Assembly (NCBI GenBank): GCA_021796215.1
Contig: JAJYOK010000022.1
Coordinates: 1 to 50,848, forward strand
Direction: 5' to 3'
From: Bacteroidota bacterium
Lineage (GTDB): Bacteria; Bacteroidota; Ignavibacteria; UBA10030; UBA8401
DNA: 50,848 nt
The notes below the pieces were generated by a model. The model saw nothing but the letters and a program-made list of their open reading frames with translations, searched no databases and had not been told where the DNA came from. Shown in pieces: positions 1 through 50,848 of this stretch (the stretch's first letter is position 1; each line of letters begins with the position of its first letter). Position numbers and translations under genes: made by a program.

Positions 1-2073
1 GTTAGGAAACCCTGCAATCGGGTTTCCATCAAGCATCTCTTTGTGTGTGTACGTAATTCCGTCGGAGACACTGTCTTCAACAACAGCGGTATACTTTACA
101 ATTTTATTCAATGAAAAAGAAGCATTTCCTCCAACAAGAAGATCATTTGTAAGTTGAAGCGCACCGTCTGCTTCAAGCCCGATGTGGCGCGTCCGCTGTG
201 CGTTGCCTGTCACAGGTTGTCCGAAAATATCAACTCTGCCGCTTTTCACCAGCTCGTTTTGAAATTCCATCCAGAACGCATCAACAGAAAACCGCGCAAA
301 ACTTGAACGATAGCCCGTTCCGATCTCAAGATCGAAAAGTTGTTCCGGCTTTGCAAGCGGTTTTGTGAAATCGTATTTCGTGATGCCGCCGCTCGTATCC
401 GCCTGAAATGCGGGCATCTCGCCATAATACGAACCTTCCGCGTCATATAAATTTGCCAGCGTCGGCTCGCGGGACGTATAGGCAAGCGAGATGTACGCAT
501 TCCATAATTCATTCATATTGTAATTCACGCCGAGCCGCGGATTTACAAAGAAGTACGGCACACTGAAATTATTTCCCAAATATTTTTCATTGGCAATGCC
601 GTAACGGTCGCGGACAATCTGCACGTCTGCCGTTGCAGTCGTTTTGGGATCGACATGATACAATTCGTGAACATAAAACGAGAAAATATCTTTCTCTCCG
701 TTGTACTGATAAAAATGATAATCCGGATCGAGCGATGGCGGCAGGCTATCTGCCCATTGAATTTTTCCCCAATGCACCGACCGATGAATACGAATTTCTG
801 CACCAAGCGTTAGCACGCCGGCGCCGTGATCAATTTCTATACGCGGCAGCCAGCCCCACTGCTTATTGCCGACGAATGCGCGGACAAGAGCATTCGTCGG
901 ATTCGATGACGTTGGAATTCCATAATCATAACCGATTCGCAGCGTTGATGTGTCTGCCCACGACGCATCGTAATCGTAATATCCATCGCCGGTAACATAG
1001 AAAAGTGTATTGAACAGCGTTGTTTTCGATGTGAGCTTCCATTCATTGAGAATTTCGTAATGCGGCTGAGTAAACTGTTCGCTCTCCTGATTGCGCCGCG
1101 GTACAACATATACCGTGTCACGTTTGTCTCTCGAAACGATGCGCTGCATTGTCGGAGAATAATTCACCCATATGCTATCGCTGTTCCAGTCTCCCCAATT
1201 CGAACGGCGCAACGCAAGATCGCCGTTCACAAATTTCGGAAGACCTGTGTACACAAGTCCGTCGGTGAACGGACCGCCGTAAATATGAATACGTGTCGTC
1301 ATATCTTTATCGAAACGCACCGCACCGAGAAAATATGAATTCAAATTGTCCCAGCCGTTCGTGCGGTAACCGTCCGTCGTGATTTTGGCAAGCCGCCCGT
1401 ACACCATGTACCGCTGATCGATCAGTCCGGAGTTGACCGATGCCGCGTACTTGCGCGTGGAAAGCGGGACTGTGTGTGTGCTGCCGTATTCCTGAAAGCC
1501 AAACATACTTTCAAGCATCACGCCCGGCTTTTGCAAGAACGGATTTGTTACAATATTCACCGAGCCGCCGATTGCCGGCGGACCGTAAAACGCACTTCCC
1601 GCGCCGCGCTGCACTTGCACCGTGCCGGCGTTTGCAAGAAGATCGGGCATGTCAATCCAGTACACGCCGTGATCTTCCGGATCGTTCTGTGGAATGCCGT
1701 TCACCATCACCGACAAACGGCGCTGCTCGAATCCGCGAAGATTGATATAATTGTACCCAAGCCCGTTGCCGTTTTCAGAATAAAATGTTACAGAAGGAAG
1801 ATCGGAAAGGAGCACCGGCACATCTTGCGTAGAATACCGCCGCTGCAATTGCAGGCGCGACAAATTCGAGAACGTTGCCGGAGTGACCCGCTCAATCGCC
1901 TGCGTCGCCGAAACGATCACCGGCGACAAATTATATTGCACGCTGTCCTTTGCCGCTTCTTTTTGCTGTGCTAATGAAAATGAACAGCGAATAAAAAGAT
2001 TAAGGAACAAAGAAAGAAAAATGATTACTGACAATAGTTTGAAAGTTTCTTGTTTTGTGTTTTGTGTTTTCAT
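1..2073 (-). CDS. TonB-dependent outer membrane receptor, thiamine-regulated (3' end outside window)
   Basis: The frame is open from an ATG at 2073 to base 1 (691 codons), so the C-terminal end of the barrel lies outside the window. The N-terminus has a hydrophobic signal segment (about residues 12-36, ending SLAQ). A plug domain follows, with recognisable blocks SPVIVSATQ (TonB-box/plug start), YINLRGFEQRR, MVNGIPQNDPEDHGVYWIDMP and VQRGAGSAFYGPPAIGGSVNI. The last visible residues DGNPIAGFPN fit a barrel strand. TonB receptors import scarce ligands across the outer membrane using energy from TonB-ExbBD. The TPP riboswitch upstream makes thiamine or a precursor the likely substrate, as for the thiamine-regulated receptors described in Bacteroidetes. 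The ligand is inferred from regulation only. The start codon sits in a CACGAAG-type repeat, so the first residues (MKTQNTKQ) may be recent. Confidence 0.93.
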   Translation of the reverse strand, partial: MKTQNTKQETFKLLSVIIFLSLFLNLFIRCSFSLAQQKEAAKDSVQYNLSPVIVSATQAIERVTPATFSNLSRLQLQRRYSTQDVPVLLSDLPSVTFYSENGNGLGYNYINLRGFEQRRLSVMVNGIPQNDPEDHGVYWIDMPDLLANAGTVQVQRGAGSAFYGPPAIGGSVNIVTNPFLQKPGVMLESMFGFQEYGSTHTVPLSTRKYAASVNSGLIDQRYMVYGRLAKITTDGYRTNGWDNLNSYFLGAVRFDKDMTTRIHIYGGPFTDGLVYTGLPKFVNGDLALRRSNWGDWNSDSIWVNYSPTMQRIVSRDKRDTVYVVPRRNQESEQFTQPHYEILNEWKLTSKTTLFNTLFYVTGDGYYDYDASWADTSTLRIGYDYGIPTSSNPTNALVRAFVGNKQWGWLPRIEIDHGAGVLTLGAEIRIHRSVHWGKIQWADSLPPSLDPDYHFYQYNGEKDIFSFYVHELYHVDPKTTATADVQIVRDRYGIANEKYLGNNFSVPYFFVNPRLGVNYNMNELWNAYISLAYTSREPTLANLYDAEGSYYGEMPAFQADTSGGITKYDFTKPLAKPEQLFDLEIGTGYRSSFARFSVDAFWMEFQNELVKSGRVDIFGQPVTGNAQRTRHIGLEADGALQLTNDLLVGGNASFSLNKIVKYTAVVEDSVSDGITYTHKEMLDGNPIAGFPN

Positions 2074-2101
2074 GTTCTTCGTGCCTTTGTGACTACGTGG
2101 T

Positions 2102-2144
2102 AAAAAACAAAAAAGCCGCTGCTGAAAACTGTCAGCAACGGCTT
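2102..2144 (-). terminator. Intrinsic terminator of the TPP riboswitch leader
   Basis: On the minus strand the two arms at 2144-2132 and 2125-2113 pair over 13 positions with one mismatch. They enclose a 6-base loop and are followed by a T-rich tract (complement of 2102-2114). It lies between the TPP aptamer and the receptor start, so TPP binding probably controls termination. Confidence 0.85.
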
Positions 2145-2168
2145 AAGTGAATAACGAAAACTTCAATT

Positions 2169-2294
2169 ATCGTTTTCCTACGCTGGCATTATCCAGATCA
2201 GGTTAAGTGTCCCGTTTTGAAACGGGATTGTGCAGGGTATTATCTCAGCCGTGCCGGCGTTTTTCCAATGCGCCGTCACAGCACCCCTAACGAT
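2169..2294 (-). promoter_or_regulatory. TPP riboswitch (THI element)
   Basis: Read on the minus strand the element has the conserved TPP blocks in order: TAGGGGTGCT, GGCTGAGATAATACCC, and the 3' block CCTGATCTGGATAATGCCAG followed by CGTAGG. The outer stem is formed by complementary ATCGTT (2294-2289) and AACGAT (2174-2169). An extra hairpin with CCCGTTTTGAAACGGG-type arms fills the variable arm. It is followed by a terminator and then the TonB receptor, giving transcriptional repression by thiamine pyrophosphate. Confidence 0.95.
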
Positions 2295-2324
2295 CACGTC
2301 ATGTAAAGAACAAATGCTGAAATG

Positions 2325-2353
2325 AATATAGCACGCAGTGAAGGCAAAGTCAA
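2325..2353 (-). promoter_or_regulatory. Sigma70-like promoter of the TPP riboswitch / TonB receptor
   Basis: Minus strand TTGACT (2353-2348), a 17-base spacer and TATATT (2330-2325). Predicted transcription start near 2318, about 25 bases before the aptamer. The same TTGACT-17-TATATT arrangement occurs before the Crp gene. Confidence 0.75.
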
Positions 2354-2380
2354 ACCGGCAGTGCATCAGTTTCACTTCTG

Positions 2381-2408
2381 CGTCATTCCGGCGAAAGCCG
2401 GAACCCAG
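2381..2408. repeat. Dispersed palindromic repeat, copy 1
   Basis: CGTCATTCCGGCGAAAGCCG followed by GAACCCAG is a short stem-loop unit of the GTCATTCC-type extragenic repeats found in many bacterial genomes. A related pair lies at 29760-29842. Confidence 0.7.
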
Positions 2409-2544
2409 GAATTTGAGACACTACCGCCAAACCATATCAATGAAAGCTTGTTTCTCTCACAGACTCTTCTTGTCTTTCTGGCACTGTTTGCTTAACTTTC
2501 TCTGGCGCAAATGGAAGACCTTCCACAACATACCCAGAGGCGGT

Positions 2545-3435
2545 ATGAAAAAAATTGAGAAATTATTGTTTGCTTCATTCCTCAGTGCCGAATTACTCAC
2601 CGCACAAACCGACTCAACTCTTGAATATTTTCCTTTTCATCCGGGCGATACATGGCAATACAAAACCCAAGTTTCTATTCCCTATCCTCCTACATATTAT
2701 GAGACATATACTATCGTTACTGTCGGAAACGACACATTAATGCCAAATGGAAAAATTTATCGAAGAATGAATCGGTTTGAACCAATGTTTGGCGATGGAT
2801 TTTATCGTATTGACAGCACAACGGCATGTGTATATAAATACGATGGGACAACGCAAGAGATCTTGACAGATAGCCTGAAAGCAACTGCAGGAGACCAGTG
2901 GGAAATGGGGCATTTTCGTTGCGACAGCATTTATACCGATTCGCTGTTTTCGACCAGAACTACATTAAAAGCTTTTGTTATGCCTGTTATTCCTTATCCC
3001 ATTTATTTTCACTTTGCGAAAGGGTTCGGTCTAGTTTATTATAGTATGTCCGAGGAAAACTGGGTGTATCCTGTTTCGGACAGTTATGTAACAACTCTGG
3101 TCTACGCAAAAATAAACGGGCATGAATCCGGAACTTTAGTTTCCGTGAAAGAAAACAGGGATGTAAAACCGAAAAAATTTTTGCTGGAACAGAATTATCC
3201 TAACCCATTTAACCCCTCAACAACGATACGATATGAACTGCCGAAAACCGACTTTGCAACATTGAAAATCTTTGATCTGCTTGGAAGAGAAATTGCTATC
3301 GTTGTCAACGAAGAACAAAATGCAGGATCGCATTCGGTAGAATTTTCTACAATGACTCTTTCAAGCGGAATGTATTTCTACACGTTACATGTCGGGAATT
3401 TTACCACAACAAAACGGATGATGCTGTTGAAATAA
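2545..3435 (+). CDS. Secreted protein of unknown function with type IX sorting domain (FPxHxGDxWQY family)
   Basis: An in-frame ATG lies upstream at 2338, but the start at 2545 has an SD-like AGAGGCGGT and a proper signal peptide (MKKIEKLLFASFLSAELLTAQ), giving 296 residues. After the signal comes the motif FPFHPGDTWQY. A region of unknown fold follows, and the last ~80 residues are a type IX secretion CTD: NYPNPFNPSTTIRYELP, LKIFDLLGREI, SSGMYFYTL. The protein is therefore probably carried through the outer membrane and anchored or released. Two paralogues lie in tandem at 11731-13619. No catalytic motif is visible; its function is unknown. Confidence 0.85.
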   Translation: MKKIEKLLFASFLSAELLTAQTDSTLEYFPFHPGDTWQYKTQVSIPYPPTYYETYTIVTVGNDTLMPNGKIYRRMNRFEPMFGDGFYRIDSTTACVYKYDGTTQEILTDSLKATAGDQWEMGHFRCDSIYTDSLFSTRTTLKAFVMPVIPYPIYFHFAKGFGLVYYSMSEENWVYPVSDSYVTTLVYAKINGHESGTLVSVKENRDVKPKKFLLEQNYPNPFNPSTTIRYELPKTDFATLKIFDLLGREIAIVVNEEQNAGSHSVEFSTMTLSSGMYFYTLHVGNFTTTKRMMLLK

Positions 3436-3451
3436 TTTTTTCTCTTCCCAT

Positions 3452-3480
3452 TTGCCTCATACCTTCTCTCTTTTTATATT
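3452..3480 (+). promoter_or_regulatory. Promoter of the GO repair operon, implying a leaderless mRNA
   Basis: TTGCCT (3452-3457), 17-base spacer, TATATT (3475-3480). The expected transcription start, 6-7 bases downstream, coincides with the mutT ATG at 3487. No Shine-Dalgarno sequence precedes that ATG. Confidence 0.6.
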
Positions 3481-3486
3481 TATTCC

Positions 3487-3882
3487 ATGGTCAAGGTTGC
3501 AGTGGGTATTATAAAAATGGGTTCGCAAGTATTGGTATGCCAGCGAAAAAAAAACGCACGCTACGGACTTCAATGGGAATTTCCTGGCGGGAAATTGGAA
3601 AACGGTGAATCACTGGAGCAATGCCTTCAACGCGAATTGCGTGAAGAGCTTTCCATCGAAGCAACTGTTGGCGCCGAGTTTCATCACCAGTCATGGACGT
3701 ATCCCGATGCAGGCTCGTTTGAAGTATCGTACTACCTCGTTCCTTCGTATTCCGGCTTCATCAAGAACAATGTCTTCGAACACATTCGCTGGATACCTAT
3801 GAGTGAAATAGGCATGCTGGATATGCTGGAAGGAAATAAGGAAGTTGTCGCTCTGCTGGCCAAACAGTCAAAGTTAATCTGA
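3487..3882 (+). CDS. mutT: NUDIX hydrolase, MutT-type (8-oxo-dGTP diphosphatase)
   Basis: This 131-residue protein is the size of E. coli MutT (129). It contains a complete NUDIX box from about residue 38: GGKLENGE, then REL and REELSIEA (GX5EX7REUXEEXGU pattern), with the typical WEFPGG lead-in. MutT hydrolyses 8-oxo-dGTP to the monophosphate, keeping oxidised guanine out of DNA. It is the first gene of a run with mutY (start 8 bases downstream) and ogg2, so the substrate assignment is supported by context. The ATG has no SD and probably starts a leaderless transcript. Other NUDIX substrates cannot be excluded from sequence alone. Confidence 0.88.
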   Translation: MVKVAVGIIKMGSQVLVCQRKKNARYGLQWEFPGGKLENGESLEQCLQRELREELSIEATVGAEFHHQSWTYPDAGSFEVSYYLVPSYSGFIKNNVFEHIRWIPMSEIGMLDMLEGNKEVVALLAKQSKLI

Positions 3883-3890
3883 TTGTTGTT

Positions 3891-4787
3891 GTGAAACGTA
3901 TTCATTCTTCCGTTCTTCGCTGGTATAAAAAGCACCGCCGTCCTTTCCCGTGGCGTACCACACGTAATCCCTACCGTGTTCTGATCTCTGAAATCATGGC
4001 GCAGCAAACACAAATCAGCCGGGTGGCAGATTTTTATTCCGCATGGCTGAAACGTTTTCCATCGTTCAAAGCACTTGCATCTGCATCACGGGCCGACGTA
4101 CTGCGGCAATGGTCGGGACTTGGCTATAACAACCGCGCTGTTCGTCTGCATCAACTCGCAAAAGAAATCACGAACCGGCATCGCGGGAAGCTGCCGCAAA
4201 CCGCTGATGAATTGATGGCGCTGCCGGGCATTGGAAAATACACCGCACATGCCGTTGTCTGTTTCGCTTTCGGACAATCTCTGCCGGTTGTAGATGTCAA
4301 TGTTCGCCGGGTGTTGAGCCGCACGGTGTGGAATATCCGTTCCTCATCAGAAATGAAATCAGAGAATGAAATTTGGAATATCGCGGCAGCCCTTCTTCCT
4401 AAAAACAAAGCGTCCGATTGGAATCAGGCGCTTATGGATATTGGTTCGCAAATCTGTACAGCGCGGAAACCAAAATGCGGCGAATGCCCTTTGTATCGCA
4501 ACTGTGCATCAGCATTTTCTCCGGCATTCGCTGTAAAATTTCGAACACTGAAAAAAATTGAACCGCACCACAACGGCACGCCGCGCAGACTCATCCGCGG
4601 GAAAATTCTGAAAACTCTATACACCGGACCGAAACGATTCAACGATTTACTGCCGCTGTTGAACGGAAATCATGCCGCAGCAAAAAGAAAATTTCTTCGC
4701 GGCGTTCTTGCGCTGATGGAAAACGACGGCATTATTGAAATGCACGGCAATGGAACATCAATGCGAATTGCTCTTCCGGAAACATAA
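3891..4787 (+). CDS. mutY: A/G-specific adenine DNA glycosylase, MutY-like, with atypical C-terminus
   Basis: GTG start; 298 residues. HhH-GPD glycosylase of the MutY/Nth superfamily. The catalytic Glu34 lies in SEIMAQQTQ. The helix-hairpin-helix is LPGIGKYTAHAV and Asp135 lies in VVDVNVRRVLSR. A [4Fe-4S] site is formed by Cys189, 196, 199 and 205 (C-X6-C-X2-C-X5-C). VDxNV plus QQTQ point to MutY rather than Nth. Classical MutY proteins (~350 residues) carry a C-terminal NUDIX-like domain that reads 8-oxoG. Here the ~90 residues after the cluster look instead like a winged-helix segment (RLIRGKILKTLYTG, LLPLLNGN, MENDGIIEMHGNG). It may therefore be a MutY or MIG-like mismatch glycosylase. Its stop overlaps the ogg2 start (TAATG). 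Confidence 0.85.
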   Translation: MKRIHSSVLRWYKKHRRPFPWRTTRNPYRVLISEIMAQQTQISRVADFYSAWLKRFPSFKALASASRADVLRQWSGLGYNNRAVRLHQLAKEITNRHRGKLPQTADELMALPGIGKYTAHAVVCFAFGQSLPVVDVNVRRVLSRTVWNIRSSSEMKSENEIWNIAAALLPKNKASDWNQALMDIGSQICTARKPKCGECPLYRNCASAFSPAFAVKFRTLKKIEPHHNGTPRRLIRGKILKTLYTGPKRFNDLLPLLNGNHAAAKRKFLRGVLALMENDGIIEMHGNGTSMRIALPET

Positions 4788-5422
4788 TGGCGCGTAAGTA
4801 CCGGCATCTCGACAACTTGCGGCAGAGATTTTCACAACGATCAGACGAAATTTTGAAGCGTCTCGAAGATTTCAAAAATGTGCCGACGTCGCGTTATTTC
4901 TACGAATTGGCGTACTGTTTCATGACGCCGCAGTCAAGTGCAAAAAACGCCATAAAAGCTCAATCCATGCTCGAATCACAAAATTTTTTAACTTCCGATA
5001 TTGACCCGACGCCACTTCTTCACCAGCCGGACTATTATATTCGTTTTCACAAAACAAAATCGCGCCGGTTAGTGGAAATGAAGAAAAATTTTCCCGACAT
5101 TCTATCTGTCGTGACCAACGGGCAATCTCCTTTCGACAAGCGCGAATGGCTCACGGTGAACGTCAAAGGGTTAAGCTACAAAGAGGCGACGCATTTTCTT
5201 CGCAACATCGGCTTGAACGGCACTCTTGCGATTCTTGATCGTCACATTGTAAAGAACCTGAAACGACACGGCGTCATTCGCACGGTGCCAGCAACATTGA
5301 CGAAAAAGCGGTACCTTGCCATTGAAAAAAAATTCCAACAGTTTGCCGATATTGTCGGCATATCTGTAAACGAGCTGGACCTGCTGTTTTGGAGCAACGA
5401 AACAGGGGAAATTTTGAAATAA
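4787..5422 (+). CDS. ogg: 8-oxoguanine DNA glycosylase/AP lyase, Ogg2 family
   Basis: 211 residues, matching the compact Ogg2 family (about 200-210) best known from archaea and thermophilic bacteria. The family signature GLSYKEATHFLRNIG carries the Schiff-base Lys132. ILDRHIV carries the activating Asp151, and the C-terminus LLFWSNETGEILK is also typical. The enzyme excises 8-oxoguanine paired with C and nicks the abasic site. It overlaps mutY by one base (TAATG), implying translational coupling. With MutT and MutY it completes a three-gene GO system in one transcript. Confidence 0.9.
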   Translation: MARKYRHLDNLRQRFSQRSDEILKRLEDFKNVPTSRYFYELAYCFMTPQSSAKNAIKAQSMLESQNFLTSDIDPTPLLHQPDYYIRFHKTKSRRLVEMKKNFPDILSVVTNGQSPFDKREWLTVNVKGLSYKEATHFLRNIGLNGTLAILDRHIVKNLKRHGVIRTVPATLTKKRYLAIEKKFQQFADIVGISVNELDLLFWSNETGEILK

Positions 5423-5596
5423 AGATATTCTGGAGTACCTTCAGGGAAGGAATAAACATCTACTGTATTTTTCTCGTTATTCTTGGTACAACACCGAGAG
5501 CGATTAGCGCAAATACGCTGTCGCATCAGGGAGATTCTAAATTTTTACGATGAACTTTAATCCACTTTTCTTAACAATTTTCCATTTATACTTTCT

Positions 5597-6760
5597 ATGA
5601 AAGCACAACAACGTAAACCGTTTCTTGTACTTGGCGCCGGTATGATGGGCGGCGCTATTGTGTACGATCTTCTCCATTCAACTGCAAAAGACACGATCAC
5701 GGTCGCGGACAGCAATATTGCAAAAGCCGAAGACCTTGTCAGCTTCTTAAAATCAAAGCGCGTGTCGGCGGCTCCGCTTGATGTACAAAATTACAAGGAC
5801 GTCGTTGCACTAATGGAGCAGCATACCGTTGCAATCAGTGCAGTACCGTACCGCTTTAATTACGATCTCACAAAAGCCGCTATCGAGGCAAAAACGCACT
5901 TCTGCGATCTCGGCCACAATGATGATATCGTGACGAGACAGCTTTCCGAAAAAGCCAACGCTGTGGAAGCCGATATTTGTGTTATTGCCAATTGCGGACT
6001 CGCGCCGGGGCTTGCAAATATTCTTGCAATGTATGCGCACGACCAGTTTGAAAAAGTTGAATCGGTCAATATTCGCGTCGGCGGACTGCCGCAGCACCCA
6101 AAGCCCCCGTTATTTTATCAATCGGTCTTTTCCCTCGATGGGTTACTGGAAGAATATACTTCGCCGGCAAAGATTCTTCGGAATGGAAAAATCGAGCATG
6201 TCGAACCGATGAGTGAGCTTGAAGAAATTTCTTTCCCGGCTCCTTTCGGCTCGTTGGAAGCATTTCACACCGGCGGCGGAACATCGCGCATTCCGGAATT
6301 GCTGCAAGGCAAAGTGCACACAGTTGAATACAAAACGATCCGCTACAAAGGCCATTGCAGCAAAATGAAAACATTGCTCGATGTGGGCTTTGCCGACGAT
6401 GAAGTGTTGACGCTCGGCAATCAGGTCATCACAATCCGTGAAGTCTTTTTGGAATTACTGAAAAAACGCCTTACCTTTACGGATACAGATGTTGTACTGC
6501 TTTCGGTTCTTGTTGCCGGAACACGCAACAGGGAAAAGGCGAAGTTGCGCTACAGAATGATTGAGCGGTACGATGAGCAGACAAAAATGACCGCCATGAT
6601 GAAAACGACGGCAACACCGACTTCCATTATTGCCCAAATGCTGGAAGATGGCAGTATGGAAGAACGCGGCGTATTCACAGCAGAAGAAGTTGTCCCCGGC
6701 GACGTGATGCTCGACGCATTGAAAGAGCGCGGATTCGTTATTGAGGAAAAATATCTCTAA
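5597..6760 (+). CDS. Saccharopine dehydrogenase-family oxidoreductase, lysine 6-dehydrogenase-like
   Basis: 387 residues with an N-terminal Rossmann motif ([16 protein letters not shown]) and the family blocks [17 protein letters not shown] and [16 protein letters not shown]-terminal saccharopine-dehydrogenase-like domain contains [15 protein letters not shown] and a [13 protein letters not shown] segment. Size and blocks fit the L-lysine 6-dehydrogenase / saccharopine reductase-like group, which use NAD(P) to oxidise lysine or a related amine. The exact substrate is not settled by sequence. A TATACT box at 5587-5592 ends only four bases before the ATG, so the mRNA may be leaderless. It is followed four bases later by yajQ. 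Confidence 0.8.
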
Positions 6761-6764
6761 CACT

Positions 6765-7268
6765 ATGGCACAACAAAACTCGTTCGATATTGTCTCTGAA
6801 GTCAACATGCAGGAAGTTGATAACGCGGTAAATCAAGCAAGAAAAGAAATCTTGCAGCGGTACGACTTCAAAGATTCTAAAACCGCCATTGAACTAAACT
6901 TAAAAGAGAAAGAAATCGTCGCCACAACTGAAAACGATTTCCGCCTCAAAGCAGTGATTGACATTCTTCAAAATAAATTAATCAAGCGCGGCGTTCCCAT
7001 CAAAGCGTTGAAATATAATGCTGTGGAACCTGCGACCGGCGGAACTGTACGTCAGAAAATTTCTTTGCAAGTCGGCATAGATAAAGAAAATGCAAAGCTC
7101 ATTGTAAAGATGATTAAGGACACCAAACTCAAGGTGCAAGCACAAATCATGGAAGATCAGGTGCGCGTAACAGGAAAAGATTGAGACGATTTACAATCCG
7201 TCATTGCAATGCTTAAAAACGCCGAACTTGCTTTCGCAGTGCAATTCACCAATTATCGCTCTTCGTAA
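6765..7268 (+). pseudogene. yajQ: yajQ family nucleotide-binding protein, interrupted by an in-frame TGA
   Basis: The frame starts at ATG 6765 ([20 protein letters not shown]) and stops at TGA 7182-7184 after 139 residues. The same frame continues without shift as DDLQSVIAMLKNAELAFAVQ, then FTNYRSS, to TAA at 7266-7268. In YajQ proteins (about 163 residues) the sequence here is VTGKxRDDLQ, so TGA replaces exactly the conserved Arg codon (CGA to TGA is one change). YajQ proteins bind c-di-GMP, tRNA or rRNA and are described as nucleic-acid or nucleotide binding. The TAA overlaps the next ATG (TAATG), so the full-length frame was the ancestral one. Possible explanations are a recent nonsense mutation, read-through or a sequencing error; the 139-residue form may be partly functional. 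Confidence 0.85.
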
Positions 7269-9091
7269 TGCAACATCGTGAATTGAAGATTTTCTACAAA
7301 GAATTGTTGATATTCTTCCTGCTGTTTTGTGCGGCAAGCAGCACCGCATTGTCTCAACCGCAGGACAGCGCCAAAGCGAACGGCGGAGAGAAGATTCACG
7401 CAGTGATGATGAACAACGAGCGCTATGTTGATGTGAGCGAACTCTGCCGGCTTGTCGCAGCAGAGTCAGGTTTCAACACAGCGGTAAAGAAATTTGAAAT
7501 AAAATTTCCTGCAAACGGGACATCCATCGGCGTGCTTTTCACACTTACTGAAGGAAGTCCGTTCGTCGTTGTTAACAATTACCCGGCAAGGCAAAAAAGC
7601 GTCGAGCAAATGTCCGCTTCGGCAATTTTTATTAACAACGTGCTGTTCGCCCCCGCACGATCGTTCCTTCCATTGTTCAACAGGTATTCTCCCCGCCAAA
7701 TGGCGCTTGATACAACAACAACTGCCTCTGTATTCGATATTGTTGGACTCAGTTCAGAAAAAATGAAAAACGGCTATCTCATCCGTATTCACACTACGCG
7801 GCGGCTGACTAATGTTGACCGTTTTTTACGGAACAATGTGTGGCTGTATGTTACAGTGAGTAATGCAACCGCGGACACCACGGCGTTAAACAAAATGCTG
7901 CCGTTTGGCATTGTCCGCGAATTAATCGCAGTGCAGTCGCCGACTTCCGTACAGCTTGCTTTCTTCCTTGCTAAAAAAATCGCCGGTGCAGAAATTGTTC
8001 AGGACGCTGCAAGTAATGACATTCTTGTCGCGCTCCGTCCGCCGGACACTGATTCTTTACAGCCAACTGCTTTAATTCCTCCGGCAACTGAAGCAGAATC
8101 TTCAAAGACAAGCAGTGAAAAAAAACCTGTTCCGGATGTGAACGATGGTTTAGAGACGGCTCAACCTCAGCGACAGGAAAATCTAAACGATACAAAGCTC
8201 GCGGAAACAGAGAAGCCGCCGGCTTCAAAGACAGCAAAACCGGTTAATAGTGAAAAGAAAAATTCAGTTACTGATAAAGAGAAAAAAAATACTGCACCAA
8301 AACAAGAAATTCCAATACAAAAAAAATCAGAACACCAGCAGCTTCTTTCCCAACTTAAAAAACAACGGGATCGCTGGAAGCTTGACGTCGTCGTTCTCGA
8401 TCCGGGGCATGGCGGCTACGATCCGGGAGCAATAGGGACTATCGGCACCCGCGAAAAAGATATAACGCTCGGCATCGCGCTGAAATTAGGCAAGCTCATC
8501 AAAGAGCGGATGCCGGATGTGAAGGTTGTATACACACGCAAAACCGACCGCTTTGTGGAATTATACCGCCGCGGACAAATCGCTAATGAAAATCAAGGCA
8601 AACTGTTCATCAGCATTCATTGCAATGCGCTTGAAAGGAAACCATCGTCGGTGAACGGCTTCGAAATCTATCTGCTGCGGCCCGGCAAAACCGAAGATGC
8701 AATTAAAGTTGCGCAGAAAGAAAATGCTGTGGTGAAGTTAGAACAGGATTATCAAGATCGTTATCAGGATATCACGGAAGAAAATTTCATCATCCTCACG
8801 ATGGCGCAAAGCGCGTACATGCACAACAGCGAAACGTTCGCGGGATTTTTGCAGGAAGAAATGGAAAAACACATGCATGCCGAAAGCCGCGGCGTGAAAC
8901 AAGCCGGATTCTACGTTCTCGTCGGCGCGTCTATGCCGAATGTGCTGATCGAAACCGGTTATCTTTCAAATCCGCATGACGAAAAATTCCTTCGGAGTCC
9001 GGAAGGGCAACAAACGGTTGCTGAATCAATTTTCCGCGCGCTCGAACGCTACAAAAATGCGTACGAGGAAACGTTGAGCGAAGGAGGGTGA
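7268..9091 (+). CDS. N-acetylmuramoyl-L-alanine amidase (Amidase_3), periplasmic
   Basis: 607 residues. A signal peptide occupies about residues 10-30. A divergent copper-amine-oxidase-like or AMIN-like region follows to about 260, then a Lys/Glu/Pro-rich linker (about 265-360) and the zinc amidase domain. Zinc and catalytic motifs are VVLDPGHGGYDPGAIG (His381), REKDITL, SIHCNA, and the C-terminal VLIETGYLSN. Such enzymes cleave the lactyl-amide bond between muramic acid and the stem peptide during cell separation and wall turnover. The ATG overlaps the ancestral yajQ stop. Transcription ends at the hairpin 9104-9135. Confidence 0.92.
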   Translation: MQHRELKIFYKELLIFFLLFCAASSTALSQPQDSAKANGGEKIHAVMMNNERYVDVSELCRLVAAESGFNTAVKKFEIKFPANGTSIGVLFTLTEGSPFVVVNNYPARQKSVEQMSASAIFINNVLFAPARSFLPLFNRYSPRQMALDTTTTASVFDIVGLSSEKMKNGYLIRIHTTRRLTNVDRFLRNNVWLYVTVSNATADTTALNKMLPFGIVRELIAVQSPTSVQLAFFLAKKIAGAEIVQDAASNDILVALRPPDTDSLQPTALIPPATEAESSKTSSEKKPVPDVNDGLETAQPQRQENLNDTKLAETEKPPASKTAKPVNSEKKNSVTDKEKKNTAPKQEIPIQKKSEHQQLLSQLKKQRDRWKLDVVVLDPGHGGYDPGAIGTIGTREKDITLGIALKLGKLIKERMPDVKVVYTRKTDRFVELYRRGQIANENQGKLFISIHCNALERKPSSVNGFEIYLLRPGKTEDAIKVAQKENAVVKLEQDYQDRYQDITEENFIILTMAQSAYMHNSETFAGFLQEEMEKHMHAESRGVKQAGFYVLVGASMPNVLIETGYLSNPHDEKFLRSPEGQQTVAESIFRALERYKNAYEETLSEGG

Positions 9092-9103
9092 AAAGGCGAA
9101 ACG

Positions 9104-9145
9104 AGATGTAGGATGCCTTTGGGCATCCTACATCTGGAATTTTTT
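9104..9145. terminator. Bidirectional terminator between amidase and metalloprotease genes
   Basis: A perfect 14-base inverted repeat, AGATGTAGGATGCC (9104-9117) and its complement (9122-9135), with a 4-base loop. T-rich sequence follows on the plus strand. It lies between two convergent genes. Confidence 0.8.
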
Positions 9146-9151
9146 CTTTAC

Positions 9152-11521
9152 TCACTTCATCAGCGAAATGCGTTGTGTAAATACTTTTTCTTGCACAGTC
9201 AGCCGGACAAAGTACATACCGGATGTCAAGCTGCTTCCGTCAAAATGTACATCGTAGGTGCCGGGATTTTTCACTTCGCTGAGCAGCGTGGCAACCTCGC
9301 GCCCAAGAACATCATACACTTTCAGCGTCGTGAATCCTGCATCATGAATCGTGAACCGAACGTTTGTCGTTGGGTTGAACGGGTTTGGGTAGTTTGAAAG
9401 CAGTGCAGTTTCAGTTGGTACTTCTGATGCAACTTGTTCTATTGCTTGCTGTTCTCCCAGCGGGGCTTTGAAATTCGGCTCGGCTGTAGTTGACGCAATG
9501 TCGCTATAAACGGAAAGATTATTCGTGCTATCTTTTGCCCGTATTTTATATTGAAGCTGGTCGTTTCCCCATGTAGAAGCCCATATATAATCCTGGTCTG
9601 TATATGATGTGGAAGTTGTCGTTGCAATTGACTGCCAGCCTGTCTGCAGAGTAAGGTCGTTCCGCCACACTTCATATGAGGATAAATCCGGTTCGGTGTT
9701 TGCATTCCACGCAAGCTGTATGGGACCTGCGCTTGTGTTGGTTATTCTAAGGTTTTGTGGCTTGGATGGTGATAGATTTTTTGGGTTACTGAGAACAACT
9801 TTCAGCGTGAATGAAGAAGTAGAAGAATTGTAACTGGATACTTCAATGCCAACAGTTGTGGCAACAAAGGTTTGTGTGCTGCTATTCCATTTATCCGTTG
9901 AGCCGTTAGAATACGGAGAGATTACATAACCGACATCAAAAAGCTGCAAATCATTTCCACGGTAGTCTCCAACATTGTGGTTTTCGTCAATATAATTTTC
10001 GCCTTTATACCATCTACCAAAAGTAGAACCATAAGTATTTGGATAATAAAGCGCCCACCACAGTGCATTAGTTTTAGTTGCTACGTGAATATCTTCCCGC
10101 TCATCATAACCTGCCGATGCGTCCGGTGTCACTTTCACGACAACATCAGCCGATGAAACATACCCATAATATCCCGATGGACTTGTAGCATTTCCACCTG
10201 CCACAAGATTCCAATCCCATTTCCCGTTTGCGCAGATTTGCTGAATTGGAGTATTCGATAAATAATCGTCCTCCCATGGAATTAAATATGCCAGAATCCC
10301 CGGCTTAAGACTTTTGCCAAAATTGGCTGGAGAGTATCTCGCTTCATACACGCTTTTCCATGCACGATTTTCGATGAAAATATTTTGACCATCACCTAAG
10401 GGGACTTTTACAATTTTATAACCACTCGTTGTTGTCTCCATATCATTGAGCGTAACCGATAAATTGTCAGAGGTGATGGTTTGAATTTCCGAAGAGGTAA
10501 TCCATCCGAGCCGAATCTTTTCATAACCAAGAAAATTTCCAAAGACCCCGCTATTATTGGCATCATAAGACATCATATTACTGCTTGAACGATTAGTACC
10601 TACATGGGCACTGTTATTCGGTTGACCAAAATGATTGTAGCCAAAAAAGTAGTGGGTTAATTCATGAACCATTGTTCCAATAATTGTACAATGTGCTCCA
10701 TCATTATCATATTCCGAGAGCGGCATTTTGATTACAGTGTTATATCCGATTTGGTCAACAAAATTGTGTGAAAAACATGAGATGCCAGAGCCGGGATATC
10801 CAGACTGAACTGTCACACCATTGATTGTTTTTGATGCATAAAGTAATGCGATATCTTCGCCTATTCCATACGAATAATTTTCGTCGTGTAAATTTCGCAT
10901 AGCTATCCAACACAAGTCTACATTATTGTCTTTTGTTTGGCCACTTCCGGGTCCAGTATAAACATTATTAAAAGCACCGGTATTTTTCCAATTATCATAT
11001 TTGCTCATGTCGACGCCAAGGTCGTTTATTTGTGCTTCAAAAGTATTCAAAGCATCATGTTGAATTTGATATCGGGCATCATCAATATGATATTCGTCGG
11101 TAATTAACCCATAATAGTGTGATTCGGGGTATGGGAGAGTAACATAATAAACATCTCCGATAATATGAAGCTTTCCGTAGGAGTTTTCCCAAATATAGTG
11201 CGAAAGGCTATTGGTTGTATAGCTTCCATCGGCTTTATAAGTAGGGTTTAAAATATTTGAAGCCCAGCTCGGTAGGACCGAAGCATTGGGCCATGTTGAA
11301 GATGTTTCATTGTCATCTGAAAATCGGACGAAAAGAACAAAGGCTGTAACGGTTCCTTGACTTGTTATGTACCGCCCTCCGTAATGAGTTAACTGTGTTG
11401 TTGTTGGCGCAGATGCAACAGAACCGCACACTGCCTCAATGCCAGCAGTCATTGAGGTAGAAAAAAGACTCCAAAACAATCCAACACTCAGGAGCCGCAT
11501 AAGAAAAAGATTCTTTTTCAT
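9152..11521 (-). CDS. Secreted zinc metalloprotease (M6-like) with fibronectin III and type IX sorting domains
   Basis: 789 residues; the start has a strong SD (AAGGAGG). A signal peptide occupies about 1-26. The peptidase region includes YITSQGTVTAFVLFVRFSD and the zincin motif HELTHYFFGYNH (HEXXHxxGxxH type, first His about residue 286), followed by MMSYD (Met-turn-like). A fibronectin type III-like domain (SPSKPQNLRITNTSAGPIQL through about 690) precedes the type IX CTD (NYPNPFNPTTNVRF, LKVYDVLGREVATLL, SGMYFVRL). Expected role: extracellular or cell-surface proteolysis after transport by the type IX system. Immune inhibitor A and related M6 enzymes share the zinc motif; the exact subfamily is inferred. 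Confidence 0.88.
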   Translation of the reverse strand: MKKNLFLMRLLSVGLFWSLFSTSMTAGIEAVCGSVASAPTTTQLTHYGGRYITSQGTVTAFVLFVRFSDDNETSSTWPNASVLPSWASNILNPTYKADGSYTTNSLSHYIWENSYGKLHIIGDVYYVTLPYPESHYYGLITDEYHIDDARYQIQHDALNTFEAQINDLGVDMSKYDNWKNTGAFNNVYTGPGSGQTKDNNVDLCWIAMRNLHDENYSYGIGEDIALLYASKTINGVTVQSGYPGSGISCFSHNFVDQIGYNTVIKMPLSEYDNDGAHCTIIGTMVHELTHYFFGYNHFGQPNNSAHVGTNRSSSNMMSYDANNSGVFGNFLGYEKIRLGWITSSEIQTITSDNLSVTLNDMETTTSGYKIVKVPLGDGQNIFIENRAWKSVYEARYSPANFGKSLKPGILAYLIPWEDDYLSNTPIQQICANGKWDWNLVAGGNATSPSGYYGYVSSADVVVKVTPDASAGYDEREDIHVATKTNALWWALYYPNTYGSTFGRWYKGENYIDENHNVGDYRGNDLQLFDVGYVISPYSNGSTDKWNSSTQTFVATTVGIEVSSYNSSTSSFTLKVVLSNPKNLSPSKPQNLRITNTSAGPIQLAWNANTEPDLSSYEVWRNDLTLQTGWQSIATTTSTSYTDQDYIWASTWGNDQLQYKIRAKDSTNNLSVYSDIASTTAEPNFKAPLGEQQAIEQVASEVPTETALLSNYPNPFNPTTNVRFTIHDAGFTTLKVYDVLGREVATLLSEVKNPGTYDVHFDGSSLTSGMYFVRLTVQEKVFTQRISLMK

Positions 11522-11589
11522 GATTGCCTCCTTAATTAGTTTTGTGAACCGAATTTTTTTGTTATATTTATTCTATTAGATAAATACAC

Positions 11590-11680
11590 GAAGCCCTCAC
11601 TGGACATTCAATCCTGCCAGAAATTTCTTTGCGAGAGAAAAAGGCGGTGAGAAGCCGTGCGGGCTTCGGTCTTTTTCAGC
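11590..11680. other. Structured intergenic segment, unassigned
   Basis: Within the 209-base gap a long-range stem can form between CGAAGCCC (near 11590) and GGGCTTCG (near 11661). Inner hairpins include GAAGCC/GGCTTC (11651-11667), followed by GGTCTTTTTC on the plus strand. On the minus strand it could end transcription from the 11731 gene. It matches no riboswitch class I recognise. Confidence 0.35.
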
Positions 11681-11730
11681 CTTTGCAAGGCGGAAGGCGT
11701 TCTTTTCTTTCAATGGCTGAAGATTTCACG

Positions 11731-12687
11731 CTACCTCGTTAAAATCATTTTTTTTGTCTGGTTAAACCTGTTTGTTGTTAAGCGGTAGAAATAAACACCG
11801 CTTGACAGTTTTGAAGCGTCAAAATTCACCTCGTAGGTTCCAGGAAATTTCCGTCCGTTCACGAGCAATGAAACTTGACGGCCCAACATATCGTACACTT
11901 TTAATGATACGAAACCTGCAATAGGAACATTAAATCTGATTTTTGTCGTTGGGTTAAACGGGTTCGGATAATTCTGAAACAGTTCAAAGTCATAAGGTTG
12001 CGAGTTGATTTCATCAACACCGTCTTGAATCGTTCCATACTTGACCCCGTTGATGATAGCGCCGGTCAACAGTGTATAATAGCTCTCCCCATATTCAGTG
12101 TTGTAAATTCCAATGCCACGCATGAGAACAAAATGAGGGCTCCAATCCCAAAAAGTTGTATCGCCCTGATCGCTCTTACCGCCGGCTTGAAAAATCATTA
12201 CATCTCGTGTCGAATCAAACGCAGTGGTTACTCCCATGCCGTTATATCGGAAAAGATAAGGAGAACCAATTAACTGATCAGCTATATTATAACAAATCCG
12301 CCAAATTGAGCTGTCTTTCTCTGCCAGGCGATAGGTATTGACTTCATTCATACACCCTCCACATGTATCACCCGTGCTTGAGCTATAACCTTGCACTCTC
12401 CCCAAGCTATCTATTCTATAAAATGTAAAGGTGGTTGGGAAACGAGTGTCCACAATTCCAAAATATTTTTTCCCGTTACCAAGTAAGGTGTCTGCAACGG
12501 TTAGCACTGAAGTGCGATAATATCCCCCTCCTCCGTTATAATTCCCGTAGTAATATTGCCATGTATCGCCTAAGTGCAATGGGAAAAATTGTAAACGGGA
12601 AGAATCTACTTGCGAGTAAAGAACACTGCTGAATAACAAGAATGTAAACGATAAATTGAATGTCATTTTCGCCAAACGCTTTTCCAT
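11731..12687 (-). CDS. Secreted protein of unknown function with type IX sorting domain (FPxHxGDxWQY family), copy 2
   Basis: 318 residues from ATG 12687 with SD GGAGGTG. A signal peptide (about 1-25, ending LYSQ) is followed by the family motif FPLHLGDTWQYYYGN. The body is unassigned and includes the linker GAIINGVKYGTIQDGVDE. The CTD reads NYPNPFNPTTKIRFNVP, LKVYDMLGRQVSLLV, SSGVYFYRL. The upstream neighbour (12702-13619) is a close paralogue ending 14 bases before this start, so the pair arose by tandem duplication and is probably cotranscribed. Function unknown; surface delivery through the type IX system is inferred from the CTD. Confidence 0.87.
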   Translation of the reverse strand: MEKRLAKMTFNLSFTFLLFSSVLYSQVDSSRLQFFPLHLGDTWQYYYGNYNGGGGYYRTSVLTVADTLLGNGKKYFGIVDTRFPTTFTFYRIDSLGRVQGYSSSTGDTCGGCMNEVNTYRLAEKDSSIWRICYNIADQLIGSPYLFRYNGMGVTTAFDSTRDVMIFQAGGKSDQGDTTFWDWSPHFVLMRGIGIYNTEYGESYYTLLTGAIINGVKYGTIQDGVDEINSQPYDFELFQNYPNPFNPTTKIRFNVPIAGFVSLKVYDMLGRQVSLLVNGRKFPGTYEVNFDASKLSSGVYFYRLTTNRFNQTKKMILTR

Positions 12688-12701
12688 AATTTCACCTCCC
12701 T

Positions 12702-13619
12702 TTACTTTTGTATTATCGTTGCCCTTATTTGCTGTTTCTCTCCGGCGAGCAGGCGGTAGAAATAGACGCCCGATGCTAATTGCTCACTCGTTACTCGTGC
12801 CTCATAACGACCGGGTGCAAGATCACGATCAACGAGGATAAGAATTTCTCGTCCCAATAAATCAAAAACAGATAAACGGACAAACGATCTTTTCGAAATC
12901 GAATATTCAATAACTGTCTCTCCGTTAAACGGATTCGGATAATTTTGAGAGAGTTCAAAGTCATAAGGCTGCGATTTGACTTCATCAACGCCATCCTGAA
13001 TGGTTCCATACTTAACGCCATTGATTATCGCACCTGTTAGTTGTGTGAATTGATTCTCGCCGTAATCAGAACTGTAGAATCCTAAACCGCGCATTAACAC
13101 AAAAGAGTTAATTTCTTGAAAAGACGTGTCTCCTCCCGTTCTTCCGGCACCAGCTTGAAAATACATTAAGTTCTGAGCGGAATCCATTCCGTTATATCTA
13201 AAGTAGTATGGCCCATGCGCAGTTGTTAGTTGAGCTATATTGTAACAAATCTGCCACACTGTGCTATCCTTTTCTGCCAACCTAAACGTGTTTGCTTCAT
13301 TCATAGCTCCGCCGCATGTATCACCAAAAAAATTATAATATTCTTGTATCCTCATCAGGCTGTCTATTCTGTAAAACTTCGTGTAATTGCCATACGGAGA
13401 ACCAGTAACCATGATGTAGTGAAAACCATTAGGCATAAGTGTATCCATTGTTACTACGGTTTGATTTTTGAGATACCCTTCTCCTAAAGTATTCCCGTAA
13501 TAATATTGCCATATATCGCCCTTATGTAATGGGAAAAATTCTAAACGGGAAGAGTCTGTTTGTGAGTAAAGAGCAATGGATGGCAGGAAAAGTAATAAAA
13601 GGGGTAAATTTTTTTTCAT
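12702..13619 (-). CDS. Secreted protein of unknown function with type IX sorting domain (FPxHxGDxWQY family), copy 3
   Basis: The frame stays open to 13934, but the upstream part reads through the octamer repeat. The ATG at 13619 starts a proper signal peptide (MKKNLPLLLLFLPSIALYSQ), giving 305 residues. The body matches copy 2 closely: FPLHKGDIWQYYYGN, VLMRGLGFYSSDYGE and the linker GAIINGVKYGTIQDGVDE. After NPFN the CTD diverges into another subtype (NGETVIEYSISKRSFVRLSV, FDLLGREILILV, ASGVYFYRL). Duplication of the body with exchange or rapid change of the sorting domain is likely. Function unknown. Confidence 0.86.
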   Translation of the reverse strand: MKKNLPLLLLFLPSIALYSQTDSSRLEFFPLHKGDIWQYYYGNTLGEGYLKNQTVVTMDTLMPNGFHYIMVTGSPYGNYTKFYRIDSLMRIQEYYNFFGDTCGGAMNEANTFRLAEKDSTVWQICYNIAQLTTAHGPYYFRYNGMDSAQNLMYFQAGAGRTGGDTSFQEINSFVLMRGLGFYSSDYGENQFTQLTGAIINGVKYGTIQDGVDEVKSQPYDFELSQNYPNPFNGETVIEYSISKRSFVRLSVFDLLGREILILVDRDLAPGRYEARVTSEQLASGVYFYRLLAGEKQQIRATIIQK

Positions 13620-13718
13620 AATGTCTCCGCCATTCTGCCTAAAAATAGTTAACCCTTGGTTAATTGAAAATCTTGTAATGTTGAAAAACACCCTCATTTT
13701 CTCGCCCATAAAATGAAC

Positions 13719-13790
13719 ACTGTGGGACTGTGGGACTGTGGGACTGTGGGACTGTGGGACTGTGGGACTGTGGGACTGTGGGACTGTGGA
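13719..13790. repeat. Octanucleotide tandem repeat, 9 copies
   Basis: ACTGTGGG is repeated 8 times without error, followed by a ninth copy with one changed base. It lies 100 bases upstream of the type IX cargo gene starting at 13619 and downstream of the split dehydrogenase. Such arrays change copy number by slippage. Confidence 0.95.
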
Positions 13791-13882
13791 AAGTTTATAA
13801 AGAAAAGGATTTAAAGTCAAGAAAAATCTTTGCAAAAATTTCTTTTCTTTTTGAACTTGCTGAACAGCTATTTTTCCGTTAT

Positions 13883-14671
13883 TTACTTCGACCAGAATTT
13901 CCCCGTCACTGCCAATTGCTTTAAGAGCGGACATGCGCGATAGCGTTCCTCATGCATATCGTTAAAAAGAGCATCGAGCGTTGCATGTACTTGATCAAAT
14001 CCAATCTTCTCGCCCCATTCAATCGGTCCAAGCGGATAATTCGTTCCGAGCTTCATCGCGGTATCAATATCGCCTGGTGACGCAACGCTTGTTTGCACCG
14101 CAAACATCGCTTCATTAATGATCTGACACAAGATCCGCGGCAGCACCAATCCTGCCCGGTCCTGCACAATTGCAATTTCCTTCCCCAATGAAGCAAAGAA
14201 TTTCTTCACCACTTCCATTGTTGCTTCAAGCGTGTGCACTGACGGCGCAACTTCAACTAATGAATTCTGTAAAAGCGAGGGCAGCGCTGCAATGCCGGCA
14301 AGCCGGTGTTTCAGTGTAATCCACTCCGTCTGCTCAAGCACGGAAACCGTTACCGATGAGGAGAGAATCGCCGTCGTCGCGGGAAGTGCAGCATCGAGCA
14401 AGATAAGATTTTTTTTCTTCTGTTCGAGATTGAGATTGGAAAGTTCGATGGCAAGAGAAACTTTCTTAGCGAACGCCTTGAGCGATTTTATTTTTTCCGG
14501 AGAAAGAAGTTGAAAATGATGAGCCGAAATAACAGCTGAATATTCGGCAACGAGGGAATCATCGCCGACGACAAGAATGGAAGATTCAACATTCTGCTGC
14601 CTCGTCCCTGTTTTCTTTTTTGTTGAAGATCCGCCTTGCTGTATTTTTGGGCGGGAAGGATTCGCTTTCAA
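13883..14671 (-). CDS. 3-hydroxyacyl-CoA dehydrogenase, C-terminal half (reduced Rossmann plus 3HCDH domain)
   Basis: 262 residues from a TTG (14671) that overlaps the stop of the upstream gene (TTGA). Residues about 30-120 look like a shortened Rossmann fold without a normal GxGxxG (ILVVGDDSLVAEYSAVI). Residues about 165-250 form a 3HCDH C-terminal domain (PRILCQIINEAMFAVQ, DIDTAMKLGTNYPLGPIEW). In PaaH-type enzymes (about 475-510 residues) these two modules follow the catalytic half in one chain. Here they are a separate, probably translationally coupled gene that lacks its own NAD-binding motif. It likely partners the upstream product. Confidence 0.82.
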   Translation of the reverse strand: MKANPSRPKIQQGGSSTKKKTGTRQQNVESSILVVGDDSLVAEYSAVISAHHFQLLSPEKIKSLKAFAKKVSLAIELSNLNLEQKKKNLILLDAALPATTAILSSSVTVSVLEQTEWITLKHRLAGIAALPSLLQNSLVEVAPSVHTLEATMEVVKKFFASLGKEIAIVQDRAGLVLPRILCQIINEAMFAVQTSVASPGDIDTAMKLGTNYPLGPIEWGEKIGFDQVHATLDALFNDMHEERYRACPLLKQLAVTGKFWSK

Positions 14672-15516
14672 TAGTTGTAAAATCCTTTCTTGGTTTTTCG
14701 GCCGAGTTTTCCGGATTCCACCATTTGTTTTTGAATCGGGTGGGGGCGGTAGCGCAGATCATGAAAGAACTGATCATACACAGACTGCGTGACAGCAAAG
14801 TTCACATCAACACCGATGAGATCCATCAGCTCGAACGGTCCCATTTTAAAGCCGCCTTCACTTCGCACAATTCGATCAATTTCTTCGACACTTGCAACGC
14901 CTTCGTCAAGCAGCCGTAACGCTTCGCCATAAAACGGACGAGCAACGCGGTTGACAATAAATCCCGGCGAGTCGTTCACCTTTACAGAAGTTTTTCCAAT
15001 CTGCTGGCAAAATTCCAGTGCACGCGCAATTGTTTCTTCCGATGTATGTTCGCCGCGGACAACTTCAACGAGGTTCATCAAGTGCACAGGGTTGAAAAAA
15101 TGCAAGCCGACGATGCGGTGCGGCTTCTTTGTTACCGAAGCTATGGAAGTAACGGAAAATGATGATGTGTTGGTTGCAAGAATGGTTGTATGATGGGCGA
15201 TGGCATCGAGCTTCTTAAAAAGGTCCTTCTTTACGAGAAGGTCTTCAATCACAGCTTCAATAATAATATCACACGTATCGAGATCAGCAAGAGAAGTGCG
15301 CGGGCGGATTCGTTTCAACGCCGCCGTCATCTCTTCCTCGGAAAATTTTTGTTTCTCGACGCCTTTCTTTAAATCGGCAGTGATCCGTTCAATTCCACGC
15401 CGAATAATATCATCATGGATATCGTAAAGCGAAACGGTGCATTGATGAAGTGCGGCAACGTGCGCAATGCCCGCGCCCATTGTTCCTGCACCGACAATTC
15501 CTATGTGAAGAGACAT
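14668..15516 (-). CDS. paaH: 3-hydroxybutyryl-CoA-type dehydrogenase (PaaH-like, catalytic half)
   Basis: 282 residues, the size of clostridial Hbd. NAD motif GIVGAGTMGAGIAHVAA, then ATNTSSFSVTSIA, the catalytic-His region GLHFFNPVHLMNLVEVV, SPGFIVNRVARPF and the C-terminal GPFELMDLIG and GRKTKKGFYNY. It oxidises 3-hydroxyacyl-CoA with NAD. In the phenylacetate pathway PaaH acts on 3-hydroxyadipyl-CoA. The paa genes lie 8 kb away, so the pathway is inferred; butyrate or general beta-oxidation use is also possible. The next gene overlaps by four bases and carries the second half of a PaaH-like architecture. Confidence 0.88.
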   Translation of the reverse strand: MSLHIGIVGAGTMGAGIAHVAALHQCTVSLYDIHDDIIRRGIERITADLKKGVEKQKFSEEEMTAALKRIRPRTSLADLDTCDIIIEAVIEDLLVKKDLFKKLDAIAHHTTILATNTSSFSVTSIASVTKKPHRIVGLHFFNPVHLMNLVEVVRGEHTSEETIARALEFCQQIGKTSVKVNDSPGFIVNRVARPFYGEALRLLDEGVASVEEIDRIVRSEGGFKMGPFELMDLIGVDVNFAVTQSVYDQFFHDLRYRPHPIQKQMVESGKLGRKTKKGFYNY

Positions 15517-15592
15517 AACCTATTCTCCATAATAACTTGTGTGCAGAAAATTAGTCAAAGAGGGAAAGAAAGGCAACTAAAAAATGGCAAAC

Positions 15593-15621
15593 TTGACATC
15601 ATCAATTCATTTGTGTTTATT
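15593..15621 (+). promoter_or_regulatory. Promoter of the lysine riboswitch / dapBAD operon
   Basis: TTGACA (15593-15598), 17-base spacer, TTTATT (15616-15621). The predicted start near 15628 falls at the beginning of the riboswitch. Confidence 0.6.
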
Positions 15622-15624
15622 TAC

Positions 15625-15812
15625 TTTAGTCTTAGAGGAGCGGTACGCATGAGTACTTGCAGTGAGAGCGAAACGGCTCAATGACCTGCAACGAAATGGC
15701 AAAAGACAAAGTACCGCCGAAAGAAGAACAGTCGTTTCGGGTTCTTCTTGGGTTGCATTGTGAATAACATGCAAACTGTTTCCGCCGTAAAGCGGCGGGA
15801 GAGCGCTAACGA
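15625..15812 (+). promoter_or_regulatory. Lysine riboswitch (L box)
   Basis: Conserved L-box blocks appear in order: AGAGGAGCGGTACGCATGAG followed by TA; ACCGCCGAAAG; CTTGGGTTGCATTGTGAATA with ACATGCAAACTGT. A P5 hairpin CCGCCG/CGGCGG follows, then GAGAGCGCTAA, which closes P1 with TTAG near 15626. It precedes a terminator and three genes of lysine synthesis. Lysine binding is expected to promote termination. Confidence 0.93.
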
Positions 15813-15870
15813 CAATCTACATACGGTGTAGTGACGTTTGGCATGTGATGCCATCATTGTATATCCAGAA

Positions 15871-15902
15871 AAGTAGAAAGTCCGGCGCTTTCTACTTTTT
15901 TC
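15871..15902 (+). terminator. Regulated terminator of the lysine riboswitch
   Basis: A perfect 10-base stem, AAGTAGAAAG (15871-15880) with CTTTCTACTT (15888-15897), 7-base loop, then TTTTCG. It lies 45 bases before the dapB ATG. Confidence 0.88.
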
Positions 15903-15941
15903 GTTTTATTCTGAAGAGTTACTTCGGAGAGAGGATCTACA

Positions 15942-16676
15942 ATGAACATCGCTTTGCTAGGATACGGACGAATGGGGTGCGAAGTCGAACGCGTTGCGCG
16001 CGAGCGCCGTCATGTAATCTCCGCTGTGTTTAACTCCGTCCACACCCTCTCCGTTTCATCACCATCCGAACAATTATCCGGAATTGACTGCTGCATTGAT
16101 TTCTCCACAGCAGCCGCGGCACCTCAACACATTTGCGCAATAGCTTCTCTTCACATTCCGTTGGTGGTCGGAACAACAGGATGGAACGATCAGCTTTCGC
16201 AACTAACACAAGTTGTCAAACAGCACGAAGGAGCGCTTCTTTACGCTTCGAACTTTTCTGTCGGCGCTCAAATATTTTTTCGCATTGTTTCAACCGGCGC
16301 AAAACTCATTGACAATTTTCCAGGCTACGACATCGCAATCCATGAAACCCACCACGCGCTGAAAAAAGATGCACCGAGCGGAACCGCACTGGCGCTTGCA
16401 GAAAAGATTCTCTCTTCGGTTCATAGAAAAAAAACTGTGCGCACTTCGCTCACAGGCGGCGCAATCTCTACCGATGCGCTGAATATCAGCAGCACGCGCG
16501 TAGGAAGTGTTGCAGGTACACATTCAGTTATCATGAATTCAGCGGCAGATACAATCGAATTGACTCACACGGCTCACAACAGAAGCGGGTTTGCTCTCGG
16601 TGCGGTAATGGCAGCAGAATGGCTTCAGGGAAAACACGGCGTGTTCACTATGGAAGATTTTTTATTTTCACAATAA
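15942..16676 (+). CDS. dapB: 4-hydroxy-tetrahydrodipicolinate reductase
   Basis: 244 residues. Rossmann motif MNIALLGYGRMGCEVERVA, the DapB blocks VVGTTGW, ASNFSVGAQIFF and the substrate-binding HHALKKDAPSGTALALAE, ending MEDFLF. Reduces 4-hydroxy-tetrahydrodipicolinate with NAD(P)H in the DAP/lysine pathway. SD GAGAGAGGAT precedes the ATG. First gene of dapB-dapA-dapD behind the lysine riboswitch. Confidence 0.95.
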   Translation: MNIALLGYGRMGCEVERVARERRHVISAVFNSVHTLSVSSPSEQLSGIDCCIDFSTAAAAPQHICAIASLHIPLVVGTTGWNDQLSQLTQVVKQHEGALLYASNFSVGAQIFFRIVSTGAKLIDNFPGYDIAIHETHHALKKDAPSGTALALAEKILSSVHRKKTVRTSLTGGAISTDALNISSTRVGSVAGTHSVIMNSAADTIELTHTAHNRSGFALGAVMAAEWLQGKHGVFTMEDFLFSQ

Positions 16677-16702
16677 TTCTCACTTACTATGAAAGGTTTT
16701 TT

Positions 16703-17605
16703 ATGTCATCTCTCTTTTCTTTTCGCGGCGTTGCAACTGCTCTTGTTACACCGATGCGCCGCGATGGCAGTGTTGATGAACAAGCGCTGCGCCATCTTGT
16801 AGATTTCCAACTGACAAACGGCGTGAACGGACTTGTTCCTTGCGGCACAACCGGCGAGAGCGCTACGCTCAATCACGCCGAACATCATCACGTAATGGAT
16901 ATTGTCGTTGAACAAACAGCGGGCAGCATTCCCGTCATCATCGGTGCGGGCAGCAATTCTACACATGAAGCAATTTCGTTGACACAGCACGCGCGTGCCA
17001 TCGGAGCAAATGCGGTCCTGTCAATCGCACCATACTACAACAAACCAACGCAAACAGGATTTTTCGAGCACTACCGCGCCATCACGGAGGCTGTTGATAT
17101 CCCGATCATCATTTACAATGTTCCGGGAAGAACCGGAAGCAATATCAATGCCGAAACCACACTGCACATCGCCGAGCTGCCAGGCATCGCCGGCATCAAA
17201 GAAGCATCAGGCAATATTGCGCAGATTATGGAAATTCTCCGGCACCGCCCGAAAAATTTCGCAGTGCTTTCCGGCGATGATGCACTGACGCTTCCTTTGC
17301 TCGCACTCGGCGCCGATGGTGTTATTTCTGTTGTTGCCAACGAGGTCCCGAATTTATTTTCCACAATGGTGAGACTTGCATTGGAAGGAAAATTTTCTGA
17401 GGCTCGTATTCTTCACGAAGAATTACTTCCTTTGATGAATCTCAACTTCATCGAATCCAATCCGATTCCTGTAAAAAGCGCACTGGCAATGATGGGATAC
17501 ATTGAAGAAATATGCCGTTTGCCGCTTACACAAATGTCCACCGACCACCGTTTTGCGATGCGGCGGGCTTTAGAAGAATTACACCTTGTGGAAACAAACG
17601 CATGA
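16703..17605 (+). CDS. dapA: 4-hydroxy-tetrahydrodipicolinate synthase
   Basis: 300 residues from ATG 16703. The longer upstream frame lies inside dapB and was not used. Class I aldolase TIM barrel with GTTGESATL, YYNKPTQTGFFEHYRAI, YNVPGRTG and the Schiff-base Lys166 in GIKEASGN. It condenses pyruvate with aspartate semialdehyde, the committed step of lysine/DAP synthesis. Its TGA overlaps the dapD ATG (ATGA), indicating coupled translation. Confidence 0.96.
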   Translation: MSSLFSFRGVATALVTPMRRDGSVDEQALRHLVDFQLTNGVNGLVPCGTTGESATLNHAEHHHVMDIVVEQTAGSIPVIIGAGSNSTHEAISLTQHARAIGANAVLSIAPYYNKPTQTGFFEHYRAITEAVDIPIIIYNVPGRTGSNINAETTLHIAELPGIAGIKEASGNIAQIMEILRHRPKNFAVLSGDDALTLPLLALGADGVISVVANEVPNLFSTMVRLALEGKFSEARILHEELLPLMNLNFIESNPIPVKSALAMMGYIEEICRLPLTQMSTDHRFAMRRALEELHLVETNA

Positions 17606-18444
17606 GTAATTCGACCCAGGAACTTGCGAAAATAATTGAGAAGTTTTATGACACTCGAACAGTAAAGCAAAAAAACGCTGAAGCCGTTTTTCAAAAATTC
17701 ATAACACTGCTCGATGCGGGAAAAATCCGCGCCGCAGAGCCTGCCAACGGGACGTGGATTGTTCATGAATGGGTGAAAAAAGGAATTCTTCTCGGATTTC
17801 GGCTTGGCATGCTGAAACGTGTCTCGCTTTTTAATAATTTCCCTTTCTACGATAAGCATACTTATCCGCTGAAGAAATTCACCGCGAGCGATAGTGTACG
17901 GATCGTTCCGGGGGGCAGCGCGATCCGCAAAGGCGCTTATGTCGCACCCGGCGTTGTCGTGATGCCGCCGGCATATATCAACGTCGGAGCGTACGTCGGA
18001 AAAGATACGATGATTGATTCTCACACATTGATCGGATCGTGTGCGCAAGTCGGAGAACGAGTGCACATCAGTGCTGCTGCACAAATCGGCGGAGTGCTTG
18101 AACCGGTTGGTGCTCTGCCGGTCATCATTGAAGACAACGTTTTAATCGGTGGCAATTCAGGAATCTACGAAGGGACAATCGTGAGGCGTGGCGCCGTCAT
18201 CGGTGCTGGAGTTGTGATCACAGCATCAACGCCGGTGTACGATTGTATAAAGGAAGCAGTAATTACAAAAGCGCCGGATGGAAACCTTATCATTCCTGAA
18301 TATGCGGTTGTGGTTCCCGGGGCGCGTGCACTTTCCTCCCCATTCGCACGTGCATACGGACTTTCACTCTCGACACCGCTCATCGTAAAATACCGGAACG
18401 AGAAAACCAATGCGCGGACTGCACTTGAAGAACTCTTGCGATAA
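17602..18444 (+). CDS. dapD: Tetrahydrodipicolinate N-succinyltransferase
   Basis: 280 residues from ATG 17602, overlapping dapA by four bases. An alpha-helical N-terminal part is followed by left-handed beta-helix hexapeptide repeats (about 120-230). Family blocks are RIVPGGSAIRKGAYVAPGVV, VMPPAYINVGAYVG, DTMIDSHTLIGSCAQVG and GGVLEPVGALPVIIEDN. It succinylates tetrahydrodipicolinate, so this organism uses the succinylase branch; dapC and dapE must lie elsewhere. Confidence 0.95.
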   Translation: MSNSTQELAKIIEKFYDTRTVKQKNAEAVFQKFITLLDAGKIRAAEPANGTWIVHEWVKKGILLGFRLGMLKRVSLFNNFPFYDKHTYPLKKFTASDSVRIVPGGSAIRKGAYVAPGVVVMPPAYINVGAYVGKDTMIDSHTLIGSCAQVGERVHISAAAQIGGVLEPVGALPVIIEDNVLIGGNSGIYEGTIVRRGAVIGAGVVITASTPVYDCIKEAVITKAPDGNLIIPEYAVVVPGARALSSPFARAYGLSLSTPLIVKYRNEKTNARTALEELLR

Positions 18445-18469
18445 ACTCAAGCGCGGAGACAAACTATTT

Positions 18470-18796
18470 TCAAGGAAGGTTATTTTCTAATGCCGATGGT
18501 TCAGCGACTGCCTCTATCGGCTTCTCCTCGTGCGGCAAAGATTTTTGTTCATCAATAAAATTCTTATTAACCCAATTGATTGTTTCATCAAGAAAGTACA
18601 TGAATTTTTCAAAATCTTCTCTAAAGAGAAAAATTTTTGTTTTCTCAAATTTTTCTCCATCAATGCGGCGGCTTTCGGTAATTGTGATGTAACAGCCTTT
18701 CCCCGACCGCATGGATTTCACATCAAGATAATACCGGCGCCTGCCTGCATAGACGCATTTGGTGTACAGTTCGGGATCAAAATTCGTCTTTCCCAA
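18470..18796 (-). CDS. PUR-family DNA/RNA-binding protein (DUF3276)
   Basis: 108 residues from TTG 18796, eight bases after a strong AGGAGG. The segment RRYYLDVKSMRSGKGCYITI, then TESRRI and KTKIFLFREDFEKFMYFLDE, is the PUR repeat seen in Bacteroidetes DUF3276 proteins and in Borrelia BpuR. Such proteins bind single-stranded nucleic acids and may affect transcription or translation. It is convergent with dapD and stands alone. Confidence 0.85.
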   Translation of the reverse strand: MGKTNFDPELYTKCVYAGRRRYYLDVKSMRSGKGCYITITESRRIDGEKFEKTKIFLFREDFEKFMYFLDETINWVNKNFIDEQKSLPHEEKPIEAVAEPSALENNLP

Positions 18797-18943
18797 AGTC
18801 TCATCCTCCTTTTCAGGTATCGTTTCTCATTGATAATTCGCCACGCTTCATCTTTAGGCGGAAAAAGCGACCGCTCTTCTCCGCCGATAAAGAATTAAGA
18901 TGAAAAACATCTCCGGCTAATCAACATGTGAGGTACGGCGATT

Positions 18944-21250
18944 TCACCTCCTTATCACAGCGATCTTGGCTGTTGAGACTTGGGTCCCGGTTGCATCGTA
19001 TGCAATGACGAAATAGATGCCACTGCCCACGAGTTTTTCATCAGAATCCTTTCCGTCCCAAAACGCCCGCCCTCCTCCCTGAGCCTGGAATTGTTTCACG
19101 AGCGTACCATTAAGCGTAAGAATTTTGATGACACTATTATCAACTAATCCACTGATTGTCACTGTTCCACTGTTAGGAATGATAAATGGGTTTGGCCCCA
19201 CCCGAAGTTTTGAGAACTGTTCAACCGGTTGTGTAACCGGGATCTCAAGGCTCGATAAACCGCTCTCTGTCCCAAAATATGCGATGCCTCGTTTTTTATC
19301 AAACGCAATAGAGAGAACATTATTGTCCACCAACTTACCATTTGTTGATACAACGCTGTACTGTTGCAGCAGTGATGTTCCGTCCGGCGACAGAACGAGA
19401 ACGCCGTTTTTGGTTCCGACCCATTTGTTGTTGAGCGGATCAACCGCAATGCAATTGATGAATTGATCATAGACAGCACCGAGATACACTTGACTAACAC
19501 TTGATGTCGGGAAACGAGGTTCAGCGATAACGGTAATGCCAAGAGCAGTTCCCAGCCATAGCTCGCCATCATTATCCAGAGCAATTGATGTGACGGTAGA
19601 ACTTGTCAGCCCGTCTTGTTCGTTCATCGTTCCCCAGCCGTTTACCGTCCCATCTATGGCAAGAGATTCATTAAAGAAAAAGAATATAGGCGGATTTGGA
19701 ATAAAAAAAGGAAGCGCATCGGTACACCATTTCGTCCCATTGCGGTCGATAACAAGACCGAGCGCCTGTTTGTAACCATAGCCAGAAGGAGATTTGTATT
19801 CTGTCCATGTTGAATCAGGACTCATTTTCCACAGTACGCCAAGATCAGCAGAGGTGTAATTCGTTACCCATACATTCCCCAAAAAATCGGCCTTTGCAGC
19901 AGGCATAACAGGAGAAAGAGTGTCTATATTAATTCCATCATTATATCCTACAAAACCTGGATAGCTATGATTAAATAACCGCACAAAGTCACCTTCACTG
20001 TTAAGAAGAGCGACACCATTTCCCCACGAACCGATCCATTTTGAATTATTCGGACCGATATTGACGCTGAGATAGCTATTGGTTAACAATCCCGGCGTGT
20101 TCGTCATATTGTAATTACGCCAGCGTGTCCCATCAAAGCTATAAAATCCGCGACCGTTACTTGTTCCCGAGGCACCCCAGACTACTCCGTTGTCATCAAC
20201 TGCAACAGAAATAAAAAAATTGGAAGCTGGGCTGTTCGGCTCAGTCGCTGTCCATAGAGAATGCTGAGCATCAAAACGTGCGATGCCGTTTTCTTGAAGC
20301 CCCACGACAAATGTTTTCGCCGAATCAATAATTGCACAATTGATATGAACGGGCGTTGCTGTTCCATAAGAAGACACAACGCCAGAACGCGAAAATGTAG
20401 CAATGGCTGTACTATCAACAACAAAGAGCACTGAATCTGTGCTGAGCAGCGCTACAGCCGGTTGCGACAAACCGTTCACCGGCACCCAGTTGCTATTCTG
20501 AAAAATAAACACACCGGTGCTCGTTGAAGCATAAACCTCGCCGTTAAACACAGAAAGACTGGTTGCGTTTGCCGGCGAAGAAAAAGAAGTCCACGACTCG
20601 GGCGCATCTAAATTAAATGCGCCGGGATTCGAAACAGCAATGCCAGATGAAGTTGCAGCGAAAACTCTCCCTTCAAAAACAAGTACTGATGTTACGTTTG
20701 GCTGTGCAAACGCACCTAAGTTACCGTAGGTATCTTTGAACTCAAATTGGGAAATCGAAAACACGCTGATGCCAAATCCGGAAGCAATATATAACGAATC
20801 CCCTTCAACATAAAATGCGTTGATACTTTTTTGCACTTTTGTAGATTGCAAAATATCGTTCACGTAACGCCATGAGTTTGTTTTCGGAGAATATACATCA
20901 ATCGCTCCGGATTGATGTCCGATCCATAGTGTGCCAAACGCATCTAACGCTACCGCAGTGACATCATTTCCGGTAAGGCCCTCGGAATTTGTAAATTTCT
21001 GAAAGGAAGAATCTGATAATGACAACCGGAACAGCCCACCGCTCGTTCCCGCCCAAACTTCGTTTCGGGAGCTTGCAAGCGAAACAACATTGCTCATGTC
21101 GGTATAATTTTTCCAATCACCTATCCCCGCAACGCTACGAAATGAAATTGCAAGTATCCCGACCAGTACCACGAGCGATGTTTTCACCCACGTTGTCATT
21201 GACGCTGCCGCTTCCGTCACCATGTTTGACATGCTCAGTTGACAATCCAT
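18944..21250 (-). CDS. PorZ-like beta-propeller protein (type IX secretion)
   Basis: 768 residues from ATG 21250, chosen for its GAGAGGTG SD. The hydrophobic signal segment is TSLVVLVGILAISFRSVAG. Two beta-propellers are built from two-component-regulator-type repeats (VWAGTSGGLFRL, LWIGHQSGAIDVYSP, LWLGTALGITV, YFGTESGLSSL). The C-terminal ~90 residues form an Ig-like sorting-type domain (VGPNPFIIPNSGTVTI, GSGIYFVIAYD). Architecture and N-terminus (GDWKNYTDMSNVVSLASSRN) resemble PorZ, part of the cell-surface attachment complex that handles type IX cargo. This fits the several CTD proteins here. An uncharacterised propeller protein is the alternative. Confidence 0.65.
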   Translation of the reverse strand: MDCQLSMSNMVTEAAASMTTWVKTSLVVLVGILAISFRSVAGIGDWKNYTDMSNVVSLASSRNEVWAGTSGGLFRLSLSDSSFQKFTNSEGLTGNDVTAVALDAFGTLWIGHQSGAIDVYSPKTNSWRYVNDILQSTKVQKSINAFYVEGDSLYIASGFGISVFSISQFEFKDTYGNLGAFAQPNVTSVLVFEGRVFAATSSGIAVSNPGAFNLDAPESWTSFSSPANATSLSVFNGEVYASTSTGVFIFQNSNWVPVNGLSQPAVALLSTDSVLFVVDSTAIATFSRSGVVSSYGTATPVHINCAIIDSAKTFVVGLQENGIARFDAQHSLWTATEPNSPASNFFISVAVDDNGVVWGASGTSNGRGFYSFDGTRWRNYNMTNTPGLLTNSYLSVNIGPNNSKWIGSWGNGVALLNSEGDFVRLFNHSYPGFVGYNDGINIDTLSPVMPAAKADFLGNVWVTNYTSADLGVLWKMSPDSTWTEYKSPSGYGYKQALGLVIDRNGTKWCTDALPFFIPNPPIFFFFNESLAIDGTVNGWGTMNEQDGLTSSTVTSIALDNDGELWLGTALGITVIAEPRFPTSSVSQVYLGAVYDQFINCIAVDPLNNKWVGTKNGVLVLSPDGTSLLQQYSVVSTNGKLVDNNVLSIAFDKKRGIAYFGTESGLSSLEIPVTQPVEQFSKLRVGPNPFIIPNSGTVTISGLVDNSVIKILTLNGTLVKQFQAQGGGRAFWDGKDSDEKLVGSGIYFVIAYDATGTQVSTAKIAVIRR

Positions 21251-21303
21251 ACGCACCTCTCTCGAAAAAGAACACGATAAGTTCAAAAGCCTCAGTATCA
21301 ATG

Positions 21304-21801
21304 CTAAGCGTTCTTTTTCCTTTCATCTATGAGCGGAATTTGTGCATACAAATCTGCCATCGCAATCGCAGCCAGCGCGGCATCCCATCCTTTATTGCCG
21401 ACTGAACCACCCGACCGTTCCAGCGCTTGATCATACGTATTGGTCGTCAACACACCAAACAGGACAGGGATATTCCGTTCACGCGCTACACTGCCAATGC
21501 CGCGTGCGCTTTCAGCGGCAATATAATCGAAGTGAGGAGTTTCGCCGCGAATGACGGCGCCGAGACAAATCACCGCGGCATAACGAATGCTCAGTGTAAT
21601 GCGCGAAACGACCTGAGGGATTTCAAACGCACCGGGACAGGAAAAAACGTCAACATCGTTCGCCACATCGCAGCCATGTTTTTTCAAACACTCAAGCGCG
21701 CCATCCAACAACCGCTGCGTGATCGCGCGGTTGAATTCACTTGTAACCACAGCGAACCGTTTGCCTTGCGCTGAAACCTTACCTTCAAAAACCCGGGGCA
21801 T
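21304..21801 (-). CDS. ribH: 6,7-dimethyl-8-ribityllumazine synthase
   Basis: 165 residues, normal length. Motifs SEFNRAIT, SCPGAFEIP, CLGAVIRGETPHFDYIAAES (catalytic His) and GVLTTNT, with GNKGWDAALAAIAMADL at the C-terminus. It joins ribityl-aminouracil and dihydroxybutanone phosphate in riboflavin synthesis. It ends 53 bases before the PorZ-like start; no other rib gene is nearby. Confidence 0.96.
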   Translation of the reverse strand: MPRVFEGKVSAQGKRFAVVTSEFNRAITQRLLDGALECLKKHGCDVANDVDVFSCPGAFEIPQVVSRITLSIRYAAVICLGAVIRGETPHFDYIAAESARGIGSVARERNIPVLFGVLTTNTYDQALERSGGSVGNKGWDAALAAIAMADLYAQIPLIDERKKNA

Positions 21802-21830
21802 TTTTTATTTATCTCCAAATAGGTCTTTTG

Positions 21831-22685
21831 TCATTGCAATGAAGAACGGGAAGAATGCTGGTTAAAAAGTCTGCGTTTCATTGCATCAACGCATGAACCG
21901 TCAACGCAAAACGAGCCAAGAATTTCATCGTCATTGCGCTTGCCGCCGTGAAAATCTGAACCGCCGCTTTCCAAAAGAAAATATTGGGTTACAATGCCGC
22001 GGTAATGTGTCACAAGATTCTCACTGTGCGACGGGTGAACAACTTCAATTCCATCCAATCCGGATTTGATTAACATTTTCAAAAGTTCATCGTCCATGCT
22101 TCTGCCTGGATGTGCGAGAAACGATAATCCTCCGGCAGAAGCAATAAGCGCACATGCTTCAACGGGCGGCAGATTAAATTTCTTTTCATATGCCGGACAG
22201 CCGAAGCCGATATATTTGTCAAAGACTGTCTGATAATCATTCACAAGTCCTTCTTCAACCAATGCCATTGCAATATGCGGCCGACCGATTGCTCCGCTCC
22301 CTGACTTTCGCAGCACCGACTCGAACGTGAGCGGAATCTGCAAGCGATTCAATTTTTCAACAATGCGAATTGCACGCTTCTTTCTTTCTTCGCGAAAGAA
22401 TTTAAGATATTCCAGCAAGTGTTCATTGGTGAAATCGAGGAAATAACCGAGAATGTGTACTTCTTTTGCATCAACGTTCGCGCTGAGTTCCACACCGGGA
22501 ATAACTTCAACATTGAGCGCTGCGCCGAATTTCACTGCGTTCGGAAAAGCATCAAGGCTGTCATGGTCGGTAATACTGAGTGTTGTAATGCCCTTGCGAT
22601 GCGCTTTTTGAATAAGTTCATCCGGAGGAAATATTCCATCTGACCGGTTCGTATGCATGTGGAGATCGGCTTTCACGTTCGTCAT
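21831..22685 (-). CDS. PHP-domain phosphoesterase, RNase AM / nucleoside bisphosphate phosphatase type
   Basis: 284 residues with PHP metal motifs DLHMHTNRSDG, ITDHDSLDAF, PGVELSA, the HILGYF block, GRPHIAMALVE, FLAHPGR, GGSDFHGGKR. This matches the YciV/RNase AM family, which acts as a 3',5'-nucleoside bisphosphate phosphatase and 5'-3' exoribonuclease trimming rRNA 5' ends. It sits 29 bases upstream of ribH on the same strand. Activity on RNA versus nucleotides cannot be told from sequence. Confidence 0.85.
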   Translation of the reverse strand: MTNVKADLHMHTNRSDGIFPPDELIQKAHRKGITTLSITDHDSLDAFPNAVKFGAALNVEVIPGVELSANVDAKEVHILGYFLDFTNEHLLEYLKFFREERKKRAIRIVEKLNRLQIPLTFESVLRKSGSGAIGRPHIAMALVEEGLVNDYQTVFDKYIGFGCPAYEKKFNLPPVEACALIASAGGLSFLAHPGRSMDDELLKMLIKSGLDGIEVVHPSHSENLVTHYRGIVTQYFLLESGGSDFHGGKRNDDEILGSFCVDGSCVDAMKRRLFNQHSSRSSLQ

Positions 22686-22800
22686 TACTTCTTCTGCTCT
22701 TTCCTCTGCGGCGTATTTTTAACCTCATGATCCGCCGCCGCGAAAATATCCTCGCCATTTCATTAGAATTCAGTGTGAAGGAGATATACAGCGGTAACAA

Positions 22801-23484
22801 TTAGGGGTAGAAACTCTTGAAGTGTTCGTAGTCGTTTATTATAAGTTTATTCCCTTGCAACGTCAGTTGTCCGCTTTTGATGAACTTGTGCAGCATGCGT
22901 GAAATGGTTTCCCGTGATGTGCCCGCCATGTTCGCCATATCTTGCTGCAGCGGAAGATCATCAATTTCCACACGGCCTTTCCGGAACATTCCAATCTCAT
23001 CGGCAAGCTGTACAATAACATTCGCCACGCGCCCCGCGGCATCTTTCAACGAAAGACTTTTGATCTGCGCATCTGCCTTGCGAAGCCGTCCGGTCAATTC
23101 GCGGAGCAACGCAATGCCAACGCTGGGATAATCGTTGAGCAGTCTCAGAAAATCGCGGCGATGAATCATAAATAATTCTGATTTCACTGTTGCGACAACG
23201 CTGGCAGAACGGGTTAAGCCATCTAAGATTGCCATCTCACCAAAAAAATCACTTTCACCAAGAATGGACAGGATCACTTCCCGTCCGTCGTCATCCATAC
23301 GGACAATCTTCACTTTACCTGAAATAATAACGAAGAGAGCGGCGCCTGTTTCTTCTTCAAGAAGAATAATTCCCCCTTTTTTATATTTTTTCCGAATGCC
23401 GAGACTGGTAATTTTCTCCAGGTCTTGTTCGCTTAGCTCGTTAAAAATGGGAACATTACGCAAGAAATTCATCGCTTCATTCAT
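22801..23484 (-). CDS. Crp/Fnr family transcriptional regulator
   Basis: 227 residues. A cyclic-nucleotide-binding-like domain (about 10-125) has GGIILLEEETGAALFVIISG and GESDFFGEMAILDGLTRSASV. A C-terminal winged helix has LPLQQDMANMAGTSRETISR as its recognition region. FGE..L followed by RSAS resembles the cAMP pocket. There is no Fnr-type cysteine cluster. It is divergent from paaA (246-base gap), so it could control the phenylacetate genes, but this is only positional. Confidence 0.9.
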   Translation of the reverse strand: MNEAMNFLRNVPIFNELSEQDLEKITSLGIRKKYKKGGIILLEEETGAALFVIISGKVKIVRMDDDGREVILSILGESDFFGEMAILDGLTRSASVVATVKSELFMIHRRDFLRLLNDYPSVGIALLRELTGRLRKADAQIKSLSLKDAAGRVANVIVQLADEIGMFRKGRVEIDDLPLQQDMANMAGTSRETISRMLHKFIKSGQLTLQGNKLIINDYEHFKSFYP

Positions 23485-23555
23485 GGCTGTACCCCGCGCA
23501 ATAAGATGTTAGGGGAATTTTTCAAGTGCGTGTCATTGGAATTGATTATGGCTTG

Positions 23556-23584
23556 AATATACACGCCATTGTGATGAAAGTCAA
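23556..23584 (-). promoter_or_regulatory. Promoter of the Crp/Fnr gene
   Basis: Minus strand TTGACT (23584-23579), 17-base spacer, TATATT (23561-23556); same hexamers and spacing as the TPP leader promoter. Confidence 0.7.
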
Positions 23585-23643
23585 GATGAACGCATCGCAA
23601 TTCGTTTCCTTGTTTTTGAACTTCCGTTTCCGTAGCTTCGTTC

Positions 23644-23662
23644 AGATGCTATAAAAGCATCT
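23644..23662 (+). promoter_or_regulatory. Possible operator before paaA
   Basis: AGATGC-TATAAAA-GCATCT is a perfect 6-base inverted repeat around a -10-like TATAAA, 69 bases before the paaA ATG. No good -35 was found. It could be a repressor site or a chance palindrome. Confidence 0.35.
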
Positions 23663-23730
23663 CCCCTTTTCGCGAAACCATACTCCTAAAGGAATTCCTT
23701 CAGAACTTTGGAGCTTGTCGAAAACGTGCT

Positions 23731-24672
23731 ATGAATACATCGGATGAAACAACTTTGCTTGAACGGTTCAAGTCACGTATCAGTGCGGGGGAAAAAATCG
23801 AACCGAAAGACTGGATGCCTGAACGCTACCGCAAGCAACTGATCCGTATGATCTCCCAACATGCCCATTCGGAAGTCGTTGGAATGCTGCCGGAAGGCAA
23901 CTGGATTACGCGCGCGCCGTCTTTGCGGAGAAAAATATCGCTGCTTGCCAAAGTTCAGGATGAAGCCGGCCACGGTATGTATCTTTACAGCGCGGCAGAA
24001 ACGCTCGGTGTGGATCGGCGCGAACTTATCGAACAATTACTCAGCGGACAGGCAAAATATTCCCACATCTTCAATTATCCAACGCTCAATTGGGCTGACA
24101 TCGGCGTCATCGGCTGGTTTGTTGACGGCGCAGCTATTGTCAACCAAACGATGCTCGCAAAATGTTCGTACGGTCCATACTCGCGGGCGAATCTTCGAAT
24201 TTGCAAAGAAGAAAATTTTCACAAGCGGCAAGGCTACGAAATTGTTGCAACAATGGCGGCGGGAACAACTGAACAGCGGGAAATGGTACAAGACGCCGTG
24301 AATCGCTGGTGGTGGCCCTCCCTCATGATGTTCGGTCCGTCGGACAACGAATCTCCCAACAGCGCGGAATTGCTTCGGTGGAAGGTGAAGCTTCACAGCA
24401 ATGACGAGCTGCGCCAGCGCTTCGTTGATCTCACCGTTCCGCAGGCACAGGCAGTCAACATCACATTGCCGGATTCTGAACTTCGTTACGATAAAAAAAC
24501 GCAGCACTGGAATTTCGGAAAAATCAATTGGGAAGAATTTTGGAACGTCGTAAAAGGAAACGGTCCTTGTAATCGCGAACGAATGGCTGCGCGCCAAAAA
24601 GCAGATAATGATGGCGCGTGGGTACGCGAAGCGGCGGTTGCATACACAATGAAACAGAGAATGAACAGATAA
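23731..24672 (+). CDS. paaA: 1,2-phenylacetyl-CoA epoxidase subunit A (catalytic)
   Basis: 313 residues. Ferritin-like di-iron protein with metal-ligand motifs [13 protein letters not shown] and [13 protein letters not shown], plus PaaA blocks [31 protein letters not shown] and [14 protein letters not shown]. PaaABC(E) epoxidises the ring of phenylacetyl-CoA with O2. First of paaA-B-C-D on the plus strand; a 117-base gap with an imperfect inverted repeat separates it from paaB. Confidence 0.96.
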
Positions 24673-24677
24673 ATACG

Positions 24678-24760
24678 GATTGGTGGATTGATGGACGAAT
24701 GGATTGATGATCTTAAATTTTCAATAATCCAGCAATCCAATCATTCGATCTTTCAATATT
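24678..24760. repeat. Imperfect inverted repeat of the GGATTGATGGATT type, copy 1
   Basis: GGATTGGTGGATTGATGGAC plus GAATGGATTGATGATC on the left and AATCCAGCAATCCAATCATT on the right form an imperfect stem in the paaA-paaB gap. Confidence 0.55.
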
Positions 24761-24789
24761 TCAACAACCTGATTCCCTAAAACAAAAGC

Positions 24790-25089
24790 ATGGCAACAAA
24801 AGATATGTTTGGTGAAGGCGAATTGTGGGAAGTTTTCATCCAGAAAGAAACCGGCGCACCACACGAACATGCAGGAAGTATTCACGCTGCCGATTCGGAA
24901 CTGGCATTGCAAAATGCGCGCGATGTTTTTGCGCGCCGCGGAGAAGTTGTCAGCCTGTGGGTCGTGCCGGCGAATTGCATAACGGCAAGCTCGCCGGATG
25001 ACAGCGGTCCTTTTTTTGATCCTGCAGACGACAAAATTTACCGCCATCCGCAGTTTTATCATGTTCCAAAAGCTGTGAAAGGAATGTGA
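24790..25089 (+). CDS. paaB: 1,2-phenylacetyl-CoA epoxidase subunit B
   Basis: 99 residues, typical PaaB length. Contains LWEVFIQKETGAPHEHAGSI followed by HAADSELALQNARDVFARRG. PaaB is the small structural subunit linking PaaAC heterodimers. Its stop directly abuts the paaC GTG. Confidence 0.94.
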   Translation: MATKDMFGEGELWEVFIQKETGAPHEHAGSIHAADSELALQNARDVFARRGEVVSLWVVPANCITASSPDDSGPFFDPADDKIYRHPQFYHVPKAVKGM

Positions 25090-25890
25090 GTGAAGAACGG
25101 ATCCGATCACGGAACAAAAAACGTTCTCGTCGAATTCCTCCTTCGGCTTGGCGATGACCGGCTCATTCTCGGTCACCGGCTTTCTGAATGGTGCGGACAC
25201 GCGCCGATTCTCGAAGAAGATATTGCGCTTGCAAACATTGCGCTCGATTTGCTAGGGCAAGCTTCCGCGATACTGCATCTCGCCGGAGATGTGGAAGGAA
25301 AAAATCGCACAGAAGATGATCTCGCTTATTTTCGGGAAGCAACACAATTCAAAAATCTTCAGTTAGTTGAGCAGCCGAATGGAGATTTTGCTTTTACGAT
25401 TGCACGGCTCTTCTTCTTCAGCACATTCAACAATTTATTATGCGACGTTCTTCAAAAGAGTTCCTATGAAACTTTGGCGGGAATTGCAGCAAAAGGATTT
25501 AAAGAAAGTAGTTATCATCTCCGGCACAGCAAAGAATGGATGTTGCGCCTTGGCGGCGGAACGGAAGAAAGTCATCGGCGAATGCAGAATGCCGTCAATG
25601 AACTGTGGCGTTTTACCGGAGAGATGCTTGTATTCGATGAAGTCGAAACGGAATTACAGCGGCTAAACACAATTCCTGATTTGAGCACAATTGCTTCGCA
25701 GTGGAGCGGCGCTGCCGCCGCCGTGCTAACGGAGGCAACAATCATAATTCCTTTCCGCCAAAAAGACAGCGGACAAGCCGGCAATCACGCCGTTTCAGGA
25801 AGCCGCCATGGTTTCCACAGTGAATATCTCGGACATCTGCTTGCTGAAATGCAAATTCTCGCACGGTCATATCCGGATGCAAAATGGTAA
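25090..25890 (+). CDS. paaC: 1,2-phenylacetyl-CoA epoxidase subunit C
   Basis: 266 residues from a GTG immediately after paaB. Ferritin-like fold with PaaC blocks LGDDRLILGHRLSEWCGHAP, LEEDIALANIALDLLGQA, LAYFRE and SSYHLRHSKEWMLRLGGGTEE. PaaC stabilises PaaA in the epoxidase and is not itself catalytic. It overlaps paaD by seven bases. Confidence 0.95.
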   Translation: MKNGSDHGTKNVLVEFLLRLGDDRLILGHRLSEWCGHAPILEEDIALANIALDLLGQASAILHLAGDVEGKNRTEDDLAYFREATQFKNLQLVEQPNGDFAFTIARLFFFSTFNNLLCDVLQKSSYETLAGIAAKGFKESSYHLRHSKEWMLRLGGGTEESHRRMQNAVNELWRFTGEMLVFDEVETELQRLNTIPDLSTIASQWSGAAAAVLTEATIIIPFRQKDSGQAGNHAVSGSRHGFHSEYLGHLLAEMQILARSYPDAKW

Positions 25891-26366
25891 CAAAGAAAGA
25901 ACATATTCTTTCTCTCTTGCGTGAAGTTCACGATCCGGAAATTCCTGCTCTCGATATCGTGGAATTAGGAATCGTCCGCGATGTTCGCGTGCACGGCAAA
26001 CAGATTCACATCAACATCACGCCGACATACTCCGGCTGTCCCGCGATGCAGATGATTCAAAACGACATCATTGGTACACTGAACAAGCATGGATTCAACG
26101 ACGTTGCAATTACCACTGTTTATTCTCCCGCATGGACAACCGGCTGGCTTAACGCGGAAGCAAAACAAAAACTTAAAGAGTACGGCATCACTCCGCCGCA
26201 GACTGTGAATGAAGCTGTCGTTACGCTTCCCGGTTCAGAAATGGAATGTCCGTTTTGCAGTTCGCACAACACGGAATTGCGGTGCGAGTTCAGTTCCACT
26301 GCCTGCAAATCATTGTACTTCTGCAATGACTGTTGTCAGCCGTTTGAACACTTCAAGGAAATATAA
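25884..26366 (+). CDS. paaD: PaaD, SufT-like maturation protein of the phenylacetyl-CoA epoxidase
   Basis: 160 residues: an N-terminal DUF59/MIP18-like domain (LREVHDPEIPALDIVELGIV, PTYSGCPAMQMI) and a C-terminal four-Cys zinc-ribbon-like tail (CPFCSSHNTELRCEF, then ACKSLYFCNDCC). PaaD is thought to help build metal sites of the complex. The cluster stops here: no paaE reductase follows, and paaG is on the other strand. Confidence 0.94.
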   Translation: MVTKKEHILSLLREVHDPEIPALDIVELGIVRDVRVHGKQIHINITPTYSGCPAMQMIQNDIIGTLNKHGFNDVAITTVYSPAWTTGWLNAEAKQKLKEYGITPPQTVNEAVVTLPGSEMECPFCSSHNTELRCEFSSTACKSLYFCNDCCQPFEHFKEI

Positions 26367-26373
26367 CAGCAGA

Positions 26374-26432
26374 TGAAATGGATTGTTGGATTTATGTCTG
26401 CGTCCATTACTCCATTCATCCACCAACCCATA
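26374..26432. repeat. Imperfect inverted repeat of the GGATTGATGGATT type, copy 2
   Basis: Tandem degenerate 7-mers (GGATTGTTGGATTT on one side, CCATTCATCCACCAACCC on the other) form an imperfect stem between convergent paaD and paaG. Similar elements lie at 24678-24760 and 35957-36020. Confidence 0.5.
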
Positions 26433-26435
26433 AAT

Positions 26436-27221
26436 TTACTTCCCCTTAAATTGCGTCTGGCGTTTTTCCAAAAACGCCTGCACTCCTTCTTTGTAGTCTT
26501 CCGTTTGCGACGCGACGTCCTGCATCATCGCCTCATACTCGAGCACAGAATCTAAATCCGATGTTGCGGCTTTATTCAAAGCGCGCTTGATCAATCCGAT
26601 TGCCCGCGTCGGTGCATGAGACAATTTTTCCGCAATCTCCATTGTTACTTTTTCCAGCTCCGGCGAAGGAACAACGTTGTTTACCAAGCCAACACGTTCA
26701 GCTTCTGCGGCATCAATGTCGCGGCCCGTTGCCGCATATTCGAACGCACGCGCCATACCGACCAGCCGCGGCAAAAACCAATGCGAACCGGAATCCGGCA
26801 CCAAACCAATACGAATGAACACTTCAATGAGCTTCGCTTTGTCGGACATAATGCGCATGTCGCACGCCAGTGCAATGCTTAATCCTGCACCCGCCGCAAC
26901 ACCATTGATCATGCCGATAATCGGTTTTTCAATCGTCCGCATTTTTCGGATAAGGGGATTATAGCTTTTCTCCAACGATTCTCTCAAAGAACGTTTGCTT
27001 GCCGAATGTTCTTTCAAATCCTGACCAGAGCAAAACGCCTTTTCTCCCGCGCCGCGAAGAACGATGCACCGGATCGTAGAATCCTTTTCCGCCTCTTTGA
27101 ATGCATCATTCAATTCTTTTTTCATTTGCTCGTTCAGCGCATTGTAACTTTCCGGGCGATTTAATGTGATGGTAAGAATGGAATCTGAAATTGTGTACAG
27201 CAGTGTTGAATAGGTTGACAT
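26436..27221 (-). CDS. paaG: Epoxyphenylacetyl-CoA isomerase (crotonase family)
   Basis: 261 residues. Crotonase fold with GRAP-type hallmarks of PaaG: SYNPLIRKMRTIEKPIIGMI, NGVAAGAGLSIALACDMRI, and GLVPDSGSHWFLPRLVGMAR, whose Asp aligns with the catalytic Asp of PaaG. The C-terminus is YKEGVQAFLEKRQTQFKGK. PaaG turns the epoxide into the oxepin form ready for ring opening. Convergent with paaABCD, so it needs its own promoter. Confidence 0.9.
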   Translation of the reverse strand: MSTYSTLLYTISDSILTITLNRPESYNALNEQMKKELNDAFKEAEKDSTIRCIVLRGAGEKAFCSGQDLKEHSASKRSLRESLEKSYNPLIRKMRTIEKPIIGMINGVAAGAGLSIALACDMRIMSDKAKLIEVFIRIGLVPDSGSHWFLPRLVGMARAFEYAATGRDIDAAEAERVGLVNNVVPSPELEKVTMEIAEKLSHAPTRAIGLIKRALNKAATSDLDSVLEYEAMMQDVASQTEDYKEGVQAFLEKRQTQFKGK

Positions 27222-27295
27222 AAAAGTCTCTCGAAAAATAAAGGGAATAGTTTCACAAAATATAATTATCTGTTTCCTGCTTTTCCACGCATCTA

Positions 27296-27324
27296 TTGCA
27301 TCCGCAAATCAATTTCGGTATTAT
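27296..27324 (+). promoter_or_regulatory. Promoter of the glycosyltransferase gene
   Basis: TTGCAT (27296-27301), 17-base spacer, TATTAT (27319-27324), 31 bases before the ATG at 27355. Confidence 0.55.
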
Positions 27325-27354
27325 TCTTTCAGTTTCGTCAGACGAATTTTTACT

Positions 27355-28515
27355 ATGAGCATATTCTTCCCCATTATCACATCGACAATAATCGCCGTCG
27401 GCAGTGTGTATGCTGCGTACATTCTCTTCTTTTTGTCTGGCCTTTCCCGGCTGAAGCTTGGAACGAACAATCGCACATTCTCAGTTGCAGTAATCGTTGC
27501 CGCACGCAATGAAGAACGCCACATTGAACAATGCCTTCGCTCTTTGCTGAATCAAGATTATCCGCGCGACAAATATTCCATCGTTGTTATTGATGACGAA
27601 TCAACAGACGGCACATCTGAGATTATCATGCGACTCGCGGGTGAACATTCCAACATCCGGCTCTTGCACACAAATGGAGAAGTGACCGCCGCTTCACCGA
27701 AAATCAATGCTCTTGAAATAGGTGTACGGAATACGTCAAGCGAACTTATTCTCACCACCGATGCAGATTGTACTGTCGGGCCGCGGTGGATTTCCTCTCT
27801 TGTGAAATGTTTTGATGACTCCATCGGAGTTGTCTCGGGTTTAACAATTTTTGGAAATCCCGAAAACATTTCACCGCTTCTTTTCGGATTTCAATACCTT
27901 GACTTCTTCTCCCAAACCGCTTGCGGCGCCGGCGCAATCGGAATGAACTCGGTGAATAACTGCAACGGCAGCAACATGGCGTTTCGGCGGGCCGCATTCG
28001 ATGAAGCCGGAGGATATGCGCCAATCTCCCGCATAAACTCCGGCAGCGATTCTCTTCTCGCGCAGCGCATTGTCGCCACGACATCATGGCGAATGAATTT
28101 CGCCTACAAGCCGGAGTCACACGTTACCACGCTCCCGTTAAGAAGCTGGACGCATGTTCTTCACCAAAGAATGCGATGGGCGGGTTCCACACCAAACTAC
28201 AAATGGACGGGGCTTGTCTTTCTTGTTGCTTCGTTCTTTTTCTATCTCCTGCTATTTTTTTTCCTGCCGATCTCACTCACACATCCTTCCGAAATGCTTG
28301 AGCCTTTGCTCATCTTCCTTATCAAGATTCTTCTCGACTATTGGATCACGGCGAAGTTCATGAAGATGACAAACATTACCGGAATAAAAAAATTCTTTTT
28401 GATTTCGGAACTGATCCATATTCCATTTATCCTTGCATCTGTCATCGGAAGTTTTGTAAGCAAGTTTGAATGGAAGCAGCGACGGATGAGACGAACAGTT
28501 TCGCCCGCGCTTTGA
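27355..28515 (+). CDS. Membrane glycosyltransferase, family 2
   Basis: 386 residues. A transmembrane helix at about 4-28 precedes a GT-A domain (AVIVAARNEERHIEQCLRSL, VVIDDESTDGTSE, TTDADCTVGPRW as DxD-type site, a QRMRWAG acceptor motif). Two or three C-terminal transmembrane segments follow (about 285-375). The layout fits processive or polyprenyl-linked GT2 enzymes that act at the inner membrane face. The sugar and acceptor are not predictable. It lies between paaG and paaF and ends five bases before the convergent paaF stop. Confidence 0.88.
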   Translation: MSIFFPIITSTIIAVGSVYAAYILFFLSGLSRLKLGTNNRTFSVAVIVAARNEERHIEQCLRSLLNQDYPRDKYSIVVIDDESTDGTSEIIMRLAGEHSNIRLLHTNGEVTAASPKINALEIGVRNTSSELILTTDADCTVGPRWISSLVKCFDDSIGVVSGLTIFGNPENISPLLFGFQYLDFFSQTACGAGAIGMNSVNNCNGSNMAFRRAAFDEAGGYAPISRINSGSDSLLAQRIVATTSWRMNFAYKPESHVTTLPLRSWTHVLHQRMRWAGSTPNYKWTGLVFLVASFFFYLLLFFFLPISLTHPSEMLEPLLIFLIKILLDYWITAKFMKMTNITGIKKFFLISELIHIPFILASVIGSFVSKFEWKQRRMRRTVSPAL

Positions 28516-28520
28516 ATTTT

Positions 28521-29318
28521 TTACTTCCCTTTCCACTTCGGTTTTCGTTTTTCGACAAATGCTCTCATTCCTTCTTTCTGATCTTCTGTCGAAAAGAGCA
28601 TGTAGAAATTTTTCCGCTCGAATTCCAATCCGCTTTCAATTGTCGTGTCGAATGCTTTGAGGATCGCTTCTTTGCCAAGCTGCACGGCAACAGACGGCTT
28701 CGATGCAATTGTTTTTGCAAGATTTTTAGCTTCTTCAAGAAGAATTTCATTCGGCACAACTTTCACAACTAATCCCCATTGCTTCGCTTCTTCTGCGGTA
28801 ATCATCGTACCGGTCAGCACCATCTCCATTGCTTTGTATTTTCCAACCGCGCGCGTCAACCGCTGCGTTCCGCCCGCGCCGGGAATCACGCCGATACTGA
28901 TTTCCGGCTGGCCGAATTTTGCCGATTCCGACGCGATAATAATATCGCACGTTAGCGCAAGCTCGCAGCCGCCGCCAAGCGCGTAGCCGCCGACAGCCGC
29001 AATGATCGGCTTCTTGAATTTCCGAATGCGGTCCCATCGCGAGAACATGTCGCGCTGCAGCATTTCCACCGTCGAAGCGTCCGCCATTTCTTTAATATCG
29101 GCGCCGGCGGCAAATGCTTTTTCGCTGCCGGTGAGAATAACGCAGCGAATGTCGTTTTCTTTTTCCATTTCGTCCAACGCTTCCACCAATTCCTTCATCA
29201 ACGCGATGTTAATGGCGTTCATTACCTCGGGACGGTTCAATTGAATGATCGCATACCCGTTTTCTGTCGCCTCAGGCGCCATTTTCAATTTCGTCACAAG
29301 AATATTTGAATAGTTCAT
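28521..29318 (-). CDS. paaF: Enoyl-CoA hydratase, PaaF-like
   Basis: 265 residues with classic crotonase motifs: IIQLNRPEVMNAIN, AFAAGADIKEM (oxyanion hole), GYALGGGCELALTCDIIIAS (first catalytic Glu) and PEISIGVIPGAGGTQRLTRA (second Glu). It hydrates 2,3-enoyl-CoA; PaaF acts on 2,3-didehydroadipyl-CoA in the phenylacetate pathway. Assignment to PaaF rests on neighbours, since short-chain enoyl-CoA hydratases look alike. Confidence 0.85.
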   Translation of the reverse strand: MNYSNILVTKLKMAPEATENGYAIIQLNRPEVMNAINIALMKELVEALDEMEKENDIRCVILTGSEKAFAAGADIKEMADASTVEMLQRDMFSRWDRIRKFKKPIIAAVGGYALGGGCELALTCDIIIASESAKFGQPEISIGVIPGAGGTQRLTRAVGKYKAMEMVLTGTMITAEEAKQWGLVVKVVPNEILLEEAKNLAKTIASKPSVAVQLGKEAILKAFDTTIESGLEFERKNFYMLFSTEDQKEGMRAFVEKRKPKWKGK

Positions 29319-29333
29319 AGGAAGTCTTTCAGG

Positions 29334-29765
29334 TTATTGGTAGGTTGTGAATGAATTTTTGACAGGCACGCCGTTGAATGCATCTTTTGGAAAAGTGATG
29401 TGCCACAGATCTGACGCGCCGTCGTCAAGAATCTTCAAATAAAAATTGTTCTTGCCCTCACGTTCAACAAGCACGTGCGTTTCCGCAGGTGCTGCACCGC
29501 CCATGCACGGATTCGGTTTCACAAATCCGGAAATCGAAACGACTGCGGTGTCGCCATTCCATTGCTGCGAGACACGAATCGAATAGCCGAAGCACGGAAG
29601 AAAATCGAATGTGCGAAGCGAGAGAACGGCGTTCCCATTAACTTTCTCAACGTGAAGCAGATAATAATTCGGCTGCGAAGATGCTGTAGTTACAAATACA
29701 AACGATGAAATAATTGATATTACAGAGAGCGACTTCTTGGACAACCAATACCACAGTGACGTCAT
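29334..29765 (-). CDS. Small exported protein of unknown function
   Basis: The open frame reaches 29897, but its first ~45 residues include WIPAFAGMT, the translation of the GTCATTCCCGC palindromic repeat, so the start is probably at 29765 or the TTG a few codons on. About 143 residues, with a signal-like segment (SLSVISIISSFVFVTTASSQ) and no family I recognise. Two Cys (in LPCFGY and NPCMGG) could pair. It sits 15 bases downstream of paaF on the same strand. Confidence 0.6.
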   Translation of the reverse strand: MTSLWYWLSKKSLSVISIISSFVFVTTASSQPNYYLLHVEKVNGNAVLSLRTFDFLPCFGYSIRVSQQWNGDTAVVSISGFVKPNPCMGGAAPAETHVLVEREGKNNFYLKILDDGASDLWHITFPKDAFNGVPVKNSFTTYQ

Positions 29766-29842
29766 TCCCGCGAAAGCGGGAATCCATTTTCTCGGGTTAA
29801 TTCTTGTAATTAGATTCCCGACAAAAGCGTTCGGGAATGACG
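29760..29842. repeat. Pair of dispersed palindromic repeats in inverted orientation
   Basis: CGTCATTCCCGCGAAAGCGG followed by GAATCCA at 29760-29786, and an inverted, looser copy ending TTCGGGAATGACG at 29812-29842. The two can form a larger stem. A further copy lies at 2381-2408. Confidence 0.75.
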
Positions 29843-29893
29843 TACCCCTTGTTTTGTGTAAGTTTACAAACCGAAATATTTTCCTTCTTGTTT

Positions 29894-30748
29894 TCACTTT
29901 CGGCTCAGTTTCTTATCCCGCTGCACGGGATGCCGTAAAGCGGCGTAATCTATCGGGCGTTTTTCATTGAACGCGCGGATGCCTTCCACAATTTCCGGCG
30001 CTGAAGTATGCACAGTCAGCCAATCTTTTGCGTGCCCGATTGTCATTGCCCATGAAAAATTCCGCCAGAAGTTTAATTGCTCTTTCGTGTACCGCGTGCA
30101 TTCAGGAAGTTTATTTACCAGTGTTTCCACCATCGCAGCAACCGCACTGTCTAATTTTTTCCGCGGCACAACTTGATTGATCAATCCCCACTCCAGCGCT
30201 TCCTTCGCAGAAAGTTCTTTGCCAAGCATTAATATTTCCCGCGCGCGCCGGTCGCCGACAATGATCGGCAGCCATTGTGTGCCGCCTGCCGCCGCAACGC
30301 TTCCGCGCGATGTGCCGACATGTTTAAGAGTGATGCCGCTCGCCGCAATTGCAAAGTCGCACGACATTTGCAGCTCGTTCCCGCCGCCGACAACCATTCC
30401 GTTCAATCGCGCAATCGTCGGCTTGCCGATATTCCGCAGGCGCTCGAATGTTTCAATGAAGACGCCCATCCATTTATAAAAATCTTCAGGTTTCGAAAGA
30501 AAGTCGTCGTTCCATTCTTTAATGTCGGCGCCGGTGCAAAATGCTTTCGTGCCCGCACCGGTAATCACAATCACCGCTACATCATCGTCCCACTGCGCAC
30601 GCTGCAATGCTTCGCCAAGTTCCTGCAGCATTTCAAGATTCAGCGCGTTGTATACGTGAGGGCGATTCAACGTAATCGTTGCAAAAAATTCCTGCTTGTG
30701 GTAAAGAATAGCAGCGTATTTTTTCTCAGAATGGGAATATTTGTTCAT
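29894..30748 (-). CDS. Enoyl-CoA hydratase/isomerase family protein
   Basis: 284 residues from ATG 30748; the frame opens further upstream but the crotonase N-terminus (ATITLNRPHVYNALN) fits this start. Motifs AFCTGADIKEW, NGMVVGGGNELQMSCDFAIA and GTSRGSVAAAGGTQWLPIIVG (in place of the usual PExxxG..PG segment) show a crotonase with an altered second active-site region. A C-terminal extension follows FNEKRPIDY. Substrate unknown; its place beside paaF and paaG suggests aromatic or acyl-CoA catabolism. Confidence 0.8.
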   Translation of the reverse strand: MNKYSHSEKKYAAILYHKQEFFATITLNRPHVYNALNLEMLQELGEALQRAQWDDDVAVIVITGAGTKAFCTGADIKEWNDDFLSKPEDFYKWMGVFIETFERLRNIGKPTIARLNGMVVGGGNELQMSCDFAIAASGITLKHVGTSRGSVAAAGGTQWLPIIVGDRRAREILMLGKELSAKEALEWGLINQVVPRKKLDSAVAAMVETLVNKLPECTRYTKEQLNFWRNFSWAMTIGHAKDWLTVHTSAPEIVEGIRAFNEKRPIDYAALRHPVQRDKKLSRK

Positions 30749-30850
30749 ACAATCCCGGCAAATTGTGTGTGGATGCGTTGGCGGTAATATAGCCGACGCG
30801 GCTTGGAAAAGCAATCAGCAACAAAAGTAGCATCCAAACACAATTACCAC

Positions 30851-30879
30851 TTGACTTAATTCAACCATTTTCATATTAT
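30851..30879 (+). promoter_or_regulatory. Promoter of the AIPR gene
   Basis: TTGACT (30851-30856), 17-base spacer, TATTAT (30874-30879). Predicted start near 30886, giving a leader of about 210 bases that contains a 59-codon frame (30932-31111). The rest of the 346-base gap shows no other gene. Confidence 0.7.
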
Positions 30880-30931
30880 TGGAATGGCTAAGGTTCAACG
30901 TAACCTTCAGCCGTAAAAGGTTTATCATTAA

Positions 30932-31111
30932 ATGATACAAGGAACTTACATATGGAATCTATCCAACGGACTTGTCGCCCACCCCCTTTTTCTCTTTGCG
31001 CTTATTCCCAATTATTATTTATCAACTTTATCTGGCTACAAATATTTTTATCTGTCAGCCTTAAAAATCCATTTCTTTATGAAAGGAAAATTTTATGAAA
31101 TCGGAATATAA
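30932..31111 (+). CDS. Possible small ORF overlapping the AIPR start
   Basis: 59 codons from ATG 30932 to TAA 31109-31111, overlapping the next gene by 17 bases. The product is hydrophobic and aromatic-rich (VAHPLFLFALIPNYYLSTL). No Shine-Dalgarno is visible, and no family is recognised. It may be a leader or chance. Confidence 0.25.
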   Translation: MIQGTYIWNLSNGLVAHPLFLFALIPNYYLSTLSGYKYFYLSALKIHFFMKGKFYEIGI

Positions 31112-32258
31112 ATTCCAAGTTGAAGCTCTTCGTAAACTCCCCGATCCTGTTAATCCAGAAAAATGGGAACGTTACTATGCTATTTGTAATGTGAAAAATC
31201 TTCCAGACGATTTTCCAATGGAAACCAACCCTAGAAAACAAAACCTTGGGACTAAAGTCGCAAAGAAAATACATGATGGATTAACTGGGGAAGAAACTGG
31301 GCAGATGTTCCATCTTTTAAACAGGGGGATATTGTTGTCTGCTGAAAATGTCGCCTTCAACAACTCGAACAATGAAGTCACTATTTTAATGTCAAACCAC
31401 GAAGTACATGGTTTAGTTGATGGTGGGCATTCATATAAAATTATTTTGGATAATAGGTCCGAATTAACAAGAGAACAATTCATAACCATAGAAATTCTGA
31501 AAGGGATTCACGATGATTTCCAAGAGATTGCTGGCGCACGAAATACTTCTGTTCAGGTAAAAGAAAAAAGTCTTGCTGAACTTGAAGGGAAACTGGGCGT
31601 AGTTCATCAAATAGTAGCAAGCGAACCGTTTGCTCAAGATATTGCCTATGTTGAAAACGATGACAAACCAATTGACGTTCAGGAAATTATCTGTCTATTA
31701 ACAATATTCCATAATGAGTTGCATGCACATTCCCATCCAGTTTATACTTATTCTTCGAAGGGTCGTGCTTTACAAGTTTATTTGGAAAACAATGACTCTT
31801 ACAGGAAACTGATTCCGGTATCGAACAAAATTTTCGCGTTACACGATCATATTAAAAATACTATGGGAGATGTTTACAATAAACAGGGCGGAAATTTTGG
31901 CAATTTAAAGGAAATTGGATATAGTAAGGGCAGAAGGAAATGGCCTTTGCTTTTCTCTCCAAGAAAAAATGGAGCTGAAATCATAAAAATTCAGTATGAT
32001 GTTCCTTCGGGCTTTGTTTACCCGCTACTTGGCGCCCTTCGTTTTCTGTTATCGTACTCAAAAGAAAAAGGAAGTTATGAGTGGAAAACTGATCCAATCG
32101 AATATTATAATAATTCAGTTGGAGAGAAACTTGTAACGCTAACTTTTGACGCAAGTACCGAGCTCGGTCGAAACCCCATGGCTGTCGGGAAAAGCTCGAG
32201 GCATTGGGAGGGCCTGTATAATTATGTAGCTGCTACTTTCCTTCAACAGAAAAAATGA
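31095..32258 (+). CDS. AIPR-family protein (abortive infection phage resistance type)
   Basis: 387 residues, SD GAAAGGA. The central part has the AIPR pattern: FHLLNRGILLSAENVAF (usual FxxxNNGI), a VHGLVDGGHSYKIILDN block (usual NGxQT), then FITIEILKGI and AGARNTSVQVKEKSLAEL (usual ARNTQxxVKxxDL). AIPR proteins include the abortive-infection gene of a lactococcal plasmid and are often found in defence islands. The biochemical activity is not established. It is flanked by metabolic genes, is AT-rich, and has its own promoter and terminator, consistent with a single-gene acquired cargo. GH in place of GQ in the central motif is a notable deviation. Confidence 0.72.
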   Translation: MKSEYKFQVEALRKLPDPVNPEKWERYYAICNVKNLPDDFPMETNPRKQNLGTKVAKKIHDGLTGEETGQMFHLLNRGILLSAENVAFNNSNNEVTILMSNHEVHGLVDGGHSYKIILDNRSELTREQFITIEILKGIHDDFQEIAGARNTSVQVKEKSLAELEGKLGVVHQIVASEPFAQDIAYVENDDKPIDVQEIICLLTIFHNELHAHSHPVYTYSSKGRALQVYLENNDSYRKLIPVSNKIFALHDHIKNTMGDVYNKQGGNFGNLKEIGYSKGRRKWPLLFSPRKNGAEIIKIQYDVPSGFVYPLLGALRFLLSYSKEKGSYEWKTDPIEYYNNSVGEKLVTLTFDASTELGRNPMAVGKSSRHWEGLYNYVAATFLQQKK

Positions 32259-32286
32259 TATCCATTCGTAAGATAATTTTCCAAAA

Positions 32287-32314
32287 AAAATGCCGTCTTT
32301 GCGACGGCATTTTT
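32287..32314. terminator. Terminator of the AIPR gene
   Basis: ATGCCGTC (32290-32297), 5-base loop, GACGGCAT (32303-32310), flanked by A and T runs, so it can act in both directions. It is 28 bases after the AIPR stop. Confidence 0.85.
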
Positions 32315-32341
32315 GCATCGCTGCCTTCTTTAAATTAGATT
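32313..32341 (+). promoter_or_regulatory. Promoter of the asparaginase gene
   Basis: TTGCAT (32313-32318), 17-base spacer, TAGATT (32336-32341); it starts at the edge of the preceding terminator. Confidence 0.5.
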
Positions 32342-32382
32342 ATGTCAAAGAGAACTTGTGAATAATATCAATGGAGACCGTT

Positions 32383-33366
32383 ATGAAAATTTCACGCCTT
32401 GCTTTTACGCTGATTGTGGTTCTTTCCTGCGCTTCAATAACAAATTACGCACAGGATAAAGCGACATTTCAAACGAAAAAATACACCATCGTCATTCACG
32501 GCGGTGCCGGCACAATCAGCCAATCAATGCCCGATTCAATCAAAGAAGCATATCTCAACTCTCTTGCCGCTGCGTTGAACATCGGCAAAGATATTCTTGC
32601 GCGCGGCGGAACTGGTTTGGACGCGGTTGAAAAAGTTCTCAGTTATTTTGAATCCGATCCGAAGTTCAACGCAGGCATCGGCGCTGTGTACACATCAGCG
32701 GGAACGCATGAGATGGATGCTTCGATTATGGACGGACGCGATCTTTCCTGCGGCGCAGTTGCGGGAGTTCAACACATCGCACATCCTATTTCCCTGGCAC
32801 GGCTGGTGATGGAAAAAACTCCGCACGTTCTTCTTGCATACGACGGCGCAGAAAAATTTGCGCAAAGCATGGGCATCACACTTGAACCGTCAACGTATTT
32901 TGACACGCCGGAACGGTTGGAACAACTGCACGAGATGCAGAAAAAAATAAAAGAAGGAAACCACGGAACGGTCGGCTGCGCCGTGCTTGATGAATACGGA
33001 AATCTCGCCGCCGGCACTTCTACCGGAGGAATGACGAACAAAATGCCGGGGCGCATCGGCGATTCACCTCTTATCGGCGATGGAACGTACGCGAACAATA
33101 AAACGTGCGCTGTTTCATGCACGGGCTGGGGAGAAAAATTTATCAAGAACACTGTGGCGTTCAATGTTTCCGCGCTGATGGAATACAAAGGAATGACGCT
33201 GAAAGAAGCCGCCGATGAAATGATTTACAAACGATTGCAGCCCGATGATGGCGGACTCATTGCTGTTGACCGCAACGGAAATTATACGATGCCGTTCAAC
33301 ACATCGGGAATGTTCAGAGGCGTTGCAACTTCTTCCGGCGAGTTTGAAGTGAAGATTTGGAAATAG
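32383..33366 (+). CDS. Exported isoaspartyl peptidase/L-asparaginase (Ntn hydrolase)
   Basis: 327 residues from ATG 32383 (GGAG SD six bases upstream); an ATG four codons earlier is the alternative. A signal peptide ends near ITNYAQ. Plant-type asparaginase: VIHGGAGTIS, NAGIGAVYTSAGTHEMDASI, and the self-cleavage site GNHGTVGCAVLD with nucleophile Thr196, then STGGMTNKMPGRIGDSPLIG. It autocleaves to alpha and beta chains and removes isoaspartyl or asparagine residues. Export suggests use of external peptides or Asn as nitrogen. Confidence 0.92.
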   Translation: MKISRLAFTLIVVLSCASITNYAQDKATFQTKKYTIVIHGGAGTISQSMPDSIKEAYLNSLAAALNIGKDILARGGTGLDAVEKVLSYFESDPKFNAGIGAVYTSAGTHEMDASIMDGRDLSCGAVAGVQHIAHPISLARLVMEKTPHVLLAYDGAEKFAQSMGITLEPSTYFDTPERLEQLHEMQKKIKEGNHGTVGCAVLDEYGNLAAGTSTGGMTNKMPGRIGDSPLIGDGTYANNKTCAVSCTGWGEKFIKNTVAFNVSALMEYKGMTLKEAADEMIYKRLQPDDGGLIAVDRNGNYTMPFNTSGMFRGVATSSGEFEVKIWK

Positions 33367-33406
33367 AAATGTTATCTTTTCCGAAAAATGCCGTTTCCGT
33401 TCAACT

Positions 33407-34435
33407 TTAATTATTCCGGAAGTTCTCTTCCCCATGTTCAGGCTCGTGCATAGCGGACGGAGTATCAAAAGAAATGGAATAGATCGTCATTCCGCGCATC
33501 ACAGGAAGAATGCGCAGCGTATGCTTTGCCAGATCATTGCCGCGAACAAGATAAACCAGCTTCGGCTCATCAAGCTCCACGAACGATTTCCCGCTTCCGT
33601 CAATCATCACGTTGCTGCCAATTTTATCCGCCGGCACGGAAGCATTATCCAAGCGGAGACGAACAACGGCATTGGGCTGTTCCGAGCCCATCACTGCATT
33701 CACATCGCTGCCGGAAAAGCTGAATGCGACATAGCCGCCGTTTTCCTCGCCGCAATATTCAAATGAATTTTTTCCGGCGCGCCAAACTCCCTGCGCATAA
33801 AATTTTCCTTCAACATACACGCCGGGATCGGTGTAATGCGCGGGAAGCTCAGGACTGTAACCTTCAACATTGCCGAGTACGCCGTGAAGATAGCCGGTCT
33901 GCATCGCCGGAATCGGAACCGATGGACGGTCAGCCGCTTTTTGCACGATGCCGAATAACGGAGGAAGCGTTCCGCGGTAACCGGCATCTCTAAGCAGCGC
34001 TTGAATGGAACGCTCAAGATGTTCATAGCCGACGTCGCCCGTATGAACGGCGTACAAAAGATTTTCGCGGTCTATCAAAAACATCGTCGGCATTTCCTGC
34101 ACGCGATAGGCATCCCACATTGCCCGCGTGTTATCCGTAGCCACCGCAAAATGAAGATCGAGCTGATGAACGGCTTCTTCGACGCGGCGCGGTTCTTTTG
34201 CAAAAGAAAATTCCGGCGAATGAATTCCGATCACCGTCAATCCCATGTCGGCATATTGCCGGTGAAACGCTTCAGCAATGTGGACAGCGCGAAGCGAGGA
34301 TTCCGAAGTGAAATCCCAAAACACAAGAAGCACTACGCTCCCCTGTAGCGCTTGTAGAGACTGTGATTGAGAATTAAACCAGAAATCTGCGTAAATTTCC
34401 GGCGCGTGAAGCGTTCGTGTCGTCATCTGTTTCAT
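33407..34435 (-). CDS. Thioredoxin-fold protein without CxxC, DipZ C-terminal-like
   Basis: 342 residues, no signal peptide. Residues about 10-150 are a TlpA/AhpC-like thioredoxin fold (VVLLVFWDFTSESSLRAVHI, VIGIHSPEF, VQEMPTMFLIDRENLL with the cis-Pro). The usual WCxxC is WDFTSESS, so no redox cysteines exist there. Residues about 185-330 resemble the carbohydrate-binding-like module following the thioredoxin domain in DipZ proteins (GKFYAQGVWRAGKNSFEY, GYVAFSFSGSDVNAVMG). Likely a non-redox binding or scaffold protein; role unknown. Confidence 0.75.
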   Translation of the reverse strand: MKQMTTRTLHAPEIYADFWFNSQSQSLQALQGSVVLLVFWDFTSESSLRAVHIAEAFHRQYADMGLTVIGIHSPEFSFAKEPRRVEEAVHQLDLHFAVATDNTRAMWDAYRVQEMPTMFLIDRENLLYAVHTGDVGYEHLERSIQALLRDAGYRGTLPPLFGIVQKAADRPSVPIPAMQTGYLHGVLGNVEGYSPELPAHYTDPGVYVEGKFYAQGVWRAGKNSFEYCGEENGGYVAFSFSGSDVNAVMGSEQPNAVVRLRLDNASVPADKIGSNVMIDGSGKSFVELDEPKLVYLVRGNDLAKHTLRILPVMRGMTIYSISFDTPSAMHEPEHGEENFRNN

Positions 34436-34490
34436 GGTAGAAATATAAAGAAAGAAGGAAGGAAGTGCAAAAATTTTGTATCTTTCTGGA

Positions 34491-34580
34491 GTGAATTATG
34501 TTAAACAATTTCGCAAAAGAGGCAAACAGATTCCCGTCAAAAATGACCCGCTGCCTTTATTTCTGAAAAAGGAGGAGTGA
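34491..34580 (+). pseudogene. Short remnant frame upstream of the ydeI-like fragment
   Basis: GTG 34491 to TGA 34578-34580, 29 codons (VNYVKQFRKRGKQIPVKNDP, then LPLFLKKEE). It ends with a GTGA overlap onto the GTG of the ydeI-like fragment and may be the end of a lost upstream gene. No family recognised. Confidence 0.3.
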
Positions 34581-34670
34581 CTGAGACGCTCAACGGATAC
34601 AATTCCTGTCCTGCTGATGAAACACCGGAAAGCTTGGGCAGCACGGTTGAAGAAGAATTACACTGCATCA
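34577..34670 (+). pseudogene. 5' fragment of a ydeI-like gene, partial duplicate
   Basis: Bases 34617-34669 match 35404-35456 (start of the conserved region of the intact ydeI-like gene) at 48 of 53 positions, then similarity stops abruptly. Upstream, GGAGGA and GTG 34577 begin a frame TETLN that joins the conserved IPVLLMKHRKAWAA only after a one-base shift near 34595. It is thus a broken 5' end of a second ydeI copy. Confidence 0.75.
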
Positions 34671-35333
34671 AACATTATTATTCTACTTTTTTGTTTACAT
34701 AGTATTATGTTTGCACAAAGTGCTTTTCTGGAAGACAACCAGAATGCAACAGCTATCTCTGCGGGCTCAGCCCTCAACAAAGATGCTTTTTCTGTCGCAG
34801 GCACAATGGCGTTTTCGATAAAGGGCAGATTTGACATTCGATTAACATTAGGAGAAATTTTTTATTCTGAGATCCATTATTCAGGTACAGCTTTTGCCCC
34901 CACGTTCGAATTTCAAATCGTGAAGAGTACCTCTGGGCATCCTGTGGCAATCGCTGCAGGCTTTTCAGCCGAAGTGGCAACGTTCACTGATAACTACAAC
35001 TCTCAAAATGAAATATCAACAGCTGATTTTTCTCTCTTTGGAAATATTTACCACAACTATTCCCTTGGCAAAGGAGTAATCGTACAGCCCACATATGAAT
35101 TGCATTATACGAGAGGCTTGACTCAGTCCCATGAGGTTTCTGGTAACTACTTTGGTATTACCTATCAATCCTCATCGCAAACGACAGAAACAAACCTTGA
35201 ATTGTGGCTGCATATTGTTGGGCTGACTTTTTCTTTTAAAACATCGCCGTCAACTCAACTTCTTGTTTCTCCTTCCATTTCGATGACAAGTCAGATTACA
35301 ACGTGGGATGCAGAATTAGGAATAATATTTTAG
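34617..35333 (+). CDS. Chimeric outer-membrane beta-barrel-like protein with a ydeI-derived N-terminus
   Basis: 238 residues. The first 18 residues (MKHRKAWAARLKKNYTAS) equal the start of the adjacent YdeI-like protein. They are followed without a break by a signal-peptide core (NIIILLFCLHSIMFAQ) and about 200 residues of alternating polar/apolar strands (GTMAFSIKGRFDIRLTLGEI, FGNIYHNYSLGKGVIVQPTY, ending WDAELGIIF) typical of a small porin-like barrel. The borrowed segment supplies the start codon and a basic n-region. No other in-frame start precedes the hydrophobic core. It ends 35 bases before the intact ydeI-like start. Function unknown. Confidence 0.65.
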   Translation: MKHRKAWAARLKKNYTASNIIILLFCLHSIMFAQSAFLEDNQNATAISAGSALNKDAFSVAGTMAFSIKGRFDIRLTLGEIFYSEIHYSGTAFAPTFEFQIVKSTSGHPVAIAAGFSAEVATFTDNYNSQNEISTADFSLFGNIYHNYSLGKGVIVQPTYELHYTRGLTQSHEVSGNYFGITYQSSSQTTETNLELWLHIVGLTFSFKTSPSTQLLVSPSISMTSQITTWDAELGIIF

Positions 35334-35368
35334 CCTCAACTGTTCCCCTCAATTTGGAAAAGACATCA

Positions 35369-35950
35369 ATGAAAGACACCTTAAACAATATTCCAATCGT
35401 TTCGATGAAACATCAGCAAGCTTGGGCAGCATGGTTGAAGAAGAACTACACTGCATCTGCGGGCGTTTGGTTGAGATTTTATAAGAAAGATTCGGGCGCG
35501 GTTTCCATTTCACACAATGAGGCTTTGGATGAAGCGTTGTGCTACGGCTGGATTGACGGACAATTACAAAAGTATGATGAACAATCGTGGCTCCAAAAAT
35601 TTACGCCGCGAAGAGCAAAAAGCATCTGGTCGAAGAGAAATGCCGAGCGCGCTTTGCAGTTGATAAAACTCGGCAGAATGAAACCGGCGGGGCTTAATGA
35701 AATAGAAAAAGCGAAAACTGACGGCAGATGGGAACGAGCGTATGATTCGCCGGCGAAGATGACTTTCCCCGACGATTTTCTTAAAAAGCTTTCCAAAAAT
35801 AAAAAAGCTTTAAATTTTTTCGAGTCGCTTAACAAAGCAAACAAATATGCCATTGCGTGGCGTTTGCAGACCGCGAAGAAGCCCGAGACGCGGCAAAAGC
35901 GGATGGTGCAAATACTCGAAATGCTCTCACAAGGTAAAAAGTTTCACTAA
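35369..35950 (+). CDS. YdeI/OmpD-associated family protein
   Basis: 193 residues from ATG 35369 (MKDTLNNIPIVSMKHQQAWA). Family blocks AWAAWLKKNYTASAGVWLRF, ALDEALCYGWIDGQ, WLQKFTPRRAKSIWSKRN, ANKYAIAWRLQTAKKPETRQ and the C-terminal KRMVQILEML. This family is linked to polymyxin or bacteriocin tolerance and outer membrane homeostasis in enteric bacteria; the mechanism is unknown. The 5' end of this gene is partly duplicated at 34577-34670. Confidence 0.88.
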   Translation: MKDTLNNIPIVSMKHQQAWAAWLKKNYTASAGVWLRFYKKDSGAVSISHNEALDEALCYGWIDGQLQKYDEQSWLQKFTPRRAKSIWSKRNAERALQLIKLGRMKPAGLNEIEKAKTDGRWERAYDSPAKMTFPDDFLKKLSKNKKALNFFESLNKANKYAIAWRLQTAKKPETRQKRMVQILEMLSQGKKFH

Positions 35951-35956
35951 ACTCTG

Positions 35957-36020
35957 ATGGGATTGATGGATTATTGGAATAGTGCTTCGTTTTCCATCAA
36001 TCCATTAATCCACTAATCCA
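35957..36020. repeat. Imperfect inverted repeat of the GGATTGATGGATT type, copy 3
   Basis: GGGATTGATGGATTATTGG on the left and CCATCAATCCATTAATCCAC on the right form an imperfect stem between two plus-strand genes. Same family as 24678-24760 and 26374-26432. Confidence 0.6.
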
Positions 36021-36036
36021 GAACTTGGGTTACATT

Positions 36037-36585
36037 ATGCCAAAATATGTAGCGTTGTTCCGTGGCATCAATGTCGGCGGGAATAAAATAGTCCCGATGG
36101 CGGAGATGAAAAAGGTTTTCGATAAAATCGGACTTAAAAACGTCAAAACACTTCTTGCATCGGGGAATGCAGTGTTTGAATCCGAAATCAAAAACAGTGA
36201 AGAATTGACGACAAAAATCTCAACCGCACTGGAAAACAAATTTCACTTCCCCATTCCCGTCTTACTGAGAACATTCTCAGATATCAAAAAGCTGATTGAA
36301 CTCAATCCGTTCAAGGGAATAAAAGTAACACCGCACATAAGATTGTATGCAACATTCCTTTCCCAAAGGGATTTTCAATCCGAGAAACCAAAACACAAAT
36401 TTACTACGTACGTTTCTCCTGACAAATCATTCAGAATTATTTCTGCAACGGAGAATGCGGTGTTCAGTGTGCTTGATCTTTCGAAGGCAAAAACACCGGA
36501 GGCGATGGGCACGCTTGAAAAAGAATTCGGGAAAAATGTAACGACACGGAACTGGAATACGGTAGTAAAGATCGCAAAGCTGTAA
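36037..36585 (+). CDS. DUF1697 protein
   Basis: 182 residues from ATG 36037. The conserved start MPKYVALFRGINVGGNKIV, then MAEMKKVFDKIGLKNVKTLL and ASGNAVFES and the C-terminal TRNWNTVVKIAKL define DUF1697, a widespread cytoplasmic family of unknown function. It follows ydeI-like in the same direction. Confidence 0.9.
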   Translation: MPKYVALFRGINVGGNKIVPMAEMKKVFDKIGLKNVKTLLASGNAVFESEIKNSEELTTKISTALENKFHFPIPVLLRTFSDIKKLIELNPFKGIKVTPHIRLYATFLSQRDFQSEKPKHKFTTYVSPDKSFRIISATENAVFSVLDLSKAKTPEAMGTLEKEFGKNVTTRNWNTVVKIAKL

Positions 36586-36638
36586 AAAAGAAAGATAGAA
36601 ATCCACGAAGGGTACGAAAAAGACACGAAGTATTTCGC

Positions 36639-39600
36639 CTACGCCGCCCCGTTGTGATATTCCTGCAAACTCCGCACCGTCAATTTGCCTTGACGAATCC
36701 GCTCGATCGCTTTCAGCGCAGTTGCCGCCGCAGAAAGCGTGGTGATGAATGCAACTTTGTATTCAATCGCCGCCCAGCCGATGGAATATTCGTCGTAGCG
36801 CGATTCCTCACCTAACGGCGTGTTGATCACCAAATCTACTTCCCCGTTCTTGATATGGTCAACAATGTTCGGCCTTCCCTGCTGCACTTTGAAGACCAGC
36901 TTGTTGGAAATGCTGTGTTCCGTCAAAAATCCTGACGTTCCTTCTGTTGCGATGATCTTGAATCCGAGGCTGATAAAGCCGCGCACAATATCGAGCGTTT
37001 TCTCATTCTTATCGTTGTCGTTGACGCTGACAAATACCGTCCCTTCCTTCGGCAGCGTGTTGCCTGCGCTCATCTGCGCCTTTGCAACCGACGAGCCGAA
37101 GTGATTTGAAATTCCCATCACTTCGCCGGTGGATCGCATTTCGGGACCGAGGAACACTTTTACTTTTGGAAATTTCGAAAAAGGAAAAACCGCTTCCTTT
37201 ACAGAAACGTGCTTCACTTTTCTGAAATCAAACTCCATGACGCCGAGGTCTTTCAGCTTTTTCCCGACCATCACGCGCGCGGCGATCTTTGCCAGCGGCA
37301 CACCGGTCGCTTTGCTCACGAACGGCACGGTGCGTGACGCCCGCGGATTTACTTCAAGCACGTACACGATATTATCCTTCATCGCGTACTGAACGTTGAG
37401 CAAACCGATAACATTAAGCGCGTGCGCGAGTTTTTTCGTGTATGCGATAATGATCTCAACATTTTCTTTGCTGATCATGAATGGCGGCAGAACGCACGAG
37501 CTGTCGCCGGAATGAATTCCCGCTTCTTCAATATGTTCCATCACTCCGCCAATGAGAACATCAGTGCCATCGCACACAGCATCCACATCGAATTCGAACG
37601 CATCTTCCAAAAAGTTATCAATGAGAATCGGCTTCTCCGGAGAAACGTCCACCGCTTTTTTCATGTATTCCTTCAGCGAGTCCGTGTTGTAGCAGATTTC
37701 CATCGCTCTGCCGCCGAGCACATACGACGGACGCACAAGCACCGGGAATCCGATTTCTTCGGCGACGAGCACGGCATCTTTCACAGAAAACGCCGTTCCA
37801 TATTTCGGATGTGGAATCTGATGCTGGCGCAAGAGTGCGCCGAACCGCTGGCGGTCTTCGGCAAGATCAATACCTTCAGGCGACGTACCGAGAATATTGA
37901 CGCCGTGCGATTCGAGAGCTTTGGCAATCTTCAGCGGCGTCTGTCCGCCAAAGCTGACGATAATTCCTTCCGGCTGCTCGTGGTCGCAAATGTTCAGCAC
38001 GTCCTCCACGGTGAGCGGTTCGAAATACAATTTATCGGTCGTGTCGTAATCCGTTGATACTGTTTCGGGATTACAATTGATCATGATGGTTTCGTAGCCT
38101 TCATCGCGCAACGCGTAAACGCCGTGAACGCAGCAATAATCAAATTCGATTCCCTGTCCGATGCGGTTTGGTCCGCCGCCGAGAATAATGACTTTTTTCC
38201 GCGGCGATCTTTCCGATTCATTTTCCCGCTCATAGGTTGAATAGTGATACGGCGTGTGTGCTTCAAATTCTGCCGCACAGGTGTCAACCGTTTTATAGAC
38301 AGGAACGATGCCGCATTCTTTTCGCAGTGTGCGGACAGTATCCTCATCCGTTTTCCATAAGTGTGCAAGCTGGTGGTCGGAAAATCCGTATTGCTTCGCT
38401 TTCTGAAAAACTTCGGGTGTGCATTTTGAAAATTTTTTCTCCACTGAAGCAGCACTCTCACCATTCACAAGCGATGACAGCTCATTTTCCATCTCTACAA
38501 TTTGCTTCATGTTGAAAAGAAACCACGGATCAATTTTTGTGAGTTCGTGAAGTTCTTCAATCGAAAAGCCTAACTTCAGCGCATAGCGCATGTAGAAAAT
38601 GTTGGACGGTTTCGGTTTGCGCAGATGAGTTTTGATTTTCTTTATCCATTCTGTTCTCGAACGCGGCGACATTTTTTTCATGTCGAACGGATCTTTGCCG
38701 TCTGCGCCGAAACCGTAATGTCCCGTTTCCAGCGAACGAAGCGCTTTTTGCAACGCTTCTTTGAACGTGCGCCCGAATGCCATCACTTCGCCGACGGATT
38801 TCATTTGGATGCCGAGCGTGTCGTCAACGCCTTTGAATTTCTCAAAATCCCAGCGCGGAATTTTCACAACGGTGTAATCAATCGTCGGCTCAAACGATGC
38901 CGGTGTTTGCTTCGTGATGTCGTTCGGAATTTCATCGAGCGTGTAGCCGACAGCGAGCATCGCCGCAATCTTCGCAATCGGAAATCCGGTCGCCTTCGAT
39001 GCCAGCGCGGAGCTTCGCGACACGCGCGGGTTCATTTCGATGACGTACATCTTTCCGTTCGCAGGATTGATGGCAAACTGCACATTCGATCCGCCGGTAT
39101 CAACACCGATGGCGCGCATCACGCGAAGCGCACCGTCGCGCATAAATTGATATTCTTTGTCTGTCAGCGTTTGCGCCGGCGCGACAGTAATCGAATCGCC
39201 GGTATGCACTCCCATCGGATCGAGATTTTCAATCGAACAAATGATGACGACATTATCTTTTCTGTCGCGCATCACTTCAAGCTCGTACTCTTTCCAGCCG
39301 ATCACCGATTCTTCCACAAGCACTTCGTGAATCGGGCTGTTCGTCAATCCGTGTTCAACAAGTGTGCGGAATTCTTCCAAATTGTACGCGATGCTTCCGC
39401 CTGTGCCGCCAAGCGTGAACGACGGACGAATGATAATCGGGAAGCCGATGCTGTCAACAATTTTCAATGCTTCTTCAAAGCTATAGACAAAACCGCCGTG
39501 CGGCATTTCAAATCCGGCTTCGTGCATCGTCTTCTGAAAAAGCTGGCGGTCTTCCGCTTTTTTTATCGCATCGAGCTTAGCGCCGATAAGTTCGACACCA

Positions 39601-39932
39601 TGTTTTTTCAAAATGCCGCGTTCGGCGAGAGCAACAGCGGTATTCAACGCGGTTTGTCCTCCCATTGTCGGAAGAATCGCATCGGGCTTTTCTTTTTCAA
39701 TAATAAGTTCTACAAATTCCGGTGTGATCGGTTCAACATACGTTGCGTCGGCAAGCTCAGGATCGGTCATGATCGTGGCGGGATTGCTGTTGATCAAAAT
39801 GACGCGATAACCTTCTTCGCGCAGCACTTTGCACGCTTGTGTTCCCGAATAATCAAACTCGCACGCCTGACCGATGACAATCGGTCCGCTGCCGATGATG
39901 AGAATAGATTTAATGTCAGTTCGTTTTGGCAT
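36639..39932 (-). CDS. carB: Carbamoyl-phosphate synthase large subunit
   Basis: 1097 residues from ATG 39932 (a TTG two codons earlier is possible). It has two ATP-grasp halves: N half with [32 protein letters not shown] and [21 protein letters not shown] half with [35 protein letters not shown] and [22 protein letters not shown]-terminal MGS-like allosteric domain follows (about 955-1090). It makes carbamoyl phosphate from glutamine-derived ammonia, bicarbonate and 2 ATP for pyrimidine and arginine synthesis. carA is not in the window. The leader carries a promoter and an intrinsic terminator, suggesting attenuation. Confidence 0.97.
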
Positions 39933-39952
39933 TGGCAACTTTCATGGATAGA

Positions 39953-39986
39953 GAAAAACCTGACAACGGTATTGCGGTGTCAGGTT
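39953..39986 (-). terminator. Terminator hairpin in the carB leader
   Basis: On the minus strand AACCTGACA (39986-39978) pairs with TGTCAGGTT (39965-39957), loop of 12, followed by TTTCTC. It lies about 20 bases before the carB ATG and downstream of a good promoter, so it can act on carB itself as well as end clc transcription. Confidence 0.75.
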
Positions 39987-40026
39987 TATTGTTCATGTCC
40001 CAAAGGAATCCTGCGAAACTGAAAGT

Positions 40027-40055
40027 ATTATACAAAAAATTCGGAACGATTACAA
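40027..40055 (-). promoter_or_regulatory. Promoter of carB
   Basis: Minus strand TTGTAA (40055-40050), 17-base spacer, TATAAT (40032-40027), predicted start near 40020. The -35 overlaps the sequence just after the clc stop codon. Confidence 0.7.
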
Positions 40056-40065
40056 CGAACGCTTT

Positions 40066-41934
40066 TCACTTCTCGCGAGCTTTTTTGAAAAAGGACCATT
40101 GGGTTGGTGAACTATCCGTTTTTTCCCTCCGTTCTGCCCGCTGTTCTTTCGCTATCTCAATTGCGGACCAGAGTCCTGACCGCGTAATTAATCCGACAGG
40201 ATAATCCGGATGCTTATGCTTCACCACAGGTAATTGGTCAACGTCATGTGCGGCAAACCGTTTAAGTATCGTAAATAAATCCTCCTCAGGAAAAGCCGGA
40301 TACACTTCGTTCGACATGACTTCCTTGACGCGAATATTCCGGCGCTGATCTTCCGCAATGCGGGCAATGGCCCGCAGCGTAATGCGTCCGCATAATTTGT
40401 TATTCTCCAATACCGGTAAACCGCTGAGTCCGTAATCGCTCATGAGACTGATTGCATCTGCCACTGACGCCTCAACATTGACGTGAACAGGAAGATGGAT
40501 CATTACATCGCTGGTTTTTACCCGGCGCAAAACGATCGGTTCAAACTCGTCCGCATGAAACGGTGAATCGAGCCTGCTGTGAACCTGTGCAGGGAAAATG
40601 GTTTTCTTCCCGGACAAAATAAACGCCGTAACAACTGCAAACATCGCGGGCGCCAAAAGTCCGTACCCTCCCGTCATTTCAGAAATCATGATAATTGTCG
40701 AGATAGGCGCCTTCGCAGCAGCGGCAAAGAATGCGATCATGCCAACGATGGCAAAATTTCCGGGATACAATCCGAGCGACGGAAAAAGATACGCCGAAGC
40801 ATAGCCGAATGCTCCGCCAAACATTCCTCCCGTCACTACGCACGGACCGAAAACACCGCCGGAGTTGCCCGAGCCGAGCGTTAAGGAAGCACCGATGATT
40901 TCAGCAATGGCAGCGATGAGAAGTATGGCGAAAAAGCCGAAATGTTCAGCAAAAGGCGTTGTCAGTAAAACAGGGTTTGTGCCAATCGCAAATTGCGCCC
41001 AACCATAACCGGTGCCAAGCACAGACGGAATCGCCAATCCGATCAAACCGGTACCTGCACCGCCAATGGCAGCCGCCAGCCAAAGCGGATAACGTTTGAA
41101 GTAGCGTTCAACACGAAAGAAGATGGCAAACAAACTCCGCGCGAGCAAACCGCAGCCCACACCCAGCAAGCCAAAAAGAACTAACGACCACGGATGAATG
41201 AATTGCGGCATCTCCGGCAAATTAAAAATCGGTTGAAATCCCGTGTACGATCCGACGATGGAATAACCCACGACCGAAGCAATCAATCCGGGCACGAGCG
41301 CTTCAACCTCGAAATCTTCTGTGTAAAAAATTTCCGCTCCGATGATTGCGCCGGCGAGCGGCGCTTTAAAGATTGCGGCAATGCCCGCACCTAAGCCAGC
41401 CGCCAAAGCAATGTTGCGTTCGCGCGCCGTCAACTTCAGCGCGTCGGCAATGCTGGCACCCGTCGCGGCTCCGATTTGTGCAATCGGTCCTTCGCGCCCC
41501 GAAGTCAATCCGCAGCCGATGGTGACGGCAGATGTGACGAGCTTGAAAACCGAAGTCTGAACTTTGACTTTCTCGTTGGCGTGAAATGCACGAATGGCGG
41601 CGTTGGTGCCGATGCCTGCCGTTTCCGGCGCAAATTTCCAAATCAAAAGACCGCTGACCAGGCCGGCACCCGCGGTAACCAAAGGCAGCAGCCACGGCCG
41701 CTCCATGTGAAAAAGATACTGGGCGATTCCGCCTTCACCTCCCGGCAACGGCGGAGTGTAGCCGACGATTGGAACCAGCACATTCTGTGTAATGAATCGG
41801 ATTGACCAGATCAACGCCAGCGCTCCGACGCCAGCGCCAACTCCGATTAAAATTCCAATGAATCCCCACTTGCGGAGAAATGTCGCTCCTTCTCCGATGT
41901 CGGGAATTTTTTTAAACCAATCTTGCCGTGACAT
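40066..41934 (-). CDS. CLC-type chloride channel/antiporter with CBS domains
   Basis: 622 residues. About ten membrane helices span residues 25-440. CLC signatures are GLTSGREGPIAQIGAATG (gating Glu) and GAGIAAIFKAPLAGAIIGAE, plus GSGNSGGVFGPCVVTGGMFG. The usual GSGIP is replaced by GIGTN. A pair of CBS domains lies at about 470-600 (ISLMSDYGLSGLPVLENNKL, FAAHDVDQLPVV). CLC proteins carry Cl- (or other anions) as channels or H+ exchangers. The CBS pair may sense nucleotides. The changed filter motif leaves anion preference open. Confidence 0.9.
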   Translation of the reverse strand: MSRQDWFKKIPDIGEGATFLRKWGFIGILIGVGAGVGALALIWSIRFITQNVLVPIVGYTPPLPGGEGGIAQYLFHMERPWLLPLVTAGAGLVSGLLIWKFAPETAGIGTNAAIRAFHANEKVKVQTSVFKLVTSAVTIGCGLTSGREGPIAQIGAATGASIADALKLTARERNIALAAGLGAGIAAIFKAPLAGAIIGAEIFYTEDFEVEALVPGLIASVVGYSIVGSYTGFQPIFNLPEMPQFIHPWSLVLFGLLGVGCGLLARSLFAIFFRVERYFKRYPLWLAAAIGGAGTGLIGLAIPSVLGTGYGWAQFAIGTNPVLLTTPFAEHFGFFAILLIAAIAEIIGASLTLGSGNSGGVFGPCVVTGGMFGGAFGYASAYLFPSLGLYPGNFAIVGMIAFFAAAAKAPISTIIMISEMTGGYGLLAPAMFAVVTAFILSGKKTIFPAQVHSRLDSPFHADEFEPIVLRRVKTSDVMIHLPVHVNVEASVADAISLMSDYGLSGLPVLENNKLCGRITLRAIARIAEDQRRNIRVKEVMSNEVYPAFPEEDLFTILKRFAAHDVDQLPVVKHKHPDYPVGLITRSGLWSAIEIAKEQRAERREKTDSSPTQWSFFKKAREK

Positions 41935-42161
41935 GCCTTATTCCGAAAGACGACTTGGCGCGGAAAAGAAGATGGGGTTTGTGAAAAGAAGATTGAAATT
42001 CTGCAACAGGTGATATCAAAAAAGATGAGGGGGCGAAACTGTTTGTGCTGCCGGCAATTTCCCCTCCATAAAACCATCTCAACTTGCTAAAAAAAAGAAT
42101 TGCCTGCTCTCTCAACCTGAATCTCATATAGAATAAAATAAATTTTTTCATGCATTAAAGC

Positions 42162-42201
42162 AAAAAAAAGAAGAGCAAGTGAACAAAGCCACTACGCTCT
42201 T
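42162..42201 (-). terminator. Terminator of cstA
   Basis: On the minus strand AAGAGC (42201-42196) and GCTCTT (42176-42171) with inner AGTG/CACT pairing, followed by a T run (42170-42162). It lies about 46 bases after the cstA stop. The rest of the 312-base gap down to clc (41935-42160) shows no gene, riboswitch or repeat I can name. Confidence 0.75.
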
Positions 42202-42246
42202 CCTTATTAATAGATTACAATCAGCCTTACTAAGGCTAGTTTTTCG

Positions 42247-43998
42247 CTACTTCCCTGCTTCAGCCGCCAGCTTTGCCCGCAGAGTGAAAAAATATTTAAA
42301 TGTCATTCCGACAACACCGGCGGAGAGAATGAGCAAAAGAATATCGGTGAACACAAGCGACCAGCTTCCGAAATTCACATAGCGTCCGAGAAGAATGACA
42401 AGCGACGCGATTGTTGTGATCACCATGAACACGGCGGGAATCGCGGTGAACCAATATTTTTTCGCTTTCTGCGCAAGCCATGCGGTAACGGCAATCAGCG
42501 TCAAGGCGGCAAGCAATTGATTGGCGGCACCAAAGATGGGCCAGATTTTCAGATACGCATTGGTGAACGTCAGCGACAAAAATCCGACAACAACAAGAAA
42601 GCTGTTGAACACCTTGCTTCGAAGAATTGCCGGAGGGTTATCTAAAATTGTCAGCCACAATTCTTCAAACAAATAACGGGACAAGCGAACGAGTGCATCA
42701 ATCGTCGTAACAAGAAATCCTTCAAGCAGAAGAATTCCCCAAATCGTGCCGAACACTACCGGCAAGCCGACACCTTTTTCTAAAATATTTCCCAGGCCGA
42801 GTGCGAACGCGAGCGGCGCATTGCTTCCGCCTTTTGCCGGATAGACAATGCTGATATATTTATCGAAGCTCATTCCGCCGGAAATGATAAGAATGACGCA
42901 CAATGCCAGCAGCCCTTCCAGCAGCATTCCGCCATAGCCAATGATGCGCGCGTGCTTTTCGTTGGAAAGCTGTTTGCACGATGTGCCGCCGCAGATCAAT
43001 CCGTGTGCACCCGATGCCGCGCCGCATGCGATCGTTATAAAGAGAAAGGGCCACAGTGTACCGAGATTCGGTGCTGTCATTGCCTGGCTCACATTCCATG
43101 ACGGAACATTGATCACCGCTCCGCCAATTCCGGCGCCAATAACGCCGACAACCATTGATGCTAATCCTAAATACAAAACCTGCGCATTGACGAAATCTCT
43201 GGGCTGAAGAATAAGCCACACAGGAATCCATGATGCGACAAAAACATAGCACGTGATAATGATGATCCACAAATTCGGATCGAGAGAAATTGGAAAATAA
43301 TAGCCGAGCACAATGGAGCCGATGGAAACCATAAATGCCACAACGCTCACAAACCATGTGTTCATTTTTTTCTTATAGATCATCCAGCCAATGACAGGCG
43401 CGAGCAGTGTCATCACGATGACGGAGGCAGAAGCAACGCCGCCAATCTGCACACGCAGTGCGCCGTTTTGCTGAATCAAATGCAAGCCGGAAGTCGCCGC
43501 GGTAAGATTGACATCGTCCGGCGGCAGGCTCGAAGTCAACGCGATGGCTGTCAACTGCAAAAATGCGGCGATAACAAGGAGACACAGGATGATAGCAAAT
43601 GCGACATAAAACACGAAACCTGCTTTGCCTAATGTTTTGCGCGCAACTTCGGCGACAGACCTGCCGCCTTCGCGCACCGCAACGAACAGCGCGGTAAAGT
43701 CATGCACCGCTCCAATGAAAATCACGCCGAAGATAATCCACAACCACGCCGGCATAAATCCGAAATACAACGCCAATGCAGGACCAACAATCGGCCCGGC
43801 GGCGGCAATCGCCGCAAAGTGATGGCCGAACAATACCCACGGCTTTGTCGGCACGTAATCATGTCCGTCGTTAATTTCTACTGCGGGAGTGCGGCGGGAT
43901 TCTTCCGGTCCCATGTATCCGGCAACAAGCCGGCTGTAGAGAGTGTATCCCAAAATGAGAATGATGCTGGAGCCGATCATCACAAGTGCTATGTTCAT
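42247..43998 (-). CDS. cstA: Carbon starvation protein CstA-type peptide/pyruvate transporter
   Basis: 583 residues with about 14-16 membrane helices. CstA blocks: FGHHFAAIAAAGPIVGPALA, FGFMPAWLWIIFGVIFIGAV followed by HDF, GGTSCKQLSNEKHARIIGYG and MLLEGLLALCVI, and FLVTTIDALVRLSRYLFEEL. CstA proteins take up peptides or, in the related BtsT, pyruvate when carbon is scarce. The ATG has a strong GGAGG SD. A hairpin at 44032-44060 precedes it. Confidence 0.94.
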   Translation of the reverse strand: MNIALVMIGSSIILILGYTLYSRLVAGYMGPEESRRTPAVEINDGHDYVPTKPWVLFGHHFAAIAAAGPIVGPALALYFGFMPAWLWIIFGVIFIGAVHDFTALFVAVREGGRSVAEVARKTLGKAGFVFYVAFAIILCLLVIAAFLQLTAIALTSSLPPDDVNLTAATSGLHLIQQNGALRVQIGGVASASVIVMTLLAPVIGWMIYKKKMNTWFVSVVAFMVSIGSIVLGYYFPISLDPNLWIIIITCYVFVASWIPVWLILQPRDFVNAQVLYLGLASMVVGVIGAGIGGAVINVPSWNVSQAMTAPNLGTLWPFLFITIACGAASGAHGLICGGTSCKQLSNEKHARIIGYGGMLLEGLLALCVILIISGGMSFDKYISIVYPAKGGSNAPLAFALGLGNILEKGVGLPVVFGTIWGILLLEGFLVTTIDALVRLSRYLFEELWLTILDNPPAILRSKVFNSFLVVVGFLSLTFTNAYLKIWPIFGAANQLLAALTLIAVTAWLAQKAKKYWFTAIPAVFMVITTIASLVILLGRYVNFGSWSLVFTDILLLILSAGVVGMTFKYFFTLRAKLAAEAGK

Positions 43999-44031
43999 TG
44001 TGAAACCTCCGGTATTTTTGTGTGTGAAAGA

Positions 44032-44060
44032 GATGCCCCACCTTAAAGGTGGAGTCCATC
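44032..44060. terminator. Hairpin between yraN and cstA
   Basis: A perfect palindrome CCACCTTAAAGGTGG (44038-44052) with possible outer GATG/CATC pairing, followed on the minus strand by TCTCTTTC. It may end the yraN transcript or lie in the cstA leader. Confidence 0.4.
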
Positions 44061-44085
44061 TTCTTACGTTCTAAAATAATAAATC

Positions 44086-44454
44086 TCAAAATGCATTTTT
44101 GAAATGCGTGATTTCTGCTTTTCCATTACGCACCTGTACCGCAACAACATCAAAACGGCACGGAACGTTTAAGCATTTTTTTTCTTCAACATATCCTTCG
44201 GCAGTTCGGCGCAACAGTTCCTGTTTCTTCGGCGTTACACTTTCTTCGGCACGTCCGAAACGTTCGCTTCTCCGTGTCTTCACTTCAACAAATACGATCT
44301 CGCCGCCGTCGCGGGCAACAACATCAATCTCGCCGTGATTGAAGCGATACTGTCGCTCAAGGATTTTATAGCCAAGCCGTTTCAAAAAATCCGCTGCGGC
44401 GAATTCACCGGCATTTCCTGTTACGCGCCGCGAACGAGAGTTCACCGTTGTCAT
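44086..44454 (-). CDS. yraN: YraN family (UPF0102) endonuclease-like protein
   Basis: 122 residues. Blocks NAGEFAAADFLKRLGYKILE, YRFNHGEIDVVARDGGEIVF, then VEVKTRRSERFG give the restriction-endonuclease-like D...ExK core (IDVVARD, FVEVKTR). The exact function of the family is unsettled; it is often near rnhB, as here. It overlaps the upstream gene by four bases. Confidence 0.93.
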   Translation of the reverse strand: MTTVNSRSRRVTGNAGEFAAADFLKRLGYKILERQYRFNHGEIDVVARDGGEIVFVEVKTRRSERFGRAEESVTPKKQELLRRTAEGYVEEKKCLNVPCRFDVVAVQVRNGKAEITHFKNAF

Positions 44455-45146
44455 ATCAAATGAAAATATTTAAGAAGAAAAAAAACGACAACAATGATGA
44501 TCAAAACAATCATCGGGGAATTTTTCTTGCGCGTTGTCACGGGCGCATTTTGAGGGAGCGTAATTGCTGTGCGGTGAAAATCATCTTTCTCCAACTGCTT
44601 CAAAGACGATTCCATGTCAGCTTTCACCGATTCCCACAGGATTGAAAAAACCTCCACAGATCCCAATGCTTGAGAAAGAGATTTCATGCCGATTGTTTCC
44701 GTTTTCAATTGAAGGACTGCCCGCACACGACGGAACCCATCCCGCGTGATATAAATTTTTGACGGCGGAACAGTCTCCACTAAACTGCGTGCGCCCTCAA
44801 TGCCGTTTCCGATCAGCTTCCCTGCGGAAGTAAATAGTTCGCCGTAATGAATTCCGATACGCACACCTTCGCGGTCTGTGTCAAGATGAAGCTGATTTTG
44901 TTCCGCTAACTTTGATTGGATGTCGATAGCGCAATTCACGGCGCCGGCCGTCTCTTCAAATTCAGCAACGATCTCGTTGTCCGAAGATTCAAGAACAACG
45001 CCGTTATGCTTCTCGACTCGCGCTGCAATGACGCCGGCACAATAGTTTCTTTGCTCCGGCGTACCGGTATTGCCTGCATACACCGCAGCGAGCAGTGCCG
45101 CGATCTTGTGCCGAGGATTATTTTGCACTAGCTGGCTCTGATTCAT
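44451..45146 (-). CDS. Degenerate adenylate/guanylate cyclase-homology protein with C-terminal membrane anchor
   Basis: 231 residues from ATG 45146; the frame opens further upstream inside rnhB, but this start needs only a 29-base overlap. Residues about 12-180 match a class III cyclase homology domain: HKIAALLAAVYAGNT, HNGVVLESSDNEIVAEFEET followed by AGAVNCAIDIQ, VRIGIHYGELFTSAGKLIGN, ARSLVETVPPSKIYITRDGF. Both metal-binding Asp positions are changed (usual ILAADVVGYS and TTGDGVLAEF), so catalysis is unlikely. A single transmembrane helix closes the protein (PMIVLIIIVVVFFLLKYF). Likely a binding or regulatory membrane protein. Confidence 0.75.
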   Translation of the reverse strand: MNQSQLVQNNPRHKIAALLAAVYAGNTGTPEQRNYCAGVIAARVEKHNGVVLESSDNEIVAEFEETAGAVNCAIDIQSKLAEQNQLHLDTDREGVRIGIHYGELFTSAGKLIGNGIEGARSLVETVPPSKIYITRDGFRRVRAVLQLKTETIGMKSLSQALGSVEVFSILWESVKADMESSLKQLEKDDFHRTAITLPQNAPVTTRKKNSPMIVLIIIVVVFFLLKYFHLI

Positions 45147-45762
45147 TCTTTGTCTGTTTGTTCGATGAGAGATGAAACGTGCGGCGGTGAATGGCGCAAA
45201 GTCCATATTGTCGGATAGCTTCGACATGTGCGCGTGTGCCGTATCCTTTATGTTTTCCGAATCCATAATGCGGAAACTCGCGGTCAAATTCTCGCATCAT
45301 GCGGTCCCGCGTTACCTTCGCAATGATTGATGCGGCGGCAATTGAATGTGACAACGCGTCGCCTTTGATAATATTTTCAACCGGAATGCTTTCATGAGAA
45401 AAGAAATTACCATCCACCAAAAGCTGCTGCGGCTGAACCGAAAGAGCGTCAATGGCTTTATGCATTGCTAACAGCGATGCTTGCAGAATGTTGATGCGGT
45501 CAATGACTTCATGATCTACGATTCCGATACTGACCGCGATGGCGTACCGCCGAATTTCATCAAACAAAATTTCCCGCCGCCGCTCGGTCACTTGCTTTGA
45601 ATCGTTGACACCGGGAATTATCACTTCCCGCGGAAAAATTACAGCGGCGGCAACTACAGGTCCCGCCAGCGGACCGCGCCCCGCTTCATCCACGCCGGCG
45701 ATGTGTGTAATGCCGCGCGACCACAATGTTCGTTCAAACGAAAGCAGTCCGGCAGTATTCAT
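45118..45762 (-). CDS. rnhB: Ribonuclease HII
   Basis: 214 residues, normal size. Motifs GVDEAGRGPLAGPVVAAAV (catalytic Asp-Glu-Gly), VNDSKQVTERRRE, LLVDGN, KGDALSHSIAAASIIAKVTR, and YGFGKHKGYGTRAHVEAI. It cleaves RNA-DNA hybrids and single ribonucleotides in DNA. It starts 12 bases after ubiA and overlaps the cyclase-like gene. Confidence 0.96.
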   Translation of the reverse strand: MNTAGLLSFERTLWSRGITHIAGVDEAGRGPLAGPVVAAAVIFPREVIIPGVNDSKQVTERRREILFDEIRRYAIAVSIGIVDHEVIDRINILQASLLAMHKAIDALSVQPQQLLVDGNFFSHESIPVENIIKGDALSHSIAAASIIAKVTRDRMMREFDREFPHYGFGKHKGYGTRAHVEAIRQYGLCAIHRRTFHLSSNKQTKNESEPASAK

Positions 45763-45774
45763 GAATAATAAAAT

Positions 45775-46623
45775 TCACCCAAGATAAATTGCAAGTAAAC
45801 CGATGAACATATCGTATTTCAAAATTGAACTGAGACGGCGCAAGTTGTGTTGCGACTGATTTTTCCACAGCGAAGCAAGCACAGCGATAAGCACCGCATT
45901 CACGCCGATGTTGACTGTAATAAAATATGCGGAGCCGTATTGCTGATTCACAAACGGAATAATTGTGGAACCGATTACGGCGCAAAGAAAAATCGAGGCA
46001 AGCACAGCCGAATGTCTCATCCCGAATTTAATCGGAAACGTTGCGGCGTTCTGCTGACTATCTCCGTACACGTCTTCCATATCCTTGATGATTTCTCTTC
46101 CGACGTTAATCAAAAACGCAAACACCGCCGGCATGATTGCGCGGTTGATATTACCAACGGCAGCGCCCCCATAAATGAATGCAAGTCCGGTCAGCGCACC
46201 AACTGTGAGATTTCCAAACAGCGGCGTTCGTTTCAACACTTTGCTGTAGTAAAAAATAATAACAACTGCGAGAATTGCAATCGCCGCTGCTGACAAAGGC
46301 AGAACAATATTGAGAGATAAACCAAGGAATGAAAGGAAGATCCAAAATACAACTGCCGCGCGAAGAGTGACGGCTCCGCTCGGCAACGGCCGCATTGGCT
46401 TATTGATGCGGTCAATCTCGACATCGAAATAATCGTTGATGACCATACCGCCCGCGCCAATCATACCAGCGGCGAGCGACGCCGCAAGCATTTCAGCAAT
46501 CATCGGGCGCGTGGCGCCGGCAAGAATGCAAGAAACAAGAACTGAAAGCGCCGTGATGATAAAATTCGACGGACGAATGAGGGCAATGTACGGCTTGAGT
46601 TTTTCCAAAGGAATTTTCAACAT
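45775..46623 (-). CDS. UbiA-family prenyltransferase, geranylgeranylglyceryl-phosphate type
   Basis: 282 residues from ATG 46623. Eight or nine membrane helices. The two Asp-rich prenyl-diphosphate motifs are NDYFDVEIDRINKPMRPLPS and DMEDVYGD (within REIIKDMEDVYGDSQQNAAT). The family contains digeranylgeranylglyceryl phosphate synthases of archaea and similar enzymes in Bacteroidetes, as well as menaquinone and chlorophyll prenyltransferases. The NKPMRPLPSG form favours the glycerophosphate group; the acceptor is inferred. It lies 16 bases after the BamA-like gene. Confidence 0.8.
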   Translation of the reverse strand: MLKIPLEKLKPYIALIRPSNFIITALSVLVSCILAGATRPMIAEMLAASLAAGMIGAGGMVINDYFDVEIDRINKPMRPLPSGAVTLRAAVVFWIFLSFLGLSLNIVLPLSAAAIAILAVVIIFYYSKVLKRTPLFGNLTVGALTGLAFIYGGAAVGNINRAIMPAVFAFLINVGREIIKDMEDVYGDSQQNAATFPIKFGMRHSAVLASIFLCAVIGSTIIPFVNQQYGSAYFITVNIGVNAVLIAVLASLWKNQSQHNLRRLSSILKYDMFIGLLAIYLG

Positions 46624-46639
46624 GACGTGTGAATGTGTA

Positions 46640-48436
46640 TCAAAAATTATTTTGTAATCCGAAATGAATTTTTCCTGTGCTGAACGTATCGCCTTTCCCG
46701 AGCGCATAGCTCACGCGAATAATTCCGAGCCCGGTTTCAATACTCATACCGACGCCGTAGCCGTAGATGGATTCCTGCTGCCCGGAAATTCCCCGCAGAG
46801 TATCAGCGGGCCGTGAAAAATAGCCGGCGTCGAAGAACGCAAAAAAATTCGATGCGCGGCCGGTAAGATAACGATATTCGAGATTCGACCAGACCATTTG
46901 CGAGCCGAAAAATTGATTTTCACGGTAGCCGCGAACGGTATTCGTTCCGCCAAGCTGATACAAATCGCTTTGCTCAATATGTCCCGACGTGATCTGTCTT
47001 CCGTGAAGCGTGAGCACAACGACATGCTGTACCGCAAGCGACACATACGTTTCAAGGTCAACGGCAACCCGCTGCTGAACATAATTTCTTTCTGCGATCA
47101 ACGATAGATATTGTTCGGGTCCGGCAATATATTTCGTTCCGCGCTCGTATGATGTTGAATAGAGCACGCCGCGCGTTGGATTTAGAAGATTATCCCGCGT
47201 GTCGTACCGGATATCCACGCCGAGAGACAGCTCATTGCTTTCGAATACTGTAAAATAACCAAGCGATGAAGACGGATAAACGGAAATCCAATTCAACAAT
47301 CCGCCAACTGAAAACTGATCGCTGACAAGAAGATCAACGCGGCCGTTGATACGTGTCGTGACATACGAAGAATCCTGTTTGCGCTGAAACAAATCTATTC
47401 CGGCATTGATCGGATATCCGGCAACCCATGGCTCGAAATAATTGAGTTCAAGTTCCTGTGTGACTGCGCTTTCACGAAGCCAGTGCACCGTTGCGGCACG
47501 TCCCGTACCAAAAAGATTACGCATTGAAACAAGCACGTTGCCGGTAAGATAACTTGAGCCGCCGGTAGGCGGCGCAGGAACGTAGCCTACAATGCCGTCG
47601 AAGTTGTTCGTGTTTTCATCCTGCACTTTAATAAGCAAGCCGCCGTGAACAGTCTTTGCATGCTCAGGACTCGATTTCAAAAACAACTCCGGCTCTGAAA
47701 CGGAAGAGAATATCTGCAGCCGCTGCAAACGGCGGCGAACGTCGTCAACTTTCTCTTGTCTGTACAGTTCATCTTTTCCTAATCGCGCCTCGCGCCCCAC
47801 AACGTAATCTTTCGTCGCGGTGTTGCCGGTAACTTTTATTTCATCAAGAATAACTGCAGGACCTTTGTTCACGACAAGAGCAAAAAATAATTTCGAGCGG
47901 TCTGCAGAATCAAGCCGCAGCGAATCAACTTTGACGCTCGCAAGCGGATAACCCGCATTTTCGTAATCGCTGAGAAGCAAATCAATGTCTTTTTCAAGAA
48001 CCGCCTGACTTAGCGGCGCACCAGGCGACGTTTCAAACTGAGAACGGATTTCTTTTTCCGGAAATACAGTGTTTCCATCAATGGTGAACCAACTAACGAG
48101 AGACTGGATTCCTTCATCAAGGAAAAAAGCAAGCGCAACCGAAGAGCTGTCGCCGGCAAACTGCGTTTTTATTGAATCAAATCGCGCGAAAAAAAAACCG
48201 TCGCTGCGGTAACGACGAAGTAATTCTGCGCTTGAGCTATCTACAGACGTTGGAACATACAAGTCGCCGCGATGCATGTTAATAAATGAAAGCAGTTCGC
48301 GTTCAGAAAAATGTGAGTTGCCGTGAAATGTAATTTCCCCGATACGCGGCTGCGGGAACACTGCCGGTTGCCATGTAAATTGAGAAAATGCGGCGGCTAG
48401 AAAAATTGAAATGTGGTATGCTGCACGATGTTTCAT
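46640..48436 (-). CDS. BamA/TamA-family outer membrane assembly protein
   Basis: 598 residues: signal peptide, three POTRA-like domains (starting RIGEITFHGNSHFSERELLS; VSWFTIDGNTVFPEKEIRSQ; VILDEIKVTGNTATKDYVVG) and a 16-strand barrel. The barrel carries the loop-6 motif GGTNTVRGYRENQFFGS and a terminal strand ending LQNNF. With three POTRAs rather than five it resembles TamA or a short Omp85 protein more than BamA. It helps insert outer membrane or autotransporter-like proteins. Upstream GWxTD gene ends 18 bases before. Confidence 0.88.
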   Translation of the reverse strand: MKHRAAYHISIFLAAAFSQFTWQPAVFPQPRIGEITFHGNSHFSERELLSFINMHRGDLYVPTSVDSSSAELLRRYRSDGFFFARFDSIKTQFAGDSSSVALAFFLDEGIQSLVSWFTIDGNTVFPEKEIRSQFETSPGAPLSQAVLEKDIDLLLSDYENAGYPLASVKVDSLRLDSADRSKLFFALVVNKGPAVILDEIKVTGNTATKDYVVGREARLGKDELYRQEKVDDVRRRLQRLQIFSSVSEPELFLKSSPEHAKTVHGGLLIKVQDENTNNFDGIVGYVPAPPTGGSSYLTGNVLVSMRNLFGTGRAATVHWLRESAVTQELELNYFEPWVAGYPINAGIDLFQRKQDSSYVTTRINGRVDLLVSDQFSVGGLLNWISVYPSSSLGYFTVFESNELSLGVDIRYDTRDNLLNPTRGVLYSTSYERGTKYIAGPEQYLSLIAERNYVQQRVAVDLETYVSLAVQHVVVLTLHGRQITSGHIEQSDLYQLGGTNTVRGYRENQFFGSQMVWSNLEYRYLTGRASNFFAFFDAGYFSRPADTLRGISGQQESIYGYGVGMSIETGLGIIRVSYALGKGDTFSTGKIHFGLQNNF

Positions 48437-48454
48437 TGTCGAACAGGTGCGCGA

Positions 48455-49762
48455 TCACTTCGCATGCTGGAGAATATCCCAGATCGGAGTATATAAGCGA
48501 AAATCGCCGAAGCCGGTGTCGTCAACAAAAAGCAGAGAACGATTCAGATCGTAGTACGACCACACCTCGTACGGCTTCGAATCAAAATCGAACGGATGAC
48601 GGTCAACATTATCCGGCGGACCCAGCATAATGTACACCATTCCCATATCTGTACGCCAGCCCTTCAGATAATGGGAAAAATGATCATTCGCATATTGCAC
48701 GCGGCGATAATATTCCTGCATTTTCAAATTGTGTTTCGAACCCGGACTTGGATTGCGTCGCTCCCAAAATCTGCGGAATAAAGCTTGCTTCTCTGCTAAC
48801 GTTTTTGCCGATGTGAGTGAGTCATACTCATTGTCTCTGGCGATATAACGAAGCTGCCGGATTGCAAGATCAATGTCTTCTATTGTTTGAGGGAAATCAC
48901 GCCAGCTCGCGAAAAACCAGCGGCGGCTCTTGGCTTTAACAGCCTCACTATTGCGGGCATTAACGATGGTTTGCGCATCTATAACAAGTGAGTATTGTCC
49001 AACCGGAAAATTTGAGCTGTCCATACGCGCAATGACCTGCGTTCGCTCTCCGGTGAGACGAGAAATTTCTTTCTGAGAGTAAACATCATGATCTTTGCCA
49101 TCCAACACATGATAGGTCAGTTCAACCGAGTCCGCATATGTGTGACTATAGATTTCAAAAAAGAAATTGAAGCCGTTTTGCATCTCGTCTAAATTTCCGG
49201 AAACATTCGGCACAATGGAATTGTTTTCTCCGTTTTTTGTGATGCGATTGAGAAGCATGATATCGCTCATGCTGAGCGCCTTATGAGCATAATTAGGAAT
49301 AGTAAAGTCGAATTTTTTTGTAAATTCTTTCCGCGTTTCTTCGTCCTGAACCCGGACATGCATTTTATAGGATCCCGCCCGAAGCGGGAACGAACGCCGC
49401 GTAAGACTGTACGCCTGCTTCGATTGAGTTTCCCCAAAATCATCGACCTTCACTTCCTCATCCCACGATTTCTCAAAAACTGTTGCATCATCGCTGTCGA
49501 GAACATCTACAAGAATTTCGTACGTCGCTGTAAACGATGAACCCGATGCGACAAAACGCAATTCTTCATACGGAAGCTGCACGTACACATCCACACGGGC
49601 GCCGACAGAATCTTTCTCCATAAAACTGATAGCGTCAACATTGAAATAAGGAGCATCGGCAGGTATCAGGCGCGGCTGGTTTTCCACCTGCGCGTGAAGA
49701 GGCATCACCATCAGCATGATGACAAGTGCAGCAGCGAAAATATGGAGGGATTTTTTTTTCAC
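48455..49762 (-). CDS. GWxTD domain-containing protein
   Basis: 435 residues, with a signal peptide (about 1-25). The C-terminal GWxTD domain shows FSHYLKGWRTDMGMVYIMLG, PPDNVDRHPFDFDSKPYEVW and YYDLNRSLLFVDDTGFGDFR. The family occurs in Bacteroidetes, Ignavibacteria and Acidobacteria; its role is unknown, probably periplasmic. It precedes the BamA-like gene by 18 bases, so a link with outer-membrane assembly is possible. Confidence 0.9.
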   Translation of the reverse strand: MKKKSLHIFAAALVIMLMVMPLHAQVENQPRLIPADAPYFNVDAISFMEKDSVGARVDVYVQLPYEELRFVASGSSFTATYEILVDVLDSDDATVFEKSWDEEVKVDDFGETQSKQAYSLTRRSFPLRAGSYKMHVRVQDEETRKEFTKKFDFTIPNYAHKALSMSDIMLLNRITKNGENNSIVPNVSGNLDEMQNGFNFFFEIYSHTYADSVELTYHVLDGKDHDVYSQKEISRLTGERTQVIARMDSSNFPVGQYSLVIDAQTIVNARNSEAVKAKSRRWFFASWRDFPQTIEDIDLAIRQLRYIARDNEYDSLTSAKTLAEKQALFRRFWERRNPSPGSKHNLKMQEYYRRVQYANDHFSHYLKGWRTDMGMVYIMLGPPDNVDRHPFDFDSKPYEVWSYYDLNRSLLFVDDTGFGDFRLYTPIWDILQHAK

Positions 49763-49894
49763 GTGTTACTAAAGTCCAGACGAGTCTGTATGAAATGTAT
49801 TCGTCATACTACATTCTTTATTCGCTATTCATTGGGAATTTTGAATTATTGAATAGAGAATAATGAACACTAAAGTTTTTCCGAACAGACTCTC

Positions 49895-50848
49895 TTAAAG
49901 AGCCGTCTCGCCGTACAGATCGTATTCTTCGGCATCCGTTATCTGTACATCAACAAATGTTCCGATAGAAAGGTGGCGTGCGGGAGAGGAAATAAAGATT
50001 TCGTTATCAATTTCCGGTGCATCCCACACAGTTCTGCCAACATACGTGCCGTCTTCTTCCCGTTCGATAACTGTCCGGACAACCGAGCCGATTTTTTCTT
50101 CATTCCGCCGGATAGAAATTTCCCGCTGCGTTTCCATAATACGCGCACGCCGGCTTTCTTTTTCTTCCTGCGGAATCGGATCGCCAAGCGCGTATGCGGC
50201 TGTGTCGTCTTCTTGAGAATACGTGAACACACCAAGCCTGTCGAACTTTACTTCTTTCATGAATTCGATCAGCTCATGCACATCGCTTTCTGTTTCGTTC
50301 GGATAACCGGTAATGAGCGTCGTGCGGAGTGCGATACCGGGAACCGCAGCACGTATTTTTCCGATCAATTCTGTCATTGCACGGCGCGTAATGCCGCGCC
50401 GCATTGATTTCAATACTTCATCAGACGCATGTTGAATCGGCAGATCAATGTAAGGGCAGATCTTCGGATTTTCTGCAAAAACTTCAAGAATATCGAGCGG
50501 AAACTTTGCCGGATATGCGTACATCAGCCGAATCCATTCTAATTCTTTCACCGTTGCGAACGAACGAAGAAGCGACGCAAGTTTTCGTTTGCCGTACAAG
50601 TCAAGTCCGTAGTACGTTGTATCCTGGCCGATGATGATCAGTTCCTTCACGCCTTTTGCAACAAGCTTCATCACCTCGTCCATGATGTGTTCAATCGGTT
50701 TTGAACGATGCCCTCCGCGCATTATCGGAATGGCGCAAAACGAACACGGGTTGTCGCAGCCTTCAGAAATTTTCAGATAGGCATAGTGGTGCGGCGTAGA
50801 AAGCGTGCGCTCGCCGAGAAGATCGTGTTTGTAATTTCCGCCAAGCGC
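49895..50848 (-). CDS. rimO: Ribosomal protein S12 methylthiotransferase RimO (5' end outside window)
   Basis: The frame runs off the right edge; 317 C-terminal residues are visible. The radical-SAM cluster motif lies in YLKISEGCDNPCSFCAIPIM (CxxxCxxC), followed by RGGHRSKPIE, IIIGQDTTYYG, RLMYAYPAKF, YIDLPIQHASDEVLKSMRRG and TTLITGYPNET. A TRAM domain at the end closes with ITDAEEYDLYGE. RimO adds a methylthio group to an Asp of ribosomal protein S12. GQDTTYYG and the CSFCAIP context separate it from MiaB. Confidence 0.95.
   Translation of the reverse strand, partial: ALGGNYKHDLLGERTLSTPHHYAYLKISEGCDNPCSFCAIPIMRGGHRSKPIEHIMDEVMKLVAKGVKELIIIGQDTTYYGLDLYGKRKLASLLRSFATVKELEWIRLMYAYPAKFPLDILEVFAENPKICPYIDLPIQHASDEVLKSMRRGITRRAMTELIGKIRAAVPGIALRTTLITGYPNETESDVHELIEFMKEVKFDRLGVFTYSQEDDTAAYALGDPIPQEEKESRRARIMETQREISIRRNEEKIGSVVRTVIEREEDGTYVGRTVWDAPEIDNEIFISSPARHLSIGTFVDVQITDAEEYDLYGETAL

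Follow-up and report, generated by a model that had tools for sequence, protein, structure and literature searches.

Apparent replacement of the 5' end of a probable outer-membrane barrel gene by ydeI-derived DNA in a member of the Ignavibacteria

Results

Gene content of the locus

The window analyzed here is a stretch of 50,848 nucleotides from a Bacteroidota bacterium of the Ignavibacteria (contig JAJYOK010000022.1, assembly GCA_021796215.1), in which a thioredoxin-like gene, an ORF for a probable barrel protein and an intact ydeI-like gene follow one another (Table 1). The barrel ORF encodes a signal-peptide core, NIIILLFCLHSIMFA, with a proposed cleavage site between FA and Q, and its identity as an outer-membrane barrel is probable, judged by the signal peptide, the domain matches of its homologues and a terminal Phe. 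Among 8 homologues, 3 matched OMP_b-brl (best E = 3e-4); for the window protein there was only a weak Autotransporter match below the cut-off (E = 0.02), and the AlphaFold model, made from a two-row alignment, had a pLDDT of 35 and a fold that was not usable. No relatives of the barrel were found in viral contigs. Elsewhere in the window there is an AIPR-family gene (31095-32258; PF10592, E = 1e-21), a type of gene associated with abortive phage infection, and short repeats at 29760-29866 and 35961-36021 that have many copies in the related genomes G001 and G002.

Table 1. Features of the barrel-ydeI locus, in window positions
Feature	Position	Strand	Basis
Upstream thioredoxin-like gene (AhpC-TSA / Thioredoxin_10)	33407..34435	-	Domain matches; syntenic in G001
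Intergenic DNA still matching G001, ends ..AAAATTTTGTATCTT	34436..34488	+	blastn to 34480; by eye to 34488
Foreign segment, at most ~180 nt	34489..34670	+	G001 alignment; no similar DNA found in databases searched
29-codon open tail VNYVKQFRKRGKQIPVKNDPLPLFLKKEE and stop, overlaps GTG as GTGA	34491..34580	+	Possible 3' end of gene preceding donor ydeI
GTG, probable former start of ydeI copy, now +1 out of frame	34577..34616	+	Codon scan; DNA similarity not significant
ydeI-derived head, gives MKHRKAWAARLKKNYTA(S); candidate starts ATG 34617, TTG 34647	34617..34669	+	48/53 identity
Chimeric barrel ORF, 238 aa; native part from 34671	34617..35333	+	Homologue alignment, profile search
Intact ydeI-like gene (OmdA domain)	35369..35950	+	Domain match
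Divergent patch in ydeI; its first 53 nt and the barrel head form the repeat	35405..35525	+	Comparison with G002

The barrel head is a partial copy of the ydeI 5' end

In a pairwise comparison the head of the barrel ORF aligned without gaps to positions 35405-35457 of the intact ydeI-like gene, and a longer ungapped repeat of 68 nt (34602-34669 and 35390-35457, start-to-start spacing 788) was 84% identical. The duplication is clear: blastn against the whole genome of the window returned the repeat at E = 8e-15 and gave no third copy, and its local score of 106 compares with a maximum of 57 among 200 shuffles. Alignment, blastn and shuffles thus all bear out the first-pass annotation, which had pointed to this likeness. 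Past 34669 the similarity to ydeI ends, and the signal-peptide core and probable barrel continue in frame. Only the first ~30 ydeI codons are copied; the OmdA domain occupies residues 131-189, and a domain search found none in the chimeric barrel. The OmdA / YdeI-OmpD-associated proteins (PF13376) are the source family of the head and the family of the intact downstream gene, but the chimera itself is without their domain.

Upstream of ATG 34617 the relationship is less direct. An AGGAGG at 34570-34575 precedes the GTG at 34577-34579, and the distance from GTG to ATG is 40 nt, vs. 36 nt in intact ydeI, so that the two frames differ by one, just as the first-pass annotation had described for an upstream ribosome-binding site and GTG. 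From this GTG a 41-codon reading frame overlaps the barrel start and runs to 34702. Here the likeness to ydeI is seen only as peptide in two frames, the start codon followed by TETLN, a +1 shift and IPVLLMKHRKAW; in the peptide alignment with one frame change, GTG-TETLN, the shift and TIPVLLMKHRKAW stand against MKDTLNNIPIVSMKHQQAW of ydeI. Of the direct repeat of about 90 bases that had been proposed, the 68 nt at 84% stood, while the 36-40 nt 5' of the ATG were not significantly similar to their ydeI counterpart as DNA (p = 0.17). The head carries a further change: at W22, where 33 of 33 YdeI proteins have Trp, the barrel head has Arg, which suggests that the head is no longer held as YdeI. 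With its GTG frame-shifted and its invariant Trp now Arg, the ydeI-derived piece is, by its sequence, decayed as ydeI.

Related barrel genes lack the ydeI-derived head

We searched 100 relatives for the barrel (E <= 0.01) and found it in 11 genomes besides the window's own, two of them of the same genus. In both G001 and G002 it stands directly upstream of ydeI, and in G001 it lies between the thioredoxin-like gene and ydeI, as in the window. The barrel is thus in its ancestral place and the ydeI piece is the newcomer. By blastn, G001 aligned to the window over 33409-34480 and again from 34671 on; the ~180 nt between these flanks (about 34481/34489 to 34670) are unrelated to G001, which has at this site ~36 nt comprising the barrel's own ATG and first five codons. 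The foreign piece of ~180 nt consequently took the place of ~36 nt that included the native barrel start. In G001 that start reads ATGAAATCTCTGCCT followed by AATATTATC, at the point occupied in the window by the ydeI piece and then AACATTATT; ATGAAATCTCTGCCT leads straight into AATATTATCGTTCTG, the counterpart of AACATTATTATTCTA in the window. Microhomology at the right junction, compared with G001, was at most one base by eye and is not informative.

The barrels of the same genus begin with short native heads, MKSLPNII... and MKSAFFTLI... (MKSAFFTLII in G002), the homologues in G013, G004, G038 and G028 each have their own short head, and the one in G093 also shows no head of the MKHRKAW type. 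The search for a related barrel gene without MKHRKAW was accordingly successful, this N-terminus being absent from all seven homologues (0/7), and sharing of it among homologues, which would have spoken against capture of the start, was not seen. In an eight-row barrel alignment the extra head residues occur in the window row alone, and the barrel-family profile matches the window from 34659, no further back. Homologues without MKHRKAW and a profile match of this extent identify the ydeI-derived head as the derived state, on the alignments at hand, with the chimera in one genome only among those compared.

The surroundings of the gene differ between relatives in other ways. G001 has a separate MITE-like insert further upstream of the native barrel start, in the same intergenic region (L044:4495-4625). 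This element spans ~130 bp and carries terminal inverted repeats (GTAGTGTTACAGTTT), with AAAATTT as possible target repeat. Its matches number 44 in G001 and 5 in G002; the genome of the window has 8, of which the one at window 2367-2422 is partial. The G093 homologue has a frame break inside the signal-peptide region (L046, about 2407-2480). In G002 the thioredoxin-like gene is on another contig and the DNA 5' of the barrel is different (contigs C146, C128), which suggests that the locus is prone to rearrangement.

The usual start codons 5' of the signal core are all ydeI-derived

Downstream of the in-frame stop at 34578, ATG, GTG or TTG codons occur in frame at 34617, 34647 and 34707 only. 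The last sits at the cleavage region, and starting there would remove the signal core. Since 34617 and 34647 are the only usual starts 5' of the core, translation of the barrel should begin within ydeI-derived DNA, barring a rare start codon. A start at ATG 34617 would give a signal peptide of 33 residues with a net charge of +6 before the core, and one at TTG 34647 a peptide of 23 residues (+2), compared with 20 residues (+1) in the G001 counterpart. Together with the homologues that have no such head, this speaks, at the level of sequence, for the first-pass proposal that the barrel borrows its ATG from a ydeI copy, and so for a probable capture of the gene start. Over the whole of its divergence from relatives the barrel shows purifying constraint (dN/dS of 0.18-0.23), an average mostly over time before the event.

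The intact ydeI carries a divergent patch

Compared with G002, the intact ydeI is 94% identical over bases 1-36, 74% over 35405-35525 and 94% over the remainder (Fisher p = 1.3e-8). The patch of ~120 bases begins where the repeat begins and is likely, from this contrast, a recombination tract; in two comparisons with G001 no mosaic contrast was significant. Over 35458-35525 the window is the outlier vs. G001 and G002, and the first 53 nt of the patch are also variable between these two (70%). The barrel head is closest to the local ydeI (91%), with 74% to G002 and 79% to G001 (over 38 nt). A patch that starts at the repeat and a head nearer to the patch than to relatives suggest that a divergent ydeI met the locus and left two traces, the head and the patch, and possibly the patch could be an event separate from the change of the barrel head.

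Search for a donor

The open tail within the foreign segment, which includes KQFRKRGKQIPVKNDPLPLFLKKEE, matched no Pfam family and no relative. An overlap of tail and start codon as GTGA is the arrangement typical of an operon joint. Among plasmids, phages and 395 genomes of the phylum there was no DNA similar to the foreign piece, no donor closer than the local ydeI was found in these, in viral contigs or in one genome-contig scan, and a degenerate pattern for the ydeI head had no match in viral contigs. Families of comEC and dprA are present in all three genomes.

Discussion

Taken together, we consider it highly likely that a piece with the 5' end of a divergent ydeI recombined into the barrel start and that the barrel is now read from the captured start. 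An ancestral barrel with its own short signal-peptide head would have stood just upstream of ydeI, as in the relatives. The incoming short piece, probably with the tail of a preceding gene in addition, would have displaced the barrel's own start codon together with some five codons, and the junction, which is in frame, would allow reading from ATG 34617 or TTG 34647 inside the ydeI-derived stretch, whose basic residues may act as n-region of the unchanged signal core, so that the barrel product would be made and exported. The route may have been recombination with a divergent ydeI, perhaps an illegitimate recombination with homology on one side.

The order of ydeI head, barrel and ydeI is also the expected remnant of a tandem duplication of the barrel and the ydeI 5' end, followed by near-complete deletion of the first barrel copy and fusion of the ydeI end to the second, and the repeat partner is indeed local and the closest sequence known. 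We find this history rather unlikely, as the DNA 5' of the shared stretch is unlike the 3' end of the window's barrel and the intergenic DNA (p = 0.74) and the ydeI N-termini differ (TETLN.TIPVLL vs. KDTLNNIPIVS). According to the first-pass annotation, a second ydeI copy had received the barrel ORF, or the ORF had come with flanking repeats. Direct repeats do flank the ORF, but the barrel has the same place in G001 and stands beside ydeI in G002, no leftover 3' half of a second ydeI is seen, and none of the relatives compared was found to have two intact copies of ydeI at the locus, as that proposal led one to look for; synteny speaks against the insertion, to which we give almost no credence. 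That two strains were wrongly joined at the ydeI repeat during assembly might be suspected in a single genome in 44 contigs. This is very improbable, given a junction that is not at an exact repeat shared with the barrel, a frame that is kept and a head with private changes (W to R, frame shift) instead of an exact copy.

A real fusion may on the other hand be untranslated or barely so, if the insertion broke the barrel gene and the intact frame is a recent leftover. There is no Shine-Dalgarno motif and little A before ATG 34617, so translation of the barrel could be weak, and the strongest SD-like site serves the out-of-frame GTG, whose frame overlaps the start. However, an SD motif precedes only 7 of the 29 long ATG-started ORFs in the window (their starts not being curated), 220 codons downstream of the in-frame junction are open, the n-region is still basic and the signal core is intact, which makes loss of translation, to our judgement, fairly doubtful. 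If replacement of the 5' end did yield a functional gene, then N-terminal codons of a non-exported protein may have become, in a single step, a working start and a strongly basic (+6) Sec n-region, the barrel gene being re-started by one short recombination event with export kept and the head since changed from W to R toward its new role; this we put forward tentatively, as somewhat short of an even chance.

The kind of event is already known, as 5'-end shuffling or, in a wide sense, terminal reassortment, and the locus is a new example. Type III effectors undergo terminal reassortment (Stavrinides, Ma and Guttman 2006; recounted in PMC2668190 and PMC7406222), in which the shuffled N-terminus is a secretion signal; as far as those accounts describe it, the likeness is that one bacterial gene lends its 5' end, start and N-terminus included, to the body of another as a head. 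Unlike there, the head at our locus derives from a protein in which no export signal is recognised and replaces the n-region only, the native core being kept. In homology-facilitated illegitimate recombination (PMC3240628), also proposed for immunity arrays of Vibrio cholerae (PMC5361080), homology anchors one side, the other is joined illegitimately and gene pieces are left beside intact homologues. A gene piece beside its intact homologue is what we see, and the ydeI patch is consistent with such a process, although no donor was found in our searches, microhomology was not demonstrable and one genome is concerned here. Mosaic natural transformation brings in several short donor segments close together (PMC13344027), which resembles the two short foreign-looking stretches, barrel head and ydeI patch, within about 1 kb; in contrast to that system, transformation is here putative, the comEC and dprA families being present. 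Either one-sided-homology recombination or mosaic transformation would fit.

Chimeric genes of such a kind will be mis-set by start calling that is based on homology. The locus illustrates from nature, on a small scale and with an outgroup that has kept the unaltered state, how a piece of less than 200 bases can swap the translation start and the signal n-region between unrelated neighbouring genes.
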